DNA from: Mesostigma viride
Taxonomy: Eukaryota; Streptophyta; Mesostigmatophyceae; Mesostigmatales; Mesostigmataceae
Length of the DNA stretch: 64,000 nucleotides
NCBI GenBank assembly: GCA_009746045.1
Contig: RPFO01000026.1
Span: 2,765,663 to 2,829,662, forward strand
Reading direction: 5' to 3'
A model generated the notes under the pieces. That model had not been told where the DNA came from. It worked only from the letters and a program-made list of their open reading frames with translations, and did no database searches. The translations under genes and the position numbers were made by a program. This document shows, in pieces, positions 1 through 64,000 of this stretch. Position 1 is the first letter of the stretch. Each line of letters opens with the position of its first letter.

Positions 1-123
1 TTTGCGTGGACTGACGGGTGTCAGCAGGCCTTGGACTTGCTGCAGCAGAAGCTCACGCCAGCCCCTGTGTTAGGATTGAGCATTCTTGGAATCCACCCAG
101 CCTGCTATGACCTGTTGGTGATC
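1..123 (+). pseudogene. Ty3/gypsy pol remnant, end of RT / start of RNase H
   Basis: Frame 1 reads FAWTDGCQQALDLLQQKLT followed by a PVL motif and stops at 124-126. This matches the connection between reverse transcriptase and RNase H in Ty3/gypsy polyproteins (F-x-W-t-x-x-c-q-x-A-F-x-x-L-K-x-x-L). It is cut by the window edge and ends prematurely. It belongs to the element whose 3' LTR lies at 2029-2742. Confidence 0.7.
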
Positions 124-964
124 TGAGGGAGGTCCCCAGTTGGGATGGATTGGGGATTTATTATGGCTCGGTTACCTGCCACTCTGTTGTGGTGATACAG
201 CATCTGTCCCTGACTACCTCTTCCCTTGAGAAGGGCTGGAATCTTTGGGTGTGCTGTGGTGACTAGCTTTGATGAGCCTTGGACCCTGGCAGCCCAGTTA
301 GTTATGGGGGTTGGCTGTATAGAGGGTTAGCCTTGCTACATGACACTCTGCTTCCTGCCCTGATCAAGCAGTGAGAGTTGTCAGTATTTCGTGGCATGGA
401 TCCCTGTGGATGACCCGTTATCCCTGGGAATGTCAGGCTTGTCTTTCACCCGTGGACTCTAGCTGAGGGAGGGTGGTGTCCCAGAACATGGAGTGGCCTC
501 GCCTTGTTTGGCTTAGGTGCCTTGATCCTGTTTACTCCTTCTTGGATTCATGTGGACTCATTGAATCCGACGGGGATCTGAGTTGAGTGGGATGGACTCT
601 GGTGGGAGTTTGGTTGGACTAAGCTGAGATGACATCCAGATTTTGGTGACCAGTTTCTGAGGATGGTTGAGGGGATCTGAGCTTGGATGGCACATGGAGA
701 GTGACTTCTGTGTTGTACCCTCGACATATGGAGTGGTTCACCTAGGGCTTGATTCCTGGTATGATTAAGACACGTGGTCATGTTCTGCATGCACGTCTTC
801 GTGTACCAGACCAATAGTATATACCTGGAGGTTTCTACCTTGGTGCTGCTGAGTGGCCTATGTGGATCATAGGAACTGCACGGGCCCCTGTGACCACTAT
901 GAGACTTTGGCCAAGGCGTTGGCTGCACTCAACAGAGAGGAGGGGGAGGTGAGCTCTGAAGGCT
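124..964 (+). other. Degenerate Ty3 3' region, no readable gene
   Basis: Between the pol remnant and the next open frame I find no frame with recognisable domains. The stretch is probably decayed RNase H/integrase sequence of the same Ty3 element, inferred from its position between pol and the 3' LTR. Confidence 0.35.
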
Positions 965-1666
965 ATGTGGAGGAGGTCCTATCTCAGCTGCACACAAGCC
1001 TGTATGAGAGTGGCTCCCCTTTTTGTGGCTCATCTGCTGCATAGGATGTATGCATTGTCACCAGGACCTGAGATTGACATGAGGCCTGCTGAGGGGCCGG
1101 TCATGCTGGCAGCCTTACCTGAGGCCTTGAAGGAGGCATTTACTCAGTTGCAGCCAGTGAGTATGGGAGAGGCTTCCTACATGGAGCTGTTGGAGTTTTC
1201 AGTTCAGAAGGGTGACTTTGATTTGGTTCCTTCTTCCTCCAGCTCTGCCAGAAGGTGTTTTCCTTTGGAGACTTCTAACCTCTTTTGCAATCCAGGGTTG
1301 CCCAAGTACACTGTGGAACTTAAGGTCCGTCAGACGCCACTAAGGGTGCTGGTGCCTCTGATAGGTGCTAAGTGGTCGGTGGTCAAGACCTTTCTGCAGT
1401 TCTGGTGGGCGTACAGATCATGGGTGAGCAGGCACAAGACGTCCTCTACTTGGGTGATGGACCCTGAGAGTCAGTCTGTGGTGCTCCTCTCCTATCCAGG
1501 GGCATGCCTTCGCTATGCTGCCCAGATGGTGGCAGGAGCTGCTGAGACTTGCGTGGTGTTGCAGGTCAGCAGGAACTGGCCAGAGTTGGCCCACATGGTG
1601 GAGCAGTTTCCCATGTGTGGACTCAAGGGCAAGGATGGCCTGAATGGGGATTGGTATAGCCTGTGA
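965..1666 (+). CDS. Hypothetical ORF at the 3' end of the Ty3 element
   Basis: This is an open frame of 233 codons that I do not recognise. It is rich in Ser, Leu and Val, with a run of serines near residue 80 and no clear membrane segment or metal-binding motif. It lies between pol remnants and a polypurine tract plus LTR, so it may be a 3'-terminal element ORF or a decayed piece of the polyprotein. A short open frame at 853-1044 overlaps its start in another register, which suggests a frameshift near 970-1040. Confidence 0.3.
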   Translation: MWRRSYLSCTQACMRVAPLFVAHLLHRMYALSPGPEIDMRPAEGPVMLAALPEALKEAFTQLQPVSMGEASYMELLEFSVQKGDFDLVPSSSSSARRCFPLETSNLFCNPGLPKYTVELKVRQTPLRVLVPLIGAKWSVVKTFLQFWWAYRSWVSRHKTSSTWVMDPESQSVVLLSYPGACLRYAAQMVAGAAETCVVLQVSRNWPELAHMVEQFPMCGLKGKDGLNGDWYSL

Positions 1667-2028
1667 GGAACAGGGCTGAGAAGGAAAGGGGGCTTTGGAT
1701 TGTGGTGTGAGGGGGGGATTCCAGGATGGATGATGGGGGGGCTCCATTCCAGTTCTGATGTTTCAGTCCAGAGTTCCAGAATTCCAGAATGATGACGGGA
1801 TGACTTCCTGTATTGCTGTGTTTATCTGGGCTTGTAGTGGATAAGGATGTGACTTGTCTTCTTTAAGCACCTGTGACTAGATGTTTATGAGATAGGAGGC
1901 CCTGGCTTCAGGGATGTAAAAACCCACCTGCTTTTCCCAAGAGATGGTGGATTTCTGTTCAGTGTCACTCCTCCTTAAAGAGTAGTTGATTTTGGGGAAC
2001 TGGTGGTTCCAGTCTTGAGGGGGAGATA
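1667..2028 (+). other. Ty3 3' untranslated region and polypurine tract
   Basis: No gene seen. The stretch ends in a purine-rich tract (GAGGGGGAGA, 2017-2026) immediately before the LTR, as expected for plus-strand priming. Confidence 0.5.
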
Positions 2029-2742
2029 TGTAACAAGCAAAATTGACTTTGTTGTTACATCCTTTGTTTTGTGAATGTTTGACTTTTATTCGAGGACTTT
2101 TGGATCAGTATTGGGAAAGTTATGAGGTTTCCAAGAAGGCGGTACTTGAAACTTGTACTTTGTCAGCCGACTGTTAGAAGCCCTTATTGGTCGTGGCCTG
2201 ATCCACGTGGGGTTATAGTTTGTTGGTCGGTACTACCAAGTCTTAAATGTTCCTTTGGGACTTTGGTGCTTACTACAGATTCAGGATCTCATGTACAGAT
2301 TCTGCCAGGCTGTTGGCGTTGTTGTTCTGTTTTGTGTGACTAGGATGGATACGAGGATCTTGTTTAGAATTCCATGATTTTGATTGGTTCTCTTCAGGCT
2401 AAGGTTGAGGCATGCTCGACAAGCACGTCGATATCAAGGACGTGGGGTCGCCATTGTTGCAACGTTGGTTTTGATTCATCATGGTATAATAAAGCTTGTC
2501 TTTGTTGTCCATTCATAAGAGCCCCTTGGCTATAGACGTCCTTCAGTTCCACAGAGGTCGTCTATACACGAGCTTGTCTTTGTGTCTACAAGGGGTTGTG
2601 ATTCCCTAAATCACGCGCTGTGGAATTTCCATCTCAACGTTGCTCGGATACTTGAAGTTCTGCAACTCAAGAAAGCAACCCAGGTAAAAGATCTTTCATA
2701 TTGGACTGTGGATGATGCTGATGATCATTTTTAGTCGTTACA
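2029..2742 (+). repeat. Ty3 3' LTR (714 bp)
   Basis: The LTR starts TGTAAC directly after the polypurine tract and ends GTTACA, a perfect 6-bp inverted terminus of the TG...CA type. A TATAATAAAG signal near 2484 may be the polyadenylation signal at the R/U5 boundary. The 5' LTR is outside the window, so LTR divergence cannot be measured. Confidence 0.75.
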
Positions 2743-2998
2743 AGAAACTTCTCATTTTTCTCATTTTTCTCATTTTTCTCACTTTTTCTCACCCATTCTC
2801 ACCTTTTTTCTCACTTTAGGGTTTTTTCTCACCCCAATCTCACCAAAACCCCCTTTTTCTCACCAAAATCTCACCCTGGTGAGATTTTGTTGCTAGTGTT
2901 TGCGGGAAAAAATTGAGATTTTTCTCAATTTTCTCAAAAAATTCTCACAAAGGGTGAGAAAATTGAGGGTTTTGAGAAAATTCTCAGAATCTGAGTTC
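2743..2998. repeat. TTCTCA-rich low-complexity tract
   Basis: Short imperfect repeats of TTTTTCTCA and TTCTCACC occur, and further right their complement (TGAGAAAATT), so the two halves can pair as an imperfect foldback. No coding potential. Confidence 0.6.
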
Positions 2999-3003
2999 CT
3001 AGT

Positions 3004-3047
<44 letters not shown>
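3004..3047. repeat. (ATGCCC)n hexamer tandem repeat
   Basis: About seven perfect copies of CATGCC/ATGCCC, read on the minus strand as a Met-Gly repeat at the end of a spurious frame. Confidence 0.85.
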
Positions 3048-3579
3048 GGTTTACGGTGTGACGAGCTATGGATGCCGAGAATGCTCATACCTTGTACATC
3101 CGGGCATGAAATTTGGTCGGGTAAATTGCAGTAGACGCGCCTTTTGATGACGAACACGATGATGTAATTTGCGGCCGCCATCTCCCAAGATTTAGCGCGA
3201 TATCATAAAACGCAGCACAGGCAGGGTTCGTATTTGCCGGAAACTAGCCATGGCGGAATCACCGTCAGCCGCCTCCCATTCCCCCGCCGATGGGGAGGAC
3301 TCATGCAGCGCCTCACACCATTACGCAACTAGTCGACGCTGTGGACACCATTGCGACACAGCCACCGGCCAACGCGGCAGCCATTACCGCCTCCTCCAAG
3401 CGGCTTAAAGAATGCATGACCGCTATATACCGCAAAACGAAAGTCCGCAGCAGGCAGCCTGTCATGGTTTCAAAAATACTTCGCCCTGTACCTGCTTTCT
3501 GGTGCCCTTGAATACATTGGTCGCCGTCCCAGCTTGCTGCTTAGTTGTCATGGCCTTCATTTGCCCACTTAAAACGGCA

Positions 3580-3961
3580 TGGTCCACTTCGTCAAGATCA
3601 AGGTCAACTTCCAATCTGCATGGCCATGTCGCGTGCTAGAAGGGCCCTGTCCTCAGCATCCCGCTGTTCATCTTCTTCCCCATCAGAGTGGGCTTCTTTG
3701 TCATTAGCAGCCCTCTTGTCAATTCCTTTCGCGCTATCAAGCTGATTGCCCAGGTCATCCGGAGCGACTTAATTTCGGCTCCTTCGTATCGCTGCAGCAT
3801 TCCTTGCACAGAATTTTCTGTCCAAAACCTTCTTCTCCCACGCCGACGCCACAAAAAACATGCATCCACTTGCCGCATGTGCACTTGTGGACTGAGCCAG
3901 TCATGTTTCCGCAACCACCCCCGCATAATTGCATGGTTTCGGTGCCCATTGTGGCAGCCAT
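3580..3961 (-). CDS. Small zinc-finger protein (PHD/RING-like Cys-His cluster), probably spliced or frameshifted
   Basis: From the ATG at 3961 the minus strand reads a 68-residue frame with cysteines spaced like a treble-clef or PHD-type finger: CGGGCGN, then HKCTCGKWMHVFC, then a C-x2-C (CKECC). The frame ends near 3755, but a second frame carries on as an acidic, charged stretch (DDLGNQLDSAKG, then EAHSDGEEDEQRDAE) to about 3580. A small intron or a frameshift near 3780 would join them. The Cys-His order resembles that in the polyQ gene starting at 62704, so the two may share a family. Function unknown; protein or DNA binding is an inference from the metal-binding cluster. Its upstream DNA and first codons are duplicated at 17337-17872. 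Confidence 0.45.
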
Positions 3962-4392
3962 TTCCGCTTGTTCTCACCCACCGAGCTCACCGTGTTCAAC
4001 AGTTGCTTTCACCTGTTTGAATTCGAAGTGCAGTGCAGTCCGTTAAACCCAAAATGCTAAGCACGCATAAATGCCTCGCTACAACGGTAGTTGCGACTGA
4101 TGCGCGGCTGTTCAGAAAGGACGGCGAATCCAAAAGTGCCTAGGCAAATCTAAAAATGCCTAGGCATTTTTATTGCGACCAATTCGTTGCTGTTCAGATC
4201 TAGTTCACGGAAAAAATGCCTAGTAGGCTTTTTTAGATTTGAGATCTAGTCCTGCCTAGGCGAATCCAAAAGTGCCTAGGCATTTTTCGATTTAATTGCC
4301 GTAGTTCCTGAACAAGCCGCGCGTTGCGCGCCGAAAGTTTGCTCACTTGAATGCTTGTCCAACTGAGCAAACTTGCGGCCACCAACTCCTGA
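3861..4392. repeat. Dispersed duplication, left copy: zinc-finger gene start plus palindromic upstream DNA
   Basis: This block is nearly identical to 17337-17872 in the same orientation. It contains the minus-strand start codon at 3961 and about 430 bases upstream of it. It carries at least five TGCCTAGGCA-type palindromes. The right end coincides with the left junction of the decayed copia element. Confidence 0.85.
4151..4172. promoter_or_regulatory. 22-bp perfect palindrome upstream of the zinc-finger gene
   Basis: The palindrome centres on GCCTAGGC with A5/T5 arms and is flanked by partial copies of the same core at 4137-4146, 4215-4225, 4253-4262 and 4275-4285. It is conserved in the second copy at 17629-17650. 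A dimeric-factor operator or a hairpin are both possible. Confidence 0.5.
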
Positions 4393-6767
4393 CTGGCTTG
4401 CTCACCAGCTGCACTTAGCCATGGGTCATGAAACAGTGGCTGAGGATCTGGCCAAACGCCTGGGGGGTAGTAGCATGGAAAAAACACTCAGGAATGCAGT
4501 AAAACTGGCTAGACAACACTGTCAAGAATGTCAGTTTAACAGCCCCAAACCTCAAAAATGGCATACTGCAACTCCTTCCACCACTAGAGGCATGCATGAT
4601 AGTGGGGGATGTAATGCACATCAACAAGGATGCCCAACCCTACCTGATCCTACTAAAAGACTCATGGTCCAGGTTCACAGTCATGGAACCACTACCTGGC
4701 ATGTCAGCAGGGCAACTGCGTGTTGCACTCATGATTCATGCTTTACCCAGATTCTATCCAGTTGACAGAATTTTGCTTGATCAACAATTTTCTTGTCTGA
4801 CTGACCTGAAAGGGTGTGAAGCGATAGAGATTGCTGGGCTGGAAGATCATGAAGGTCAGGGGGTCATTGAAAGAACCATCAGATCTGTCAAAACCCTACT
4901 AGCTAAAAGTCCCTCCAAGGATGCTACTTCAGGGGTCTATTGTGACAGGGCACTCTGGTGTCATGAAATGTGCACAACCCTAAACATGAGACCTGTCCTG
5001 CACATGCCAAGTGGGGTGAGGTAATCCCAGCAGGACTGCAGGCAGGCGTATATCCCCCAGAGGTGATAGCACCGACTGTACAACACTGCACGTGCACAAA
5101 CCTCAGCAAAACTGGCAGAAAAAGATAAAACCCATCCCAGGCCAGTATTCCAAAAAGGTGATCACGTCCTCTATTACAAGGAAAACAGCTTTGGTAAGGT
5201 TGGAACTTGGCTAGGTCCATGCAGTTACCATCCGTGGATTTACCAAAAATGGCAAGACAGTGGATGTCAAGCACAATAATATCAATGGAAAGCGTCACAG
5301 GGTGAGCTGTCATAGAAGATTAAGAAGTATCATTCTCCCATGGCAGACGTGCCTGGGGAAGAGTCTTTAAGCATGGACTCACCGCTACTTCTATCTGGCG
5401 ACTCCAGCATGACCAGCAGTACCAATGAGCCACCTTCCACTGCTGTTGACAGCACCACAGCACCCTCTGTGAACCCTTCCACCCTCCGTGAAGCCGGCCG
5501 GGCCCACTTCACAACCTAGCTGGGGATTGCTTAACCAGGCATGAGGTAGCTGGTCTAGAAGCATATCAGACCCAAGGCAACAACCCGTCTGCCAAGCCTC
5601 CCGCTCTGAGGTCACGATCAATTGGCAGTCGCCTTGCAAGCATTACACAGGTCACATAAGCAACAAGCTGCTGTGGCCGAAGGGCTGGCAAAAGTCTCAG
5701 CTGTGTGCACTATAGTCAGGACCCCTGGACCCTGGCAATAGACACTCAGGCACAGGTCACATGTGATCAGTGCAGAAGCCATCCCTGGTCTTGAGATTGC
5801 AGTCTGTTGCTCTGATTGCACCTTCTCCTTGGGCACGGGTGCAGGATTTCTTAGGCCAAAGCTCACTGGATGTAGTGGGACAAGTGTTGCTCCCTAGTCC
5901 CTATTATACTTGGTATTCAGACGCCCTTCCAGGTGGTGGAAGGGTATTCTGGTAACACCTTGTTGGGGGAACCTTTTGTATCCTATCCTAGCTGGGGTGC
6001 TTATCTCAGTCAGCTAATGAGCTCAGTATCACAGGGGTGCCTGCAGTTCCTCTGAATCCCTCTCTCCAGTATTGTCCCTGGTATGGATGCTGTCATCAAA
6101 GCATGCAGTAAACACTCAATATGCACCACTGAGGGGAGATCCCTGATGTGGACAATTAGTTATAGTGCAAGGCATGCAGAATGTGGACAAGTCAGAGAAA
6201 ACCGATTCCTCCATCCCTCAGCCTTTGGGCTGGGTAAGTGGGACATAGCCATGCACTCACCCCAACAAATCTCCCACGTCATACAAGAATGCAAAACATA
6301 AAAAGGGTTCACCAAGTGGCTGTTGGCCATTGTCCACCAAGCCAGGCAGGAGTGGGTCCTGCCCAACCCCAAAACCCCTCAATATAAACCTCCTGTCACC
6401 CCTAAGTCATGGGAAGTGCCAGAGGGAGCAAAGAAGCTCAGATTAAAATTTTTTCTCAAACAAAAACCACAAAAAGTGGGCTCCCCCATTTTCCATGCCA
6501 GACCATGTGTCACAGAATTAAAGAAGGGGACATCCACACTGCCAAAAGGGGAAACCTACACACCTGGGCTGCAACAAACCTCACTCAGGATCATGCTGTC
6601 CCTGTTCCTCCACAACCTCAATGCAGGCCAAGACTTTGTCTGCAAAGCCACTGATATAAAAAGGGCCTTCCTCAGGGGGGACTCAGAAAAGACTGAATCT
6701 GTGTGGAAAGGGAAGGTGTACGTGGTAGACACCCCAGCTGTGTGGAAACCTTACATTGATGAGCCCC
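4389..6767 (+). pseudogene. Older copia-type element, 5'-truncated part: integrase, protease-like domain and RT start
   Basis: Integrase begins within the HHCC finger (LHLAMGHETVAEDL, then C-x2-C in CQECQ) and continues in a second frame (4596-5024) through GDVMHINKD, LLDQQFSC and the Glu of GVIERT, the three catalytic acidic positions. Broken frames then show an aspartic-protease-like IDTQAQV near 5740 and the RT part (HPSAFGLGKWDIA, FHARPCVTE, KATDIKRAFLRGD) at 6220-6760. It is riddled with stops and frameshifts and has no 5' LTR. It is interrupted at 6772/6773 by the younger copia element and resumes at 14283. Confidence 0.85.
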
Positions 6768-6772
6768 ACCTT
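6768..6772. repeat. Target-site duplication ACCTT, left copy
   Basis: ACCTT directly precedes the 5' LTR and recurs at 14278-14282 directly after the 3' LTR. Five bases is the usual copia value. Confidence 0.85.
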
Positions 6773-7179
6773 AGTTATAGTCTAAGTCTCCCGCCTGTAG
6801 CCTAAGTGGACACGTGCCAGCACCGCCGGCGCCCAATTGGGTACTGGGACGGTGCTGGACTAGAGCAGTCGTGGCATGGACACGTGGCTAGACTCAGTAT
6901 GTGATGAGCCGGTACTACCTCAGTACCGGGACTGTAGTTGTCATGTTGTTAGGACTGACTAGATCAGGTTGTAACTGAGTAACTGATAGGCCAGTCCGTC
7001 CAGGATCATGCAGTAAGTTAGGCTTAACTTACGCAAAGTCTGGTCAGCCGCAAGTGACGGCTGACCAGCGGTATATGTGCCATTCTATCCTAATGCCAAG
7101 GTGTCTCGTCGTCTCCACACTGGCCATTTGGCATCGTCTGTGTGCACTGAGTTTCCCAAGCTCTCAGCCTGCACTAACT
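6773..7179 (+). repeat. 5' LTR of the younger copia element
   Basis: 407 bp, starting AGTTAT (AGTTAG in the 3' copy) and ending CTAACT, so the termini are inverted repeats but not TG...CA. It differs from the 388-bp 3' LTR mainly by short insertions (TA, TAC, GTT, GAGTAACT, ATGC). TTAAAAAG follows just downstream at 7184-7191. I do not see a primer site complementary to initiator methionine tRNA. Confidence 0.85.
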
Positions 7180-7274
7180 TGCATTAAAAAGCACTCCGTG
7201 AGGTGTGCATTTTTGACGACGAGCAAACAAGCGTTATTCACAACCCGGTTTTCTACACCCAATTTTTTTTTTTA

Positions 7275-9830
7275 ATGTCTTCTAACCCAAACGCTAACAA
7301 GGGCAAGGCTCCGATGTATCCCAGGAGCCGGTCCAGCTCTCCGACGTCCTCGTCGTCGGGGACGTCAGACTCTGAGCTCGCCGCTCAGGCAGAGATCGAG
7401 CGGGCGGCTCGGAGCTTCAATCAGTCCATGGAGGCTGACCCGTCGACGTCGGGGACGTCCTCCTCGGGCCACTGGTCCGAGGGTTCTTACAGCAGCGTTG
7501 TGCTGCGAGTGCCCCTGTATCCGCAGGGGAGGGGATCCACGCCCGTGTGGTCAACAGGCCGAGGGGTCCTCCTTACGCCCCGACAGCTGCAGCGGCGGGG
7601 GCGGGACCTTCGGCACCTCCTGCAGAGGAGGAGTCTATGGAGCTGTATGGGCTTCAGCCTGGTTCCTCAGCCGAGGAGCAGGACGACGCCCGTTCGCGGC
7701 AGGTGGCTGCGGATGAAGGCTTCGCTCGGGCGATGGCTGAGCGCGAGGAGCGGGAGCTTCGGCGCGCGGACACGCACGCTCGTGCTCGCGCCCAGCAGCG
7801 GGCGGATGCTGAGAACGTGCGTCGGGCGTTGTTTCGCAGTGATGTGGCTTCTGGCGAGGAGCAGTTTGAGGTGATGCGTCGGGGGGACCTTGCATGTTTT
7901 AAAAGTCTGCGTCGGTCTCGTGAGCCGAAGGTACACCTAGGTGTGCATCAGGAGTCGGAGTTCTCTTTGACAGGTCCGTCGGGGGCATCTGCTGAGGACG
8001 AGATCCTCATGACCCCGGCAATGGTGGCGCGGGAGCGTGAGGCGCAGAAGCGCATGGAGACATTCACAGCCGACAAGCTCCGTCGGCAGGCGCGGAGGGC
8101 CGCGGCAGAGGCGAAGAAGGAGCGCGAGCAGGCGGAGCGGGAGAGGCAGGTTGCGCTGGCGGAGCGCATCAAGCTCAAAATGTCGATCACCCAGGTGCGC
8201 CGGGACCGGATGGTCCGCGAACTCAGGGTATGGAAAAAGGCGCAGGCGATGAAGCTGCAGCGTATGGCTGAGATGGAGGCGCCTGGCAGGCAGGAGGCGC
8301 AGGAGCGTTACCGACGCTCGCTGGCACGGTGGGAAGCCAATGTGGGCAGGATGGAGGAGCGTATCCTGAAGCAGCGACGACGCATGATCAAGCATGCACG
8401 TAAGACAGCGGTGAGGGGACCGCTTGGTGAAGCGGTGAGAGCCGAGTTTGGCCTTGGGCCGGATGAGGATGTTTCTGCAAGCCAAATGTTTTATTATTTG
8501 TCGCAACCCAAGAAGACCATCACCAACCGTGATGGCACTGCCGCACGCACGCGTGTTTACAGGCAGCCTGGTGAAGCCGGACCGTCTAACCTGTCCAACA
8601 GGGAGGACATCATCGATCAGCTTCAGCTGGCGCAAGCCATGCTGGAAGCGATACCCGCTGTCTCCCGAGGCAGCAGGGAGTTGGCCGACACGGTGGCCAG
8701 GCTGGTGGCATCGCTGAAGCCGGCCAAGCGCAGGGCGCAGGCAGAGGCATGCGCACCCAGCCAAAGCGGAGGAGGGACGAGGGGGCGGATGGCGGGAGAG
8801 GGGGGGCAACCAGGGCGGGGTAGGACACGGCACCCAGGAGTCTGCACCAACACGGCACGAGGGCGGGGAGCGGCAGCAGCAGCAGCAGCAACAGCAACAG
8901 CAGCAGCAGCAGCAGCCGCCTGCAGGAACGACACAACCTCCAACATGGCCTTGTGTAGGCCCAGGTTTGATCCAAAAAAGAAAGAGGACAAGCTAGTGTT
9001 TCCGGGTTTGCCAGAGGGCCATACCCAGGACGAAGCTAGGGAGTGGTTGTTTAAGTTGTCACATGCATATGCTAGTGACAATGTCCGTGATTGGTTTGCC
9101 TCCTACGTGCGTCCACACCCATCCATCAATCTGCCAAGCCTATCCAGCAGTTGGTACAATTGTACCAAAAGCGTGCCAGCAGCGGGGTAGACGTGGCAGA
9201 AAATGTGTTGTGGGCGCAGTTCATGGTTGATCTTAGGGCACTTGTTACCACGGGGGAGCACTTAGAAGTGCTTAAGGGCTTCCAGTGGATAGAGGCCTAT
9301 AAGGTCAATAAGCGTGACTATGTGAGTGACAACAAAAAGTATGTCATGTACATAGAGGGGATGAGGAGCTGAAGAAGCTCAATGCCAAGTACCTAGTACA
9401 CCTATGGCTACAAAAGGCAGAACTGGACCCTACCACCCTGTCAGTAATCCTGGCAGGTCTGAAGGATAAGTGGGAGGACTTCAGGAAGGCAATGGCCTAT
9501 GTGCAGCAATGCCTAGAGCCGTTTGCTGCTGCAGCCAAGGATGTAAAGGTGAAGCAGGTAAAGGGGGAGGAAGCCTCAGGTACGGGGCTCTCCAAGAAGC
9601 AGATGCAGTCGCTGGTGGCCCAGGTAAAGGCGGTAATGGGGGGGATAAAAACAAAAACAACAAAAGTGGGGGAGGTGGAAACAAGGGGGGGGAAGAATAA
9701 CAATAACAAAAACAGAAAACAAAGTGGGGGAGCTAGCAAGCCAGGGGTGCTAAGCCAGCAGGGGGGGACAAGAGGTTGCCTCATGACCCCACCAAACATT
9801 GCACTAGGTGCCTTTGTAAGGGGCACCTAA
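7275..9830 (+). pseudogene. gag: gag of the younger copia element, frameshifted
   Basis: Translation starts at the ATG at 7275 (MSSNPNANKGKAP), a Ser-rich start. It shifts frame near 7480-7500 into a long frame (to 9190) rich in Arg, Glu and Ala with strong coiled-coil character at 7700-8400, then an Ala/Gln-rich low-complexity stretch near 8870. From about 9000 the capsid-like part (DEAREWLFKLSHAYASDN) shifts again near 9090, 9358 and 9765; the last two shifts are at G4 and G7 runs. Gag proteins package the RNA in virus-like particles. Because the LTRs are still similar, the shifts may be consensus errors rather than true decay. Confidence 0.75.
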
Positions 9831-10108
9831 AAGATGATTGCTGGAAGGGCAAACCCGACTATGGTTCTGACGTTGATGTTTGTCCTGGATGCTGGAAAAC
9901 ACGTCACCCCATTGCAGCAGGAGCGCGCTGCACGGCTCCCAGGCACAACAAGACACGCCAGGGCGCTACAACCGCGCGGGGGCGGCAGACCAGGGAGACT
10001 CCTGTAAGCTACCCTCACCATTTTTCACAAATGGTTTCCTGTTACCTTCTGTCTGCCAAGTGTTGCCTGAGTGTGATGATGTGGATTGGGAAGTGGCATA
10101 TGACATGA
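9776..10108 (+). CDS. gag C-terminus with CCHC zinc knuckle
   Basis: The frame shows CTRCLCKGHLKDDC, a C-x2-C-x4-H-x4-C knuckle typical of nucleocapsid domains, followed by a second Cys-rich stretch (CPGCWKTRHPI...C). It continues the gag frame after the shift at the G7 run around 9763-9769. The knuckle would bind element RNA during packaging. Confidence 0.8.
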   Translation: MPHDPTKHCTRCLCKGHLKDDCWKGKPDYGSDVDVCPGCWKTRHPIAAGARCTAPRHNKTRQGATTARGRQTRETPVSYPHHFSQMVSCYLLSAKCCLSVMMWIGKWHMT

Positions 10109-10506
10109 CACTGTCACACATGATGCGTGACCCCACCATAGCTTCCCTTAGTGCAGCAGCAGAAAAGGTAATCACGTATGGTGCTCTAGCAGAGCAACTG
10201 CACAAGGTTATGGGCCATGAGGCTGTGGCTGAAAGGCTAGCCAATAAAATACAAGGCCATGATCTGGAACAGATGTGCAGGCACGTACGTAAGCACTGTG
10301 AGCAATGTCAGCTATATGCTCCTAAGCCCAGAAAATGGCATGTGGCCACACCACCACTGGCTAGAGGCAAACTGGTTGGGGATGTTATACACGTGGTGAA
10401 GGACACGGTATACTACCTAGTCATAAAGGATGCCTGGTCAAGGTTTGTGGTAGTGGAGCCCTGCCTGGGATGGATAAAGAGCAGCTGCACAGAGCTTTAC
10501 AGATAG
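9880..10506 (+). CDS. Integrase N-terminal part of the younger copia element
   Basis: The frame contains the HHCC zinc finger (LHKVMGHEAVAERL ... HCEQC) and the first catalytic Asp in GDVIHVVKD. It ends after PCLGWIKSS where a one-base shift moves the reading to the next frame (10470-12578); the older copy reads through the same point with MEPLPGMSAG, confirming continuity. Integrase inserts the cDNA copy into the genome. Confidence 0.85.
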   Translation: MSWMLENTSPHCSRSALHGSQAQQDTPGRYNRAGAADQGDSCKLPSPFFTNGFLLPSVCQVLPECDDVDWEVAYDMTLSHMMRDPTIASLSAAAEKVITYGALAEQLHKVMGHEAVAERLANKIQGHDLEQMCRHVRKHCEQCQLYAPKPRKWHVATPPLARGKLVGDVIHVVKDTVYYLVIKDAWSRFVVVEPCLGWIKSSCTELYR

Positions 10507-12578
10507 CCTTGGCACGTTTTCACCCCATTGAAAAAGTAATGCTGGATCAGCAGTTTCTCTGCATCCAGGACAGGAATGACCTGCCCAAGATAGAAGTGTC
10601 TGGGGCTCAAGATCATGAACGTCAGGGGTTGGTAGAACGTACCATGAGAGCCATCAGGGATGTGATAAGAAAAATGCCATCCAGGTTGGCTGACTCTGGT
10701 AGCTATGCTGACAGGGCATCTTGGGCAGCAGGGGTGACTACCCAGCTAAACGCCAAACCAATAATGTCCTCACCTTTTGGGGAAATCACCCCAACTGGCC
10801 TTCAGTCAGGCAGCTATGCTTCAGAGGTACACACTCACTACAACACACAAAGGCAGCACTTAGCCAAGTTGCTGGCAAAGAAAGACAAAAATAATGCCAG
10901 GCCTGTGTTTGAAGTGGGGGACCATGTGTTGTTTTTCAGAGAGGGTGACAGAGGAAGAGCACACTCTGCCAGATGGCACGGTCCAGCTGTAGTCACCAAA
11001 ATTCATGAAGAAGGGACTGCAGTCACTATACAACATGACAGAGAGCGTGTGGTCAGCAAGCATAGACTCAAGCTTTATTACCCACCACTGGCAGACGTGT
11101 CAGGGGTAGAATTCTTGGACATGGATTCAGAGCAGGAGTCTGGTGGATTGATCTCACCCAATGAATTGGCTAAGGACGTCATTGATGCAAGCACTAGTAC
11201 CACAGTAGAAGCTCCTGTGTTCCTCAGTAGTGCAGCCCCACTACAACCCAATAGTCCACCTGGGCAGGAGGACGGTGCACAGGGTGAGCAGCAGGTAGCA
11301 CCTCCCTCACACCTGGAGGAGTCACAAAATAGAGCAGATCCTGTCGTTCCCAGGAAGTCATTTGCTGAGATTCTTAAGGCCTTGCACAAGGCACACAACA
11401 CTAAAGCAGTTGTGGCAACAGGTACAGCACAGGTCAATGCTGTAGGGGATGCAGGTCAAGATCCTAGTATTTTGGCTGTAGACACCCAAGCACAGGTGAG
11501 TATCATCAGTGCAGCAGCTGTATCTGGTCTGAAAATGAAGGCCTCACCATGGGCTAGAGTGTCAGATTTTTCAGGCAAAACCAAAATGCAGGTCAAAGGT
11601 CAGGTGAGCATTCAAATCTTGGGTATGCCCACTCCATTTCAGGTGGTTGAGGGTTACTCAGGGAATGCCCTGTTAGGGGAACCTTTTGTATCTTACCCTG
11701 GTGTTGTCATCTCAGCTGGGAGGTTGAGTGTGGCAGGGGTAGGACAGGTGCCTCTAGATCATTTTAAAATCCCTTTGAGCCAGATTAGCACTGGGTTGGA
11801 TGCTGCCATCAATGCAGTTAAGCCCAAGTACCTCCCAGGTCAGGAACCGTGTGTGGAGGACCTCATACACTCTCAAAAGCTACACCCTTCAGCGTTTGGG
11901 CTTGGTAGATGGGATGTTGCATCCATGTCTCCCCTGTCCTATGATGATATTGTACGGGACTGCCAGACGCAGATTGGGTTTCTTAAGTGGCTGGAGGCTT
12001 TTACCAAAGCCAGGGAGGAGTGGGTTGTTCCAGATGCACGTAGTCCCACACACACACCACCTGTGACTCCTCTTGATGCTATGCCAGCTGGAGCCAAGAA
12101 GCTAAGGTTAAAGTTTGTGTGCAAGCATAAACCTCAGGCTGATGGGGGACCACCCATTTTCCATGCTAGGCCATGTGTCACTGAGTTCAGGGGCTCTACA
12201 GAGCTGACAGAGGCTGAGCTTTATACTCCTGGTATTCAGCAAACGTCTCTCAAGGTGTTGCTTTCCTTGTTTTTGCATCAGCTTAATACAGGGAAGGATT
12301 ATGTGTGTAAAGCCACAGATATCAAAAGAGCCTTTCTAAAGGGGGACCCTGCCATAGCACAGCAGGTCTGGAGAGGTCAGGTATACGTGGTGAATACTCC
12401 TAAGGTGTGGCACAGGGATATTGTTCAACCCTTGTTGAGGCCAAACCTGGGGGTTGAAGGGTTGCAGTCAGCTCCAAAAATTTTTAGGCTGTCTGCACAG
12501 GAGGTATTCATGAAGCTAGGGGCCACCTATGATGACATTGACCCTTGCTGTTTGTCATCCCACACCCTGATGGAATGA
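10470..12578 (+). CDS. pol: Pol of the younger copia element: integrase core, protease-like domain, RT palm
   Basis: About 700 codons. Residues about 25-75 hold the rest of the integrase core (MLDQQFLC with the second Asp; GLVERTM with the Glu). Residues about 120-210 look like the integrase C-terminal SH3-like region (HVLFFREGDRGRAHSARWHG). Residues about 325-425 resemble a retropepsin: ILAVDTQAQVSIIS, then NALLGEPFV in the flap/ILG position, but with DTQA instead of DTG. From about residue 465 comes the copia RT N-terminal half, with the first catalytic Asp in KATDIKRAFLKGD. A shift at a CCC run near 12550 joins it to the next frame. Confidence 0.85.
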   Translation: MDKEQLHRALQIALARFHPIEKVMLDQQFLCIQDRNDLPKIEVSGAQDHERQGLVERTMRAIRDVIRKMPSRLADSGSYADRASWAAGVTTQLNAKPIMSSPFGEITPTGLQSGSYASEVHTHYNTQRQHLAKLLAKKDKNNARPVFEVGDHVLFFREGDRGRAHSARWHGPAVVTKIHEEGTAVTIQHDRERVVSKHRLKLYYPPLADVSGVEFLDMDSEQESGGLISPNELAKDVIDASTSTTVEAPVFLSSAAPLQPNSPPGQEDGAQGEQQVAPPSHLEESQNRADPVVPRKSFAEILKALHKAHNTKAVVATGTAQVNAVGDAGQDPSILAVDTQAQVSIISAAAVSGLKMKASPWARVSDFSGKTKMQVKGQVSIQILGMPTPFQVVEGYSGNALLGEPFVSYPGVVISAGRLSVAGVGQVPLDHFKIPLSQISTGLDAAINAVKPKYLPGQEPCVEDLIHSQKLHPSAFGLGRWDVASMSPLSYDDIVRDCQTQIGFLKWLEAFTKAREEWVVPDARSPTHTPPVTPLDAMPAGAKKLRLKFVCKHKPQADGGPPIFHARPCVTEFRGSTELTEAELYTPGIQQTSLKVLLSLFLHQLNTGKDYVCKATDIKRAFLKGDPAIAQQVWRGQVYVVNTPKVWHRDIVQPLLRPNLGVEGLQSAPKIFRLSAQEVFMKLGATYDDIDPCCLSSHTLME

Positions 12579-13507
12579 TGATGTTTGTCTGGCATGGGGA
12601 TGATCAGTTAATCTCAGGTCCTAGAGCTGCAGTGGATGCTTTCATAGCTCAGGTGTCTGCCAGTTTTGAGATTGGCAAGCAGCTAGAGCTGGGCAAGGAG
12701 CCAGTCAAGTTCTGTGGCATGATGCTTGAGTTGCTGCAGCAGCAGGGCAGCTGGGTTTGTTCCATGCAGGCCTCTGCTGAATACATTAAGTCTTGTCTGG
12801 ATGTCCTGCCTGTTCACATCACCCCTGACATGTGCCCTACCATTAGAGGCAAGCTTGGTTGGCTATGTGCTACATGTGCACCCCACCTGGCTTTTGTGAG
12901 CAGGGTAGATGATGAGGTACTACAGGAGGTAGGAGCACGGGCAATCAAGCAGTTGTTGCATGATGGTCCACCTTTGATGCTTCACTCACTGGACCTGTTT
13001 ACTCCCATTCACATCACGTGCATGATGGATAGTTCAATGGAGTCCAGGGTAGTTACCAAGGTTCAAGCCAGAGAGGCTGGATTGTTTTTCCTGCATAACC
13101 AAGGTGGGAAGAAGTCACTAGTCTCCTGGTTCAGTAGATTGCACAAGAGGAAAGCTGTGAGTAGCAATGTAGCTGAATGCAGGGCTGTGGTATCTTCTGT
13201 CTTGCATGCAAGGTATCTCAATCACTTGCTGGTCTGGCTTCAACACCAGGCTGGTAGCTCTGCAGGAGTGAAAGCACATTTGCTGACTGACTCTCAATCT
13301 ATCATCTCTTTCCTTGCCAATCCTTTGGCTGTACACTCGGACCTGGATTGGATTGTGCTAAAACAGGAATGCAAGTACCTGGAGTCTAAAGCCCACGTCA
13401 GGGACAAAGACAATGCTGCAGATGCACTGACCAAGGTGCCACAAGCAGCAGGACCACAATACCAGGTCTTGTATGGGTTGATGAACCCTGGTTACAGTCT
13501 GAAGTGA
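12545..13507 (+). CDS. RT C-terminal half and RNase H of the younger copia element
   Basis: The frame carries the RT catalytic pair in FVWHGDDQLIS, where most copia elements have YVDD. RNase H follows with acidic positions in MDSSMESR, the AECRAV Glu and LLTDSQS, and ends with NAADALTK, a hallmark of copia polyproteins. It copies the RNA to DNA and removes the template strand. The stop at 13505 is followed by about 380 bases of non-coding DNA before the LTR. Confidence 0.88.
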   Translation: MLFVIPHPDGMMMFVWHGDDQLISGPRAAVDAFIAQVSASFEIGKQLELGKEPVKFCGMMLELLQQQGSWVCSMQASAEYIKSCLDVLPVHITPDMCPTIRGKLGWLCATCAPHLAFVSRVDDEVLQEVGARAIKQLLHDGPPLMLHSLDLFTPIHITCMMDSSMESRVVTKVQAREAGLFFLHNQGGKKSLVSWFSRLHKRKAVSSNVAECRAVVSSVLHARYLNHLLVWLQHQAGSSAGVKAHLLTDSQSIISFLANPLAVHSDLDWIVLKQECKYLESKAHVRDKDNAADALTKVPQAAGPQYQVLYGLMNPGYSLK

Positions 13508-13889
13508 CTGGCACATTGTACATGTTAGCCCATGACCCCCTGCCTAATACTGCAGCTGAAAGGCTGCAGTGGCAGCTGGGTAGTTTTCTGACAGTGAGAA
13601 GCACTGGTCTAGAAAGTTGGGACATGATGAATGTGTTATTTATTGAATAAAATTTTGTGAGACACTTGTTTGGATGACCATGACATGCTGGGGCCTGAGC
13701 ACCCATCTCACTCAGTTAAGAAACCATGCTTGAGACATGGGGCCTTTTTAATGCATCTCTTGTACATGTGTGAGGTGACCTTTGGGTCCTAGTAGGTTAT
13801 CTGACAGTTTTTTAAGGCATTGGGAATGGCTGCGTCCATTTAATGGCTATGTGTGTTTCTGTTGAAACCCAAAGAAAACTTAAAGTGGG
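13508..13889 (+). other. 3' untranslated region and polypurine tract of the younger copia element
   Basis: No gene seen. An ATAAAATT stretch near 13646 is AT-rich. The final AAAGTGGG (13882-13889) directly before the 3' LTR fits a polypurine tract. Confidence 0.6.
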
Positions 13890-14277
13890 AGTTAGTCTAA
13901 GTCTCCCGCCTGTAGCCTAAGTGGACACGTGCCAGCACCGCCGGCGCCCAATTGGGTACTGGGACGGTGCTGGACTAGAGCAGTCGTGGCATGGACACGT
14001 GGCTAGACTCAGTATGTGATGAGCCGGTACCTCAGTACCGGGACTGTAGTTGTCATGTTAGGACTGACTAGATCAGGTTGTAACTGATAGGCTAGTCCGT
14101 CCAGGATCAGTAAGTTATGCTTAACTTACGCAAAGTCTGGTCAGCCGCAAGTGACGGCTGACCAGCGGTATATGTGCCATTCTATCCTAATGCCAAGGTG
14201 CCCTCGTCGTCTCCACACTGGCCATTTGGCATCGTCTGTGTGCACTGAGTTTCCCAAGCTCTCAGCCTGCACTAACT
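13890..14277 (+). repeat. 3' LTR of the younger copia element
   Basis: 388 bp, AGTTAG...CTAACT. It lacks the small duplications present in the 5' LTR and is otherwise nearly identical. Confidence 0.88.
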
Positions 14278-14282
14278 ACCTT
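14278..14282. repeat. Target-site duplication ACCTT, right copy
   Basis: This matches 6768-6772. The interrupted RT of the older element resumes directly after it. Confidence 0.85.
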
Positions 14283-15832
14283 ATCATCAACATTGGGGTG
14301 GAAGGGCTTGTCAGTGCCCCGCGGCCCAAAATTTTCAGGGACTGACAGCAGAGGAGGTATTCAGAAAGCTCAAGGCCACGTATGATGACCTGGAGTCACC
14401 CATGCTTTTTTGTTGTACCCACCCCCTCTGGACTGCTGTTCTTTGTGTGGCATGGAGATGACCAACTCATTTGTGGGCCTACACAAATGAGTGGAGCAAA
14501 AAAAATGGTGTAGAGCTGAGGTGGAAAAATTTATTCAGCAGGTCCAGGAATCATATGATCGAGATTGGCAAGCAGGTGGAATTCACCACAACCCCTATCC
14601 AGTTTTGTGGCATCATGTTGCAGCTGCACAAGCAGCAGGATCAGTGGGTCTGCTCTCTCTCCCCTCCTGCAGACTATATTCAAGACTGTCTAGATCTGCT
14701 GCAACACAACCACCTCCCCATGCACATGTGTGCCACTGTTCAAGGCAAACTGGGGTGCATGGTGGTCAGCCATCTGTGGGGCTCCCTTATAGCTGTCATA
14801 AGCAGGGTCACCCATGATGTTTTAGTCAAAATCAAATGCAGTCAAATCAGGAAGTTGGTTCAAGATTGCCCTCCCCTCATCCTCCATGGTCTGAATCTGA
14901 TGGAAGACATTCACATCCACAGCGTCATGGACAGCTCCATGGAGAGCAGAAGAATCAATCAGATGGGGGCTAGGGAATCAGGGCTGTTTTTTCTCACCAA
15001 CAGGTCAGATTACATGTCCCTTATACCTCCTGGTACAGCAGACTGCACCGCAGAAAACCTGGCAGCAGCAACTCAGCTGAATCATTGTCGTGCTGTGCAT
15101 GGTGTCTGCTGCATTGCATGCTCGCTCCCTGCAACACATGCTCACCTGGTTACAAACCCAGGCAGGCAGCACATGCAATGTCATCTCACATCTCTATACT
15201 GACAGCTATTCTGTGATCAGTTTTCTAACCAATAAATCTGTTTCTGCTGCTGTCCACACTGATCTGGATTGGGTGATCCTCAAACAGGATCGAGGCCACC
15301 TACTTTTCCAGCTGGACTCATGTGGAATTGAGATGAGGAAAACCCGGCAGACGCTCTAACCAAGCTGCGGGACTCGGCTGGCCCACAATACCAGCTACTA
15401 TTTGACAACATGAATCCATATGGTATCAGAGTCAGTGTATGAATAAATTAATGGTATGGCTCTAGCTCAGTACATGACAGCCACACCCCCTCAACCACAG
15501 CGATAGCTGCTGGGCGCCTTGTAAAATTCAACACGTTTGCTGTGGGGTGTGGGTGCTGAACAGTGTCATTTTCATATCCGTTTTCAGCTTGAGGGCACAA
15601 GCCTTATGCTCCATACACTTTATTTAATGTGTACTACCATAACTGGCCAAGCCAGCCAGCTGTGCACACCTTATTTAATGTGCAATCCAACACCTGGCCA
15701 GAACAGCCAGCTGTAACCAACCTGGCCCAACCAGCCATGTTTATTTTGTATACCCCTAATCAACTTAAAAATAATAACAACAATGTTGGGGGTGCAGACC
15801 TGCATAATCAATAAAGAATAAAACAATACTGG
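14283..15832 (+). pseudogene. Older copia element resumed: RT C-terminal half and RNase H
   Basis: After the insertion the frames read GLTAEEVFRKLKATYDD, then FFVWHGDDQLI (RT catalytic site), IGKQVEF...PIQFCGIML, MDSSMESR and LYTDSYSVISFL (RNase H), each alignable to 12430-13440 of the younger copy. Several frameshifts and stops show it is dead. An AT-rich 3' region (15440-15832) with AATAAAG near 15808 leads to the LTR. Confidence 0.85.
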
Positions 15833-16318
15833 AGTTAGTCTCCATGCTTTGCTGCAGACTAAGTCTCAAAGGCATTGTGAATACAACGTATGAATAAGCC
15901 TTGTAAACCTACGTTGGTATGTGAATATAAATACCACGTGGGCTATGCAGATAGGACTGCTAGTCGAGTCACATACATTTCCCTAGATAGGTACTTTGGG
16001 TACTGGGGTACGTGACAGATGTCAGTACCCAGTATACGTAGTGTCCTGCCATTGGACGGTACTAGAGTATCCTAGATAGGGAACGTACTGCAGAGTGGAT
16101 TGATCTGTGCTCACACGATGCTGTGACTAGACTGCTACCGGCCTGTCATCGTGCGGCCTCGGGCCAACGGTCTGCACCCAACGGTCACTGGCGGCGCAGC
16201 CATTGAGAGGAACGTTGATAAAGGGTAAACCTTTTTTCTAATGAGCAAGCAATTCATTGCCAACAATATTCAGTGCTCTCAAGCATTATACTACGTCGCT
16301 CGTTTCTCTTTCCTAACT
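15833..16318 (+). repeat. 3' LTR of the older copia element
   Basis: 486 bp starting AGTTAGTCT and ending CTAACT, the same unusual termini as the younger element although the body is diverged. The element therefore ends at 16318 and sits next to a LINE ORF1 fragment. Confidence 0.7.
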
Positions 16319-16329
16319 GGTAGCTAGGT

Positions 16330-16645
16330 CGGCCATAGCTCGCGTCGCCGCTGTTGCTGGGCCAGGGTCAAGTCGTCGTCCAGCGTGAAGCGAGTCTCCG
16401 AGAGCTTCTTGCGGCATTTAAGGAACGCCAGCTTGTCCGCCATGTACAGGTGAGGAGCACGGGTGCCGGGCCAGCCTTACCCCGGCCGCGCGCGGGGGAG
16501 GCGGACAGCCGACATCCGCAGCTCACCAGTGAGTTGCATGGGGGCAAGAATGTCGCGAGATTAAGGCTCGTCGAGGTCTCACCGGCCGGTGTTACGAGCC
16601 GCACCAGCGGCTCCGAAAGACCTAGTCTAGCGTGGGCTACGCCTG
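16330..16645 (-). pseudogene. LINE ORF1 C-terminal fragment
   Basis: The minus strand has high similarity to the ORF1 at 55519-56754 (same TLDDDLTLAQQQRR region and the splice-like GC-rich stretch near 16480). The frame is broken. ORF1 proteins of L1-type elements are RNA chaperones with coiled coil, RRM and C-terminal domains. Confidence 0.6.
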
Positions 16646-16749
16646 ATTGGACCCGGAATCTGCTATCCGCCAGGACTACGTGAATGTAGCCCTGAATTCT
16701 AGCTAGTACGCGGAATTACTAGCTAGGCCCTGAATGCACAACTAGACAA

Positions 16750-17206
16750 ATTATGCATGTACATGGAATGCACGAAGGGCGTTAGTGCAGCCCAGATTTG
16801 ACCCCTGGTTCGGCAGACGAGTTTTACTCAAGTCGATTTCATTCCAAACCAAAGATAGGAAGCCATTGTCACCTACGACATTTGTCCAAGACGGCGTGCA
16901 TGCCAGCGGGTCGGCCGGGGGCCGAACCTCTAGCGCTGCAATTAATATCAGCTGTAGATGTACATAGTATCCGCCATGCAGTCTAGCACCCGGTACCTGG
17001 CAGTCCCGGGTACAGACCAGTAACACACCAAACCGAAAGCAAAGCCACGGGTACCTGAGCCAACTGATGGAATAACTCTGCCAAGTCCCCGAATCTAACA
17101 TAATAACTATCGAAAGTCTCAAACAATATCAAAATGACTTTCGACTGACCAAACTAATTTATTTTAGGAATTGTTACGCCCAAACATGGGTTAGGGCCGT
17201 AACACT
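16750..17206 (-). repeat. Ty3-type LTR remnant with polypurine tract
   Basis: On the minus strand a GGGGAGGGGGAGGAG purine tract (about 17207-17221) is followed by TGTTACGGCCC, a typical polypurine-tract/LTR junction. The far end near 16750 is not resolved. About 130 bases of element-internal DNA (17207-17336) separate it from the duplicated zinc-finger block, which it interrupts. Confidence 0.5.
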
Positions 17207-17336
17207 CCTCCCCCTCCCCGGGGGACGATGGCTATCGTCCAATCGCCCGGGGGCGCACCTCAAACAACAGCACCACAAACATGGAAAATTCAAAAGAAAA
17301 CCAAACACAATCAGAACAACGGGTTGCTGTGTATAA

Positions 17337-17872
17337 TTGCCGCACATGTGCACTTGTGGACTGGGCCAGTCATGTTTTGATCGCAACCACCCCCGCGTAA
17401 TTGCATATGGTTTCGGTGCATGCCCATTGTGGCAGCCATTTCCGCTTGTTCTCACCCACCGAGCTCACCGTGTTCAACAGTTGCTTTCACCTGTTTGAAT
17501 TCGAAGTGCAGTGCAGTCCGTTAAACCCAAAATGCTGAGCACGCATAAATGCCTCGCTACAACGGTAGTTGCGACTGATGCGCGGCTGTTCAGAAAGGAC
17601 GGCGAATCCAAAAGTGCCTAGGCAAATCTAAAAATGCCTAGGCATTTTTATTGCGACCAATTCGTTGCTGTTCAGATCTAGTTCACGGAAAAAATGCCTA
17701 GGCTTTTTTAGATTTGAGATCTATAGTCCTGAAAAAAAAATGCCTAGTCGAATCCAAAAGTGCCTAGCTAGGCATTTTTCGATTTGCCGTAGTTCCTGAA
17801 CAAGCCGCGCGTTGCGCGCCGAAAGTTTGCTCACTTGAATCCTTGTCCAACTGAGTAAACTTCTGGCTATCA
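17337..17872. repeat. Dispersed duplication, right copy: zinc-finger gene start and palindromic upstream DNA
   Basis: Copy of 3861-4392. It keeps the minus-strand start codon (near 17440) but the coding match stops after the HKCTC codons, where the Ty3 remnant begins. The 22-bp palindrome is intact at 17629-17650. Differences from the left copy include short local duplications (CTAG, AT, CA, CATG). Confidence 0.85.
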
Positions 17873-18640
17873 ACTCCTGGGTCTGTGGTTTTTGTTAATG
17901 CTGCAGGCTTCGCTGACGCCGACGCCGAGGCAGCTAGACCATGGCGCGCATTCGAGTATACAGTCGCAGACTTTACGGCAAGTAGCAATGAAGTTCGCCC
18001 TTCTCCATTCACCCCTGCCGCTGGCCTACTCGCGTTGGAGGAAGGTAATTCTCCGTCCTTTGACATTGACAATACCTTGGCACGATACCTAGCACTCCTG
18101 GTGGTGTTGGTTGGCCATCTCACAGTGGAATGCAACATGGGTGATGTGTGGCTCGATTATTTCATTAATCATACGTGCTCCCGTTGGGCCGGGAGTCACG
18201 GAGCACCGAAGTGCTTTTAATTAATCCCTGTGTGTGCACAACAGGAGAAAGGGCAGAGACCCCCAGTCTCCTTCATGCCAAAGGCATGCCACAGCTGCAT
18301 GCGGGCACGCTAGCTAAACGGACACGCTAACGATCCGGCAGTCTGTGGGTGCAATAAGAACCATGTGAGCATATCATAACAAGGAGCGTGGGCAAGTAAT
18401 CTGAGCGTAGCCAGGACGTAGCATGGCTGTACAAGGACTAAGCTATTAGGTTATGGCTAGTAAACTGATCATAGTCAGGACGTAGCATGACTGTACTAGG
18501 ACTAGGCTATGGCTGGTTGTGTACTGTGCGTTAGCAGTGCACGTGACTATGTTGGCACAGCGAGGCAAACATTCTAAGCATGGCTGCCAGAGCGGCGCAT
18601 TGACTACCAATGGATACAAGCAAGGGCTATTGCTATTCTA
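17873..18640. other. Stretch without a recognised gene
   Basis: Overlapping open frames exist on both strands (17885-18220 plus; 17764-18138 minus) but neither shows a domain and I cannot choose between them. At 18412-18460 and 18470-18515 an imperfect direct repeat (AGTCAGGACGTAGCATGACT type) occurs, as in LTR U3 regions. Confidence 0.35.
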
Positions 18641-18905
18641 GCCCGCTGGGGGCGTCCACATCTTGTGGTTGATCATCAGGTCCCCGCCCCTCCAGTACAC
18701 CTTGGGCTTCTGGGGGTCCTGCTTATGGCGGAGGTATTCCGGCCACAGGTCACGTCGCTGCTGCTGCTGAGTGGGGGTCAGGTCGATCGTCGTCCAGCGT
18801 CCAGGTGAGGTCGTGCAACCTCTTGCGACGAGAGAGGAACCGCTGCTTATCCTCATCAGGGGAGGGGAAGGTGAGCAGGACTGGTGGGGGGGCCGCATTG
18901 TCCCG
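18640..18905 (-). pseudogene. LINE ORF1 C-terminal fragment
   Basis: The minus strand shows, across two frames, the DEDKQRFLSRRKRL...TLDDD signature and KVYWRGGDLMINHKMW, matching the C-terminal domain of the ORF1 copies at 30545-31250 and 55519-55980. Frameshifted and partial. Confidence 0.6.
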
Positions 18906-19127
18906 TGAGTGGGGAAGGCGGTGGCACCGGCCCTCGCAGTTCTACATCACCTACCACGCCCATGAGGGTAAGAAGCTGGTTCTTGAGCTCGTCAGCAAGG
19001 GAGGTTAACGCGCCTCACCGTGTGGCTCGATGGGCGCGTGTTGGAGCAGGTCCAAGGGATCAGCTCTCACCCCAACCCCTGTTGATTGGTCCTCAGCCCA
19101 GCGTGACGCTGCACAGAGTTTGATAGG

Positions 19128-20337
19128 GTGCAACATAGGGCGGTCACCTACTCGTGGGATGCCGGGGTCCTCCACAAAATGCTCGGCAAGCGCAAAGTGG
19201 TGGTGCCGCCGCCTCACAAGCGGGTCGCCGTCGTCCAGCAAGTCCATGAGCGGTATGGCCACCTGGGTGGTAACCGCACTTTGGCGCTAGTGCGCGCCTC
19301 TTATTGGTGGAACGGCATGCGTGCCACAGTCGCGCAGGTCGTCGCTAGCTGCGCGCAGTGTGCCCGGGTGAAGCCCAGGTTCAATGTGGACCACGATGCG
19401 AAAGAATTGATGCGCCTTCCCATCAGAGGGCTCTTCTACCGCTGGCACGTAGACCTGTGTGGGCCCTTTGATGAAAGTGCAGATGGCCACAAGTATGTCA
19501 TGGTGTGTGTCGAAAGTTTTAGCAAGTGGGTCGAGCTCATCCCCATGGCTGACAAGCAGGCCGCCACAACCGCCAAGCACTTCGCCGACATCATCGCCAG
19601 GTTTGGCGCCCCCACGGAGGTGGTCACCGACCAGGGCGGGGAGTTTCGGGGGGAATTTCAGGAATTGTTGGATGCATGTCTCATTGATCACCGTCGCACT
19701 TCTCGGGAGCATCCTTAGGCCAATGGTTTGGCTGAGCGATTGGTGCAGACTGTCAAGCAGGCTTTGCGCAAGTGGAGCCTGCAGTCAGCATCATTCACTA
19801 TGTGGGATCGTGAACTGGCGTGGATACTAGCCATGGGTTACCGGATGTCACCCCAGGAGTCGCTCGCCTGTTTCTCCCCGTATTTCCTGTTGTTTGGGCG
19901 CGCACCCTTACTCCCCACGGAGGCGCAGAGTGCACACCCCACCCCTATGGCGTTTGACAACGCCAGTCAGTTTCTGGCTGAGCCGCTGAGGTGACCGCAC
20001 GGGCGGCTACTTTCCGCAAGGTTATGCCCATCGCCATGAACAACTTGTTCATCGCCCAGCACCGAGATACCCTGCGCTACGCTCAGCGCCGGGGGGGCGC
20101 TTACATGGCCCGTCACGGCCGTCAGCTGCATTTTCGTCCGGGGCAGTTCGTATTTCTCCGCACGCAGCTGACCGACACTCTTGACGCCGGTGACTGCGGG
20201 GCCGACCATCTTGCGGATCGCCGCCATCAAGCCATCTGGGGTCGCCATTTTGGAGGGCGTCGACGGCAGTCGCACCACAGATAACGTAATTAGGCAACCT
20301 CAGTCCGTGTTCGTTGCCCAATTACTTATTGCCTGAC
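19128..20337 (+). pseudogene. Ty3/gypsy integrase
   Basis: The HHCC finger (HERYGHLGGNRTL ... CAQCARV) is followed by the D,D35E core: RWHVDLCGPF, VVTDQGGEF and ANGLAERLV. Just before the last motif, a TAG at 19716-19718 replaces the Gln expected in HPQANG. A one-base shift near 19990 leads into the C-terminal region (NLFIAQHRDTLRYAQRRGG...GQFVFLR) and another near 20185 into ILRIAAIKPSGVAILEG. Integrase would insert element cDNA. No RT is found upstream, so the copy is 5'-truncated and dead. Confidence 0.85.
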
Positions 20338-20529
20338 CTCGCCCCGCACACGGCCAGGCGGGTCAAGGACGCACAGTGTCAGGCTTGCCATCGCGTAGAC
20401 CAGGGGGATACCATGTTGCTGTGTCATCACTGTAATTGTGGGTGGCACATGCACTGCTGCGCTCACCACCGTGCCAGCGGGCCAGTGGTTTTGCCAAGTT
20501 TTTGTCGCTGCCCGTTTCGCAACCAGTAG
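20314..20529 (+). CDS. PHD finger at the C-terminus of the Ty3 polyprotein
   Basis: The 71-codon frame reads CQACHRVDQGDTMLLCHHC, then GWHMHC and a final C-x-C pair, the Cys4-His-Cys3 order of a PHD finger, which binds histone H3 tails in characterised proteins. It overlaps the end of the integrase frame by one register, in the position where chromoviruses carry a chromodomain. A role in steering integration to marked chromatin is an inference. Confidence 0.7.
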   Translation: MPNYLLPDLAPHTARRVKDAQCQACHRVDQGDTMLLCHHCNCGWHMHCCAHHRASGPVVLPSFCRCPFRNQ

Positions 20530-22072
20530 CGTTACCATTTCCTTAGCTGCTGTGGTGTTGGCACGGTCGCTGGCCATGTGAGGAGCCATGAGAGCCAGCG
20601 AGGGCGGGAATCATGGGACAGGTCCTCGCCGGCCCACCCCACAGGACATGCAGTTAAGGCAGGCACGTCAGCTCAGCTCATTTGGGTTTTACCAAAGCTG
20701 AGTGGCCAGCCGCCATGGTGGCGCCGGAGATTGTGGCACGCAGACGCGACAGCTGTCACGGATGCGAGCTATGTCATCCGGGCGCCCACTATGCACAAGA
20801 CCGGTGACGTGCGCAAGGAATTTGTTTTCTGCGCATTTTCGACAAAGGCTAGTGACCGGGGGGGGGACACTAGCACTTGCAGCATAGGGGCAGGGGCAGG
20901 CGCGCCGGGCCAGGCACAGTCGGGCGCGCAGCATAAGAGCGGACGAAAGTGTACGTGCGCGCGCGCTGGGCCAGGCACAGCTGGGCCGGCGCGCAGCACT
21001 GACTTGAGCGGACGGCAGCACAAGTGCGCAGCGTCGAGAGGATCATACGCGAGTTAGTGGACAACTGGAGCTGGAGCTGGAGCTGGACTGCTGGACTTCA
21101 ACAGCGCCGAGGCTATTCAATGACAGGCCAGGTGTCTTTGTGGTGTAGAATAGCGGGTCAACGTTATGAGGACTGGACAGAAAATGGAAAAGGACAATTT
21201 GCGGTGCGGAGCCAGATCGCTGGAATGAATGCAAAATCGCTGGCAGCCCTACAAAGGGATTTCTTCTAGAAAGGAAATATTAGAAGCAATGTTTGCTGGG
21301 CCACTCACACGCAAGGTGTGAGCGTGCAGATTGTTTGAAGGATATTATGCTTCGACCTTGGTGGTCGTGACTCGATGCCGGACATTCCCAGGGACAGAAA
21401 TGCCGGAGCGGCTCTAGGAGATGAGATCGGCAACAGGGTAGCAATTTAGATTTGTCGGGATGCCTTCCTGCTTTTGTTGGCATGTGTGGTAGAAAGCCAG
21501 GGCGGCAACTGGAATGCGGTTTCTGTTTGCATGGTTCAGGCAGCAAGATAGTTTTGGCACTTCTGGCTGGACTGACAAGTGTGGCGTGTGTCATGCGTGT
21601 GGCATGACGAATGGTTTGGTTCATAGTCGAAGAGGACTCTCACGTAGCGTGTAGTCTCTTCGAGTCTCTCGTTAGTGGCCTTCGTGTTTCTCCCTTTCCT
21701 TGGGAGCAAGGCCGGTAGCATGTCATGGAGCGCTGCCTAACTGTGGGCTCGTGAGCATGGAGTGCATCGATATTGAGACTATCAACGTGTTGTAATTGTA
21801 TTAACTTTCTCAATAAATTCCGCATGTGCGGCTTCATCATCAGACTGTGAAAAGTGCGTGTTGTGAAAGCATTGTTCTATACCAGGGGAGGCAAAAGCAT
21901 CATCTTGCACCATCATCATTGTCGCCATTAGATTAGTTGGAGCGTCTAGCTAACACCCCAGCAACCTTGGATAGTCAAACGCGGCACGCGACGGTACACA
22001 AGGGGATCAATAAGGTGGTCATCAGGCACGAGGGACAGTTCCTTGTCCTCGGCTGAGAACCTTCCTTTCGTT
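20530..22072. other. Ty3 3' region and unassigned DNA
   Basis: No gene recognised. It contains a 143-bp block (20609-20751) repeated at 22073-22211, two GC-rich imperfect repeats (GGGCCAGGCACAG type, near 20908 and 20969) and a GGAGCT tandem tract at 21067-21090. A TGTCACGG at 20755 might be an LTR start but no matching end was found. Confidence 0.4.
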
Positions 22073-22505
22073 AATCATGGGACAGGTCCTCGCCCACCCC
22101 ACAGGGCATGCAGTTAAGGCAGGCACGTCAGCTCAGCTCATTTGGGTTTTACCAAAGCTGAGTGGCTAGCCGCCATGGTGGCGCCGGAGATTGTGGCACG
22201 CAGACGCGACACCTCTCCCTTCTTTCGTCTGCCATGCAGAACAAGAAGAGGTGGCATAAGATTGTCCAGGCTCACACGCCAGCCCCTGTGGGCAAGCCAC
22301 CTCCACCCAAGAGGAAGGGGCGTTTTGCTGAGGAGTGTAGTTAGGATTCTCTAGACTAGCTAGCTTAGAGTTAGATTAGTTCGCTTACGCGGCTTCTCGC
22401 ACCCACCCATCCAGCAAGGAATATGTGCCACATGATCTCCCAACAGAGGCATTAAATTAAACTAAATTAAATTAAATTAAATTAAATTAAATTAAATTAA
22501 ATTAT
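22073..22505 (+). mobile_element. 5'-truncated LINE 3' end with (AAATT)n tail
   Basis: The C-terminus of ORF2 reads MQNKKRWHKIVQAHTPAPVG to a stop at 22341-22343, followed by a 3' UTR ending ATGTGCCACATGATCTCCC and a tail of about ten AAATT units (22455-22505). Similar C-termini occur at 29549-29764 (minus) and 32242-32428 (plus). Confidence 0.65.
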
Positions 22506-22593
22506 AACATGCCTCCGTTGGGAGGTCATGTAGCACATATTCCTTGATGGATGGTGGGTTGTAGAGAGCCGCGTAATCGAACTAACCTATAAC

Positions 22594-23657
22594 TCGGCGA
22601 ACGAGCTTGGGGAAGGGGGGCCGACTAACAAGCAGAATTTACTAGCTGACCTCATTTATGCCGACGACATCACGCTCATCGAGAAGCCGGAGTCTGCCCA
22701 ACTTTGGCTGGACTGCCTGGCGCTCGAGGCTCGGGCGGTTGGTCTAGAAATCAGCCCCAAAACGGAGGCCCTGGCCCTCGGCATGGCAGGGCCCCCACCC
22801 ACACTCCGCCTCTTAGACGATGCCGAGGTCAACTACCCTCCTTCAGGCCGCTTCAAGCTGCTCGGCAGTTGGCCTCCCGACTGCGAGGACGACATGACGA
22901 CACGGATCGGCATGGCGTGGGCGCACCTCCATGACCACCGCCGCTGGTGGAGCAACCCCGCCCTACCCCGGATCGTCAAGCGTGACCTCTTCAAGGTCGT
23001 CATTCTGACGATCCTGACCTACGGCGCCGAGACGTGGACACTGATGCAGGAGCTGGAGCAACGACTCGACGGCGCCGTCACCAAGATGCTTCGCAAGGCC
23101 CTTAACATCCCCTTTGGTTTGCACATTAGTAATGAGGATTTGTACGCTGATTTGCCCTATGTTTCCCACATTATTAGGCACAGGCGCCTGGGCCTAGCCG
23201 GGCACCTGGCCCGCACAGATCAGGTAGATACATCAGATAGACTAGCTGGCACCAAGCCCGCCCAGCCTGGGCGATATGTCCTCACCTGGCGTGCCCCCGG
23301 CCGCGCGCGGCAGGGCCGCCACCCGTGGACTTTTTGTGATAGACTCGGCATGGACATGTGCTACACTAGACGTGACGGGCTCACCCCCGGGCAGCCTCCT
23401 GGTTTGTCTGTAATATGGAGGCAGATGGTGCGCAAGGATAGATGGCAAGTAGTGATGAAGGAGACCACCCCCAAGCCTGTGGGGGCTCCGCGTGTGACCA
23501 AGTATGGCATTCATAGCGATTCGGGCCGCGGTGCCCACACCCCTGTAACTAGGACCTAGATAGCTTATACCATCCATTCCATCCCATGTTCCCCTCCCAC
23601 TGAGGACTTATGCTCACGTGACGCAGTCACGTGTCTATTAATTAATTAATTAATTAA
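22594..23657 (+). mobile_element. 5'-truncated LINE: RT end, ORF2 C-terminus and (TTAA)n tail
   Basis: An open frame (about 22600-23559) carries the RT catalytic YADD in LIYADDITLIE, then AVGLEISPKTEALAL and the post-RT region with ILTYGAETWTLM and RRLGLAGHLART, all hallmarks of non-LTR RTs. The frame is intact from the truncation point to its stop. The 3' UTR ends in TTAATT repeats (23636-23657). A closely similar but broken copy is at 54925-55493. Confidence 0.85.
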
Positions 23658-23857
23658 CCATCATGGAGGTGCAGGTGCACCTAGTGCACCCAGAGCAGGT
23701 GATAGTTGTACATCCTACACCTGCGCTGGTTGTCTCTTTGATCCTACACCTGCAGGTTGTCGCCCTGATTGTATTACAAACCCATAGATGCCCCTTTCTC
23801 AGGGCTATGTGTTACATATGCTCCCCACGGAGCTATGATTTTAATTAATTAATTAAT
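23658..23857 (+). mobile_element. Short LINE 3'-UTR insertion with AATT tail
   Basis: This sequence matches 57480-57650 (both run from CCATCATGG to GCTATGATTTTAATT). It is appended directly to the tail of the preceding LINE. It contains a tiny further insertion at 23725-23740, flanked by a duplication. Confidence 0.7.
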
Positions 23858-24225
23858 TCCTTGATGGATGGTGGGTTGGAGAGAGCCGCGTAATCGAACT
23901 AACCTATAACTCTAGTCTATCTCTAAACAGAGGCATGTTATAATTAATTTTAATTTTTAATGTCGGTCATGCAGGAATTGTCTTCTTGGCCACCAAGCAA
24001 TAATGCTATGCGCCTGTCGCGATACAACAAAGCTTTCCCGGCGCAAAAAAAGTCCTGAGGGGTCAGGGCGCTCTTATTTTATGTACAAGCATGTCATTAT
24101 ACAACAAATGTATGTACAAAGCTTTCGTTCCATGACACATGGGTAAACACTGTATTTACGCACAATGGAGCCTGGCCAACCCATGCACATGCACAGCATG
24201 AATACTAGTCGAGCTACCATGCACT
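23858..24225. other. LINE debris and unassigned DNA
   Basis: 23858-23912 repeats 22544-22593. The rest, up to the fucosyltransferase stop, shows no feature except its probable 3' untranslated region. Confidence 0.4.
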
Positions 24226-25965
24226 TCATGGCATGGGTGATCCACCAGTTGTGCCATTCCCCCTAGCTACCAGGTGACGCACCAACTGGCACATTTCCGA
24301 ATGCATGAGCCAGGATTTCGTGTCCGAGAACGTCTTGAACGCCGGATGGAACGGCACGCCTGCCCGCGCGTCCTCCCGCCATGTCATGTACTCCCCATAT
24401 GCCTCGTCATCCGCGGCAAGCCGCTTGATTTCTTGGAAAAATAGCTCCTCGCTCGCAAAATTACCCCGATCTACGATCATGCGCGATGCGCTGTATGGTA
24501 GGAGCTCCTGGACATTCGGGGCGCCCCAGTACAAGGGCAGGCACCCTGCGTGCAGTCCTTGGTACACCTTCTCGGTCACATAGTCGTTCTCGATCGCGTT
24601 CTCAAACGCGACGCAGAAGCGGTACTTTGCTATCATACTTCTCTTCACTATGTTCCCGTATCTGTAAGGCTCGATCGGCCCCATGTTGTTCAGGCACGTC
24701 CCGAACGAGTCCACTCGGAAAACCGCCATAAGCCGTTTGATCAGTTCCTCGCGTTTGTTCGGTGTGTAGCAATTCGAGATCACAACCACAATGGCGTTGA
24801 TCTTTTCGTGGACAGGCAGGGGTGGCAGGTTCAACCCCCACACAGACTTCCCGTCCTGAATCTCCTCCAAAAAACCCTGGCCATATAAATACGGGATCTG
24901 CACGGGGACGAGCTTGGATGACACGCGGTAGCTCAGCTCGATGTCGAATTGCTGCATGAACGTTCGATTGTTCATCCAAGGGTAGTGGACCGCCGACTCG
25001 GGGGAATACCCGACGACGGGCACGTCGGGCCGCAGGTGCAATGGCTCCGCCGATTCATCCATTCTCGGCAGGAAATACCACAGTGTGCTGACGTCGGCGT
25101 CTCGCGGGGGTGGGTGGGCCGGATCCCCCTCCTTGGCGCAGAAGGAGGCATGATCCGCGAATCCCCTGACATGTGCGTCTCCCCTTAATTGCCGAGCATC
25201 GACACGCCCAACAACGTCCCCAACCCAGCAGCGGCCGCAGTGCTCGGGTATGTAATCCACACGAACCATCATGAGGATGGTGAAGTCCACCCTGTCGTTC
25301 ATCGTGACGGGAGGCAGGACCTGTGAGGTGACATTGGGGGTGGCCGGAGTGGTGTCATTGTTATTAAGGGTGGCCGGCTCCGTCTTGTTCACTTCCTGAC
25401 CACCCACTAGAGCCTGAGACGCCCCCGACAACACCGAGCCACCAATAGCTTGCTGGCCGCCCGCTAGAGGAGGCCCAAGGGTTGGCGGCGCGACTTGGCC
25501 GATCCGCTTCCCTTCCCCGGTGACAGGCCGGTCAGGACGTGGCCAGCGTGTCGGTGAAGCCTGCCCCATACTGTTCGCAAATTCACCAGGAGGGGGCGTT
25601 GCCATCGAGTGGGAAGAAGAGGAGCTCCGAAAAATATGCCAACTGGCCTTTTGGAAGGGGCCACGCGCTCGTGGGAGCCCTTTGTAGTAAGCGGACCTGC
25701 GAACTGGGAATGGTTGCAAGTTTGGGAACCGGAACTTGGCGCCTCGGAGGCCCGGCCGTGGCTGTCCACCGGGCCGTCTCCCGCGCATGTTGCCGTTCGT
25801 GACGGGAAGTTGATCACCCTGGACTGGTAAAGTTTGCTCGAGCAGGCCGCTCGCCAAAAGCAGCAGACCAACGCACAGTAGTCGATAGTGCATCCTCCAG
25901 CTAGTAGAAGGCAGGCCTCCAAGGATGCCGTAAGCCACCTGGACTCCTAGACAGGGAATAGGCAA
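24226..25965 (-). CDS. Alpha-1,3-fucosyltransferase, GT10 family, type II membrane protein
   Basis: 579 codons without introns. A short N-terminal tail precedes a hydrophobic anchor (LLCVGLLLLASGLL, residues about 29-42); the second Met (MHYRLL, near 25896) may be the true start. Residues about 45-220 form a Pro/Ser/Gly-rich stem. The catalytic domain follows, with SPESAVHYPWMNN near residue 325 (acceptor motif region) and the GDP-fucose motif RFCVAFENAIENDYVTEK near 447, then GCLPLYWGAPNV. GT10 enzymes move fucose from GDP-fucose to N-acetylglucosamine in glycans, in the Golgi lumen. Ala replaces the usual Ser in FENS. Asn-glycosylation sites (NKT, NNT, NVT) occur in the stem. It is the most gene-like single-copy frame in the left half. 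Confidence 0.9.
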   Translation of the reverse strand: MPIPCLGVQVAYGILGGLPSTSWRMHYRLLCVGLLLLASGLLEQTLPVQGDQLPVTNGNMRGRRPGGQPRPGLRGAKFRFPNLQPFPVRRSAYYKGLPRARGPFQKASWHIFRSSSSSHSMATPPPGEFANSMGQASPTRWPRPDRPVTGEGKRIGQVAPPTLGPPLAGGQQAIGGSVLSGASQALVGGQEVNKTEPATLNNNDTTPATPNVTSQVLPPVTMNDRVDFTILMMVRVDYIPEHCGRCWVGDVVGRVDARQLRGDAHVRGFADHASFCAKEGDPAHPPPRDADVSTLWYFLPRMDESAEPLHLRPDVPVVGYSPESAVHYPWMNNRTFMQQFDIELSYRVSSKLVPVQIPYLYGQGFLEEIQDGKSVWGLNLPPLPVHEKINAIVVVISNCYTPNKREELIKRLMAVFRVDSFGTCLNNMGPIEPYRYGNIVKRSMIAKYRFCVAFENAIENDYVTEKVYQGLHAGCLPLYWGAPNVQELLPYSASRMIVDRGNFASEELFFQEIKRLAADDEAYGEYMTWREDARAGVPFHPAFKTFSDTKSWLMHSEMCQLVRHLVARGNGTTGGSPMP

Positions 25966-26550
25966 TCCCGGGCAATCCGTCGGTGGTTACATTTAGTCCA
26001 CGAACCGAAATACGGATGCTGGGCTCGATCTCCATCCACCAAGCTGTCCGCGGAAGGTCTCAGCTGGTTGTCCGTTTCAGTAAGCGATTCGCTGAGGATG
26101 GCCGGTTAGGCTCTCAAGTCCGAGGTCCTCAAGTCCCGACGCATCATCGCCCATGCTTTATCCCGGCATGACGAAGAACTGAAAGGCTATCGTCACGGGT
26201 AACTTGCCACAGGGCATTTTCTTAAGATTAAGGCCTCAACCCCCCCGTCGCCTGACATTTTAGCGGCGCAAAATAGTCGAAGTGTCCGATCGCTGCTGGG
26301 CGCTGGCCATGACAACATTCCAGGAACGGTGATTGTTTGATCAACATATATACTAAAGCTTGTAAAACGCAGCCTTGGCACAATTTTAGCTAACACTCTT
26401 TCGAACGGCTTTCGGCTCCAGCCACTCAGCGGCGCGACGTAAAGTCCGCGTGACGAATGAGCTGCGCGAAATTTCATTGCGACCAATCACGATTCACGAA
26501 AATGTCAAAGCACGGCGTCCATATTATCAGGGTTTTCAATGAGTGAAGTT
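25966..26550. other. Intergenic, upstream of the fucosyltransferase
   Basis: No gene or repeat recognised. It would hold the fucosyltransferase promoter on the minus strand. Confidence 0.4.
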
Positions 26551-26556
26551 GCGGCC

Positions 26557-26630
26557 TCGCCAAAGAACTGGTTTCCGAGTCGCCAAAGGATGGATTGCGG
26601 TCGCCAAAGGATGGATTGCGGTCGCCAGAA
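26557..26630 (+). promoter_or_regulatory. Cluster of TCGCCAAAG sites, E2F-like core
   Basis: Copies at 26557, 26580 and 26601, plus a variant at 26622. The reverse complement, CTTTGGCGA, is close to the E2F consensus TTTSSCGC. A cluster of the same motif on the other strand lies at 36785-36837. It is about 460 bases upstream of the ATG at 27090. Confidence 0.35.
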
Positions 26631-26703
26631 GTTAGTTTGTGGTGCTGGGCGGAGGGTTACAGCACAAAAACATTAGTTTCCTGCACCTTGGCGATGGAGT
26701 GTT

Positions 26704-26828
26704 ATCAAGGAGACAACCAGCGCAGGCCAGAAATCGGGAGAATCCGGACCATGGTCGCTCGAGCCTGCCGTCATCTTGTCCGCGTGTTCGAGTCGTTCAG
26801 GGTGATGAAGATGAATGGTGATGGAAAT
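26704..26828 (-). mobile_element. Short dispersed element, longest form (about 125 bp)
   Basis: On the minus strand the 3' end is CTGGTTGTCTCCTTG. GTGTT flanks it (26699-26703 and 26829-26833). Nearly the same sequence lies at 30172-30292, and shorter pieces sharing only the 3' end occur at 23725, 31739, 31895, 32945 and 34270. Confidence 0.6.
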
Positions 26829-27089
26829 GTGTTGCCTTGTGCATTGAAATTATGGCTGGCTTACGTGTAGAGCGACTAGATGACCTAGACGGTGGGGCCG
26901 GAAACAGCCTGCGTTGGGTTTTATAGCCTGCGTTGGGCGACGCCAGCTGCTGTGCGATCATGACCGTGCGATCATAAGCATCCATTTTTCACGGAACGTA
27001 TAATGCAACGGTGCTCTGGCTTGTTTCGTTAATTTGGTCGCTGCTCTCTGCGTCTTCTAACAGATTCCCATTCCCCTCTCAACTCCACG

Positions 27090-28690
27090 ATGTCGACGCC
27101 AACACGCTGGAGGAGGGCCTCGGCGGAGTTGCCAGACCCCTCCACACCGAAGAAACAAAGCAAGAAAAGAGGATCGGGGAATTCGGCGGCCTCTCCGATA
27201 TGCTTGGATTTCTCGCCTCAGCGCTCTTCCCCCGCGAGCAAGCCGCGGCTTGTGAGGACCCTGCCTCCTCTTCAGGCGGATCGAGCAAGTGCGAGTCTGC
27301 GCCTGTATTCTTAATGTCGGTAGCATTTTTTGGAAAGCATCGTCTAACATAACGACATTGTTTTGCGTGGCATTCGTACTTCAGGGAGAATTCGAAGGGC
27401 CTTTGAGGGATCGCACTGGTGTGTTAAGGAAGAGCGTGGTCCGCCGGTGTCCCGAGCGACGTCTACCGAGCTGCCAGCTGTGATGGTATCGTGGTGACTT
27501 ACTGGCGGTTAACTGTGCTTGTCTTTGTAGGCCTTTTCTGCAATTGGGTTTACTTTGCATCAGCCATTTACACATGCATTGCTAAATGTTACATGTGGTT
27601 GATTGGCCAGCCTTTGTAAGAGATGACCATCACTTGTTTTTTTGAAGGCAATGCTCTTCTGCCTGTTTCAATAATAGGTTGCCCATCATTCGCACCTACA
27701 GTCCATCTCAACTACATCGTTCATTTTTTCTGTGTGTGATGGCAAGATTGCATTTTACCATACCAATAATGCTCGCATCGCTTGCTAAGGAGTATGGTTC
27801 GCGGGTATTTTCACTCTGCATTATGAATTTAGGGGGGCACTGAGAGCATGTAAAGTGAGCAGGTATGCATCAAGGCTGAGTCGATGAGTTTTCCCAAAGT
27901 GGGTGTGCCCATGCCGCACCATGGTTTACACCCCACCTTCATCTGTTGGAAACTTGCGGGTTTTTTGTTCTGTTTACATGTTTACAGACACTTGGCGAAG
28001 TTTCTCAGAGATGTCTATTGGGTGTGGGGCAATTTGGTTTGCATTGCTGTGATGTCACATGGGACTGTGGTAATGATGAGTCACTTGGAGGGGGAAGCAA
28101 GTGTGCACACCTGCCATGGGTCGGTATCGCCAGTATTGGATTTCTCTTCGTTATGGGGAGACATTCTTGTTACATGTCAGTCTAGTTTCATAATGGTGTT
28201 GTTCTTTGTGACAAATTGGCTACTTTCTCGCGTGCCCCACATCCGTCTTGTCCATCGCTTGACTTGCGCCCTTGCTTGTGCACAATGATGCCACTTGCAT
28301 TGCCATTCCTCCACCCCTCTTTATTTCGCCATGCAGGCATTAGCTGCCGCCCTCTTTTATTTCCTCTCTCATTTCCTTTAAATGCTTAGGGCTTGATTTA
28401 GGATTCAGTCGTGTACAAGAACATCAGTGTCTAAATTTGATTGTGTCATGATTGCGTTTGCTGTTGCAGGTGGGTGGCTGGACGAATGCGAAGATGGACA
28501 GCAGAAAGAGGGTTTGCGGCGGCAAGGGCGTGAACGCTAGTCACCATTGTCAGGTGAAACTTGAGAATGGGTACACATACCTTGCAATTGATTGCAGTAC
28601 CTGGGTAAAGATTAATGATAAGCTGTCAAAAAGAAACCCAGGTCCGTTTTTTTTTCCAGCAAGGCATGTGCAAAGAATCCTGAGATGAGC
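27090..28690 (+). CDS. Probable multi-exon host gene of unknown function
   Basis: The ATG at 27090 opens a 74-codon, Lys/Ser/Pro-rich frame (MSTPTRWRRASAELPDPSTP) typical of a basic, disordered N-terminus. Further on, CAG acceptors precede open segments: 27386 (GEFEGPLRDRTGVLRKSVVR, ending at a GTGATG donor candidate near 27480) and 28470 (VGGWTNAKMDSRKRVCGGKG to LENGYTYLAIDCSTW). The exons are inferred from splice-like junctions and open frame only, so exact borders are uncertain. I recognise no domain. It shares no repeat with the rest of the window, which argues for host DNA. Confidence 0.35.
27884..28288 (+). other. Open frame inside the putative intron, probably spurious
   Basis: 134 codons, hydrophobic, overlapping a second frame of 79 codons. 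No domain; likely chance within an intron. Confidence 0.15.
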
Positions 28691-28839
28691 CTGCACTTGC
28701 CGGATGGTAAGGCCGTGCCTGCCTACTCCGGTTTATAAATGCCGCAATTTTGTTTAAGCGACCTTTGGGTCATTTGCATTTTGGGGCACAAGTTTACATG
28801 GTATGGTATTTGATGATGCCAACTGGGATGTACCCTGAA

Positions 28840-28985
28840 TAGGGCTGTATGCTCGTATGTACAACATAGAGTGGACACTCACTTCCATATTCCTCAACGA
28901 CTCTAGAATTGTGGACAAGATAACGGCAGGTTTGAGCTACCATGGTCCGAATTCTTCCGCTGGTTGTATCTATCAAAGAGAGACT
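28840..28985 (+). mobile_element. Diverged copy of the short dispersed element
   Basis: AAGATAACGGCAGG...ACCATGGTCCGAATTC and CTGGTTGTATCTATCAAAGA match the element at 26704-26828, in the opposite orientation and more diverged. Confidence 0.45.
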
Positions 28986-29149
28986 ATAGTGATGGACTTT
29001 ACAATGAATCTATTTCAACAAAATCGTTGCATGAGCCGTTAATGAATATCCATTATCAAGTAATAGTTGTCAAGATCACTCAAAATTAAGTGGGACAAGT
29101 CTACTTCAAGGTCTTGCACTTAATAAGTACGTAAGTACTTGCGTGTCAT

Positions 29150-29408
29150 TAATTAATGATTTTAATTAATTAATTAATAGACACGTGACTGCGTCACGTG
29201 AGGATAAGTCCTCAGTGGGAGGGGAACATATGGGATGGAATGGATGGCCGGTGGAATTAGCTATCTACGTCCTAGTTACAGGGTTGTGAGCACCGCGTCC
29301 CGAATCGCTATGAACGCCATACGCGGTCACACGCGGAGCCCCCACAGACTTGGGGGTGGTCTCCTTCATCACTACTTGCCATCTATCCTTGCGTACCATC
29401 TGCCTCCA
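29150..29408 (-). mobile_element. LINE 3' end, minus strand, with TTAATT tail
   Basis: Complement of the 3' part of the LINE at 22594-23657: the ORF2 C-terminus, 3' UTR (TGACGCAGTCACGTG) and tail at 29157-29178. It ends abruptly at 29408, next to the tail of the following LINE. Confidence 0.75.
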
Positions 29409-29984
29409 TTAAAAATTAAATTAAATTATAACATGCCGCCGTGGGGAGATCATGTAGCACATATTCCATGAGGGATGGGGTGGAGGAAGCCGCGTGATCG
29501 AACTATCCTAACTCTAAGCTATCTAGAAAATCCTAACTACACTACTCATCAAAACGCCTCCTCCGCTTGGGGAGAGGGGGCTTGCCCACAGGGTCGGGCG
29601 TGTGCGCCTTGACAATCTTCGAAGAAATTCCTCCACCGCGTCTTGTCCTGCATGGCAGTCCAAAGACGGGAGAGAGAGTATCCCCATATCTCCCTCCATA
29701 TTACAGACAAACCAGGAGGCTGCCCGGGTGTGAGCCCGTCACGTCTAGTGTAGCACATGTCCATGCCGAGTCTATCACGAAAAGTCCACGGGTGGCGGCC
29801 CTGCCGCGCGCAGCTTGGGGCACGTCAGGTGAGGACATATCGCCCAGGCTGGGCGGGCTTGGTGCCAGCTAGTCTATCTGATGTGTCTACCTGATCTGTG
29901 CGGGCCAGGCCGGTGCCCGGCTAGGCCCAGGCGCCTGTGCCTAATAATGTGGGAGACATAGGGCAAATCAGCGTACAAATTGAA
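29409..29984 (-). mobile_element. LINE ORF2 C-terminus and 3' UTR, minus strand
   Basis: The minus strand reads LGMDMCYTRRDGLTPGQPPG, then AMQDKTRWRNFFEDC, then a stop, and a 3' UTR ending in TTATAATTTAATTTAATT (29404-29424). Its 5' end abuts another LINE tail at 29985. Confidence 0.7.
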
Positions 29985-30540
29985 TTGAATTGAATTGAAT
30001 TGTAACATAACTCCGTTGGGAGTATATGTAGCACATAGCCCTTGAGAGGGGGGCATATGGCCTATCATACATCCTAAGCTACTTCCTGCAAGGGTGGGGA
30101 TGTAAAGGACCCTTGCTCTAGGTGCACCAGGGCACTTGCATCCCCATGATCTTCAAGCTATCAAAGAGACAACCAGCGCAGGCCAGAAATCGGGAGAATC
30201 CGGACCATGGTAGCTCGAGCCTGCCGTTATCTTTTCCGCGTTTTCGAGTCGTTCAGGATGATGAAGATGAATGGTGATGGAAATGTGCCCAGCGAAGGGG
30301 GAGCCTGTCATGGGGGGGAAGATCAGCATAGCTATACAAAAAGCTAGGGCATGGCGTCTCAGCAGAGAGTTACTCCCTGCATGGGCACGGCAAAGCTAGG
30401 CATCATCTGGAGGTTGGCTCATCATAGGCCCACATGTACATGACTAAAAATGCTAGGCATCAGCTGGTATAGTGCCTGTAGTAGGCGGGCATGTACAAGG
30501 CCACTGTCTATCTATTCTACACTAGTTACTGCTGCTGTAT
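29985..30540 (-). mobile_element. LINE 3'-UTR fragment with AATTC tail, interrupted by a short element
   Basis: Tail (AATTG/CAATT)n at 29979-30001, then the ACTCCGTTGGGAG block and the leftward 3' UTR, matching 54543-54920 and (plus strand) 57180-57655. The short dispersed element at 30172-30292 splits it. Confidence 0.65.
30172..30292 (-). mobile_element. Short dispersed element, second long copy
   Basis: Nearly identical to 26704-26828 over its whole length. Comparison with 54700-54740 shows it interrupts a LINE 3' UTR, but the flanking duplication is not clear here. Confidence 0.55.
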
Positions 30541-30544
30541 TCCC

Positions 30545-31445
30545 CTAGGCTGGGGCTGCCGGAGTCGCTGGGGCCGCGGTGGTTGAGGGGGTCGCGTGCC
30601 AGGGCTTGTGGCCGACGTAGATGTCCGCGGCCCTTCCAGTACACCGGCTGGCCCGCCTTGGTCTGCCGGAGCTGGAGGTAGGTCGGCCATCTAGCTCCCG
30701 TCGCCGTTGTTGCTGCGCCAGGGTCAAGTCGTCGTCCACGGTGAACGGAGTGTTCTCGAGCCGCTTGCGGCGTCTGAGGAACGAAACCTTGTCCGCTGGG
30801 CTGTCAAAGATGAGAAGAAGCGGAGGCGCCCCTGCCTTACCCCGCGCGCGGGGGAGGCGGTGGGCGGTCAGCTTAATCTCACCAAGGAGGCCCATGCGTG
30901 CAAGGATTTTGCTCTCAAACGCACGTGCAAGCTTCTCGGAATTCTCACCTTCCACCAGGTCGAAGTTCTTGAGGATGGCGTTGAGGCTGCGCTTGGAGAG
31001 CTCGGCCTCCTCGCGGAGGTCAAGCGTCTGCCGCTGGAGCTGGGCTGCGACGGCGGAGGTGGTGGAGGTGGTATGTTGCTTAAGCATGTCCGCCCAGGTG
31101 GTGATGGGAGGAGCATCGCCGGCCAGGCCAGCCGGGGCTGGCTTGGCGGCAATGTCCTTCACCGCCTGGGCGGTGAGGCCTGCGGTGTTCTGCAGAACCT
31201 CGATAGCGATGGCGTTGTCCTTAACCCGCTGACCAGTCGATGTCACGGAGCTGGGCGGTGATGGCGTCGGAGGTGGAGGTGGTGGCGGTGGAGGAGGCGA
31301 GGAGGGTGGAGGTGGCGGTGGAGATGGTGGAGGTGGCGGTGGAAAGGAGGGGAAGCTCGGCAGTCAGCGTGCCGCCGATGGCCGCCACATCTGCAGCAAT
31401 GGGGTCCACGTGCTCCTCGAGGACCTCTTTAAGGAGTGAGCGGAT
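30545..31445 (-). pseudogene. LINE ORF1 protein (coiled coil, RRM, C-terminal domain)
   Basis: The 233-codon frame at 30545-31246 shows a coiled-coil stretch (LREEAELSKRSLNAILKNFD), then LLLIFDSPADKVSFLRRRKR and FTVDDDLTLAQQQRRR, the L1-type ORF1p signature of RRM and C-terminal domain. A second frame (31221-31409) gives the Thr/Ser-rich N-terminal part. ORF1p coats element RNA and acts as a nucleic-acid chaperone. A frameshift near 31240 separates the two parts. Confidence 0.7.
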
Positions 31446-31457
31446 GGAGGATTCGGT

Positions 31458-31694
31458 TTAGGTGGTGGTGAGAGGCTTGGGGGGCCAAAGCTCCCCGATG
31501 GAGCGTCCACAATTGAGGAGGGAAAAGAGAGCGACTTGCTGGAGGTAGGGGCGGTGGAGGCTGGGAATGGTGTCGAAACAGGGGATACGAATCCAGCGAG
31601 GGTCAAAGAGGCGACCTTGGTTGAAGAGCTGCTTGCATAGTGCAAGAAGCGAGGCGTGCGTTCCAGCGTACAAATCCTCATTGCTAATGTGCAA
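31458..31694 (-). pseudogene. LINE ORF1 N-terminal region joined to an ORF2 snippet
   Basis: The minus frame begins with HISNEDLYA, otherwise found in ORF2 (near 23120 and 54950), then continues as ALCKQLFNQGRLFDPRW, which parallels LHLDSIHRLIAPDGSWFNPR in the ORF1 copy at 56490-56754. It ends just before the Thr/Ser-rich ORF1 part. The join looks chimeric. Confidence 0.5.
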
Positions 31695-31719
31695 ACCAAA
31701 GGGGATGTTATGCGCATGG

Positions 31720-31850
31720 GCATGCCACGGACTACTATCAAGGAGACAACCAGCTACTATATGCTAATCTCATTAGAAAATAATTACACCAATTAAAGTT
31801 ACAAATATCGTCTGCATCATGCCCCAACCATGCACTTAATACCAACCATG
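31720..31850 (-). mobile_element. 3' end of a further LINE family (GCATGCCACGG type)
   Basis: GGCATGCCACGGA...ATGCTAATCTCATTAG and AAATATCGTCTGCATCAT also occur at 32187-32198 plus 32616-32700. The copies are interrupted by different later insertions (31739-31753 here). Confidence 0.5.
31732..31760. mobile_element. 15-bp insertion with 7-bp flanking duplication
   Basis: CTACTAT (31732-31738), insert CAAGGAGACAACCAG (31739-31753), CTACTAT (31754-31760). The insert equals the 3' terminus of the short dispersed element on the minus strand. Confidence 0.65.
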
Positions 31851-31889
31851 TGCACACTTAATACGTTAATATGATGTATGCCGTGATTT

Positions 31890-31939
31890 CATGTCAAGGA
31901 GACAACCAGCGCATGCCAGAAATCGGGAGAATCGCATGT
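31890..31939. mobile_element. 40-bp insertion of the short element with CATGT duplication
   Basis: The insert at 31895-31934 starts CAAGGAGACAACCAGC and is flanked by CATGT at 31890-31894 and 31935-31939. Confidence 0.6.
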
Positions 31940-32187
31940 ATTTCGTGCGGGTCGGGCCTAACTGAATATTAATTAGTCAATTAATTACTTAATGATGCGG
32001 CGAGAGCGCTCTGTGGCCTGCCCACTCATGGCAGCATGAGAGCTCTAGGCTAGTGCACGCTAGTCAGGGGTGCCCGCTCCCTCCTTGTAATGTATGGGGG
32101 TTGGAGGTTCCTTTGTTGGCACCCATGTGACGCACTGGCGTGCCTATTAAGTAAGTAAGTAAGTACTTGCGTGTCATGCGCACAGGC

Positions 32188-32626
32188 ATGCCACGGAGCC
32201 CAGCCTGGCCGGCACCTCCTGACGTGGGCTGGGCCCAGTGATGTTAGACGCCGCAAGGCCCGCACCTTCAAAGAACAGCTAGTAGAGGACCTGGGGGGCC
32301 TAGGCCTCTCCGTGATTTGGAAGAAGATGATGGACAAGGCCAAGTGGGCCCAGGTCATAGAGGACAACGAGCCCCCCCCAGTGGGGAAGCGCCCGCGTGT
32401 GCAATCCCGCGGGAGGCACGCCAGATAGCTCCCCTAGGGCAGCGTGCGGCTGCCTAGATAGATGTTGTAGTTAGAATGTTGTTAGATAGATGTAGTATGT
32501 AGCCAATGTAGATAGATTAGACCGGTAGGAATGTTGGCACCCATCCATCCATCCATCGGGGTTAATGCTCCGTGACTCCCCAACGGGAGCACGAGTCTAA
32601 TTAATTAATTAATTAATGCCACGGAG
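32188..32626 (+). mobile_element. 5'-truncated LINE with 11-bp target-site duplication
   Basis: ATGCCACGGAG flanks the insert at 32188-32198 and 32616-32626. The insert (32199-32615) encodes an ORF2 C-terminus (FKEQLVEDLGGLGLSVIWKK to a stop at 32426-32428), then a 3' UTR with (ATCC)3, the foldback GGGTTAATGCTCCG...CGGGAGCAC and a TTAATT tail. It interrupts the LINE 3' end described at 31720. Confidence 0.85.
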
Positions 32627-32714
32627 TACGATGCTAATCTCATTAGAAAAATAATTACACAAAAGTTTTTACACAAATATCGTCTGCATCATCCCCCAAC
32701 CGTTAAGCACTAGA

Positions 32715-32930
32715 TGGGGATGTAATCCTCATCCGAGCTGTCCTCTACTGTAATGGCAGACGAGGCGGTAGTGTAGCGGCTATCCTCAGGACCAATAACC
32801 TCCACCTGTGGACTTCTACCCTGGCTAGCAACGGGCCGCGGGGCCCGTGGGGAGAAAACAGGAGCATACCCCTCGGGAAGGTGCTTATCGCAGATGGCAG
32901 CCCATTTCTCCTTGCGTGCCTATTAATCAA
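32715..32930 (-). pseudogene. C-terminal coding remnant of a LINE or other element
   Basis: The minus strand has an open segment with [20 protein letters not shown] and an acidic end ([13 protein letters not shown]) before a stop at 32715-32717. It precedes the 3' end shared with 31720-31850, so it is probably that family's last coding part. Confidence 0.4.
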
Positions 32931-32932
32931 TG

Positions 32933-32996
32933 ACTGAGGATTATCAAGGAGACAACCAGCGCAGGCCAGAAATAGGGAGAAATAACTGAGGATTAT
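32933..32996. mobile_element. 40-bp insertion of the short element with 12-bp duplication
   Basis: ACTGAGGATTAT at 32933-32944 and 32985-32996 flanks an insert starting CAAGGAGACAACCAGC. Confidence 0.75.
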
Positions 32997-33007
32997 TCTA
33001 ATTTCTG

Positions 33008-33153
33008 ATTTGGCACGCCGCAAAGGTGAAAACCATTTGCGTTCAGTGCCGGTCCGCGGAAAACGCGATCTGCAAATGAATCCAGGCCGGAATCGAACTG
33101 GGGACCTCTCGCACCAACTTTTGCTGACTATAGGACGGACGTCTCCTGATCCT
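33008..33153 (-). mobile_element. tRNA-derived SINE candidate, copy 1, left part
   Basis: The minus strand carries CCCCAGTTCGATTCCGGCC (33085-33103), close to a tRNA T-arm and pol III B box, with an A-box-like CCTATAGTCAGC about 40 bases upstream. The T stem is imperfect, so this is not an intact tRNA. The same block is at 33955-34165. The copy continues at 33623-33665, being split by the (ATCC)n insert. Confidence 0.5.
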
Positions 33154-33622
33154 AAGGCATCGCTGTTTGCACCCATCCATCCATCCATCCATCCATCCAT
33201 CCATCCATCCATCCATCCATCCATCCATCCATCCATCCATCCATCCATCCATCCATCCATCCATCCATCCATCCATCCATCCATCCATCCATCCATCCAT
33301 CCATCCATCCATCCATCCATCCATCCATCCATCCATCCATCCATCCATCCATCCATCCATCCATCCATCCATCCATCCATCCATCCATCCATCCATCCAT
33401 CCATCCATCCATCCATCCATCCATCCATCCATCCATCCATCCATCCATCCATCCATCCATATCCATCCATCCATCCATCCATCCATCCATCCATCCATCC
33501 ATCCATCCATCCATCCATCCATCCATCCATCCATCCATCCATCGGGTTTAATGCTCCGTGACTCCCCAACGGGAGCACGAGTCTAATTAATTAATTAATT
33601 AATTAATTAATTAAGGCATCGC
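33154..33622 (+). mobile_element. LINE 3'-UTR insertion carrying an expanded (ATCC)n array, 10-bp duplication
   Basis: AAGGCATCGC flanks it at 33154-33163 and 33613-33622. The insert begins TGTTTGCACCC and ends with the same foldback 3' UTR and TTAATT tail as the LINE at 32199-32615, but its (ATCC) tract is about 94 units rather than three. Confidence 0.85.
33171..33544. repeat. (ATCC)n tetranucleotide array, about 375 bp
   Basis: Nearly pure; one ATATCC interruption at about 33459. Open frames across it (MDGW and HPSI repeats) are artefacts. Confidence 0.95.
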
Positions 33623-33679
33623 CAACTGACACCTACAGTCCACCTGCAAAAGTTCTCCTTTCCGGGTTATTATGCTCAT

Positions 33680-33954
33680 ACATGTGACGCAGCCTACGTG
33701 TATTTATCAGTAATTAATTAAGTTGTCAGAAACTGTTATCCTCAAGAAAGGGTAAGCTGGCAAATGGACTAAATGCTGCCAACGGCCTGTGCGCGAAAAT
33801 ATGCGAGAACTCACGGTAGCCAGAAAAATCAGGGTTCGAACTAGCTACCAACTGGAACCTATGCCATAGATTCCGCGATAGGGCGATTTATCAACGAGGA
33901 AACTGGTCGGCGCAGGTCAGATATCTGGAGGGCTCTATGACATATAGTCTGATC
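33680..33954. other. Unassigned spacer
   Basis: No gene. A diverged relative of the short dispersed element is visible near 33890-33930 (ATCAACGAGGAAACTGGTCG). Confidence 0.3.
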
Positions 33955-34165
33955 AGACACTCCGCAAAGGTGAAAACCTTTGCGTTCAGTGCCGGGCCGC
34001 GGAAAACGCGGAAAAACGCGATCTGCAAATGAATCCGACCGGAATCGAACTGGGGACCTCTCGCACCAATTTTGCTGACTATAGGACGGACGTCTCCGGT
34101 TACCATGGCATCGCCAACTTACACCTACAGTCATCCGCAAAAGTTCTCCTGTCCGGGGAGTGATG
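33955..34165 (-). mobile_element. tRNA-derived SINE candidate, copy 2
   Basis: Same block as 33008-33153 plus 33623-33665, uninterrupted; B-box-like sequence at about 34039-34060. Comparison of the two copies proves the (ATCC)n insertion in copy 1. Confidence 0.5.
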
Positions 34166-34262
34166 CAAGCCTTTCGGATTTGGTACTAGATAAATCACTC
34201 GAGATCTGTGTGTAGGAGTACTATGCTCTATGACATATAGGGTTATATAAACATCACTTAAT

Positions 34263-34304
34263 ATCAATGAGACAACCAGCACAGGCCAGAAATCTGGATC
34301 AATG
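34263..34304. mobile_element. 28-bp insertion of the short element with ATCAATG duplication
   Basis: ATCAATG at 34263-34269 and 34298-34304 flanks AGACAACCAGCACAGGCC and ten more bases. Confidence 0.55.
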
Positions 34305-35215
34305 TGTCATTAATGACATGTTTGAGAAAATAAATGCTTAATAACATCGTTTATCTATTACATCAATTGGTACCAAAAGCAAACTTGTCCAAATAGGGTA
34401 CCGTGGGGTGGGGGTGGGTGTGTGTGTGTGGGGGTGGGGGTGGGGTGGGGGGGGGGGGGGGGGGGGGGGGACGACTTAAAATTTTCCACACCCATAGAAC
34501 TTTGTCTCACTTAACATGACATCACTGTATGAGGAAACAGACACGGCTGTTTTCCAAGTCTGCCATTGGTCATCTTACTCCTAGGATGCCTCCGTAACAT
34601 ATGGCAATGACAATGGGACTGGTTATGCTTGGCAGAAACTGAAAACAGCAAGACATGTTGCCACTACGCATGTGCAAGCATAGCTCTGCCCTGTGCAACA
34701 CATAAGCAAGGCTACTCGGAATACGTGCAAAGCTTGCTATCTAGTGGACAGAAAATGCCCATGGTCTTCGGAAAAGCCTTGGATACCACTGTGGAGCTTT
34801 TCCCTGCATTCAATAGAAATAACTAAACATACATGTGCGCTTAAAAAATGCACAAAATGCAACAGCACAACACAGTCAGCAATAACAGTCAAAGTAACCA
34901 ACCCAACTTCCTATCCGAAAATAAATCAGAATTAGCATAGCCATGGTCCTATATTACATGTCAGAGGTCAATTTTAGAGACACTTTGGCTGCTAAGGTAG
35001 CAGAACAACCATAGTTACCCTGATGACCATGGCACTGCTGCGGCCACACATGGCACTATTGCCTTTTCAGCAGTGGGCCAACGAAAGAAAATTGTGCCCG
35101 ACAGCGTGCCATGAATAGACGCAATGGGTGATAGAGAGTGGCGTGATAGCTGGCTGATTTATTGGCTGATAGATTGGCTGGTTAACTGGCTGTTTGGTGG
35201 GCAGGTGGTTGGTTG
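34305..35215. other. Unassigned DNA with a G-run
   Basis: No gene recognised. It contains a GT/G-rich tract ending in 24 consecutive G (34447-34470). Confidence 0.5.
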
Positions 35216-35220
35216 GTTGG

Positions 35221-35350
35221 TGGCGGGCGGGCGGGCGGGCGGGCGGGCGGGCGGGCGGGCGGGCGGGCGGGCGGGCGGGCGGGCGGGCGGCGGGGGCGGG
35301 CGGGCGGGCGGGCGGGCGGGCGGGCGGGCGGGCGGGCGGGCGGGCGGGCA
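35221..35350. repeat. (GGGC)n array, potential G-quadruplex DNA
   Basis: About 30 units of GGGC with a short GGCGGGGGC break near 35289. G3 runs spaced by one base can form stacked quadruplexes. Confidence 0.9.
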
Positions 35351-35479
35351 GGTGGAGGTGGGTGATAAGCTGAGGAAGAGCTGAATCATTAGAAGCCATC
35401 ATCCCTAAGCATATGCCAGCAATGTACAAAGTTCCCTCCCATGCCGTTATCCTGATCAATACAATTTACCTTTGTGGTG

Positions 35480-36320
35480 ATCATCAGAGTGAAGACGCCG
35501 TCATCGCCACGAGCAGGGTCTCCATCACCGTACACGACCCCATCTCTGAGCCCTAATCTAGGCGTGCCATCCTCGTGCCCGGGACGCCGAAGAAGTAAAA
35601 GGCATGATCATCCAGATCATCGCGGCATAGCTTGCCCTGAATGTACACGCTCATTTTATCCAGCTCGTTGTTGTTGTTGCCATCCTCCCTGCGCATCCGC
35701 CTGCTCGCATTCTGACACTGGCCAAGCGAAGGCAGCGGCATGTCGGGATTCTGGGTTCAAAATAGATTGCGAGCAGCGCTCGGTTGAAGCCCTGCGTCGA
35801 CCATCAAAGGTTTCAGCTTCTCCTTCAGCTCTTTGGTGAATTTCACAATCTTCTGAGGAGTGGGCACTGAGCCTCCTGGGGCATCATCCGGCAATGCGTG
35901 TGGAGCATCGCGCAGCGTGTACATCCCGGTCTTCAACGTGGCATGACACACAAGATACTTGACAAGGAACGGGCACTGGTAGTCCTCAGTGCCGAGATCC
36001 TGGCTCTCGCTGTGCAGCTTTTCAGCGCCGGATTCGGGGCTGCCACCAAGCAGCTGTTCGTCGGTGCCATCACGGGGAATTTCGTCACCGCCAGCAAGGT
36101 CGGCTTCACGGCCGCCCTCGTTGATGACATCGAGACAGCGGGTGCAGCTGCACGTCCGCGCCGCATACCGCATCTTGTGGGAAGGGCCTCCTGGCGGGCA
36201 AAGTGTGCAGTTCTGATTGTTGCTCTTGTTGATAGGGCCGTTGCGGGATACCACGCGTGAATAAGCATCAGCCCGCTCCCTGGCCGTTGCATAATCCACT
36301 AATGGAGGCAGCGCAGACAA
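35480..36320 (-). CDS. Zinc-binding protein of unknown function, probably spliced, possibly transposon-derived
   Basis: The main frame (36320-35757, 187 codons) has CTLCPPGG, then CSCTRC, i.e. paired C-x2-C and C-x-C-x2-C motifs, then CPFLVKYLVCHATLK and a Lys-rich end (KFTKELKEKLKPLM). A second open part (35741-35553) reads MSVYIQGKLCRDDLDDHAFYFF; after one shift it continues as GVVYGDGDPARGDDG to a GTAAAT donor-like site near 35470. Introns or shifts must connect the parts. I do not recognise the family; the Cys clusters suggest a DNA- or protein-binding finger. Confidence 0.4.
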
Positions 36321-37245
36321 AAATTCTGCGTGCTGCCATTGCTCATGTTCGTCCCACTCATAACATCAATGATGCATTTTGTACTGTAGGCTTTCCTATT
36401 CTAGCCCGCAAATGTCCCGACTGACAGCAATGCCATTAAAAAGCCAAAGCTACGGAGCTTCGTCGGTTCACTGGCGTCACAATCCGCTATTCTTAGTATT
36501 CAGGAAGGCTCGCACAACAGCAGCCATCGACGCGGCAAAAGGCCTTAAAGAGTGCGCGATGAATTCATGAAATAATACAGAGGTACTCAAGTGTACCGGC
36601 CGCCATCTCGCCAGCTGCTTATTGCTTATTCTCTTATATTCTCTTCTTTTTCAGTAAGGTAAAGGATCCTGAGTTCCTGACTGATCAAAGCCAGTCACGC
36701 AGGCTGGCCGGTCTGCAAGCAGGTTTTCTTATTCTTCTGGCTGACACAACAGTGAAAAATTCCGCTTATGCTGCCCGATTTCACCTTTGGCGACTAGGGA
36801 TTCGCCTTTGGCGACTGGGAACCCATTTCTTTGGCGACTCCGGCCTTCCCCTCGTTTTCAATTACCCTACATCCATCTGGAAAAATACCTCCATCCAGAC
36901 GAGCCATTTGGCGGAGGTCCGTATGCCCAGAGCGCGGCAGGAGCCAAACTCTGCGAAAAGGGTCACTATAGCCTAACCAGCCTGTAATCGAAACACTGGA
37001 GCATACCAGATCTGCCCACGTGGGGGTGATGTAGATTTTAGGGGGCGACGAGTACATAGTGCGACGTTTTATCGTGTGGCCAGCCAAGTGGGCCCGTCGT
37101 CACGTGAGCGGATGACAACCTGTAAGTTCAGGTCCAGGATCTGCTGATCAGGGCGCTGTGCGCATAGGGGGGTTAACAATTAAACTAGAGTAACCCGCTG
37201 GCTCCGCCCAGCCCAAAACAGGGTCCCTTTTTTTGGCCGTACTTC
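36321..37245. other. Unassigned DNA with TTTGGCGA cluster
   Basis: No gene recognised. CTTTGGCGA occurs at 36785-36793, 36806-36814 and 36829-36837, the reverse of the cluster at 26557-26630. Confidence 0.4.
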
Positions 37246-37248
37246 GCC

Positions 37249-37291
37249 CCGCTGCCCGCTGCCCGCTGCCCGCTGCCCGCTGCCCGCTGCA
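37249..37291. repeat. (CGCTGCC)n heptamer tandem repeat
   Basis: Six perfect units of CCCGCTG. Confidence 0.9.
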
Positions 37292-37337
37292 AATGGTAAG
37301 TAATGATTTTTTAAAAAAATTATTTTAAACATTAATA

Positions 37338-37795
37338 TACACCCTCCGCATTGGTAAGAATAATAAATAATTATGAGGCTGGGCGCCGGCCAGCTGCAAA
37401 CGATAAATAAAACAAAAGAATTTTAATTAACTAATTCCCGAGTGTACTGACCTGTAGTTTTTGAAACTACCAAACAAATAAAGAAAGTGTAAATAAATTG
37501 TTTGACTGCTGAGAGCGCTTCTTTTGCGGTAAAAAACAAAGAAATATTAAATCTCTGGCTGAAAAATGTGCTTTTACTAGCCGTAAGACCAGTGCATCCG
37601 GCTGGGTTATACAAAACAAACAAAGAATTATTAAATTTCCCAGCCGGTTTAACGGTTGTTCGGTAACCAAACAAACAAACTAATAATTAATTAATTGGGC
37701 GGACACAGTAGCGCTTTCAACCAATAAAACGCTAATGTCTAATTCCGAAGGGCCTTTTGGCTGAACTGAATTAAACTACCAATGCGGAGGGTGTA
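37338..37795. mobile_element. MITE-like element with 17-19 bp inverted termini and TA duplication
   Basis: Left end TACACCCTCCGCATTGGTA (37338-37356) is the perfect reverse complement of the right end (37777-37795). Taking TA as target duplication leaves 17-bp termini and a 454-bp AT-rich body without coding capacity, which fits a mariner-type non-autonomous element. Confidence 0.75.
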
Positions 37796-38340
37796 AGGGT
37801 ATTCATCCAGATCTTTATTCAAATCGCCCATCAACACACCTTCAAACTCGTGGGAAATAAGCTCAGCGACCATTTAGGGGAGGGTAAAATGAGGTTTGAT
37901 CCGCTGGCTCTGCTGGGGCATAGACGATGGATGATAATGTATCCCTTACTGCCTGCCCATGTATTAGGCTGTCGCGTCCAGCGGCCTTGCCACCGAGCCG
38001 CCGCTGTGTCCAGGCCGGGATTCATAGTAGGGCCGAATCGGGGATTTAGGGATTTGCAGGCCGTACGTAGGAAAGTGACGGAGTATCCTTAATGGTTCAG
38101 ACCGGAGATTGAGGGTGCGCACGTCCGGGCAAGATTAGGTAGCTGTGTGCGTTGCGATTGCGTTGCCTTGCGTTGTGCACGTAGTTGCATTGCAATACAC
38201 TGAGAAAACATTATCAGAATGAGACAACTCATGCATTACATTACGTTGCATCAATGATGACTGTTTCATGCATCGCATCGTGCATTAAGTACATTACATC
38301 AGTTACATAATTTACATTGCATCAATGCGGGTTGCTGATT
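37796..38340. other. Unassigned DNA
   Basis: No gene recognised. GCATT/TTACATT-rich near the start of the satellite. Confidence 0.35.
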
Positions 38341-39364
38341 GTAGCTGACATCATTGCATTCCGGCCATTCCATTCCGGCCGGCCATTCGGCCCGCCATTC
38401 CATTCAGACCCCGGCCGGGCCATCCCATTCCATGATGATTACATGATTCCATTCTACTCCCGCCATTCCATCGCATTCCATTCCATTCCATTCCATCCCA
38501 TCTGATCCCATCCCATCCCATCCCCGCATCCCATCCCATCCCATCCCATTCCCGCCATTCCATTCCATTCCATTCCATTCCATTCCATTCCATTCCATTC
38601 CATTCCATTCCATTCCATTCCATTCCATTCCATTCCATTCCATTCCATTCCATTCCATTCCATTCCATTCTGGACATTCCATTCCATTCCATTCCATTCC
38701 ATTCCATTCCATTCCATTCCATTCCATTCCATTCCATTCCATTCCATTCCATTCCATTCCATTCCATTCCATTCCATTCCATTCCATTCCATTCCATTCC
38801 ATTCCATTCCATTCCATTCCATTCCATTCCATTCAGCCATTCCATTCCATTCCATTCAGCCATTCCATTCCATTCCATTCCATTCCATTCCATTCCATTC
38901 CATTCCATTCCATTCCATTCCATTCCATTCCATTCCATCCCATCCCATCCCATCCCATCCCATTCCATTCCATTCCATTCCATTCCATTCCATTCCATTC
39001 CATTCCATTCCATTCCATTCCATTCCATTCCATTCCATTCCATTCCATTCCATTCCATCCCATTCCATTCCATTCCATTCCATTCCATTCCATTCCATTC
39101 CATTCCATTCCATTCCATTCCATTCCATTCCATTCCATTCCATTCCATTCCATTCCATTCCATTCCATTCCATTCCATTCCATTCCATTCCATTCCATTC
39201 CATTCCATTCCATTCCATTCATTCCATTCCATTCCATTCCATTCCATTCCATTCCATTCCATTCCATTCCATTCCATTCCATTCCATTCCATTCCATTCC
39301 ATTCCATTCCATTCCATTCCATTCCATTTGCCATTCCATTCCATTCCATTCCATTCCATTCCAT
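38341..39364. repeat. (ATTCC)n satellite, about 1 kb
   Basis: Pentamers of CCATT, with CCATC variants clustered at 38490-38550 and 38937-38961 and single variants elsewhere. The unit GGAAT is the same as that of human satellite III, an analogy only. Confidence 0.95.
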
Positions 39365-39368
39365 GGTC

Positions 39369-39717
39369 TATTCCCTTCCCTTCCCTTCCCTTCCCTTCCC
39401 TTCCCTTCCCTTCCCTTCCCTTCCCTTCCCTTCCCTTCCCTTCCCTTCCCTTCCCTTCCCTTCCCTTCCCTTCCCTTCCCTTCCCTTCCCTTCCCTTCCC
39501 TTCCCTTCCCTTCCCTTCCCTTCCCTTCCCTTCCCTTCCCTTCCCTTCCCTTCCCTTCCCTTCCCTTCCCTTCCCTTCCCTTCCCTTCCCTTCCCTTCCC
39601 TTCCCTTCCCTTCCCTTCCCTTCCCTTCCCTTCCCTTCCCTTCCCTTCCCTTCCCTTCCCTTCCCTTCCCTTCCCTTCCCTTCCCTTCCCTTCCCTTCCC
39701 TTCCCTTCCCTTCCCTT
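39369..39717. repeat. (TTCCC)n satellite, about 350 bp
   Basis: Virtually perfect pentamers that follow the ATTCC block after a single short junction (ATGGTCTA). The strand is fully polypyrimidine and can form triplex DNA. Confidence 0.95.
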
Positions 39718-39719
39718 GC

Positions 39720-42594
39720 CTTGCCGGCAAATTGCATTATATTTGAACCAGTATGCACATTTGATTGGGCTACATTTTAGGAATTGTCTGATTCCTACAG
39801 AATTTGAATAATTAAAGTTGCATCTGTTTGAATATATAAAAAAAGTCTCGCTACGTTTGCATGCCACAACAAATAACGGTGTTCAGGTCATGCACCTGAG
39901 TGTAAATTAATGTTATCTCAATTTCAGAGTCATGCCACCTGTTCAAATTCATATTACGTTGCCACATGCATTCATTATTGATGACCACTGCATCATGATC
40001 AAACTTATATGACTTATGTAGCTATGTACAAATAGTTATGTCTGGAGAATATTCTAGCACGTACTTAATGCAACTTTAATTTTGTGTAGCTCATCTATAC
40101 CAGTTGCATGAGTCCTCACACTTATGAATAATAACATGAATAATAACATGACACATGTGGTGACGTGTCCAACCAATAAGTGTCAATTCATGGAGATGAC
40201 AAAAGGCTAAACTAACCACTTGATGAATTAGACAACACGACGTGTACATCAAGCTGTAACAGATGCATGACACTGTCCAGCCATCAAATATTGGTGGTTT
40301 CACTAAATATTTACTAATGCCAACAACATAGTTGCCCGATTCCATATCTAAGAATCATTATCCACAAACTGCCTCAAACAGTTCAAAGACAAAGCGTTTC
40401 CCCATCAATTGTGTCAATTGGAACCACCAGAACGGACTGAGTATGGGCATCTTAGTAAGTATGAGAGTATCTAGCCAAATAACATTTTCTGGCCCACCCT
40501 TGGAACCAAGGATGCTTATATATCAAATAACTTTGGGGTCATGTCATTGGTCACATATCTATGCCCCACAGCTGCTATAAATAGCATCCCCACCAAGGGG
40601 GTACGGTGCAGATGGGGTTCAAGAGATATATAATGCAATATGGACCATTTCTCAAAATCTGCTGACCCTGGCCCTTTGAGGGGAGTTTAAGATAATCACA
40701 CGCATGCCATAGATGCATTCACGACATGACATGCCATAGAACTGCACAGGCTAGCTAGCATACAGCCCAAAATAGCTCAGACCGTTATAACGGGTGCAGT
40801 TATTTTGGGGTGTTTTGCTAGCACTACCGTATAGGCATTCAATTCCAACGTGGCACAAAACATCATAGATGGCCACACATGGATTCCCAAACACATTTCC
40901 AGCTTAAAAATCACAACAGCATAGTATACAACAAGTATAAAGCTTGTGCCAAGGCCCAAAACCAAGCGTAGAAGGGGTTCACAAGGAGCTACATTATCAA
41001 TGCATCCAACACACTATAAAGCAATTCCAATGATTGGCAATGATAGAAAAAACAAAAGAACTAACCTGGTTATGCTTCCATGCAAGCAGGCCCCGGCCAT
41101 TCATGTTTCTTGCATGCACTATGGACGCACAAGCAGAAGGATAACTTGGGCCACCAAACCAAGAAGCAATGCCTAGAGCTGGCCAGAAAACCACTTGTCT
41201 CGCTATGTCTGTGCAGGGAAAAGCATCCCGTTATCAAGACCACCATGTTTAGAGACGATACCAAACGCTACTTCACTGGTTTCGTTGAAGCCTCAGCTAA
41301 TAGCAATCAAATGTGGTCCAAAATCTGCGTGACATAGTGGCATTCCCCAACCATCACAAGCGAACGCGTACAAGCACTAAAGCAACAAAACGACAAGAAA
41401 AAACCATCGATTACATGTCTACAACTAGTTTATAAACGATAGGACGACTTGGTACTGTAACTGTATAAACGCTAACATGTTAATACGTACCAGGTCGAAA
41501 CCGCAGATTACCTGCTGTGCGGGAGCCATCACTCCCACCTCACGGACATAGCCTCGAACCTTTCCTGGCCGTCATCGCTAATAAAACATGTCAAGAATGA
41601 CGTAACAAGTCTATCCACGCGCACATATATGGACGTTTGCTGCCGAACATGCCCTCAAGATAATACGAAGATTTCTGCACTAATGACCATCGTCTGCGGC
41701 CTGCCTGCGCCCATGATAGTCAAGTCCGGTGGCCTGTCCCTAGGTCTGTCCGGTGGCGGCCTGTCCGGTGGCGGCTTCCATCTGCGTAGAACATCGGCTG
41801 ACATGTTTCTGGTTTAAAGCTCTGTGATGCCCCAATTACGCAGTCGCCATCGCCCTTGTCTTTTGACTCTCCGCATGCTGAAACTCCGTCACAAGAAGAG
41901 CCTGCACGCGTGCTGCTGTTGTGAGTGCTGTAATTAATTTTATTTACATGTTTGTCTTGTTCTCAAGGAATAGCAGCGGTCCTGTGGGCCTGCGGTCCTG
42001 TCGTTCACTATTAGGCATTGCCTGAACATCGTATATACTGATAAGCATTGCCTGAACATCGTATCACGATTTCTACCATTCCTGAACTCCGTGTGAAAGA
42101 CTTCCAACCAATGGATCGCCGAGTCTACATTTGTCTACTTTTGTCTACTTTTGTCTACATTCTGGCCCGGCTACCGAATCGCTTCACGCCCATGGCATGT
42201 CAGCGTGGGGTTGGATGGCAGTTTTCTCCGGTTTTAATGTCGGTCGTCAGCCAGTAGGGATGGGGGAAAGCGACCAGATCATGCGGCGCCGTGCAGTTGA
42301 CTGGCTCTTACTTGATTTTTTTATAGTCCATTTCAGTATACCGTCACAGATTATACTTATGCAGGCTCGAACCATGCACTCGCCTCGCCAGCAGCCGTTC
42401 AGTTTGGTTGCAGGCGGTCACATTCACAGGGTGCCGTATGTTACTGCTGCATCGGCAGCAAAGGTCTGTGTACGGCGGCAAATAAGTAAAATGCAGTAGA
42501 TCATAGTATATATACCAAGTATTAGTAGAATCTAGTACTTCACAGTGAGTGGGGGGCACTCCTCCTCTGTAAAACGAGTTGGACAGCGGCCACG
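39720..42594. other. 2.9 kb without a recognised gene
   Basis: AT-rich in its first half. Small local duplications occur: GCATTGCCTGAACATCGTAT twice near 42013-42066, TTTGTCTAC three times near 42128-42158, and CTGTCCGGTGGCGGC twice near 41745-41775. Promoter sequence for the synthetase gene would lie at the right end but I see no clear motif. Confidence 0.5.
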
Positions 42595-45500
42595 TTGGAT
42601 GGGGCTCGGCTTATCCGGAGCAACAGCGGGAGCAACGTTCCCCGTTTAAACCGTGCATTTCTCCTGATCACCCGGCCTGGCGCCGGCGGCCCCTCTGTCT
42701 CCCGCCGTATCCATAACTATGCCAGCTGCCTGTTGGGGGAAGGCCTGCGGGTGACCACGGTGTTGTCAAACCCAAGCGTTGCAGAGCTGGCGGCGGCGAT
42801 GACGTGTGGGAGGCAGGTGACGCGGGCGCATGCGGTGGAGCCACCATTGCAGCCCTTCCATGGAGACGTGCCCACGGGCGTGCTGCCTCCCGTGTCGTAT
42901 GGGCAGGAGCAGATGCTGGCATTACACGAGCTGGACCCGGCCAGCCCTGCCTACAACATGGGACTCTGGTGGAGTGTGGTTGGGCATGTGGATGTCGACA
43001 TATTGCGGCGGAGCATGCAGGTGGTGGTGGCACGACATGAAGCGCTTCGGACCCATTATGCGATGCCAGCAATGCAGGCAGCTTCCCAGGGTGCACCAGG
43101 GGCTGTCCAGGTGGTTGTGCCTCCTGATGACTTTGTCCTCCCGTTTGAGGTGGTGGATGCAGGAGATGGCGACCAAGGGCTGTGGGCCTCACTCCACAAG
43201 GAGGCCTCGACGCCCTTCAACCCCTACACAGGGCCCCTGGTGCGCTGCCTGCTGGTAAAGAGGGGTGACCGCTCCAGTGCCCTCATGGTGAACATGCACC
43301 ATTCGGTGAGTGATGGCCTCTCAGGGGTGCTCCTCATCCGTGAGCTCTGCCACAGCTACTCGTCCATTATGAAAGGTGGCGAGTTGTGCTTGCCCCCATT
43401 ACCAGTGCAGTACAGCGACTATGCGGTGTGGCAGCGGCGTTGGTTGGAGGAGACGGGCGAGATGGCTACCCAGCTGGCATATTGGAAGGGCCAGCTGGCA
43501 GGCGCGCCCCAACTCCTGGAACTGCCGACCGACAAGCCGAGGGCGAAGGTGCAGAGCTTTGCAGGTGGCTCTGTGCATGTGAGGTTGGATGAGGGGTTGG
43601 TCCAGCGCCTGAGGGCTGTGGGGGCGCAGCACGGTGCAACTTTTTTGATGGTGCTGACAGCATTGTGGGCTGCTCTGCTGGGTCGTTGCAGCCGGCAGGA
43701 TAAGGTGGTGGTGGGCATGCCCTGGAATGGGCGCAACAAGTCAGAGGTGCAGCACCTGATCGGGTATTTCATCAACCCGCTGGCCCTCTGTGTGGATGTG
43801 GACAGCGCACTGCCCTTCTCCCGCATGGTGCAGCATGTGCGCGATGTGGTCCTGACCGCCATGGAGCATGCGGACGCGCCCTTCCAGAAGGTGGTGGAGG
43901 CTGTTGGTTCAAACGGGGTGGTTGGCCACAACCCCATCTTCCAATCCATGGTGGTGCCCAGCGATTTTGCGGATGGAAACCCCTTGCCCTTGGGTCCCGA
44001 CTGCCTGCTACACCCTCAATTTGTCCAGCAAGGCAGCTCCACCTCAAAGATGGATGTCTCCTTGGTGCTCACTGGAGACATTGGCTCTGCTGACCAGCTG
44101 CTTCTGCTCGAGTACCGGACGGACCTGTGGTGTGAGGCCAGCATGCAGCGGCTGGGCCAGCAGCTGGTGTGCCTGGCCAGCAGCGCTGTGGCATCCCCCG
44201 AGACGCCGGTGGGCCGCCTGCCGATGATGACCGAGGCGGAGCGCAGGCGGGTGGTGGAGGAATGGAACGCTACGGACACGGCCTTTGCTTGTGCTGGCAA
44301 GTGCTTGCACGAGCTGTTTGACGAGCAGGCGTCTCGCACGCCGGACCACGTGGCGGTTGAGACGGAGACTGAGCAAGTGAGCTACTGTGAGCTGCAGCAA
44401 AGGGCGGACGCCTTGGCTTGCATTATTCAGGATACCGGCGTGGTGGTGGGTGGCAGGGTTGGCCTGTGCCTCAAGGGCTGTGTGGAGATGGTGGTGGGTA
44501 TGCTGGCCATCCTCAAGGCAGGGTGTGCGTACGTGCCGCTGGACCCCGACTACCCGGCGGAACGTGTGCAGGGTATGCTGGAGGATGCTAACGTTAGCAT
44601 CCTCCTCACGAGCCCGCACCAGCGACCCCCATGGGGTGCTGATACGTCCGACCACCTGAAGCAGCTGGAGGTTCCACTGACGCCTGCCTATGCCCCTTAC
44701 TTTCCTACACAAAAGCCCGTCATTCACCGCCAGGTGTTCCCCATGGACCTGGCCTATGTGCTCTTCACATCAGGCACCACAGGCCGCCCCAAGGGTGTCA
44801 TGGTGGAGCACCGCAACGCGTGCAACCTGGTGGCCTGTCTGATTGACAGGTGGCAGCTGGACGGCAGCAGCCGCGTGCTGCAACTTGCCAATCCCAGCTT
44901 TGATGCGTCGGTGGCCGAGGTGTTCGGGACACTTGCTGCTGGAGGGACCCTAGTCGTGCACCCGCTTGGGTCTGACCCGCAAGACTCGCTTCGCCGCGTC
45001 ACCTGTGCCTTTGTCGTTCCTTCGGTCCTCTCTATGTTCAACCCTGCGCACTTCCCGGGCCTCTCCACCCTCTGCATTGGTGGAGAGATGGTGCCCCTGC
45101 ACATGGCAACCAGCTGGGCGGCAGGCAGGCGCTGTCTCAACGGCTACGGCCCCACGGAATCCTGCGTTTTTGCCACGATGGGGCAGATGACAGCCGAGGA
45201 CCAACCAGTCTCAATAGGTGGCCCTCTTCCAAACGTGCGGGTCTATGTGCTGGATGCCTACCTTCAACCGACACCCATTGGGGTGCCAGGGGAGCTGTAC
45301 ATCGGCGGTGCAGGCGTGGCGAGGGGCTACGCCAACCGGCATGACCTGACCAAGGAGAGATTCCTGGACAACCCATTTGCGGCGGGCAGGCTGTATCGAA
45401 CTGGAGACCTGGCCAGGTGGCTGCCTGATGGCCGGCTGCAATGCTTGGGTCGCTTGGACCGGCAGGTGAAACTGAGCGGCGTACGCATCGAGTTGGGTGA

Positions 45501-46050
45501 GGTAGAGAGCGTGCTGGAGGCCTGCCCAGGGGTGGCCAAGGCGGTGGCCGTTCTGCAGGATGTGGGCTGTAGCACTGCTAACCCTGGCTTGTCCGGTAAA
45601 CATCTGGTGGCCGATGTGTGCCCTGCGAATGTCCAGGTGGATGCGTTGATGGAAGCAGCTCGGCGCACGCTCCCCAGCTACATGGTTCCCTCGGCGGTGG
45701 AGGCCCTGGAGAGGTTTCCGGAGACCATCTCAGGCAAGGTGGACGCGAGGGCACTTCCCCCAGTGGATCTGAGTACCAGCGGTGGTCGCGATTATGTAGC
45801 GCCTCGGAGCATGTACGAGGCGCGTGTGCAGGCGGTGTGCCAAGACGTGCTGGGTGTGGCGTCGCTGAGCGTGCTGACAAGTTTCCACGAGTATGGCGGC
45901 AACTCGCTGACGGCCATGGCACTCGTGCACCAGATGCGGGAGCGACTGGCTGAGTGCCCAGGCGCGGGGGAAGGCCTGCGGGTGACCACGGTGTTGTCAA
46001 ACCCAAGCGTTGCAGAGCTGGCGGCGGCGATGACGTTGGGAGGCAGGTGA
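42595..46050 (+). CDS. Nonribosomal peptide synthetase, partial carrier plus module 1 (C-A-T)
   Basis: 1151 codons. Residues about 47-72 are the last helices of a carrier domain (GLRVTTVLSNPSVAELAAAM), homologous to the end of the carriers at 45967 and 49197. Then come a condensation domain with HHSVSDG (43297-43317), an adenylation domain with LFTSGTTGRPKG (A3), FDASVAEVFG (A4), GYGPTES (A5), YRTGDLARW (A7) and ISGKVD (A10), and a carrier with the phosphopantetheine Ser in GGNSL (codon 45904-45906). Hand alignment to GrsA gives the pocket D-A-A-F-C-G-G-V-F-K, suggestive of a small or branched hydrophobic residue. The first 140 bases are unrelated to a synthetase, so the N-terminus is truncated or spliced from an upstream exon. 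It ends at a TGA created by a missing T near 46034. Confidence 0.92.
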   Translation: MDGARLIRSNSGSNVPRLNRAFLLITRPGAGGPSVSRRIHNYASCLLGEGLRVTTVLSNPSVAELAAAMTCGRQVTRAHAVEPPLQPFHGDVPTGVLPPVSYGQEQMLALHELDPASPAYNMGLWWSVVGHVDVDILRRSMQVVVARHEALRTHYAMPAMQAASQGAPGAVQVVVPPDDFVLPFEVVDAGDGDQGLWASLHKEASTPFNPYTGPLVRCLLVKRGDRSSALMVNMHHSVSDGLSGVLLIRELCHSYSSIMKGGELCLPPLPVQYSDYAVWQRRWLEETGEMATQLAYWKGQLAGAPQLLELPTDKPRAKVQSFAGGSVHVRLDEGLVQRLRAVGAQHGATFLMVLTALWAALLGRCSRQDKVVVGMPWNGRNKSEVQHLIGYFINPLALCVDVDSALPFSRMVQHVRDVVLTAMEHADAPFQKVVEAVGSNGVVGHNPIFQSMVVPSDFADGNPLPLGPDCLLHPQFVQQGSSTSKMDVSLVLTGDIGSADQLLLLEYRTDLWCEASMQRLGQQLVCLASSAVASPETPVGRLPMMTEAERRRVVEEWNATDTAFACAGKCLHELFDEQASRTPDHVAVETETEQVSYCELQQRADALACIIQDTGVVVGGRVGLCLKGCVEMVVGMLAILKAGCAYVPLDPDYPAERVQGMLEDANVSILLTSPHQRPPWGADTSDHLKQLEVPLTPAYAPYFPTQKPVIHRQVFPMDLAYVLFTSGTTGRPKGVMVEHRNACNLVACLIDRWQLDGSSRVLQLANPSFDASVAEVFGTLAAGGTLVVHPLGSDPQDSLRRVTCAFVVPSVLSMFNPAHFPGLSTLCIGGEMVPLHMATSWAAGRRCLNGYGPTESCVFATMGQMTAEDQPVSIGGPLPNVRVYVLDAYLQPTPIGVPGELYIGGAGVARGYANRHDLTKERFLDNPFAAGRLYRTGDLARWLPDGRLQCLGRLDRQVKLSGVRIELGEVESVLEACPGVAKAVAVLQDVGCSTANPGLSGKHLVADVCPANVQVDALMEAARRTLPSYMVPSAVEALERFPETISGKVDARALPPVDLSTSGGRDYVAPRSMYEARVQAVCQDVLGVASLSVLTSFHEYGGNSLTAMALVHQMRERLAECPGAGEGLRVTTVLSNPSVAELAAAMTLGGR

Positions 46051-49000
46051 CGCGGGCGCATGCGGTGGAGCCACCATTGCAGCCCTTCCATGGAGACGTG
46101 CCCACGGGCGTGCTGCCTCCCGTGTCGTATGGGCAGGAGCAGATGCTGGCATTACACGAGCTGGACCCGGCCAGCCCTGCCTACAACATGGGACTCTGGT
46201 GGAGTGTGGTTGGGCATGTGGATGTCGACATATTGCGGCGGAGCATGCAGGTGGTGGTGGCACGACATGAAGCGCTTCGGACCCATTATGCGATGCCAGC
46301 AATGCAGGCAGCTTCCCAGGGTGCACCAGGGGCTGTCCAGGTGGTTGTGCCTCCTGATGACTTTGTCCTCCCGTTTGAGGTGGTGGATGCAGGAGATGGC
46401 GACCAAGGGCTGTGGGCCTCACTCCACAAGGAGGCCTCGACGCCCTTCAACCCCTACACAGGGCCCCTGGTGCGCTGCCTGCTGGTAAAGAGGGGTGACC
46501 GCTCCAGTGCCCTCATGGTGAACATGCACCATTCGGTGAGTGATGGCCTCTCAGGGGTGCTCCTCATCCGTGAGCTCTGCCACAGCTACTCGTCATTATG
46601 AAAGGTGGCGAGTTGTGCTTGCCCCCATTACCTGTGCAGTACAGCGACTATGCGGTGTGGCAGCGGCGTTGGTTGGAGGAGACGGGCGAGATGGCTACCC
46701 AGCTGGCATATTGGAAGGGCCAGCTGGCAGGCGCGCCCCAACTCCTGGAACTGCCGACCGACAAGCCGAGGGCGAAGGTGCAGAGCTTTGCAGGTGGCTC
46801 TGTGCATGTGAGGTTGGATGAGGGGTTGGTCCAGCGCCTGAGGGCTGTGGGGGCGCAGCACGGTGCAACTTTTTTGATGGTGCTGACAGCATTGTGGGCT
46901 GCTCTGCTGGGTCGTTGCAGCCGGCAGGATAAGGTGGTGGTGGGCATGCCCTGGAATGGGCGCAACAAGTCAGAGGTGCAGCACCTGATCGGGTATTTCA
47001 TCAACCCGCTGGCCCTCTGTGTGGATGTGGACAGCGCACTGCCCTTCTCCCGCATGGTGCAGCATGTGCGCGATGTGGTCCTGACCGCCATGGAGCATGC
47101 GGACGCGCCCTTCCAGAAGGTGGTGGAGGCTGTTGGTTCAAACGGGGTGGTTGGCCACAACCCCATCTTCCAATCCATGGTGGTGCCCAGCGATTTTGCG
47201 GATGGAAACCCCTTGCCCTTGGGTCCCGACTGCCTGCTACACCCTCAATTTGTCCAGCAAGGCAGCTCCACCTCAAAGATGGATGTCTCCTTGGTGCTCA
47301 CTGGAGACATTGGCTCTGCTGACCAGCTGCTTCTGCTCGAGTACCGGACGGACCTGTGGTGTGAGGCCAGCATGCAGCGGCTGGGCCAGCAGCTGGTGTG
47401 CCTGGCCAGCAGCGCTGTGGCATCCCCCGAGACGCCGGTGGGCCGCCTGCCGATGATGACCGAGGCGGAGCGCAGGCGGGTGGTGGAGGAATGGAACGCT
47501 ACGGACACGGCCTTTGCTTGTGCTGGCAAGTGCTTGCACGAGCTGTTTGACGAGCAGGCGTCTCGCACGCCGGACCACGTGGCGGTTGAGACGGAGACTG
47601 AGCAAGTGAGCTACTGTGAGCTGCAGCAAAGGGCGGACGCCTTGGCTTGCATTATTCAGGATACCGGCGTGGTGGTGGGTGGCAGGGTTGGCCTGTGCCT
47701 CAAGGGCTGTGTGGAGATGGTGGTGGGTATGCTGGCCATCCTCAAGGCAGGGTGTGCGTACGTGCCGCTGGACCCCGACTACCCGGCGGAACGTGTGCAG
47801 GGTATGCTGGAGGATGCTAACGTTAGCATCCTCCTCACGAGCCCGCACCAGCGACCCCCATGGGGTGCTGATACGTCCGACCACCTGAAGCAGCTGGAGG
47901 TTCCACTGACGCCTGCCTATGCCCCTTACTTTCCTACACAAAAGCCCGTCATTCACCGCCAGGTGTTCCCCATGGACCTGGCCTATGTGCTCTTCACATC
48001 AGGCACCACAGGCCGCCCCAAGGGTGTCATGGTGGAGCACCGCAACGCGTGCAACCTGGTGGCCTGTCTGATTGACAGGTGGCAGCTGGACGGCAGCAGC
48101 CGCGTGCTGCAACTTGCCAATCCCAGCTTTGATGCGTCGGTGGCCGAGGTGTTCGGGACACTTGCTGCTGGAGGGACCCTAGTCGTGCACCCGCTTGGGT
48201 CTGACCCGCAAGACTCGCTTCGCCGCGTCACCTGTGCCTTTGTCGTTCCTTCGTCCTCTCTATGTTCAACCCTGCGCACTTCCCGGGCCTCTCCACCCTC
48301 TGCATTGGTGGAGAGATGGTGCCCCTGCACATGGCAACCAGCTGGGCGGCGGGCAGGCGCTGTCTCAACGGCTACGGCCCCACGGAATCCTGCGTTTTTG
48401 CCACGATGGGGCAGATGACAGCCGAGGACCAATCAGTCTCAATAGGTGGCCCTCTTCCAAACGTGCGGGTCTATGTGCTGGATGCCTACCTTCAACCGAC
48501 ACCCATTGGGGTGCCAGGGGAGCTGTACATCGGCGGTGCAGGCGTGGCGAGGGGCTACGCCAACCGGCATGACCTGACCAAGGAGAGATTCCTGGACAAC
48601 CCATTTGCGGCGGGCAGGCTGTATCGAACTGGAGACCTGGCCAGGTGGCTGCCTGATGGCCGGCTGCAATGCTTGGGTCGCTTGGACCGGCAGGTGAAAC
48701 TGAGCGGCGTACGCATCGAGTTGGGTGAGGTAGAGAGCGTGCTGGAGGCCTGCCCAGGGGTGGCCAAGGCGGTGGCCCTTCTGCAGGATGTGGGCTGTAA
48801 CAGTGATGGACTCGTCTCCTCTAGCAAACGCCTGGTGGCCTACACTGTCCCTGCTAGTGTCCAGGTGGACGTGTTGATGGAAGCAGCTCGGCGCACGCTC
48901 CCCAGCTACATGGTTCCCTCAGCGGTGGTGGCCCTAGAGAGGCTCCCAGTGACCATCTCGGGCAAGGTGGACGCGAGGGCGCTTCCCCCAGTGGATCTGA

Positions 49001-49990
49001 GTACCAGCGCTGGTCGCGATTATGTAGCGCCTCGGAGCGTGTACGAGGCGCGTGTGCAGGCGGTGTGCCAAGACGTGCTGGGTGTGGCGTCGCTGAGCGT
49101 GCTGACAAGTTTCCACGAGTATGGCATCAACTCGCTGACGGCCATGGCGCTCGTGCACCAGATGCGGGAGCGACTGGCTGAGTGCCCAGGCGCGGGGGAA
49201 GGCCTGCGGGTGACCACGGTGTTGTCAAACCCAAGCGTTGCAGAGCTGGCGGCGGCGATGACGTTTGGGAGGCAGGTGACGCGGGCGCATGCGGTGGAGC
49301 CACCATTGCAGCCCTTCCATGGAGACGTGCCCACGGGCGTGCTGCCTCCCGTGTCGTATGGGCAGGAGCAGATGCTGGTATTACATGAGCTGGACCCGGC
49401 CAGCCCTGCCTACAACATGGGACTCTGGTGGAGTGTGGTTGGGCATGTGGATGTCGACATATTACAGCGGAGCATGCAGGTGGTGGTGGCACGACATGAA
49501 GCGCTTCGGACCCATTATGCGATGCCAGCAATGCAGGCAGCTTCCCAGGGTGCACCAGGGGCTGTCCAGGTGGTTGTGCCTCCTGATGACTTTGTCCTCC
49601 CGTTTGAGGTGGTGGATGCAGGAGATGGCGACCAAGGGCTGTGGGCCTCACTCCACAAGGAGGCCTCGACGCCCTTCAACCCCTACACAGGGCCCTGGTG
49701 CGCTGCCTGCTGGTAAAGAGGGGTGACCGCTCCAGTGCCCTCATGGTGAACATGCACCATTCGGTGAGTGATGGCCTCTCAGGGGTGCTCCTCATCCGTG
49801 AGCTCTGCCACAGCTACTCGTCAATTATGAAAGGTGGCGAGTTGTGCTTGCCCCCATTACCTGTGCAGTACAGCGACTATGCGGTGTGGCAGCGGCGTTG
49901 GTTGGAGGAGACGGGCGAGATGGCTACCCAGCTGGCATATTGGAAGGGCCAGCTGGCAGGCACGCCCCAACTCCTGGAACTGCCAACCGA
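42735..49990 (+). repeat. 3.23-kb tandem repeat of synthetase modules
   Basis: Unit starts at GGGGGAAGGCCTGCGGG recur at 42735, 45966 and 49194 (periods 3231 and 3228). Units 1 and 2 are nearly identical throughout. Unit 3 is identical for about 790 bases, then alternates between diverged and identical patches. Confidence 0.93.
46051..49275 (+). CDS. Nonribosomal peptide synthetase module 2 (C-A-T), frame broken by one-base deletions
   Basis: This is a near-identical tandem copy of module 1: condensation domain with HHSVSDG (46527-46547), adenylation domain with the same pocket residues, and a carrier with Ser in GINSL (49132-49134; Ile where the others have Gly). It reads in three frames: 45954-46601, 46598-48418 and 48262-49716. 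The breaks are a missing C near 46593 and a missing G near 48253, both in short homopolymers and both intact in module 1. The main divergent patch from module 1 is at 48780-48870, between the end of the adenylation core and its C-terminal subdomain. Two equal pockets imply the same residue twice in the product. It is either one reading frame with consensus errors or a recently broken gene. Confidence 0.88.
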
Positions 49991-52900
49991 CAAACCAAGG
50001 CCGAGGGTGCAGTCTTTTAAAGGCGACTGCCTGGAATTCACCCTGGAAAGGATGGTGGTTCAGGCTCTGAAGAAGTTCGCACAGGAATGTGGCGCGACCT
50101 TCTTCATGGTGATGCTGACCCTTTGGGCGGCTCTGCTGGGCCGTTGCAGCCGGCAGGATAAGGTGGTGGTGGGCACACCCTGGAATGGGCGCAACAAGTC
50201 AGAGGTGCAGCACCTGATCGGGTATTTCATCAACCCGCTGGCCCTCTGTGTGAATGTGGACAGCGCGCTGCCCTTCTTCCGCATGGTGCAGCATGTGCGC
50301 GATGTAGTCCTGGCCGCCATGGAGCATGCCGACGCGCCCTTTCACAAGGTGGTGGAGGCTGTGGGGGCGACGGGCAGCGTGAGTGGCAACCCCATCTTCC
50401 AGTCCATGATCATGCCCGACCAAATGGTTGGAATGACTGAGTTGGCACTTGGGCCAGATGCCTGCGTCATTCCGGGTCGTCGTATTAACCGCCACGGCTC
50501 CTCCAAGGTGGATGTGAGCCTTGTCCTCTGCGATGAAACACAGGCGGGCAACCTGACTCTGCTGCTCGAGTACCGGACGGACCTGTGGTGTGAGGCCAGC
50601 ATGCAGCGGCTGGGCCAGCAGCTGGTGTGCCTGGCCAGCAGCGCCGTGGCATCCCCCGAGATGCCGGTGGGCCGCCTGCCGATGATGACCGAGGCGGAGC
50701 GCATGCAGTTGATGGAATCATCGCAGCTGAAGCAGTGGTTGCAAGTGCCTCCCTCTCCCCTCAGCCTGTGTGCCCTGTGGGACTGCCAGGTGGCCACCCG
50801 CCCAGCAGACATGGCGGCACGCTGCCAAGAAGCAGCCCTCTCATTTGCCCAGCTGGACAGTGCCGCGGGATTGCTGTCTGCGGCGCTGGCTGCTAGTGGC
50901 GTGGGCGCAGAGGCACGCGTGGCAATCGTCATGGAGCGGTCGCTCCTGATGCTGGCCGCCATGCTGGGCGTGCTCAAGGCAGGCGCGTGCTACGTGTCCC
51001 TCGACCCCGCCAACCCGCCCGCCTACCTGGCCAGCCTGCTGGATGCCGCGTCCATCAAGGCGATCCTGTGGGACCGCGCTGTTTGCGGGCGGTTGCAGGG
51101 CATGGCCGGGCTGGAGCAAACCACGTGCTTTGTTGTGGACGACCTCGTGGCGGATGCCAGGACAGCATCAGGCACAGGGGGACGAAGGGGCCGAAACCAG
51201 GACTCCTTAGCAGGTCCGTTCATCCACCCTGACCAGACGGCAATCTGCCTGTTCAGCTCCGGCAGCTCCGGCGTGCCCAAGGGGGTCGAATTGACCCACC
51301 GCGCGCTTGTGGCTAAGCTGGAGGGCTACTGGGCGGCGTGCCCCTTTGCGCCCGGCGAGGCCTGCCTGGCGCGCACAACGGTGTCGTTTGTGGACCACAC
51401 ACTGGAGATCCTCGGGTCGCTCCTGCACGGTGTGCCCGTGGTGCTGGCGACCGCGCAGGAGGCGCGCGACCCCGCGTCCCTGCTGCACGTGGCGGTGTCC
51501 GCCCACGTCACGCGACTCGTGGTTGTCCCGTCACTGCTGCAGGTGATGCTGGCAGACGCGGAGGAGGACGAGCGTGCACGCGCCACGTGGTGTGAGGGGC
51601 CCATCTCGCTCGTCATCAGCAGCGGCGAGCCACTCCCCTTGTCCCTGGCGCAGGCGTTCCTGGCGGCCGCGGGCGACCACTGTCAGCTGGTCAACCTGTA
51701 CGGGTCCACGGAGACGTGCGGCGATGCCACGTGGGCGCCCGTGACGCGCGCCATGGTTGCCGCGGGGCACGTCACGGTTGGCCGCCCACTCCTGCACGCC
51801 GTCACGCTGGTGCTCGATGACTACGGCCAGCTGGCACCGCCGGGCGTCCCGGGGGAGCTCTGCGTGGGCGGCGGCGTGGTTGCGCGCGGGTACCTCCACC
51901 AGCCGGAGCTGACCGCATCGCGCTTCACGCGCATACCCATCGCCGACCTGCTGGGGAGGGACGCTGCCGCGTCGCCGTCATGCGGTTTTCCTCAGCATCC
52001 CCCATCAGACATGTTCTCCCCAAGCCGCGATGAGGCTGCTGGCAGCAAGGATGACCGCCCCTCGCTCGTCCTGTACCGCACGGGGGACTGTGCGCGGCTG
52101 CTGCCGTGTGGCGACTTGGCGCTGATGGGTCGCCTGGACCACCAGGTCAAGGTGAGGGGCGTGCGCCTGGAGCTGGGCTTTGTGGAGCAGGCCATGGCGC
52201 GGCTGCCAGGCGTGGCCGCCGCTGGGGCGGTGCTGGTGCCCGCCACCCAGCAGGGCCTCGTGGACGCACCGGGCCATGACACACTGATGGCGGTGGTGAG
52301 CCCCCGGCGGCTGCTCCCAGAGGCACTGCTGGCGGCCCTTCGGCAGCAACTGCCGCTGTACGCCCTCCCCGCGCGCATCCTGTGCGTGGATGAGCTGCCA
52401 CGCCTCATCAGCGGCAAGCTCGACCGCCGCAAGCTGCTGGCCATGGCGGCGGCAGAGATGGCGGAGATGCGGCGCGTGGGGACGGGCGGGGGCGGCCGTG
52501 AGGCGCCCGCGTCGCACGCGGCGGTTAGGACGGACCCGCTCGAGGCCAAGCTGGCCGCGCTGTGGGGGAAGGTGCTGCGCCTGCCCAGCGTGTCCGTGTT
52601 TGACGACTTCTTCAACATCGGGGGCAACTCGCTGGTGGCGGTGCAGCTGCAGAGGGAGCTGGCCAGGGAGCTGGCCAGGGACCCTGCGCTCGCGCCGCTG
52701 GCGTCCGGCAGCCAGAGCCTGTCGGTGTTCAGCCACCGCACCATCAGCAGCATGGCCGCCGAGGCCGCCGGGGCGCTGGGCAGGACGGCAGGCAGGGGTG
52801 CTAGTGGCGCCAGCGACGATGGCCGCGCCTTTACGGGTGCTGCTGCTGCCGCATCCCTCATATTCAGGCCGCGGTCCTTGTTTGCCCGCTTGCTGGGGCC

Positions 52901-54200
52901 AGCTTCATCATCCAGTGGTGCAGAGCCAGCCACGTGGGGTGAGGAGCACGCACAGTCGGGAGTGCTGGAGGTGGTCACGTCCAACCTGCGCTTCCTGTGG
53001 AGCTTCTCCGTCGTCATGCTCCACTTCGGCCACTGCGGGGGCCAGAATCTGCGCTGCTTCCAGAACACGCCGCTGGCCGGGCTTTGGGCGCCGCACGACA
53101 ACACCTCGCTCGCCAACTTTGTGCCCAGGGCCTTCCAGGGGGGTGTCTTGGGCCTGTCCATCTTGTCAGGGATGGGAGCCGCATCGGGCGGCATGCGACC
53201 ATCCCTGGGCACGCCCCTACTGGCGGTCATGCTGGCGCTGCTCATGGAGTTTGGGGTATCCCGCGCATTTGACGACCTCGTGCGGTCATCGAAGCAGGAG
53301 CGCTTCTCCACCACGGCCCACCTATGGGGCCTGTGGGCACTGGCCTTCAACCAGCTGCTGCTGTGGCTGTGTGTCGGCATATGGCGCGGCCACAACCACC
53401 GCGAGGGTCCCAGGCACCAGAAAGGTGGTGTTGTGCTCCTGCTTCTGGCCGCTGGCACGGTGCAATTCCTGCTCCCCATTCTCTTTGCGTTGCTGTGGCC
53501 CCCGGCTTCAGCGGCGGGTGTTCATGGGATGTGGTTTGGTCCCTGGGGCATGCACCAGTTGGGCTGGGAGCCACTGGGGCCGCGTGTCCTCACCTCTGCG
53601 TTGCCCTTTGCGATCGGGTATGCATACAACAGCCAGATCACTCGCATGGTGCACACGGTTCGGTCGCACGTGTGGCTTCGGGTCGTACTGGCCGCCATAT
53701 TTGTGCAGCTCACGGTTCGATCCACGTTCTTCCTCGACATCCTCTCGGGGGTGGACCTGCGTTCCAGCGAGTCAGCGCGTTTTGCCACCATCGCCGACGT
53801 GATGGCCACGTGGGAGCTCGGATCATGGTGGCGGGAATGGCCGCTGAGGGTGCTGGGTTACATGGGCGCGCTAGCGGAGGATATGGGGATGGCCTTTTCG
53901 ATGCTGGCCGTTATGCCAGCGCTGGATGGCATGGTCACCAGGTTTGGCAGGGCCTCCCTGCCCATATATCTTTTCCATCCCCATGTTTTGAGGCTGATGG
54001 AGCCGTTCTCGTTCTGGCTGCTGCGCCAGGTGTCCTCCAACATGCCGCTCACAGTCACCTTGGAGGTCCTCCTGCCGCTCAGCTTCACGGTATGCCTCTG
54101 CCTCGCTTTCTCGGCGATGCAGCGGCGGGGACTGGGGGTCGGGAAAACTGTCCTCGGCCTGTCCATTGTGCTGCATGTCCTAAAGCGGGCCCTTGTGTAA
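49276..54200 (+). CDS. Nonribosomal peptide synthetase module 3 (C-A-T) fused to a membrane acyltransferase-like domain
   Basis: The frame at 49641-54200 has 1519 codons; a missing C near 49694 separates it from the module 2 frame. The condensation domain has HHSVSDG (49755-49775). The adenylation domain differs strongly from modules 1-2: LFSSGSSGVPKG (A3), SFVDHTLEI (A4), LYGSTET (A5), YRTGDCARL (A7), LISGKLD (A10), with a 40-residue insert before A7. Its hand-derived pocket is V-D-L-V-I-S-L-G-D-K, close to the beta-alanine code VDWVISLADK of bacterial synthetases. The carrier Ser is in GGNSL (52629-52631). From 52960 come LRFLWSFSVVMLHFGH, about eight to ten hydrophobic segments and SLPIYLFHPHVL, the beginning and end signatures of acyltransferase family 3 (OafA-like). 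No thioesterase or reductase is present, so release may be by this domain onto a lipid- or membrane-side acceptor (inference). Confidence 0.9.
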
Positions 54201-54542
54201 TTTTTCTCTGTTCATACAGGTACGCGCCAACTGCAACAATTGCTAGGCAACAGCAGCATACTGCTGTTGCGGCCCTGCCCTTTGAGCAGGCGCCCTGCTA
54301 CCTTGGGACCTGCTGATGTGCATCGTTGCCGCCGACGCTGGTGCGTCCTCGTGATGTGCTCACTAGCGAATCAGTCGTGCTGTAAGGCAGGTTTTATGCT
54401 TGACGGGATATGTGGTTGGCTACATCGCCGGATCACGTTGCATGATAAATGTTCCCTCTTGCTGGAATCCCCGGTTGGCTATATCAAGAGTTGTCCTTGC
54501 GTGGCAAGTCTGCGGGGAACTGGCTTTCACTGGCCCGTTGGT
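54201..54542 (+). other. 3' flank of the synthetase gene
   Basis: No second gene seen; an open frame at 54240-54560 has no recognisable domain. It probably includes the 3' untranslated region. Confidence 0.4.
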
Positions 54543-54920
54543 GGACAATTAATTGATTAATTAGGAACATAACTCCGTTTGGAGTACATGTAGCACATAT
54601 CCCTGATAAGGGGCATATGGCTTTTAATACATTCTAGGCTACTTCCTGCAAGGGTAGGGATGTAAACTACACCAGCTCTAGGTGCACCAAGGGCACCTGC
54701 ACCACCATGATCTCTTAGAGCACAAGGGGGGCCTGGCATGGGCTGGAAGATCATCATGGCTATACAAAAGCTAGGGCATGGCTTCTCATCAGAGAGTGGC
54801 TCTCTGCATAGGCAGAGTTTGGCTAAATTCTTAATGCATCATCCATGGGGAGTCCCATTATAGGCAGAGCGTGGCTAAATTCTTAAGGCATCATCCGTGG
54901 GGGCCATTATGGGCGCACAT
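54543..54920 (-). mobile_element. LINE 3'-UTR fragment, minus strand
   Basis: The tail AATTAATTGATTAATT (54548-54563) is followed by the ACTCCGTTTGGAG block and leftward 3' UTR as at 29985-30540. It holds a tandem duplication of GCATAGGCAGAGTTTGGCTAA-like sequence (near 54808 and 54857). Confidence 0.7.
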
Positions 54921-54924
54921 GCCG

Positions 54925-55493
54925 CTTTGGTTTGCACATTAGTAATGAGGATTTGTACGCTGATTTGCCCTACAGTATGTTTCCCACATTATTAGGCACA
55001 GGCGCCTGGGCCTAGCCGGGCACCTGGCCCGCACAGATCAGGTAGACACATCAGATAGACTAGCTGGCGCACCAAGCCCGCCCAGCCTGGGCGATATGTC
55101 CTCACCTGGCGTGCCCCAGGCCGCGCGCGGCAGGGCCGCCACCCGTGGACTTTCCGTGATAGACTCGGCATGGACATGTGCTACACTAAACGTGACGGGC
55201 TCACACCCAGGCAGCCTCCTGGTTTGTCTGTAATATGGAGGCAGATGGTACGCAAGGATAGATGGCAAGTAGTGATGAAGGAGACCACCCCCAAGTCTGT
55301 GGGGGCTCCGCGTGTGACCGCGTATGGCATTCATAGCGATTTGGGCCGTGGTGCCCGCAACGTACCTGTAACTAGGACCTAGATAGCTTACACCATCCAT
55401 TCCATCCCATGTTCCCCTCCCACTGAGGACTTACTATGCTCACGTGACGCAGTCATGAGTCACGTGTCTATTAATTAATTAATTAATGCGTGT
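54925..55493 (+). pseudogene. LINE ORF2 C-terminus, 3' UTR and TTAATT tail
   Basis: Near-copy of 23110-23657 but with frameshifts caused by small insertions (ACAGT near 54974; GC near 55068; CA near 55358), so the frame reads only in pieces. The tail is at 55470-55488. Confidence 0.8.
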
Positions 55494-55518
55494 GGGCCAC
55501 GTGCTAGGCTAAGCCTTA

Positions 55519-56754
55519 CTAATCTACACTACTGCTATATTCCCTAGACTGGGGTTGCTGCATGGGGTGGCAGGGGGTCACTGCCTGCCAGGGCTTGTGG
55601 TCGACGTGGATGACGTCCCCCCTCCAGTATACGGTTTCCCCCCGGCCTGCGCTCTGCCGGAGCTGGAGGTAGGTCGGCCATGCATAGCCGGCCCGTCGCC
55701 TCTGTTGCTGGGCCAGGGTCAAGTCGTCGTCCAGCGTGTAGGAAGTCCTACAGAGCTTCTTGCGGCATTTAAGAAACGACAGCTTATCCGCCATGTACTT
55801 AAAGGTGAGGAGCAGGGGAGCCGGGCCAGCCTTACCTCGCGCGCGGCCGGGGAAGGCGGGCAGTCGACATCCGCAGCTCACCAGTGAGTTGCATGGGGGC
55901 CAGAATGTCGCGCTTAAATGCCGTGAGAAGAGTCTCCGAGGTTTCATCTGCCGGCTGGTCGAAGTGCTTGACGATGACATTGTGGCTGCGCTGGGTGCGG
56001 TCGGCCTCCTCTCGGAGGTCGAGGGCTTGTTGCTTGAGCTGTGCCGCGATGGTGGAGGTGGTGGAGGTGGTCACTGATGGTGCTTGAGCAAGTCCGCCCA
56101 GGTCTGGGTGGGAGGAGCATCGCTGGCCGGGCCACCAGATGCCGGCTGGGCGGCGATGTCCTTCACCGCCTGGGCCGGCGGCGATCGAGGCCTGCGGTGT
56201 TTTGCAGGCACTCAATGGCGATGGCGTTGTCGTGGAGGCGTGTGTCGATGTCGAGGAGCTGGGCTTTGATGTCAGCAGTGGAGGTGGAGGCGGCAGTGGA
56301 GGTGCATGGAGGCGAGGAGGGTGGAGGTGGAGGTGACGGCCGGTGGAAAGGTGGGGGAGCTCAGTAGCCAGCGTGCTGCCCATTGCTGCCACATCTGCAG
56401 CAAGGTGGCGAGTCACGTGCTGCTGGAGGGCTTCTGTAAGGATGGAACGGAGTGTGGATGCGGAGATGGATGGAACCCAGATCTCGCCATCAGAGCGCAT
56501 CAGAGGAGAGAGTTGAGAACGGTGTGCTGGAGTTGGGGGCGGGGGCAACCGAACAGAGACCTGGGGTTAAACCAGGAGCCGTCCGGGGCGATGAGGCGAT
56601 GGATGCTGTCGAGATGGATGCATAACAGGTCGTAAAGCAAGGCGTAGTCCCCGAAGAAGATGCAGTGCATAGCACTGGCCGGGGACATGTTGGTCCAGTC
56701 GTGATCGTCGACTTTGAAAGGTTGGAGCCGAAAGCGCGGTTCTGTTGGGCGCAA
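55519..56754 (-). pseudogene. LINE ORF1 protein, best-preserved copy
   Basis: Read across three minus-strand frames. First (56754-56500): FFGDYALLYDLLCIHLDSIH, an alpha-helical N-terminal domain. Second (56548-55832): a Thr/Ser/Pro-rich linker, then the coiled coil LREEADRTQRSHNVIVKHFD. Third (55980-55519): the RRM end and C-terminal domain, LTFKYMADKLSFLKCRKKL and YTLDDDLTLAQQQRRR, finishing VHDHK-like before PW. Frameshifts near 56510 and 55850. Role as for other ORF1p: RNA binding in the retrotransposition particle. Confidence 0.7.
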
Positions 56755-57179
56755 TTCTTCTGGGCGACTGCGTTTGGGATCAGGCGATGCTGATGGCGAG
56801 TGTTACGTCCCAGGATTTACACTCCTAACCTGAGTTACGTAGCGAAAGATCAACCATGCCGGAATTAGGAATATTCAAGGTGGCTTAATGTAGATTGCGC
56901 TACACGACGTGAGTCGTGAGATATCTGGCACCGCGGCTTGAGGCCAAGCTAATTGATACACACTAATTGATACACACTTATAACGGCTAGCAGGACCAAT
57001 TACAAATGGATAGTTGCCCCAGGTTTAACGTGAAGGCGTCATCGCACTTAACATTCATCAAACCAAGAGGACGAGATTCTCGTCCTCGGACCAAGGGTGG
57101 TTTTACCGGATTAGGATACATTTTTTTGTCTAGGATACATTTGATGCACTGTGCAGTTTTCAGATGTGTTTGAGGGGGT
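56755..57179. other. Unassigned DNA, possible LTR start
   Basis: TGTTACGTCCCAGG at 56801 resembles the start of the Ty3 LTR seen on the minus strand at 17206, but no end or partner was found. No gene. Confidence 0.25.
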
Positions 57180-57655
57180 TGATTGCGCCTAGCATGCATT
57201 TTATTGAAGCAATTGGCCCACGCGCATGTGCGCCCATAATGGCCCCCATGGATGATGCTTTCAGTATTTAGCCGCGCCCAGCCTACAATGGGACCTCCCA
57301 TGGATGATGCATTAAGAATTTAGCCATGCGATGCCTATGCAGGGAGTTACTCTCTGCTGAGATGCCATGTGTACACCAGCTATAGCCTAGCCACATACCC
57401 TCCACCCCATATGTCATGCAGGCCTTCTAGGCCCTCTCCTCAAGCCCCCCCTGGGTGCCTGTGCTTGTTAAGGAGGCATGAACCATCATGGCGGTGCAGG
57501 TGCACCTTGTGCACCCAGAGCAGGTGACAGTTGTACATCCTCCACCTGCAGGTTGTAGCCCTGATTGTATTACAAACCCATAGATGCCCCTTTCTCAGGG
57601 CTATGTGTTACATATGCTCCCAACGGAGCTATGATTTTAATTAATTAATAATAAT
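57180..57655 (+). mobile_element. LINE 3'-UTR fragment, plus strand
   Basis: Matches the complement of 54543-54920 and, over 57480-57650, the copy at 23658-23857; ends ATGATTTTAATTAATTAATA. Confidence 0.7.
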
Positions 57656-57709
57656 TGAAGCAATGAGTTTCCCAAGATATACATTATATAAACTAAGACA
57701 ATTAGTGGA

Positions 57710-59631
57710 ACAATAAGTGGAAGCATACATGTGACACTATCGACATGCCCGGAGGCACGCCGTTCAAGGCCTTCATGAAGTACGTTGCCCTAGAGGCAAC
57801 CAAGACAAGGGTGGGTGGGTGGGGAGCAAAGAAAGAGGCCGACAAAACCAGCCAGAGCGGCTTTTAGTCGCAAAACCTCCCTTATCCCTAGCTAACTGAC
57901 GTCATTAAACCCTTATGTTCAGTGATGCTAGTAAGACGCTAACCGTACAGACCGGGGGTAGAATATCCCGAATCTGCACGGCTAGTATTAAATAATGCGT
58001 AGGTTGTTCTTTTCAGGGGCACTGCACCTCACGCCCCGTTCCGCCCGGGTATAATCAACCCAAGCGCGGAACGCACATTTTATTTAATTCATTTTTCAAC
58101 CATGCACTATACTGCATCTACTAATCACAAAAGCTCTAGCCAAACAGCTACGAGAAAACACTACGACCTATAAGCCGCTCATCCAGCGGCCTGTTCCCGC
58201 ATTCACGTATAGAAGAAACTCCGTTCAAAGAACCCCGATTCATGTCCCACGTAGCTCCCACAAAAACCAGCATCTTCATTAAAACAATAAGTGGAAGCAT
58301 ACATGTGACACTATCGACATGCCCGGAGGCACGCCGTTCAAGGCCTTCATGAAGTACGTTGCCCAATCACCCCCGCCCTGGCTTTCCCTTGAAGCCGCAC
58401 TCCACCTTGCTCGTTGTCACAAGTGACCGCCCTGCCGCAAAACGGGAGCCCCCCCACATCGGGAGGCGTGTGCCCGGCGGCTGTGGATGCATGGCCAGGC
58501 CCAAAAAGGCCCAGCGCATTTGCACTGCGATTGCGCACGGCCAGCCTATCATGACCCCTCTCGGGGCCCCGAGTCGGTACCGCTATGGCCGTCTCCCCAT
58601 AGACCCGGGGTGCTTCGAGAAAAAACGTGGACCTAGCCCAGGCCCCGCCAGCCCGGACGCCCGAGGCCACAGCCCCAGGCACCTGGCTGAACGAGAGTCC
58701 GTTCAGCCAAGACCGCATTCCCCCCCGAGGTTTCTATGCGCACGTGGGGAAAAAATTTCTAGCTTAGGCGCTTTTCCCATCGCCGTCCCCAGCCCCAACC
58801 ACCCCCCCCTCGGCGGAAGGCAATTGCAAAGTTTGCTGGCCAGCAGCAATTTCCGAAGAAAAAGCCTCAGGCCGCGGACCGAGACACGGGTCGCCAGTGC
58901 CAGCCATCCGGCTCCAACCCGGGGTGCAAGCATCCCCAGGTACGGAGCACCAGCTCGCGCACTGGGCCGACCAAGCGACTGTCAGTTGAGCACCTGTCAC
59001 GGCACCCGGCCCACCAAAGACCCCATGAGCTGGGGAAAAGGTGCGGACCGGAGGTAATCATTTTCTTTTCTTTTAGTTAACCGGGCGAGGAACTACGCCT
59101 GGCCGGTTAACAACTGGAAGTCTCACCACTGGCCAAGTGGCCGGTGCAACCAGTGCTTTTGGGATTTTGCTCCGCAGCACCCATAGCTGCGGCTGCCGCC
59201 GCAACGACAACGAGCAAAGAAAGAGGCCGACAAAACCAGCCAGAGCGGCTTTTAGTCGCAAAACCTCCCTTATCCCTAGCTAACTGACGTCATTAAACCC
59301 TTATGTTCAGTGATGCTAGTAAGACGCTCACCGTACAGACCGGGGGTAGAATATCCCGAATCTGCACGGCTAGTATTAAATAATGCGTAGGTTGTTCTTT
59401 TCAGGGGCACTGCACCTCACGCCCCGTTCCGCCCGGGTATAATCAACCCAAGCGCGGAACGCACATTTTATTTAATTCATTTTTCAACCATGCACTATAC
59501 TGCATCTACTAATCACAAAAGCTCTAGCCAAACAGCTACGAGAAAACACTACGACCTATAAGCCGCTCATCCAGCGGCCTCTTGTTCCCGCATTCACGTA
59601 TAGAAGAAACTCCGTTCAAAGAACCCCGATT
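57710..59631 (+). mobile_element. Non-autonomous element with split direct repeats (TRIM-like)
   Basis: A 417-bp repeat (57824-58240; 59212-59631) flanks about 970 bp, and a separate 80-bp repeat (57710-57792; 58285-58366) precedes the first copy and follows it, giving the order S-L-S-internal-L. The internal part holds one long open frame (58359-59057) without a domain and a hairpin GTTAACCGG...CCGGTTAAC at 59077-59113. The 417-bp copies differ by one CTT duplication and a few substitutions, so it is young. No RT or recombinase is encoded here. Confidence 0.6.
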
Positions 59632-59987
59632 AACGCAATGAGACAACATCAATGAGACAACATATGCCAATTGAAGGCTGCCCGCAACTTTATTCCAAGC
59701 TCATTATTATATGATTCCAAGGCCATAATTCTTGGACCAAGACCGTATATCTTCAAGATATAGCACTACAGACACCCACGCGGCTTCCGCGGTCATCACG
59801 CTCCTCCTCCAAGACAACTCAACCTTACAGGACGTTGGGCCATCATACGTCCGGAATAATTGTCTCACTTATTACATAACCAAACTTTTTGAGGGATCGC
59901 CATGGTTGCATGGTTTCAACACATGCGCCCTGTACTCATGTGCATCAAAGGCGTTGCGTAGTGCCAACTCAGTGTCAAAGAACTGAT
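59632..59987. other. Spacer, probable 3' untranslated region of the polyQ gene
   Basis: It starts with a direct repeat, CAATGAGACAACAT twice (59636-59663). No gene recognised. Confidence 0.35.
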
Positions 59988-62704
<2,717 letters not shown>

Positions 62705-62884
62705 TGTTCCCGTGGCTAGTGCCCATCATTCTTTCCACCTTGAGCGGGGCGAAGTCACGAATTCAAGCGCTAAGTGCATTTGAATCAAGCGGGAACTGGG
62801 TGACACTGCTTGAAGACGTGCAGCTCCAAGGCATGCAAATGATGCAATGTATCAAAGATACGATACGCAAAGTTCAGGTGTTCA

Positions 62885-63372
62885 GGTGAAGACGTGAAGA
62901 CGTGAAGACGTGAAGACGTGAAGACGTGGTGAAGACAGGTGAAGACGCGGTGAAGACGTGAAGACGTGAAGACGTGAAGACTTGAAGACGTGAAGACACG
63001 ATACGGCAAGTTCAGGTGAAGTCACGAAGAGTGACGTGAAGACACGATACGGCACGTTCAGGTGAAGACGTGAAGACGTGAAGACGTGAAGACGTGAAGA
63101 CGTGAAGACGTGAAGACGTGAAGACGTGGTCAAGACAGGTGAAGACGCGGTGAAGACGTGAAGACGTGAAGACGTGCATGCAAGGTATCAAAGATACAAT
63201 ACGCCGCAAGTTCAGGTGAAGTCGTGAAGACGTGAAGACGTGAAGACGTGAAGACGTGAAGACGTGAAGACGTGAAGACGTGAAGACGTGAAGACGTGAA
63301 GACGTGAAGACGTGAAGACGTGAAGACGTGAAGACCAGGACTGTCACGTGAAGACTGGGACGTGAAGACAAG
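62885..63372. repeat. (GTGAAGAC)n octamer array
   Basis: Pure runs of GTGAAGAC are separated by a recurring spacer (GATACGGCAAGTTCAGGTGAA type) at about 62860, 63001, 63045 and 63195, giving a higher-order pattern. It lies between two divergent genes. Confidence 0.9.
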
Positions 63373-63434
63373 TTGCAGCACTCGGCCGCAGCAGTCGCAC
63401 GCAGGTAGAAACGAATATTGCTGCTTGAATCTGT

Positions 63435-63825
63435 CAAGACCCCATCGAATGTAAAACAGGTTTTTCGTAAAGAAATCCGATTTGTGGGCGGGCTTTACAT
63501 ATTGCTTCTGTCCAAGCACTACCGGATGTAAAACAGTATACTTCTTGAAGAAATCAGTTGGGGCTTTGTTGGGCGTCACATTTGACCGGTGGGCGGAGTT
63601 TCCTGCTTCTGTGAAGGCGCCATCGAATGTAGATCAGTAGATTTTCTAAAGAAATCTGAGTTGTGGGCGGGGCCTTTATTGCTTGTGTTCATCCACCACC
63701 GGATGTAGAACAGTAGACTTATTGAAGAAATCAGTTTGGGGCTTTGTTGGGCGCCACATTTGAGCGGTGGGCGGGGTTTCTTGCTTCTGTCCAAGCACCA
63801 CCGGGTGTAATACAGTAGATTTCCT
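63435..63825 (+). promoter_or_regulatory. 179-bp tandem repeat with four GC boxes upstream of a gene start
   Basis: Two imperfect units, each with two half-units sharing ATGTA-AACAGTA...TTGAAGAAATC. GTGGGCGG occurs at 63484, 63589, 63663 and 63767 (spacing 105, 74, 104). The last lies about 60 bases before the ATG at 63832. Confidence 0.5.
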
Positions 63826-63831
63826 ATTAAC

Positions 63832-64000
63832 ATGGATGAAGAATGGGATGTGCCAGACCTGGTGAATTCGGATGCGAGTTCTGAAGCTAGTTGGGGCGTG
63901 GATTCTGACGGCTCTGACGACGACCTGCTTCACACGGAAATGGGGCCCGGCACGTCTTCCCCTCGAGCGAAGCGCAGTGGGAAGAAAGATGGCGCCCGGC
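63832..64000 (+). CDS. N-terminus of an unknown acidic protein, cut by the window edge
   Basis: The ATG at 63832 opens a frame that stays open to the end: an acidic Ser/Asp-rich start (MDEEWDVPDLVNSDASSEAS, then DSDGSDDDLL) followed by a basic cluster (RAKRSGKK). Such starts are common in nuclear proteins and in piggyBac-type transposases, but 56 residues cannot decide. It is divergent from the polyQ gene at 62704. Confidence 0.45.
   Translation, partial: MDEEWDVPDLVNSDASSEASWGVDSDGSDDDLLHTEMGPGTSSPRAKRSGKKDGAR

Follow-up and report, generated by a model that had tools for sequence, protein, structure and literature searches.

The synthetase locus

The window, a stretch of 64,000 nucleotides of Mesostigma viride DNA, carries on its forward strand a nonribosomal peptide synthetase (NRPS) locus in which three condensation-adenylation-carrier (C-A-T) sets are followed by a multi-pass membrane domain. 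All three sets, proposed in the initial annotation, were recovered by Pfam search. The repeated C, A and T domains lie above the Pfam cut-offs in the window and likewise in the paralogs that were scanned. The first frame, from 42529, begins with a stretch lacking a domain match. The tail of a carrier domain follows at 42694..42789 (residues 56-87 of the frame; local HMM match, 16 bits). Module 1 spans 42889..46029, with C (PF00668) at 42889-44250, A (PF00501) at 44317-45330, the A C-terminal domain (PF13193) at 45499-45738 and T (PF00550) at 45823-46029. Module 2 (46119..49257) has its Pfam-assigned C-A-T set distributed over three frames (46119-46595, 46601-48253 and 48277-49257) and is near-identical to module 1 in the DNA comparison; 45 aligned bases are unlike in approximately 3.2 kb, mostly within one patch. 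Module 3, the terminal module (49348..52679), has its Pfam C domain in two frames (49348-49524 and 49692-50711), followed by A at 50787-51896, the A C-terminal domain at 52182-52418 and T at 52548-52679. Its best match in the PDB is 6mfz (E 3.2e-143). An in-frame linker at 52755..52937, placed from the domain limits and the reading frame, connects the last carrier to the membrane domain (52938..54197).

The final frame (49608-54200) stays open across the third C domain, A, T and the hydrophobic domain of 420 residues, as judged from the ORF list and Pfam. The hydrophobic domain has NLRFLWSFSVVMLHFGH at its start and SLPIYLFHPHVL at its end, as first described, and Pfam finds no thioesterase or reductase domain in this frame, also as claimed.

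The region 42595-54200 had been described as a single open three-module synthetase. The order of three C-A-T sets and a membrane domain stands; the continuity does not. The window copy consists instead of five overlapping frames (42529-46050, 45954-46601, 46574-48418, 48205-49716 and 49608-54200). The breaks correspond to four positions, near 46.04, 46.59, 48.25 and 49.69 kb, at which modules that are elsewhere near-identical differ by a single base. The proposed start at 42595 is merely the first TTG in a mechanical ORF list. The acyl-AMP-ligase loading module of the gene model P0005 has no match within the window at E 1e-5, and the loading modules of P0009 and P0010 match only the elongation A domains there (25-45% identity). 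An intact three-module gene starting at 42595 is not supported; as assembled, the copy is broken over five frames and lacks the loading module of its paralogs. The window copy is a broken member of a synthetase family, either decayed or mis-assembled.

The terminal membrane domain

The family alignment of the membrane domain has 15 members. The column table derived from it has 14 rows, 11 of which cover both R and H of the helix-1 motif; helix numbers and the position of the TMH3 arginine were assigned by eye. Hydropathy averaged over the 15 paralogs shows nine separate stretches above the chosen threshold, and a low-confidence model adds two further helices, to give 11 long helices in all. 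Taken together, these suggest 10-11 membrane segments; the initial annotation counted eight to ten hydrophobic segments. Two predicted models of the domain were compared with solved structures; with pLDDT values of 48.6 and 60.2, they are too weak to decide whether the domain has the ten-helix membrane core of AT3/TmAT enzymes.

R/K-x10-H in helix 1 is a motif of acyltransferase family 3 (AT3/TmAT), as described in the consulted part of PMC7448272. SxxxY lies in TMH9, and conserved TmAT positions of this kind line the acyl-CoA site, according to excerpts of PMC12423673. In the window, R-x10-H runs from Arg18 to His29 of the domain, in the first membrane helix (52989..53024); it is present in the window and in nine of the 11 covering rows. 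HLW opens the fourth membrane helix (53319..53327) and is found in all 14 rows. The sequence SLPIYLFHP in the ninth membrane helix (53955..53981) comprises SxxxY and a histidine. Across the 14 rows, Gly227 and His347 are each conserved in 13, Tyr344 in 12 and Ser340 in nine; the window has both the helix-6 glycine and the helix-9 SxxxY. WecH and OpgC carry R-x10-H in helix 1, HLW, SxxxY and a near-end histidine in an order identical to that in the Mesostigma domain. At the FxxxxG position of helix 2, Gly78 is present in every row, and the expected Phe is Leu in 13 of the 14 and Ala in P0001, which is encoded on a 6.8 kb ENA contig. The helix-3 arginine (RxxR) is absent from the window, where residue 91 (53208..53210) is Gly; of the other 13 rows, nine have Arg there and P0001 has Lys. 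In a divergent paralog on contig C1801, at 7.83 Mb, neither the R nor the H of R-x10-H is present, and the paralog N9 has Gln for Arg.

The window domain gives no match to PF01757 at a limit of E 10 and none in NCBIfam at E 1. Taken literally, the lack of a family 3 profile match, named beforehand as refuting, applies to the window sequence; it does not apply to the family. Four of the 15 paralogs do match PF01757 (E 2.2e-5 to 1.9e-3; 17.8-24.1 bits; model positions 83-320), all below the gathering cut-off of 31 bits. These four form two independent groups, three of them being near-identical. The whole gene model P0010 matches with E 6.9e-4. None of the 15 domains reaches the cut-off, and the highest score is 24.1 bits. 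A PF01757 search of the genome gives matches at two other places only, on contigs C1591 and C113. When the family profile was run against 299 bacterial genomes, six matches were obtained, three of which lie inside true PF01757 proteins (81-99 bits). The best has E 5.9e-4 for one genome, which amounts to about 0.18 chance matches across all 299. Five genomes holding WecH give no match to the family profile at E 10, and the profile-profile comparison of the membrane domain with WecH/OpgC is not significant. The sub-threshold paralog matches and the three bacterial PF01757 proteins support the acyltransferase-3-like nature that had been proposed for the domain. These comparisons show a domain that appears remotely like PF01757, with acyl-CoA-site motifs correspondingly placed.

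A family of paralogous synthetases

Matches in the 440 Mb Mesostigma viride assembly fall into 23 loci. Four copies are on the window contig (C887), and the family is also present on contigs of up to 12.1 Mb. Eight long paralogous frames were read (2,748-6,106 aa); examples of long-frame paralogs are those on C2 at 0.60 Mb and on C1801 at 7.50 Mb. All eight are continuous coding frames, which the window copy is not, and all end in A-T-membrane domain-stop after one to five C-A-T modules. Four of them open with a loading domain. This domain, seen in the more complete paralogs, is acyl-AMP-ligase-like and, in the one tested, nearest to oxalate-CoA ligases. Public (EukProt) gene models of Mesostigma, belonging to six gene ids and 9 protein clusters, also carry the membrane domain. 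Model P0007 gives one unbroken match to 51534-54197 of the window, covering carrier and membrane domain, and P0009 has a carrier at 2179-2218 and the membrane domain from about 2336 of the same protein. Neither a stop nor an intron, named beforehand as the evidence that would separate the two domains, lies between carrier and membrane domain in the window frame, in the eight long frames or in these two models.

The dN/dS of the membrane domain is 0.17-0.28 in all 15 pairs of copies, and that of the window domain against its closest copy is 0.19. By these ratios, the domain evolves under purifying selection. The domain order is more than chance, since it is repeated in the eight long frames and in the public gene models and the membrane domain shows this selection. 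A C-A-T array ending in a membrane domain is a genuine architecture. The terminal A domains group in a clade of their own, and their pocket has V-D at positions 235-236. The conserved last module is predicted to add a non-alpha, probably a beta-amino acid.

Sequence searches showed no fused relative outside Mesostigma among the matches listed. Among the literature matches listed, as far as their excerpts go, no description of an algal synthetase with such a terminal membrane domain was recognised. The consulted portion of PMC10794256 lists Mesostigma NRPSs, states that the algal 'hit' NRPSs have no thioesterase, and names no terminal membrane domain; the word 'transmembrane' does not occur.

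The window locus is probably a pseudogene, or else an artefact that arose in assembling near-identical tandem modules, and therefore nothing would be made from it; this concerns the window copy alone and is compatible with the reading of the family given below. The four single-base frame breaks, the absent loading module and the Gly at the TMH3-Arg position point this way, as do the four family copies on one contig and the 7,570 pseudogenes annotated in the published PacBio/Illumina/optical assembly (PMC6947507, consulted in part). Against it, every frame is open between the four breaks, the domains are retained, and the membrane domain has the low dN/dS relative to its closest copy. Bacterial contamination as the source of the DNA is highly improbable. 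Contigs C2011 and C870, which also carry NRPSs, do resemble the 'Ca. Megaira' endosymbiont in size and GC; however, the window contig is 5.27 Mb long, and GC is 54% in the window and 64% in the NRPS, while three stretches sampled from these two contigs have 31-37%. The large contigs that bear the family and its presence in the EukProt gene models also argue against contamination.

Proposed release of the peptidyl chain

A C-terminal thioesterase, reductase or terminal C domain is usual, though not universal, in multimodular NRPSs. No such release domain was found in the window or in the scanned paralogs, and the membrane domain occupies that place. Pfam and the paralogous frames thus uphold the proposal that the synthetase has a membrane domain at its end and no thioesterase. 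PF00975 matches the assembly at six places; two of these are fused to NRPS frames, and both lie on the endosymbiont-like contigs C870 and C2011.

Several known systems share parts of this arrangement. The C, A and T domains, together with the best PDB match of module 3 (6mfz), link the window synthetase to bacterial NRPSs such as linear gramicidin synthetase LgrA, which are not known to carry such a membrane domain and release their products by other means. Epsilon-poly-lysine and delta-poly-ornithine synthetases combine A-T with a terminal membrane domain. Theirs is a domain of approximately 730 residues, with six helices in three pairs and three intervening soluble segments of approximately 180 residues, and it polymerises one amino acid. 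The window domain differs in having 420 residues, approximately 10-11 segments, no such inserts and C-A-T modules upstream; its length, its larger number of segments and the lack of long inserts rule against a membrane NRPS of the epsilon-poly-lysine type. The AT3/TmAT superfamily (PF01757; OafA/OafB, WecH, OpgC; HGSNAT) resembles the window domain in its many membrane helices. Unlike those enzymes, the Mesostigma domain is under the Pfam cut-off, forms the C-terminal end of an NRPS, has Leu for the TMH2 Phe and probably takes a carrier-bound chain, not free acyl-CoA, as donor. In the DltA-DltC-DltB system, carrier-bound D-alanine is passed to a membrane O-acyltransferase and on to an extracellular polymer. 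The likeness to our proposal is the step from a carrier-bound amino acid to a membrane acyltransferase. The differences are that the Dlt components are separate proteins, that DltB is an MBOAT of another fold, and that a single residue is moved, not a peptide.

We consider the chances about even that Mesostigma viride has a nuclear NRPS family in which an AT3/TmAT-like membrane release domain replaces the thioesterase, the window holding a decayed or mis-assembled copy. In such a family, the acyl-AMP-ligase-like loading domain of the more complete members would prime a carrier, and one to five C-A-T modules would extend the chain. The finished chain would be held by the carrier of the last module, tethered to the membrane domain by the short linker. 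The phosphopantetheine arm of this carrier may enter the cytosolic pore mouth, the site of acyl-CoA entry in AT3 enzymes. The histidine of R-x10-H may help to shift the peptidyl group onto the hydroxyl or amine of an acceptor (a glycan, lipid or small molecule) that lies within the membrane or on the opposite side of it. The last carrier would thus pass its peptidyl chain on to an acceptor in the membrane or the lumen. We tentatively picture a built-in trans-membrane ejector, somewhat short of an even chance, in which the carrier arm plugs the AT3 pore in place of coenzyme A and an ester or amide bond joins an acyl-peptide ending in a beta-amino acid to an acceptor in the lumen or the membrane, such as the glycans of the scaly cell surface. 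We know of no NRPS for which such a transfer mode of release has been described.

The domain could also be a membrane anchor only, derived from an acyltransferase that has lost catalysis; the product would then leave through hydrolysis, a step of the condensation type or the action of another enzyme. The loss of R and/or H in N9 and in the C1801 paralog is consistent with this, as is the failure of all 15 domains to reach the PF01757 cut-off. The conservation of R-x10-H in nine of 11 covering rows, down to approximately 41% identity to the window domain, exceeds what an anchor needs, and the low dN/dS among close copies also renders an anchor unlikely. Ordinary AT3 chemistry is an unlikely alternative. 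The domain would then acylate (e.g. acetylate) a glycan, a lipid or the finished peptide from free acyl-CoA, and the fusion would merely join two steps of a pathway. Acyl-CoA is indeed the donor of known AT3/TmAT enzymes, whose CoA site is lined by conserved residues (PMC12423673 and PMC7448272, both in part), and the TMH1 Arg is kept in nine of 11 rows. However, the domain lies directly after the last carrier in all eight long frames read; with the thioesterase's place so occupied, free acyl-CoA chemistry would leave the protein with no other known release step.

Release domains set the identity and the destination of NRPS products. If transfer by the membrane domain is correct, one protein couples non-ribosomal peptide synthesis to membrane transfer, and the TmAT superfamily would be widened from CoA-bound to carrier-bound donors. 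The family can be tested without the broken window copy because eight long paralogous frames are open, four of them starting at a loading domain. It would provide a testable path to unknown peptides or peptidyl-modified glycans and lipids of Mesostigma, and would represent a release mode not known to us from any NRPS. Within a single early-diverging streptophyte alga, this mode would extend over 23 loci, of which at least eight have long frames.

Domain order of the window synthetase and its paralogs

As the initial annotation proposed, Pfam places three condensation-adenylation-carrier (C-A-T) modules in order in the window, including the AMP-binding C-terminal domains. No stop separates the third carrier from the membrane domain (52938-54197, +); the frame at 49608-54200 is open from inside the third C domain to the membrane-domain end. 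The NRPS domains are spread across five overlapping frames. The first has a domain-free opening followed by a carrier tail, and a search of the window found no match to the loading module of the gene model P0005. This copy is therefore 5'-truncated and frame-broken as assembled. The window spans 2765663-2829662 of contig C887, in an assembly of 439.9 Mb and 2,243 contigs. Modules 1 and 2 are almost identical, and the frame changes fall at four single-base differences between modules. The breaks may be biological, or consensus errors within near-identical repeats. Isoforms P0002-P0005 (gene id Mv00649) differ via internal jumps between near-identical module sequences, which may reflect genuine splicing or errors of transcript assembly over repeats.

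Elsewhere in the window, a glycosyltransferase family 10 (fucosyltransferase) domain lies at 24226-25965 (-; PF00852, E 3.7e-29). The stretch 38001-40000, extremely skewed in base composition (GC skew -0.62, AT skew -0.31), carries a long mechanical minus-strand frame matching only Lamprin and pentapeptide-repeat models, and is probably a simple-sequence tract.

The 470-residue C-terminal region found 39 matches in its own genome, grouped into 23 loci. Eight long open frames among these were fully read: C887 at 4.22 Mb (3,268 aa), C1622 (4,355 aa), C2 (3,278 aa), C1846 (6,106 aa), C1507 (2,997 aa), C1801 at 7.50 Mb (2,748 aa), C1602 (5,169 aa), and C1802 (5,974 aa), all named by contig. Local profiles show that all eight terminate in A-T-membrane domain, with the frame end at most 10 residues away. 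C1801 has the fewest C-A-T modules, a single one, and C1846 the most, five; the C1846 frame starts inside an earlier module. Four frames begin with a loading adenylation domain. In C1622 and C2 a clear carrier follows it (64-69 bits); in C1801 and C1802 the carrier there is weak (6 and 16 bits). The C1801 loading domain (L020:1430-3700, +) is closest in the PDB to oxalate-CoA ligases (E 6e-107), an unusual starter for an NRPS.

The adenylation-domain tree sorts by position in the synthetase, into terminal (nine terminal domains plus one from C1602; support 95/94), internal (n=12; 100/99), and loading (n=4; 100/100) clades; the program warns of long branches for rows of C1602, C1802, and C1801. 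The terminal module and the membrane domain together thus seem to be an old unit, while the internal modules expand. Within window 50787-54197, the terminal A domain groups with the C1846, C1622, and C2 copies, while the membrane domain shares 98% identity with the copy at 4.22 Mb on C887. These different nearest copies suggest recombination or gene conversion between copies.

Probable relation of the membrane domain to family 3 acyltransferases

In the family alignment, R-x10-H is present in nine of the 11 rows covering both positions, HLW in 14/14, Gly227 in 13/14, Tyr344 in 12/14, and His347 in 13/14. Five PF01757 comparison proteins all have R-x10-H and SxxxY, and three have HxW; WecH and OpgC share HLW with the Mesostigma domains. 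PMC7448272 describes the R and H of R/K-x10-H, and both Arg of RxxR, as essential in OafA. In the TmAT superfamily, TMH1-Arg, TMH3-Arg, TMH6-Gly, and TMH9-Tyr are part of the acyl-CoA site (PMC12423673). The helix-3 Arg position is Gly in the window and Arg in nine other rows. All 15 pairs of six closely related membrane domains gave dN/dS of 0.17-0.28 (Nei-Gojobori; 0.17-0.22 for pairs with the window domain).

The initial annotation called the domain acyltransferase-3-like. The window domain gave no PF01757 match at E 10, whereas four of 15 paralogous domains matched, all below the 31-bit cut-off: C1106 at 2.28 Mb (E 2.2e-5, 24.1 bits) and 1.21 Mb (E 6.7e-5), C1468 (E 1.2e-4), and C667 (E 1.9e-3). 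The C1106 pair and C1468 are near-identical, so the four matches amount to two independent ones. A PF01757 search of the genome matched only two other places, C1591 and C113.

A family profile was scored over 299 bacterial genomes from one phylum, with E stated per genome. Six reached E <=0.1 (best 5.9e-4). Five of these matches were scanned with Pfam; three lie within PF01757 proteins (81-99 bits) and two are short frames without a Pfam match. At E 0.02-0.04 per genome, these frames (L120, L121) partly resemble the domain in its HLW and HFGHC...NLRCF stretches, a likeness that is probably chance. The profile found nothing at E 10 in five enterobacterial genomes with WecH, and profile-profile comparison with WecH/OpgC was not significant. 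Two AlphaFold models were weak and, compared with solved structures, did not settle the fold. Judged on sequence, the domain is likely to be a remote AT3/TmAT relative. We do not class it as a PF01757 member, because matches fell below the tested cut-off and the fold is not established here.

A set of 5.77 billion proteins was searched three times, with scoring restricted each time to about 8,000 candidates with the most words in common and to proteins of similar length. Among them, one relative lies beyond Mesostigma: P0001 (ENA, 486 aa, 29% identical, E 1e-53; E 0.31 against PF01757), with no NRPS domain within its available 486 aa. No NRPS with this membrane terminus appeared outside Mesostigma among those candidates. 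A protein search with a paralog terminal domain gave nine clusters, all EukProt models named jgi/Mesvir1.

Terminal adenylation pocket and chain release

Pocket positions follow GrsA numbering, in a register verified against LgrA. Read by eye, the window and C1801 share the terminal pocket V-D-L-V-I-S-L-G-D-K, and C1602 has I-D-L-V-I-S-L-G-D-K; the pocket resembles a presumed beta-alanine code. Position 235, usually Asp, is Val in the window, close paralogs, C1801, and C1802, and Ile in C1602; Asp follows at 236. A domains for alpha-amino acids retain Asp235 (PMC11355689).

Pfam bore out the proposed lack of a thioesterase or reductase in the window frames. Scans of three gene models and three paralogous frames, the 3,268-aa frame over 2,990 aa, also found neither. 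An algal gene-cluster survey lists Mesostigma NRPSs and describes its 'hit' candidate NRPSs as lacking a thioesterase (PMC10794256). PF00975 matches the whole assembly six times, twice inside long frames also holding condensation domains, on contigs C870 and C2011. On size and GC these contigs look like the known 'Ca. Megaira' symbiont, whose chromosome has 1.448 Mb and 33.9% GC (PMC9098888): C2011 measures 1.488 Mb, and three sampled stretches of the two contigs have 31-37% GC. The assembly seems to include the symbiont, with NRPS and fused thioesterase domains on these low-GC contigs (sequences L125, L126, L127). Condensation-domain scores recur at both ends of C2011, suggestive of a circular chromosome that was linearised with overlapping ends.

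Beyond the observed domain order, recurrence, selection, and motifs, we propose that the last-carrier arm would occupy the CoA site of the membrane domain and that the chain would pass to an acceptor in the membrane or the lumen. Two rival explanations are live: the domain may serve as an anchor only, or as a fused enzyme doing ordinary acyl-CoA chemistry. The cell surface of Mesostigma is scaly, and is one place to look for such an acceptor.
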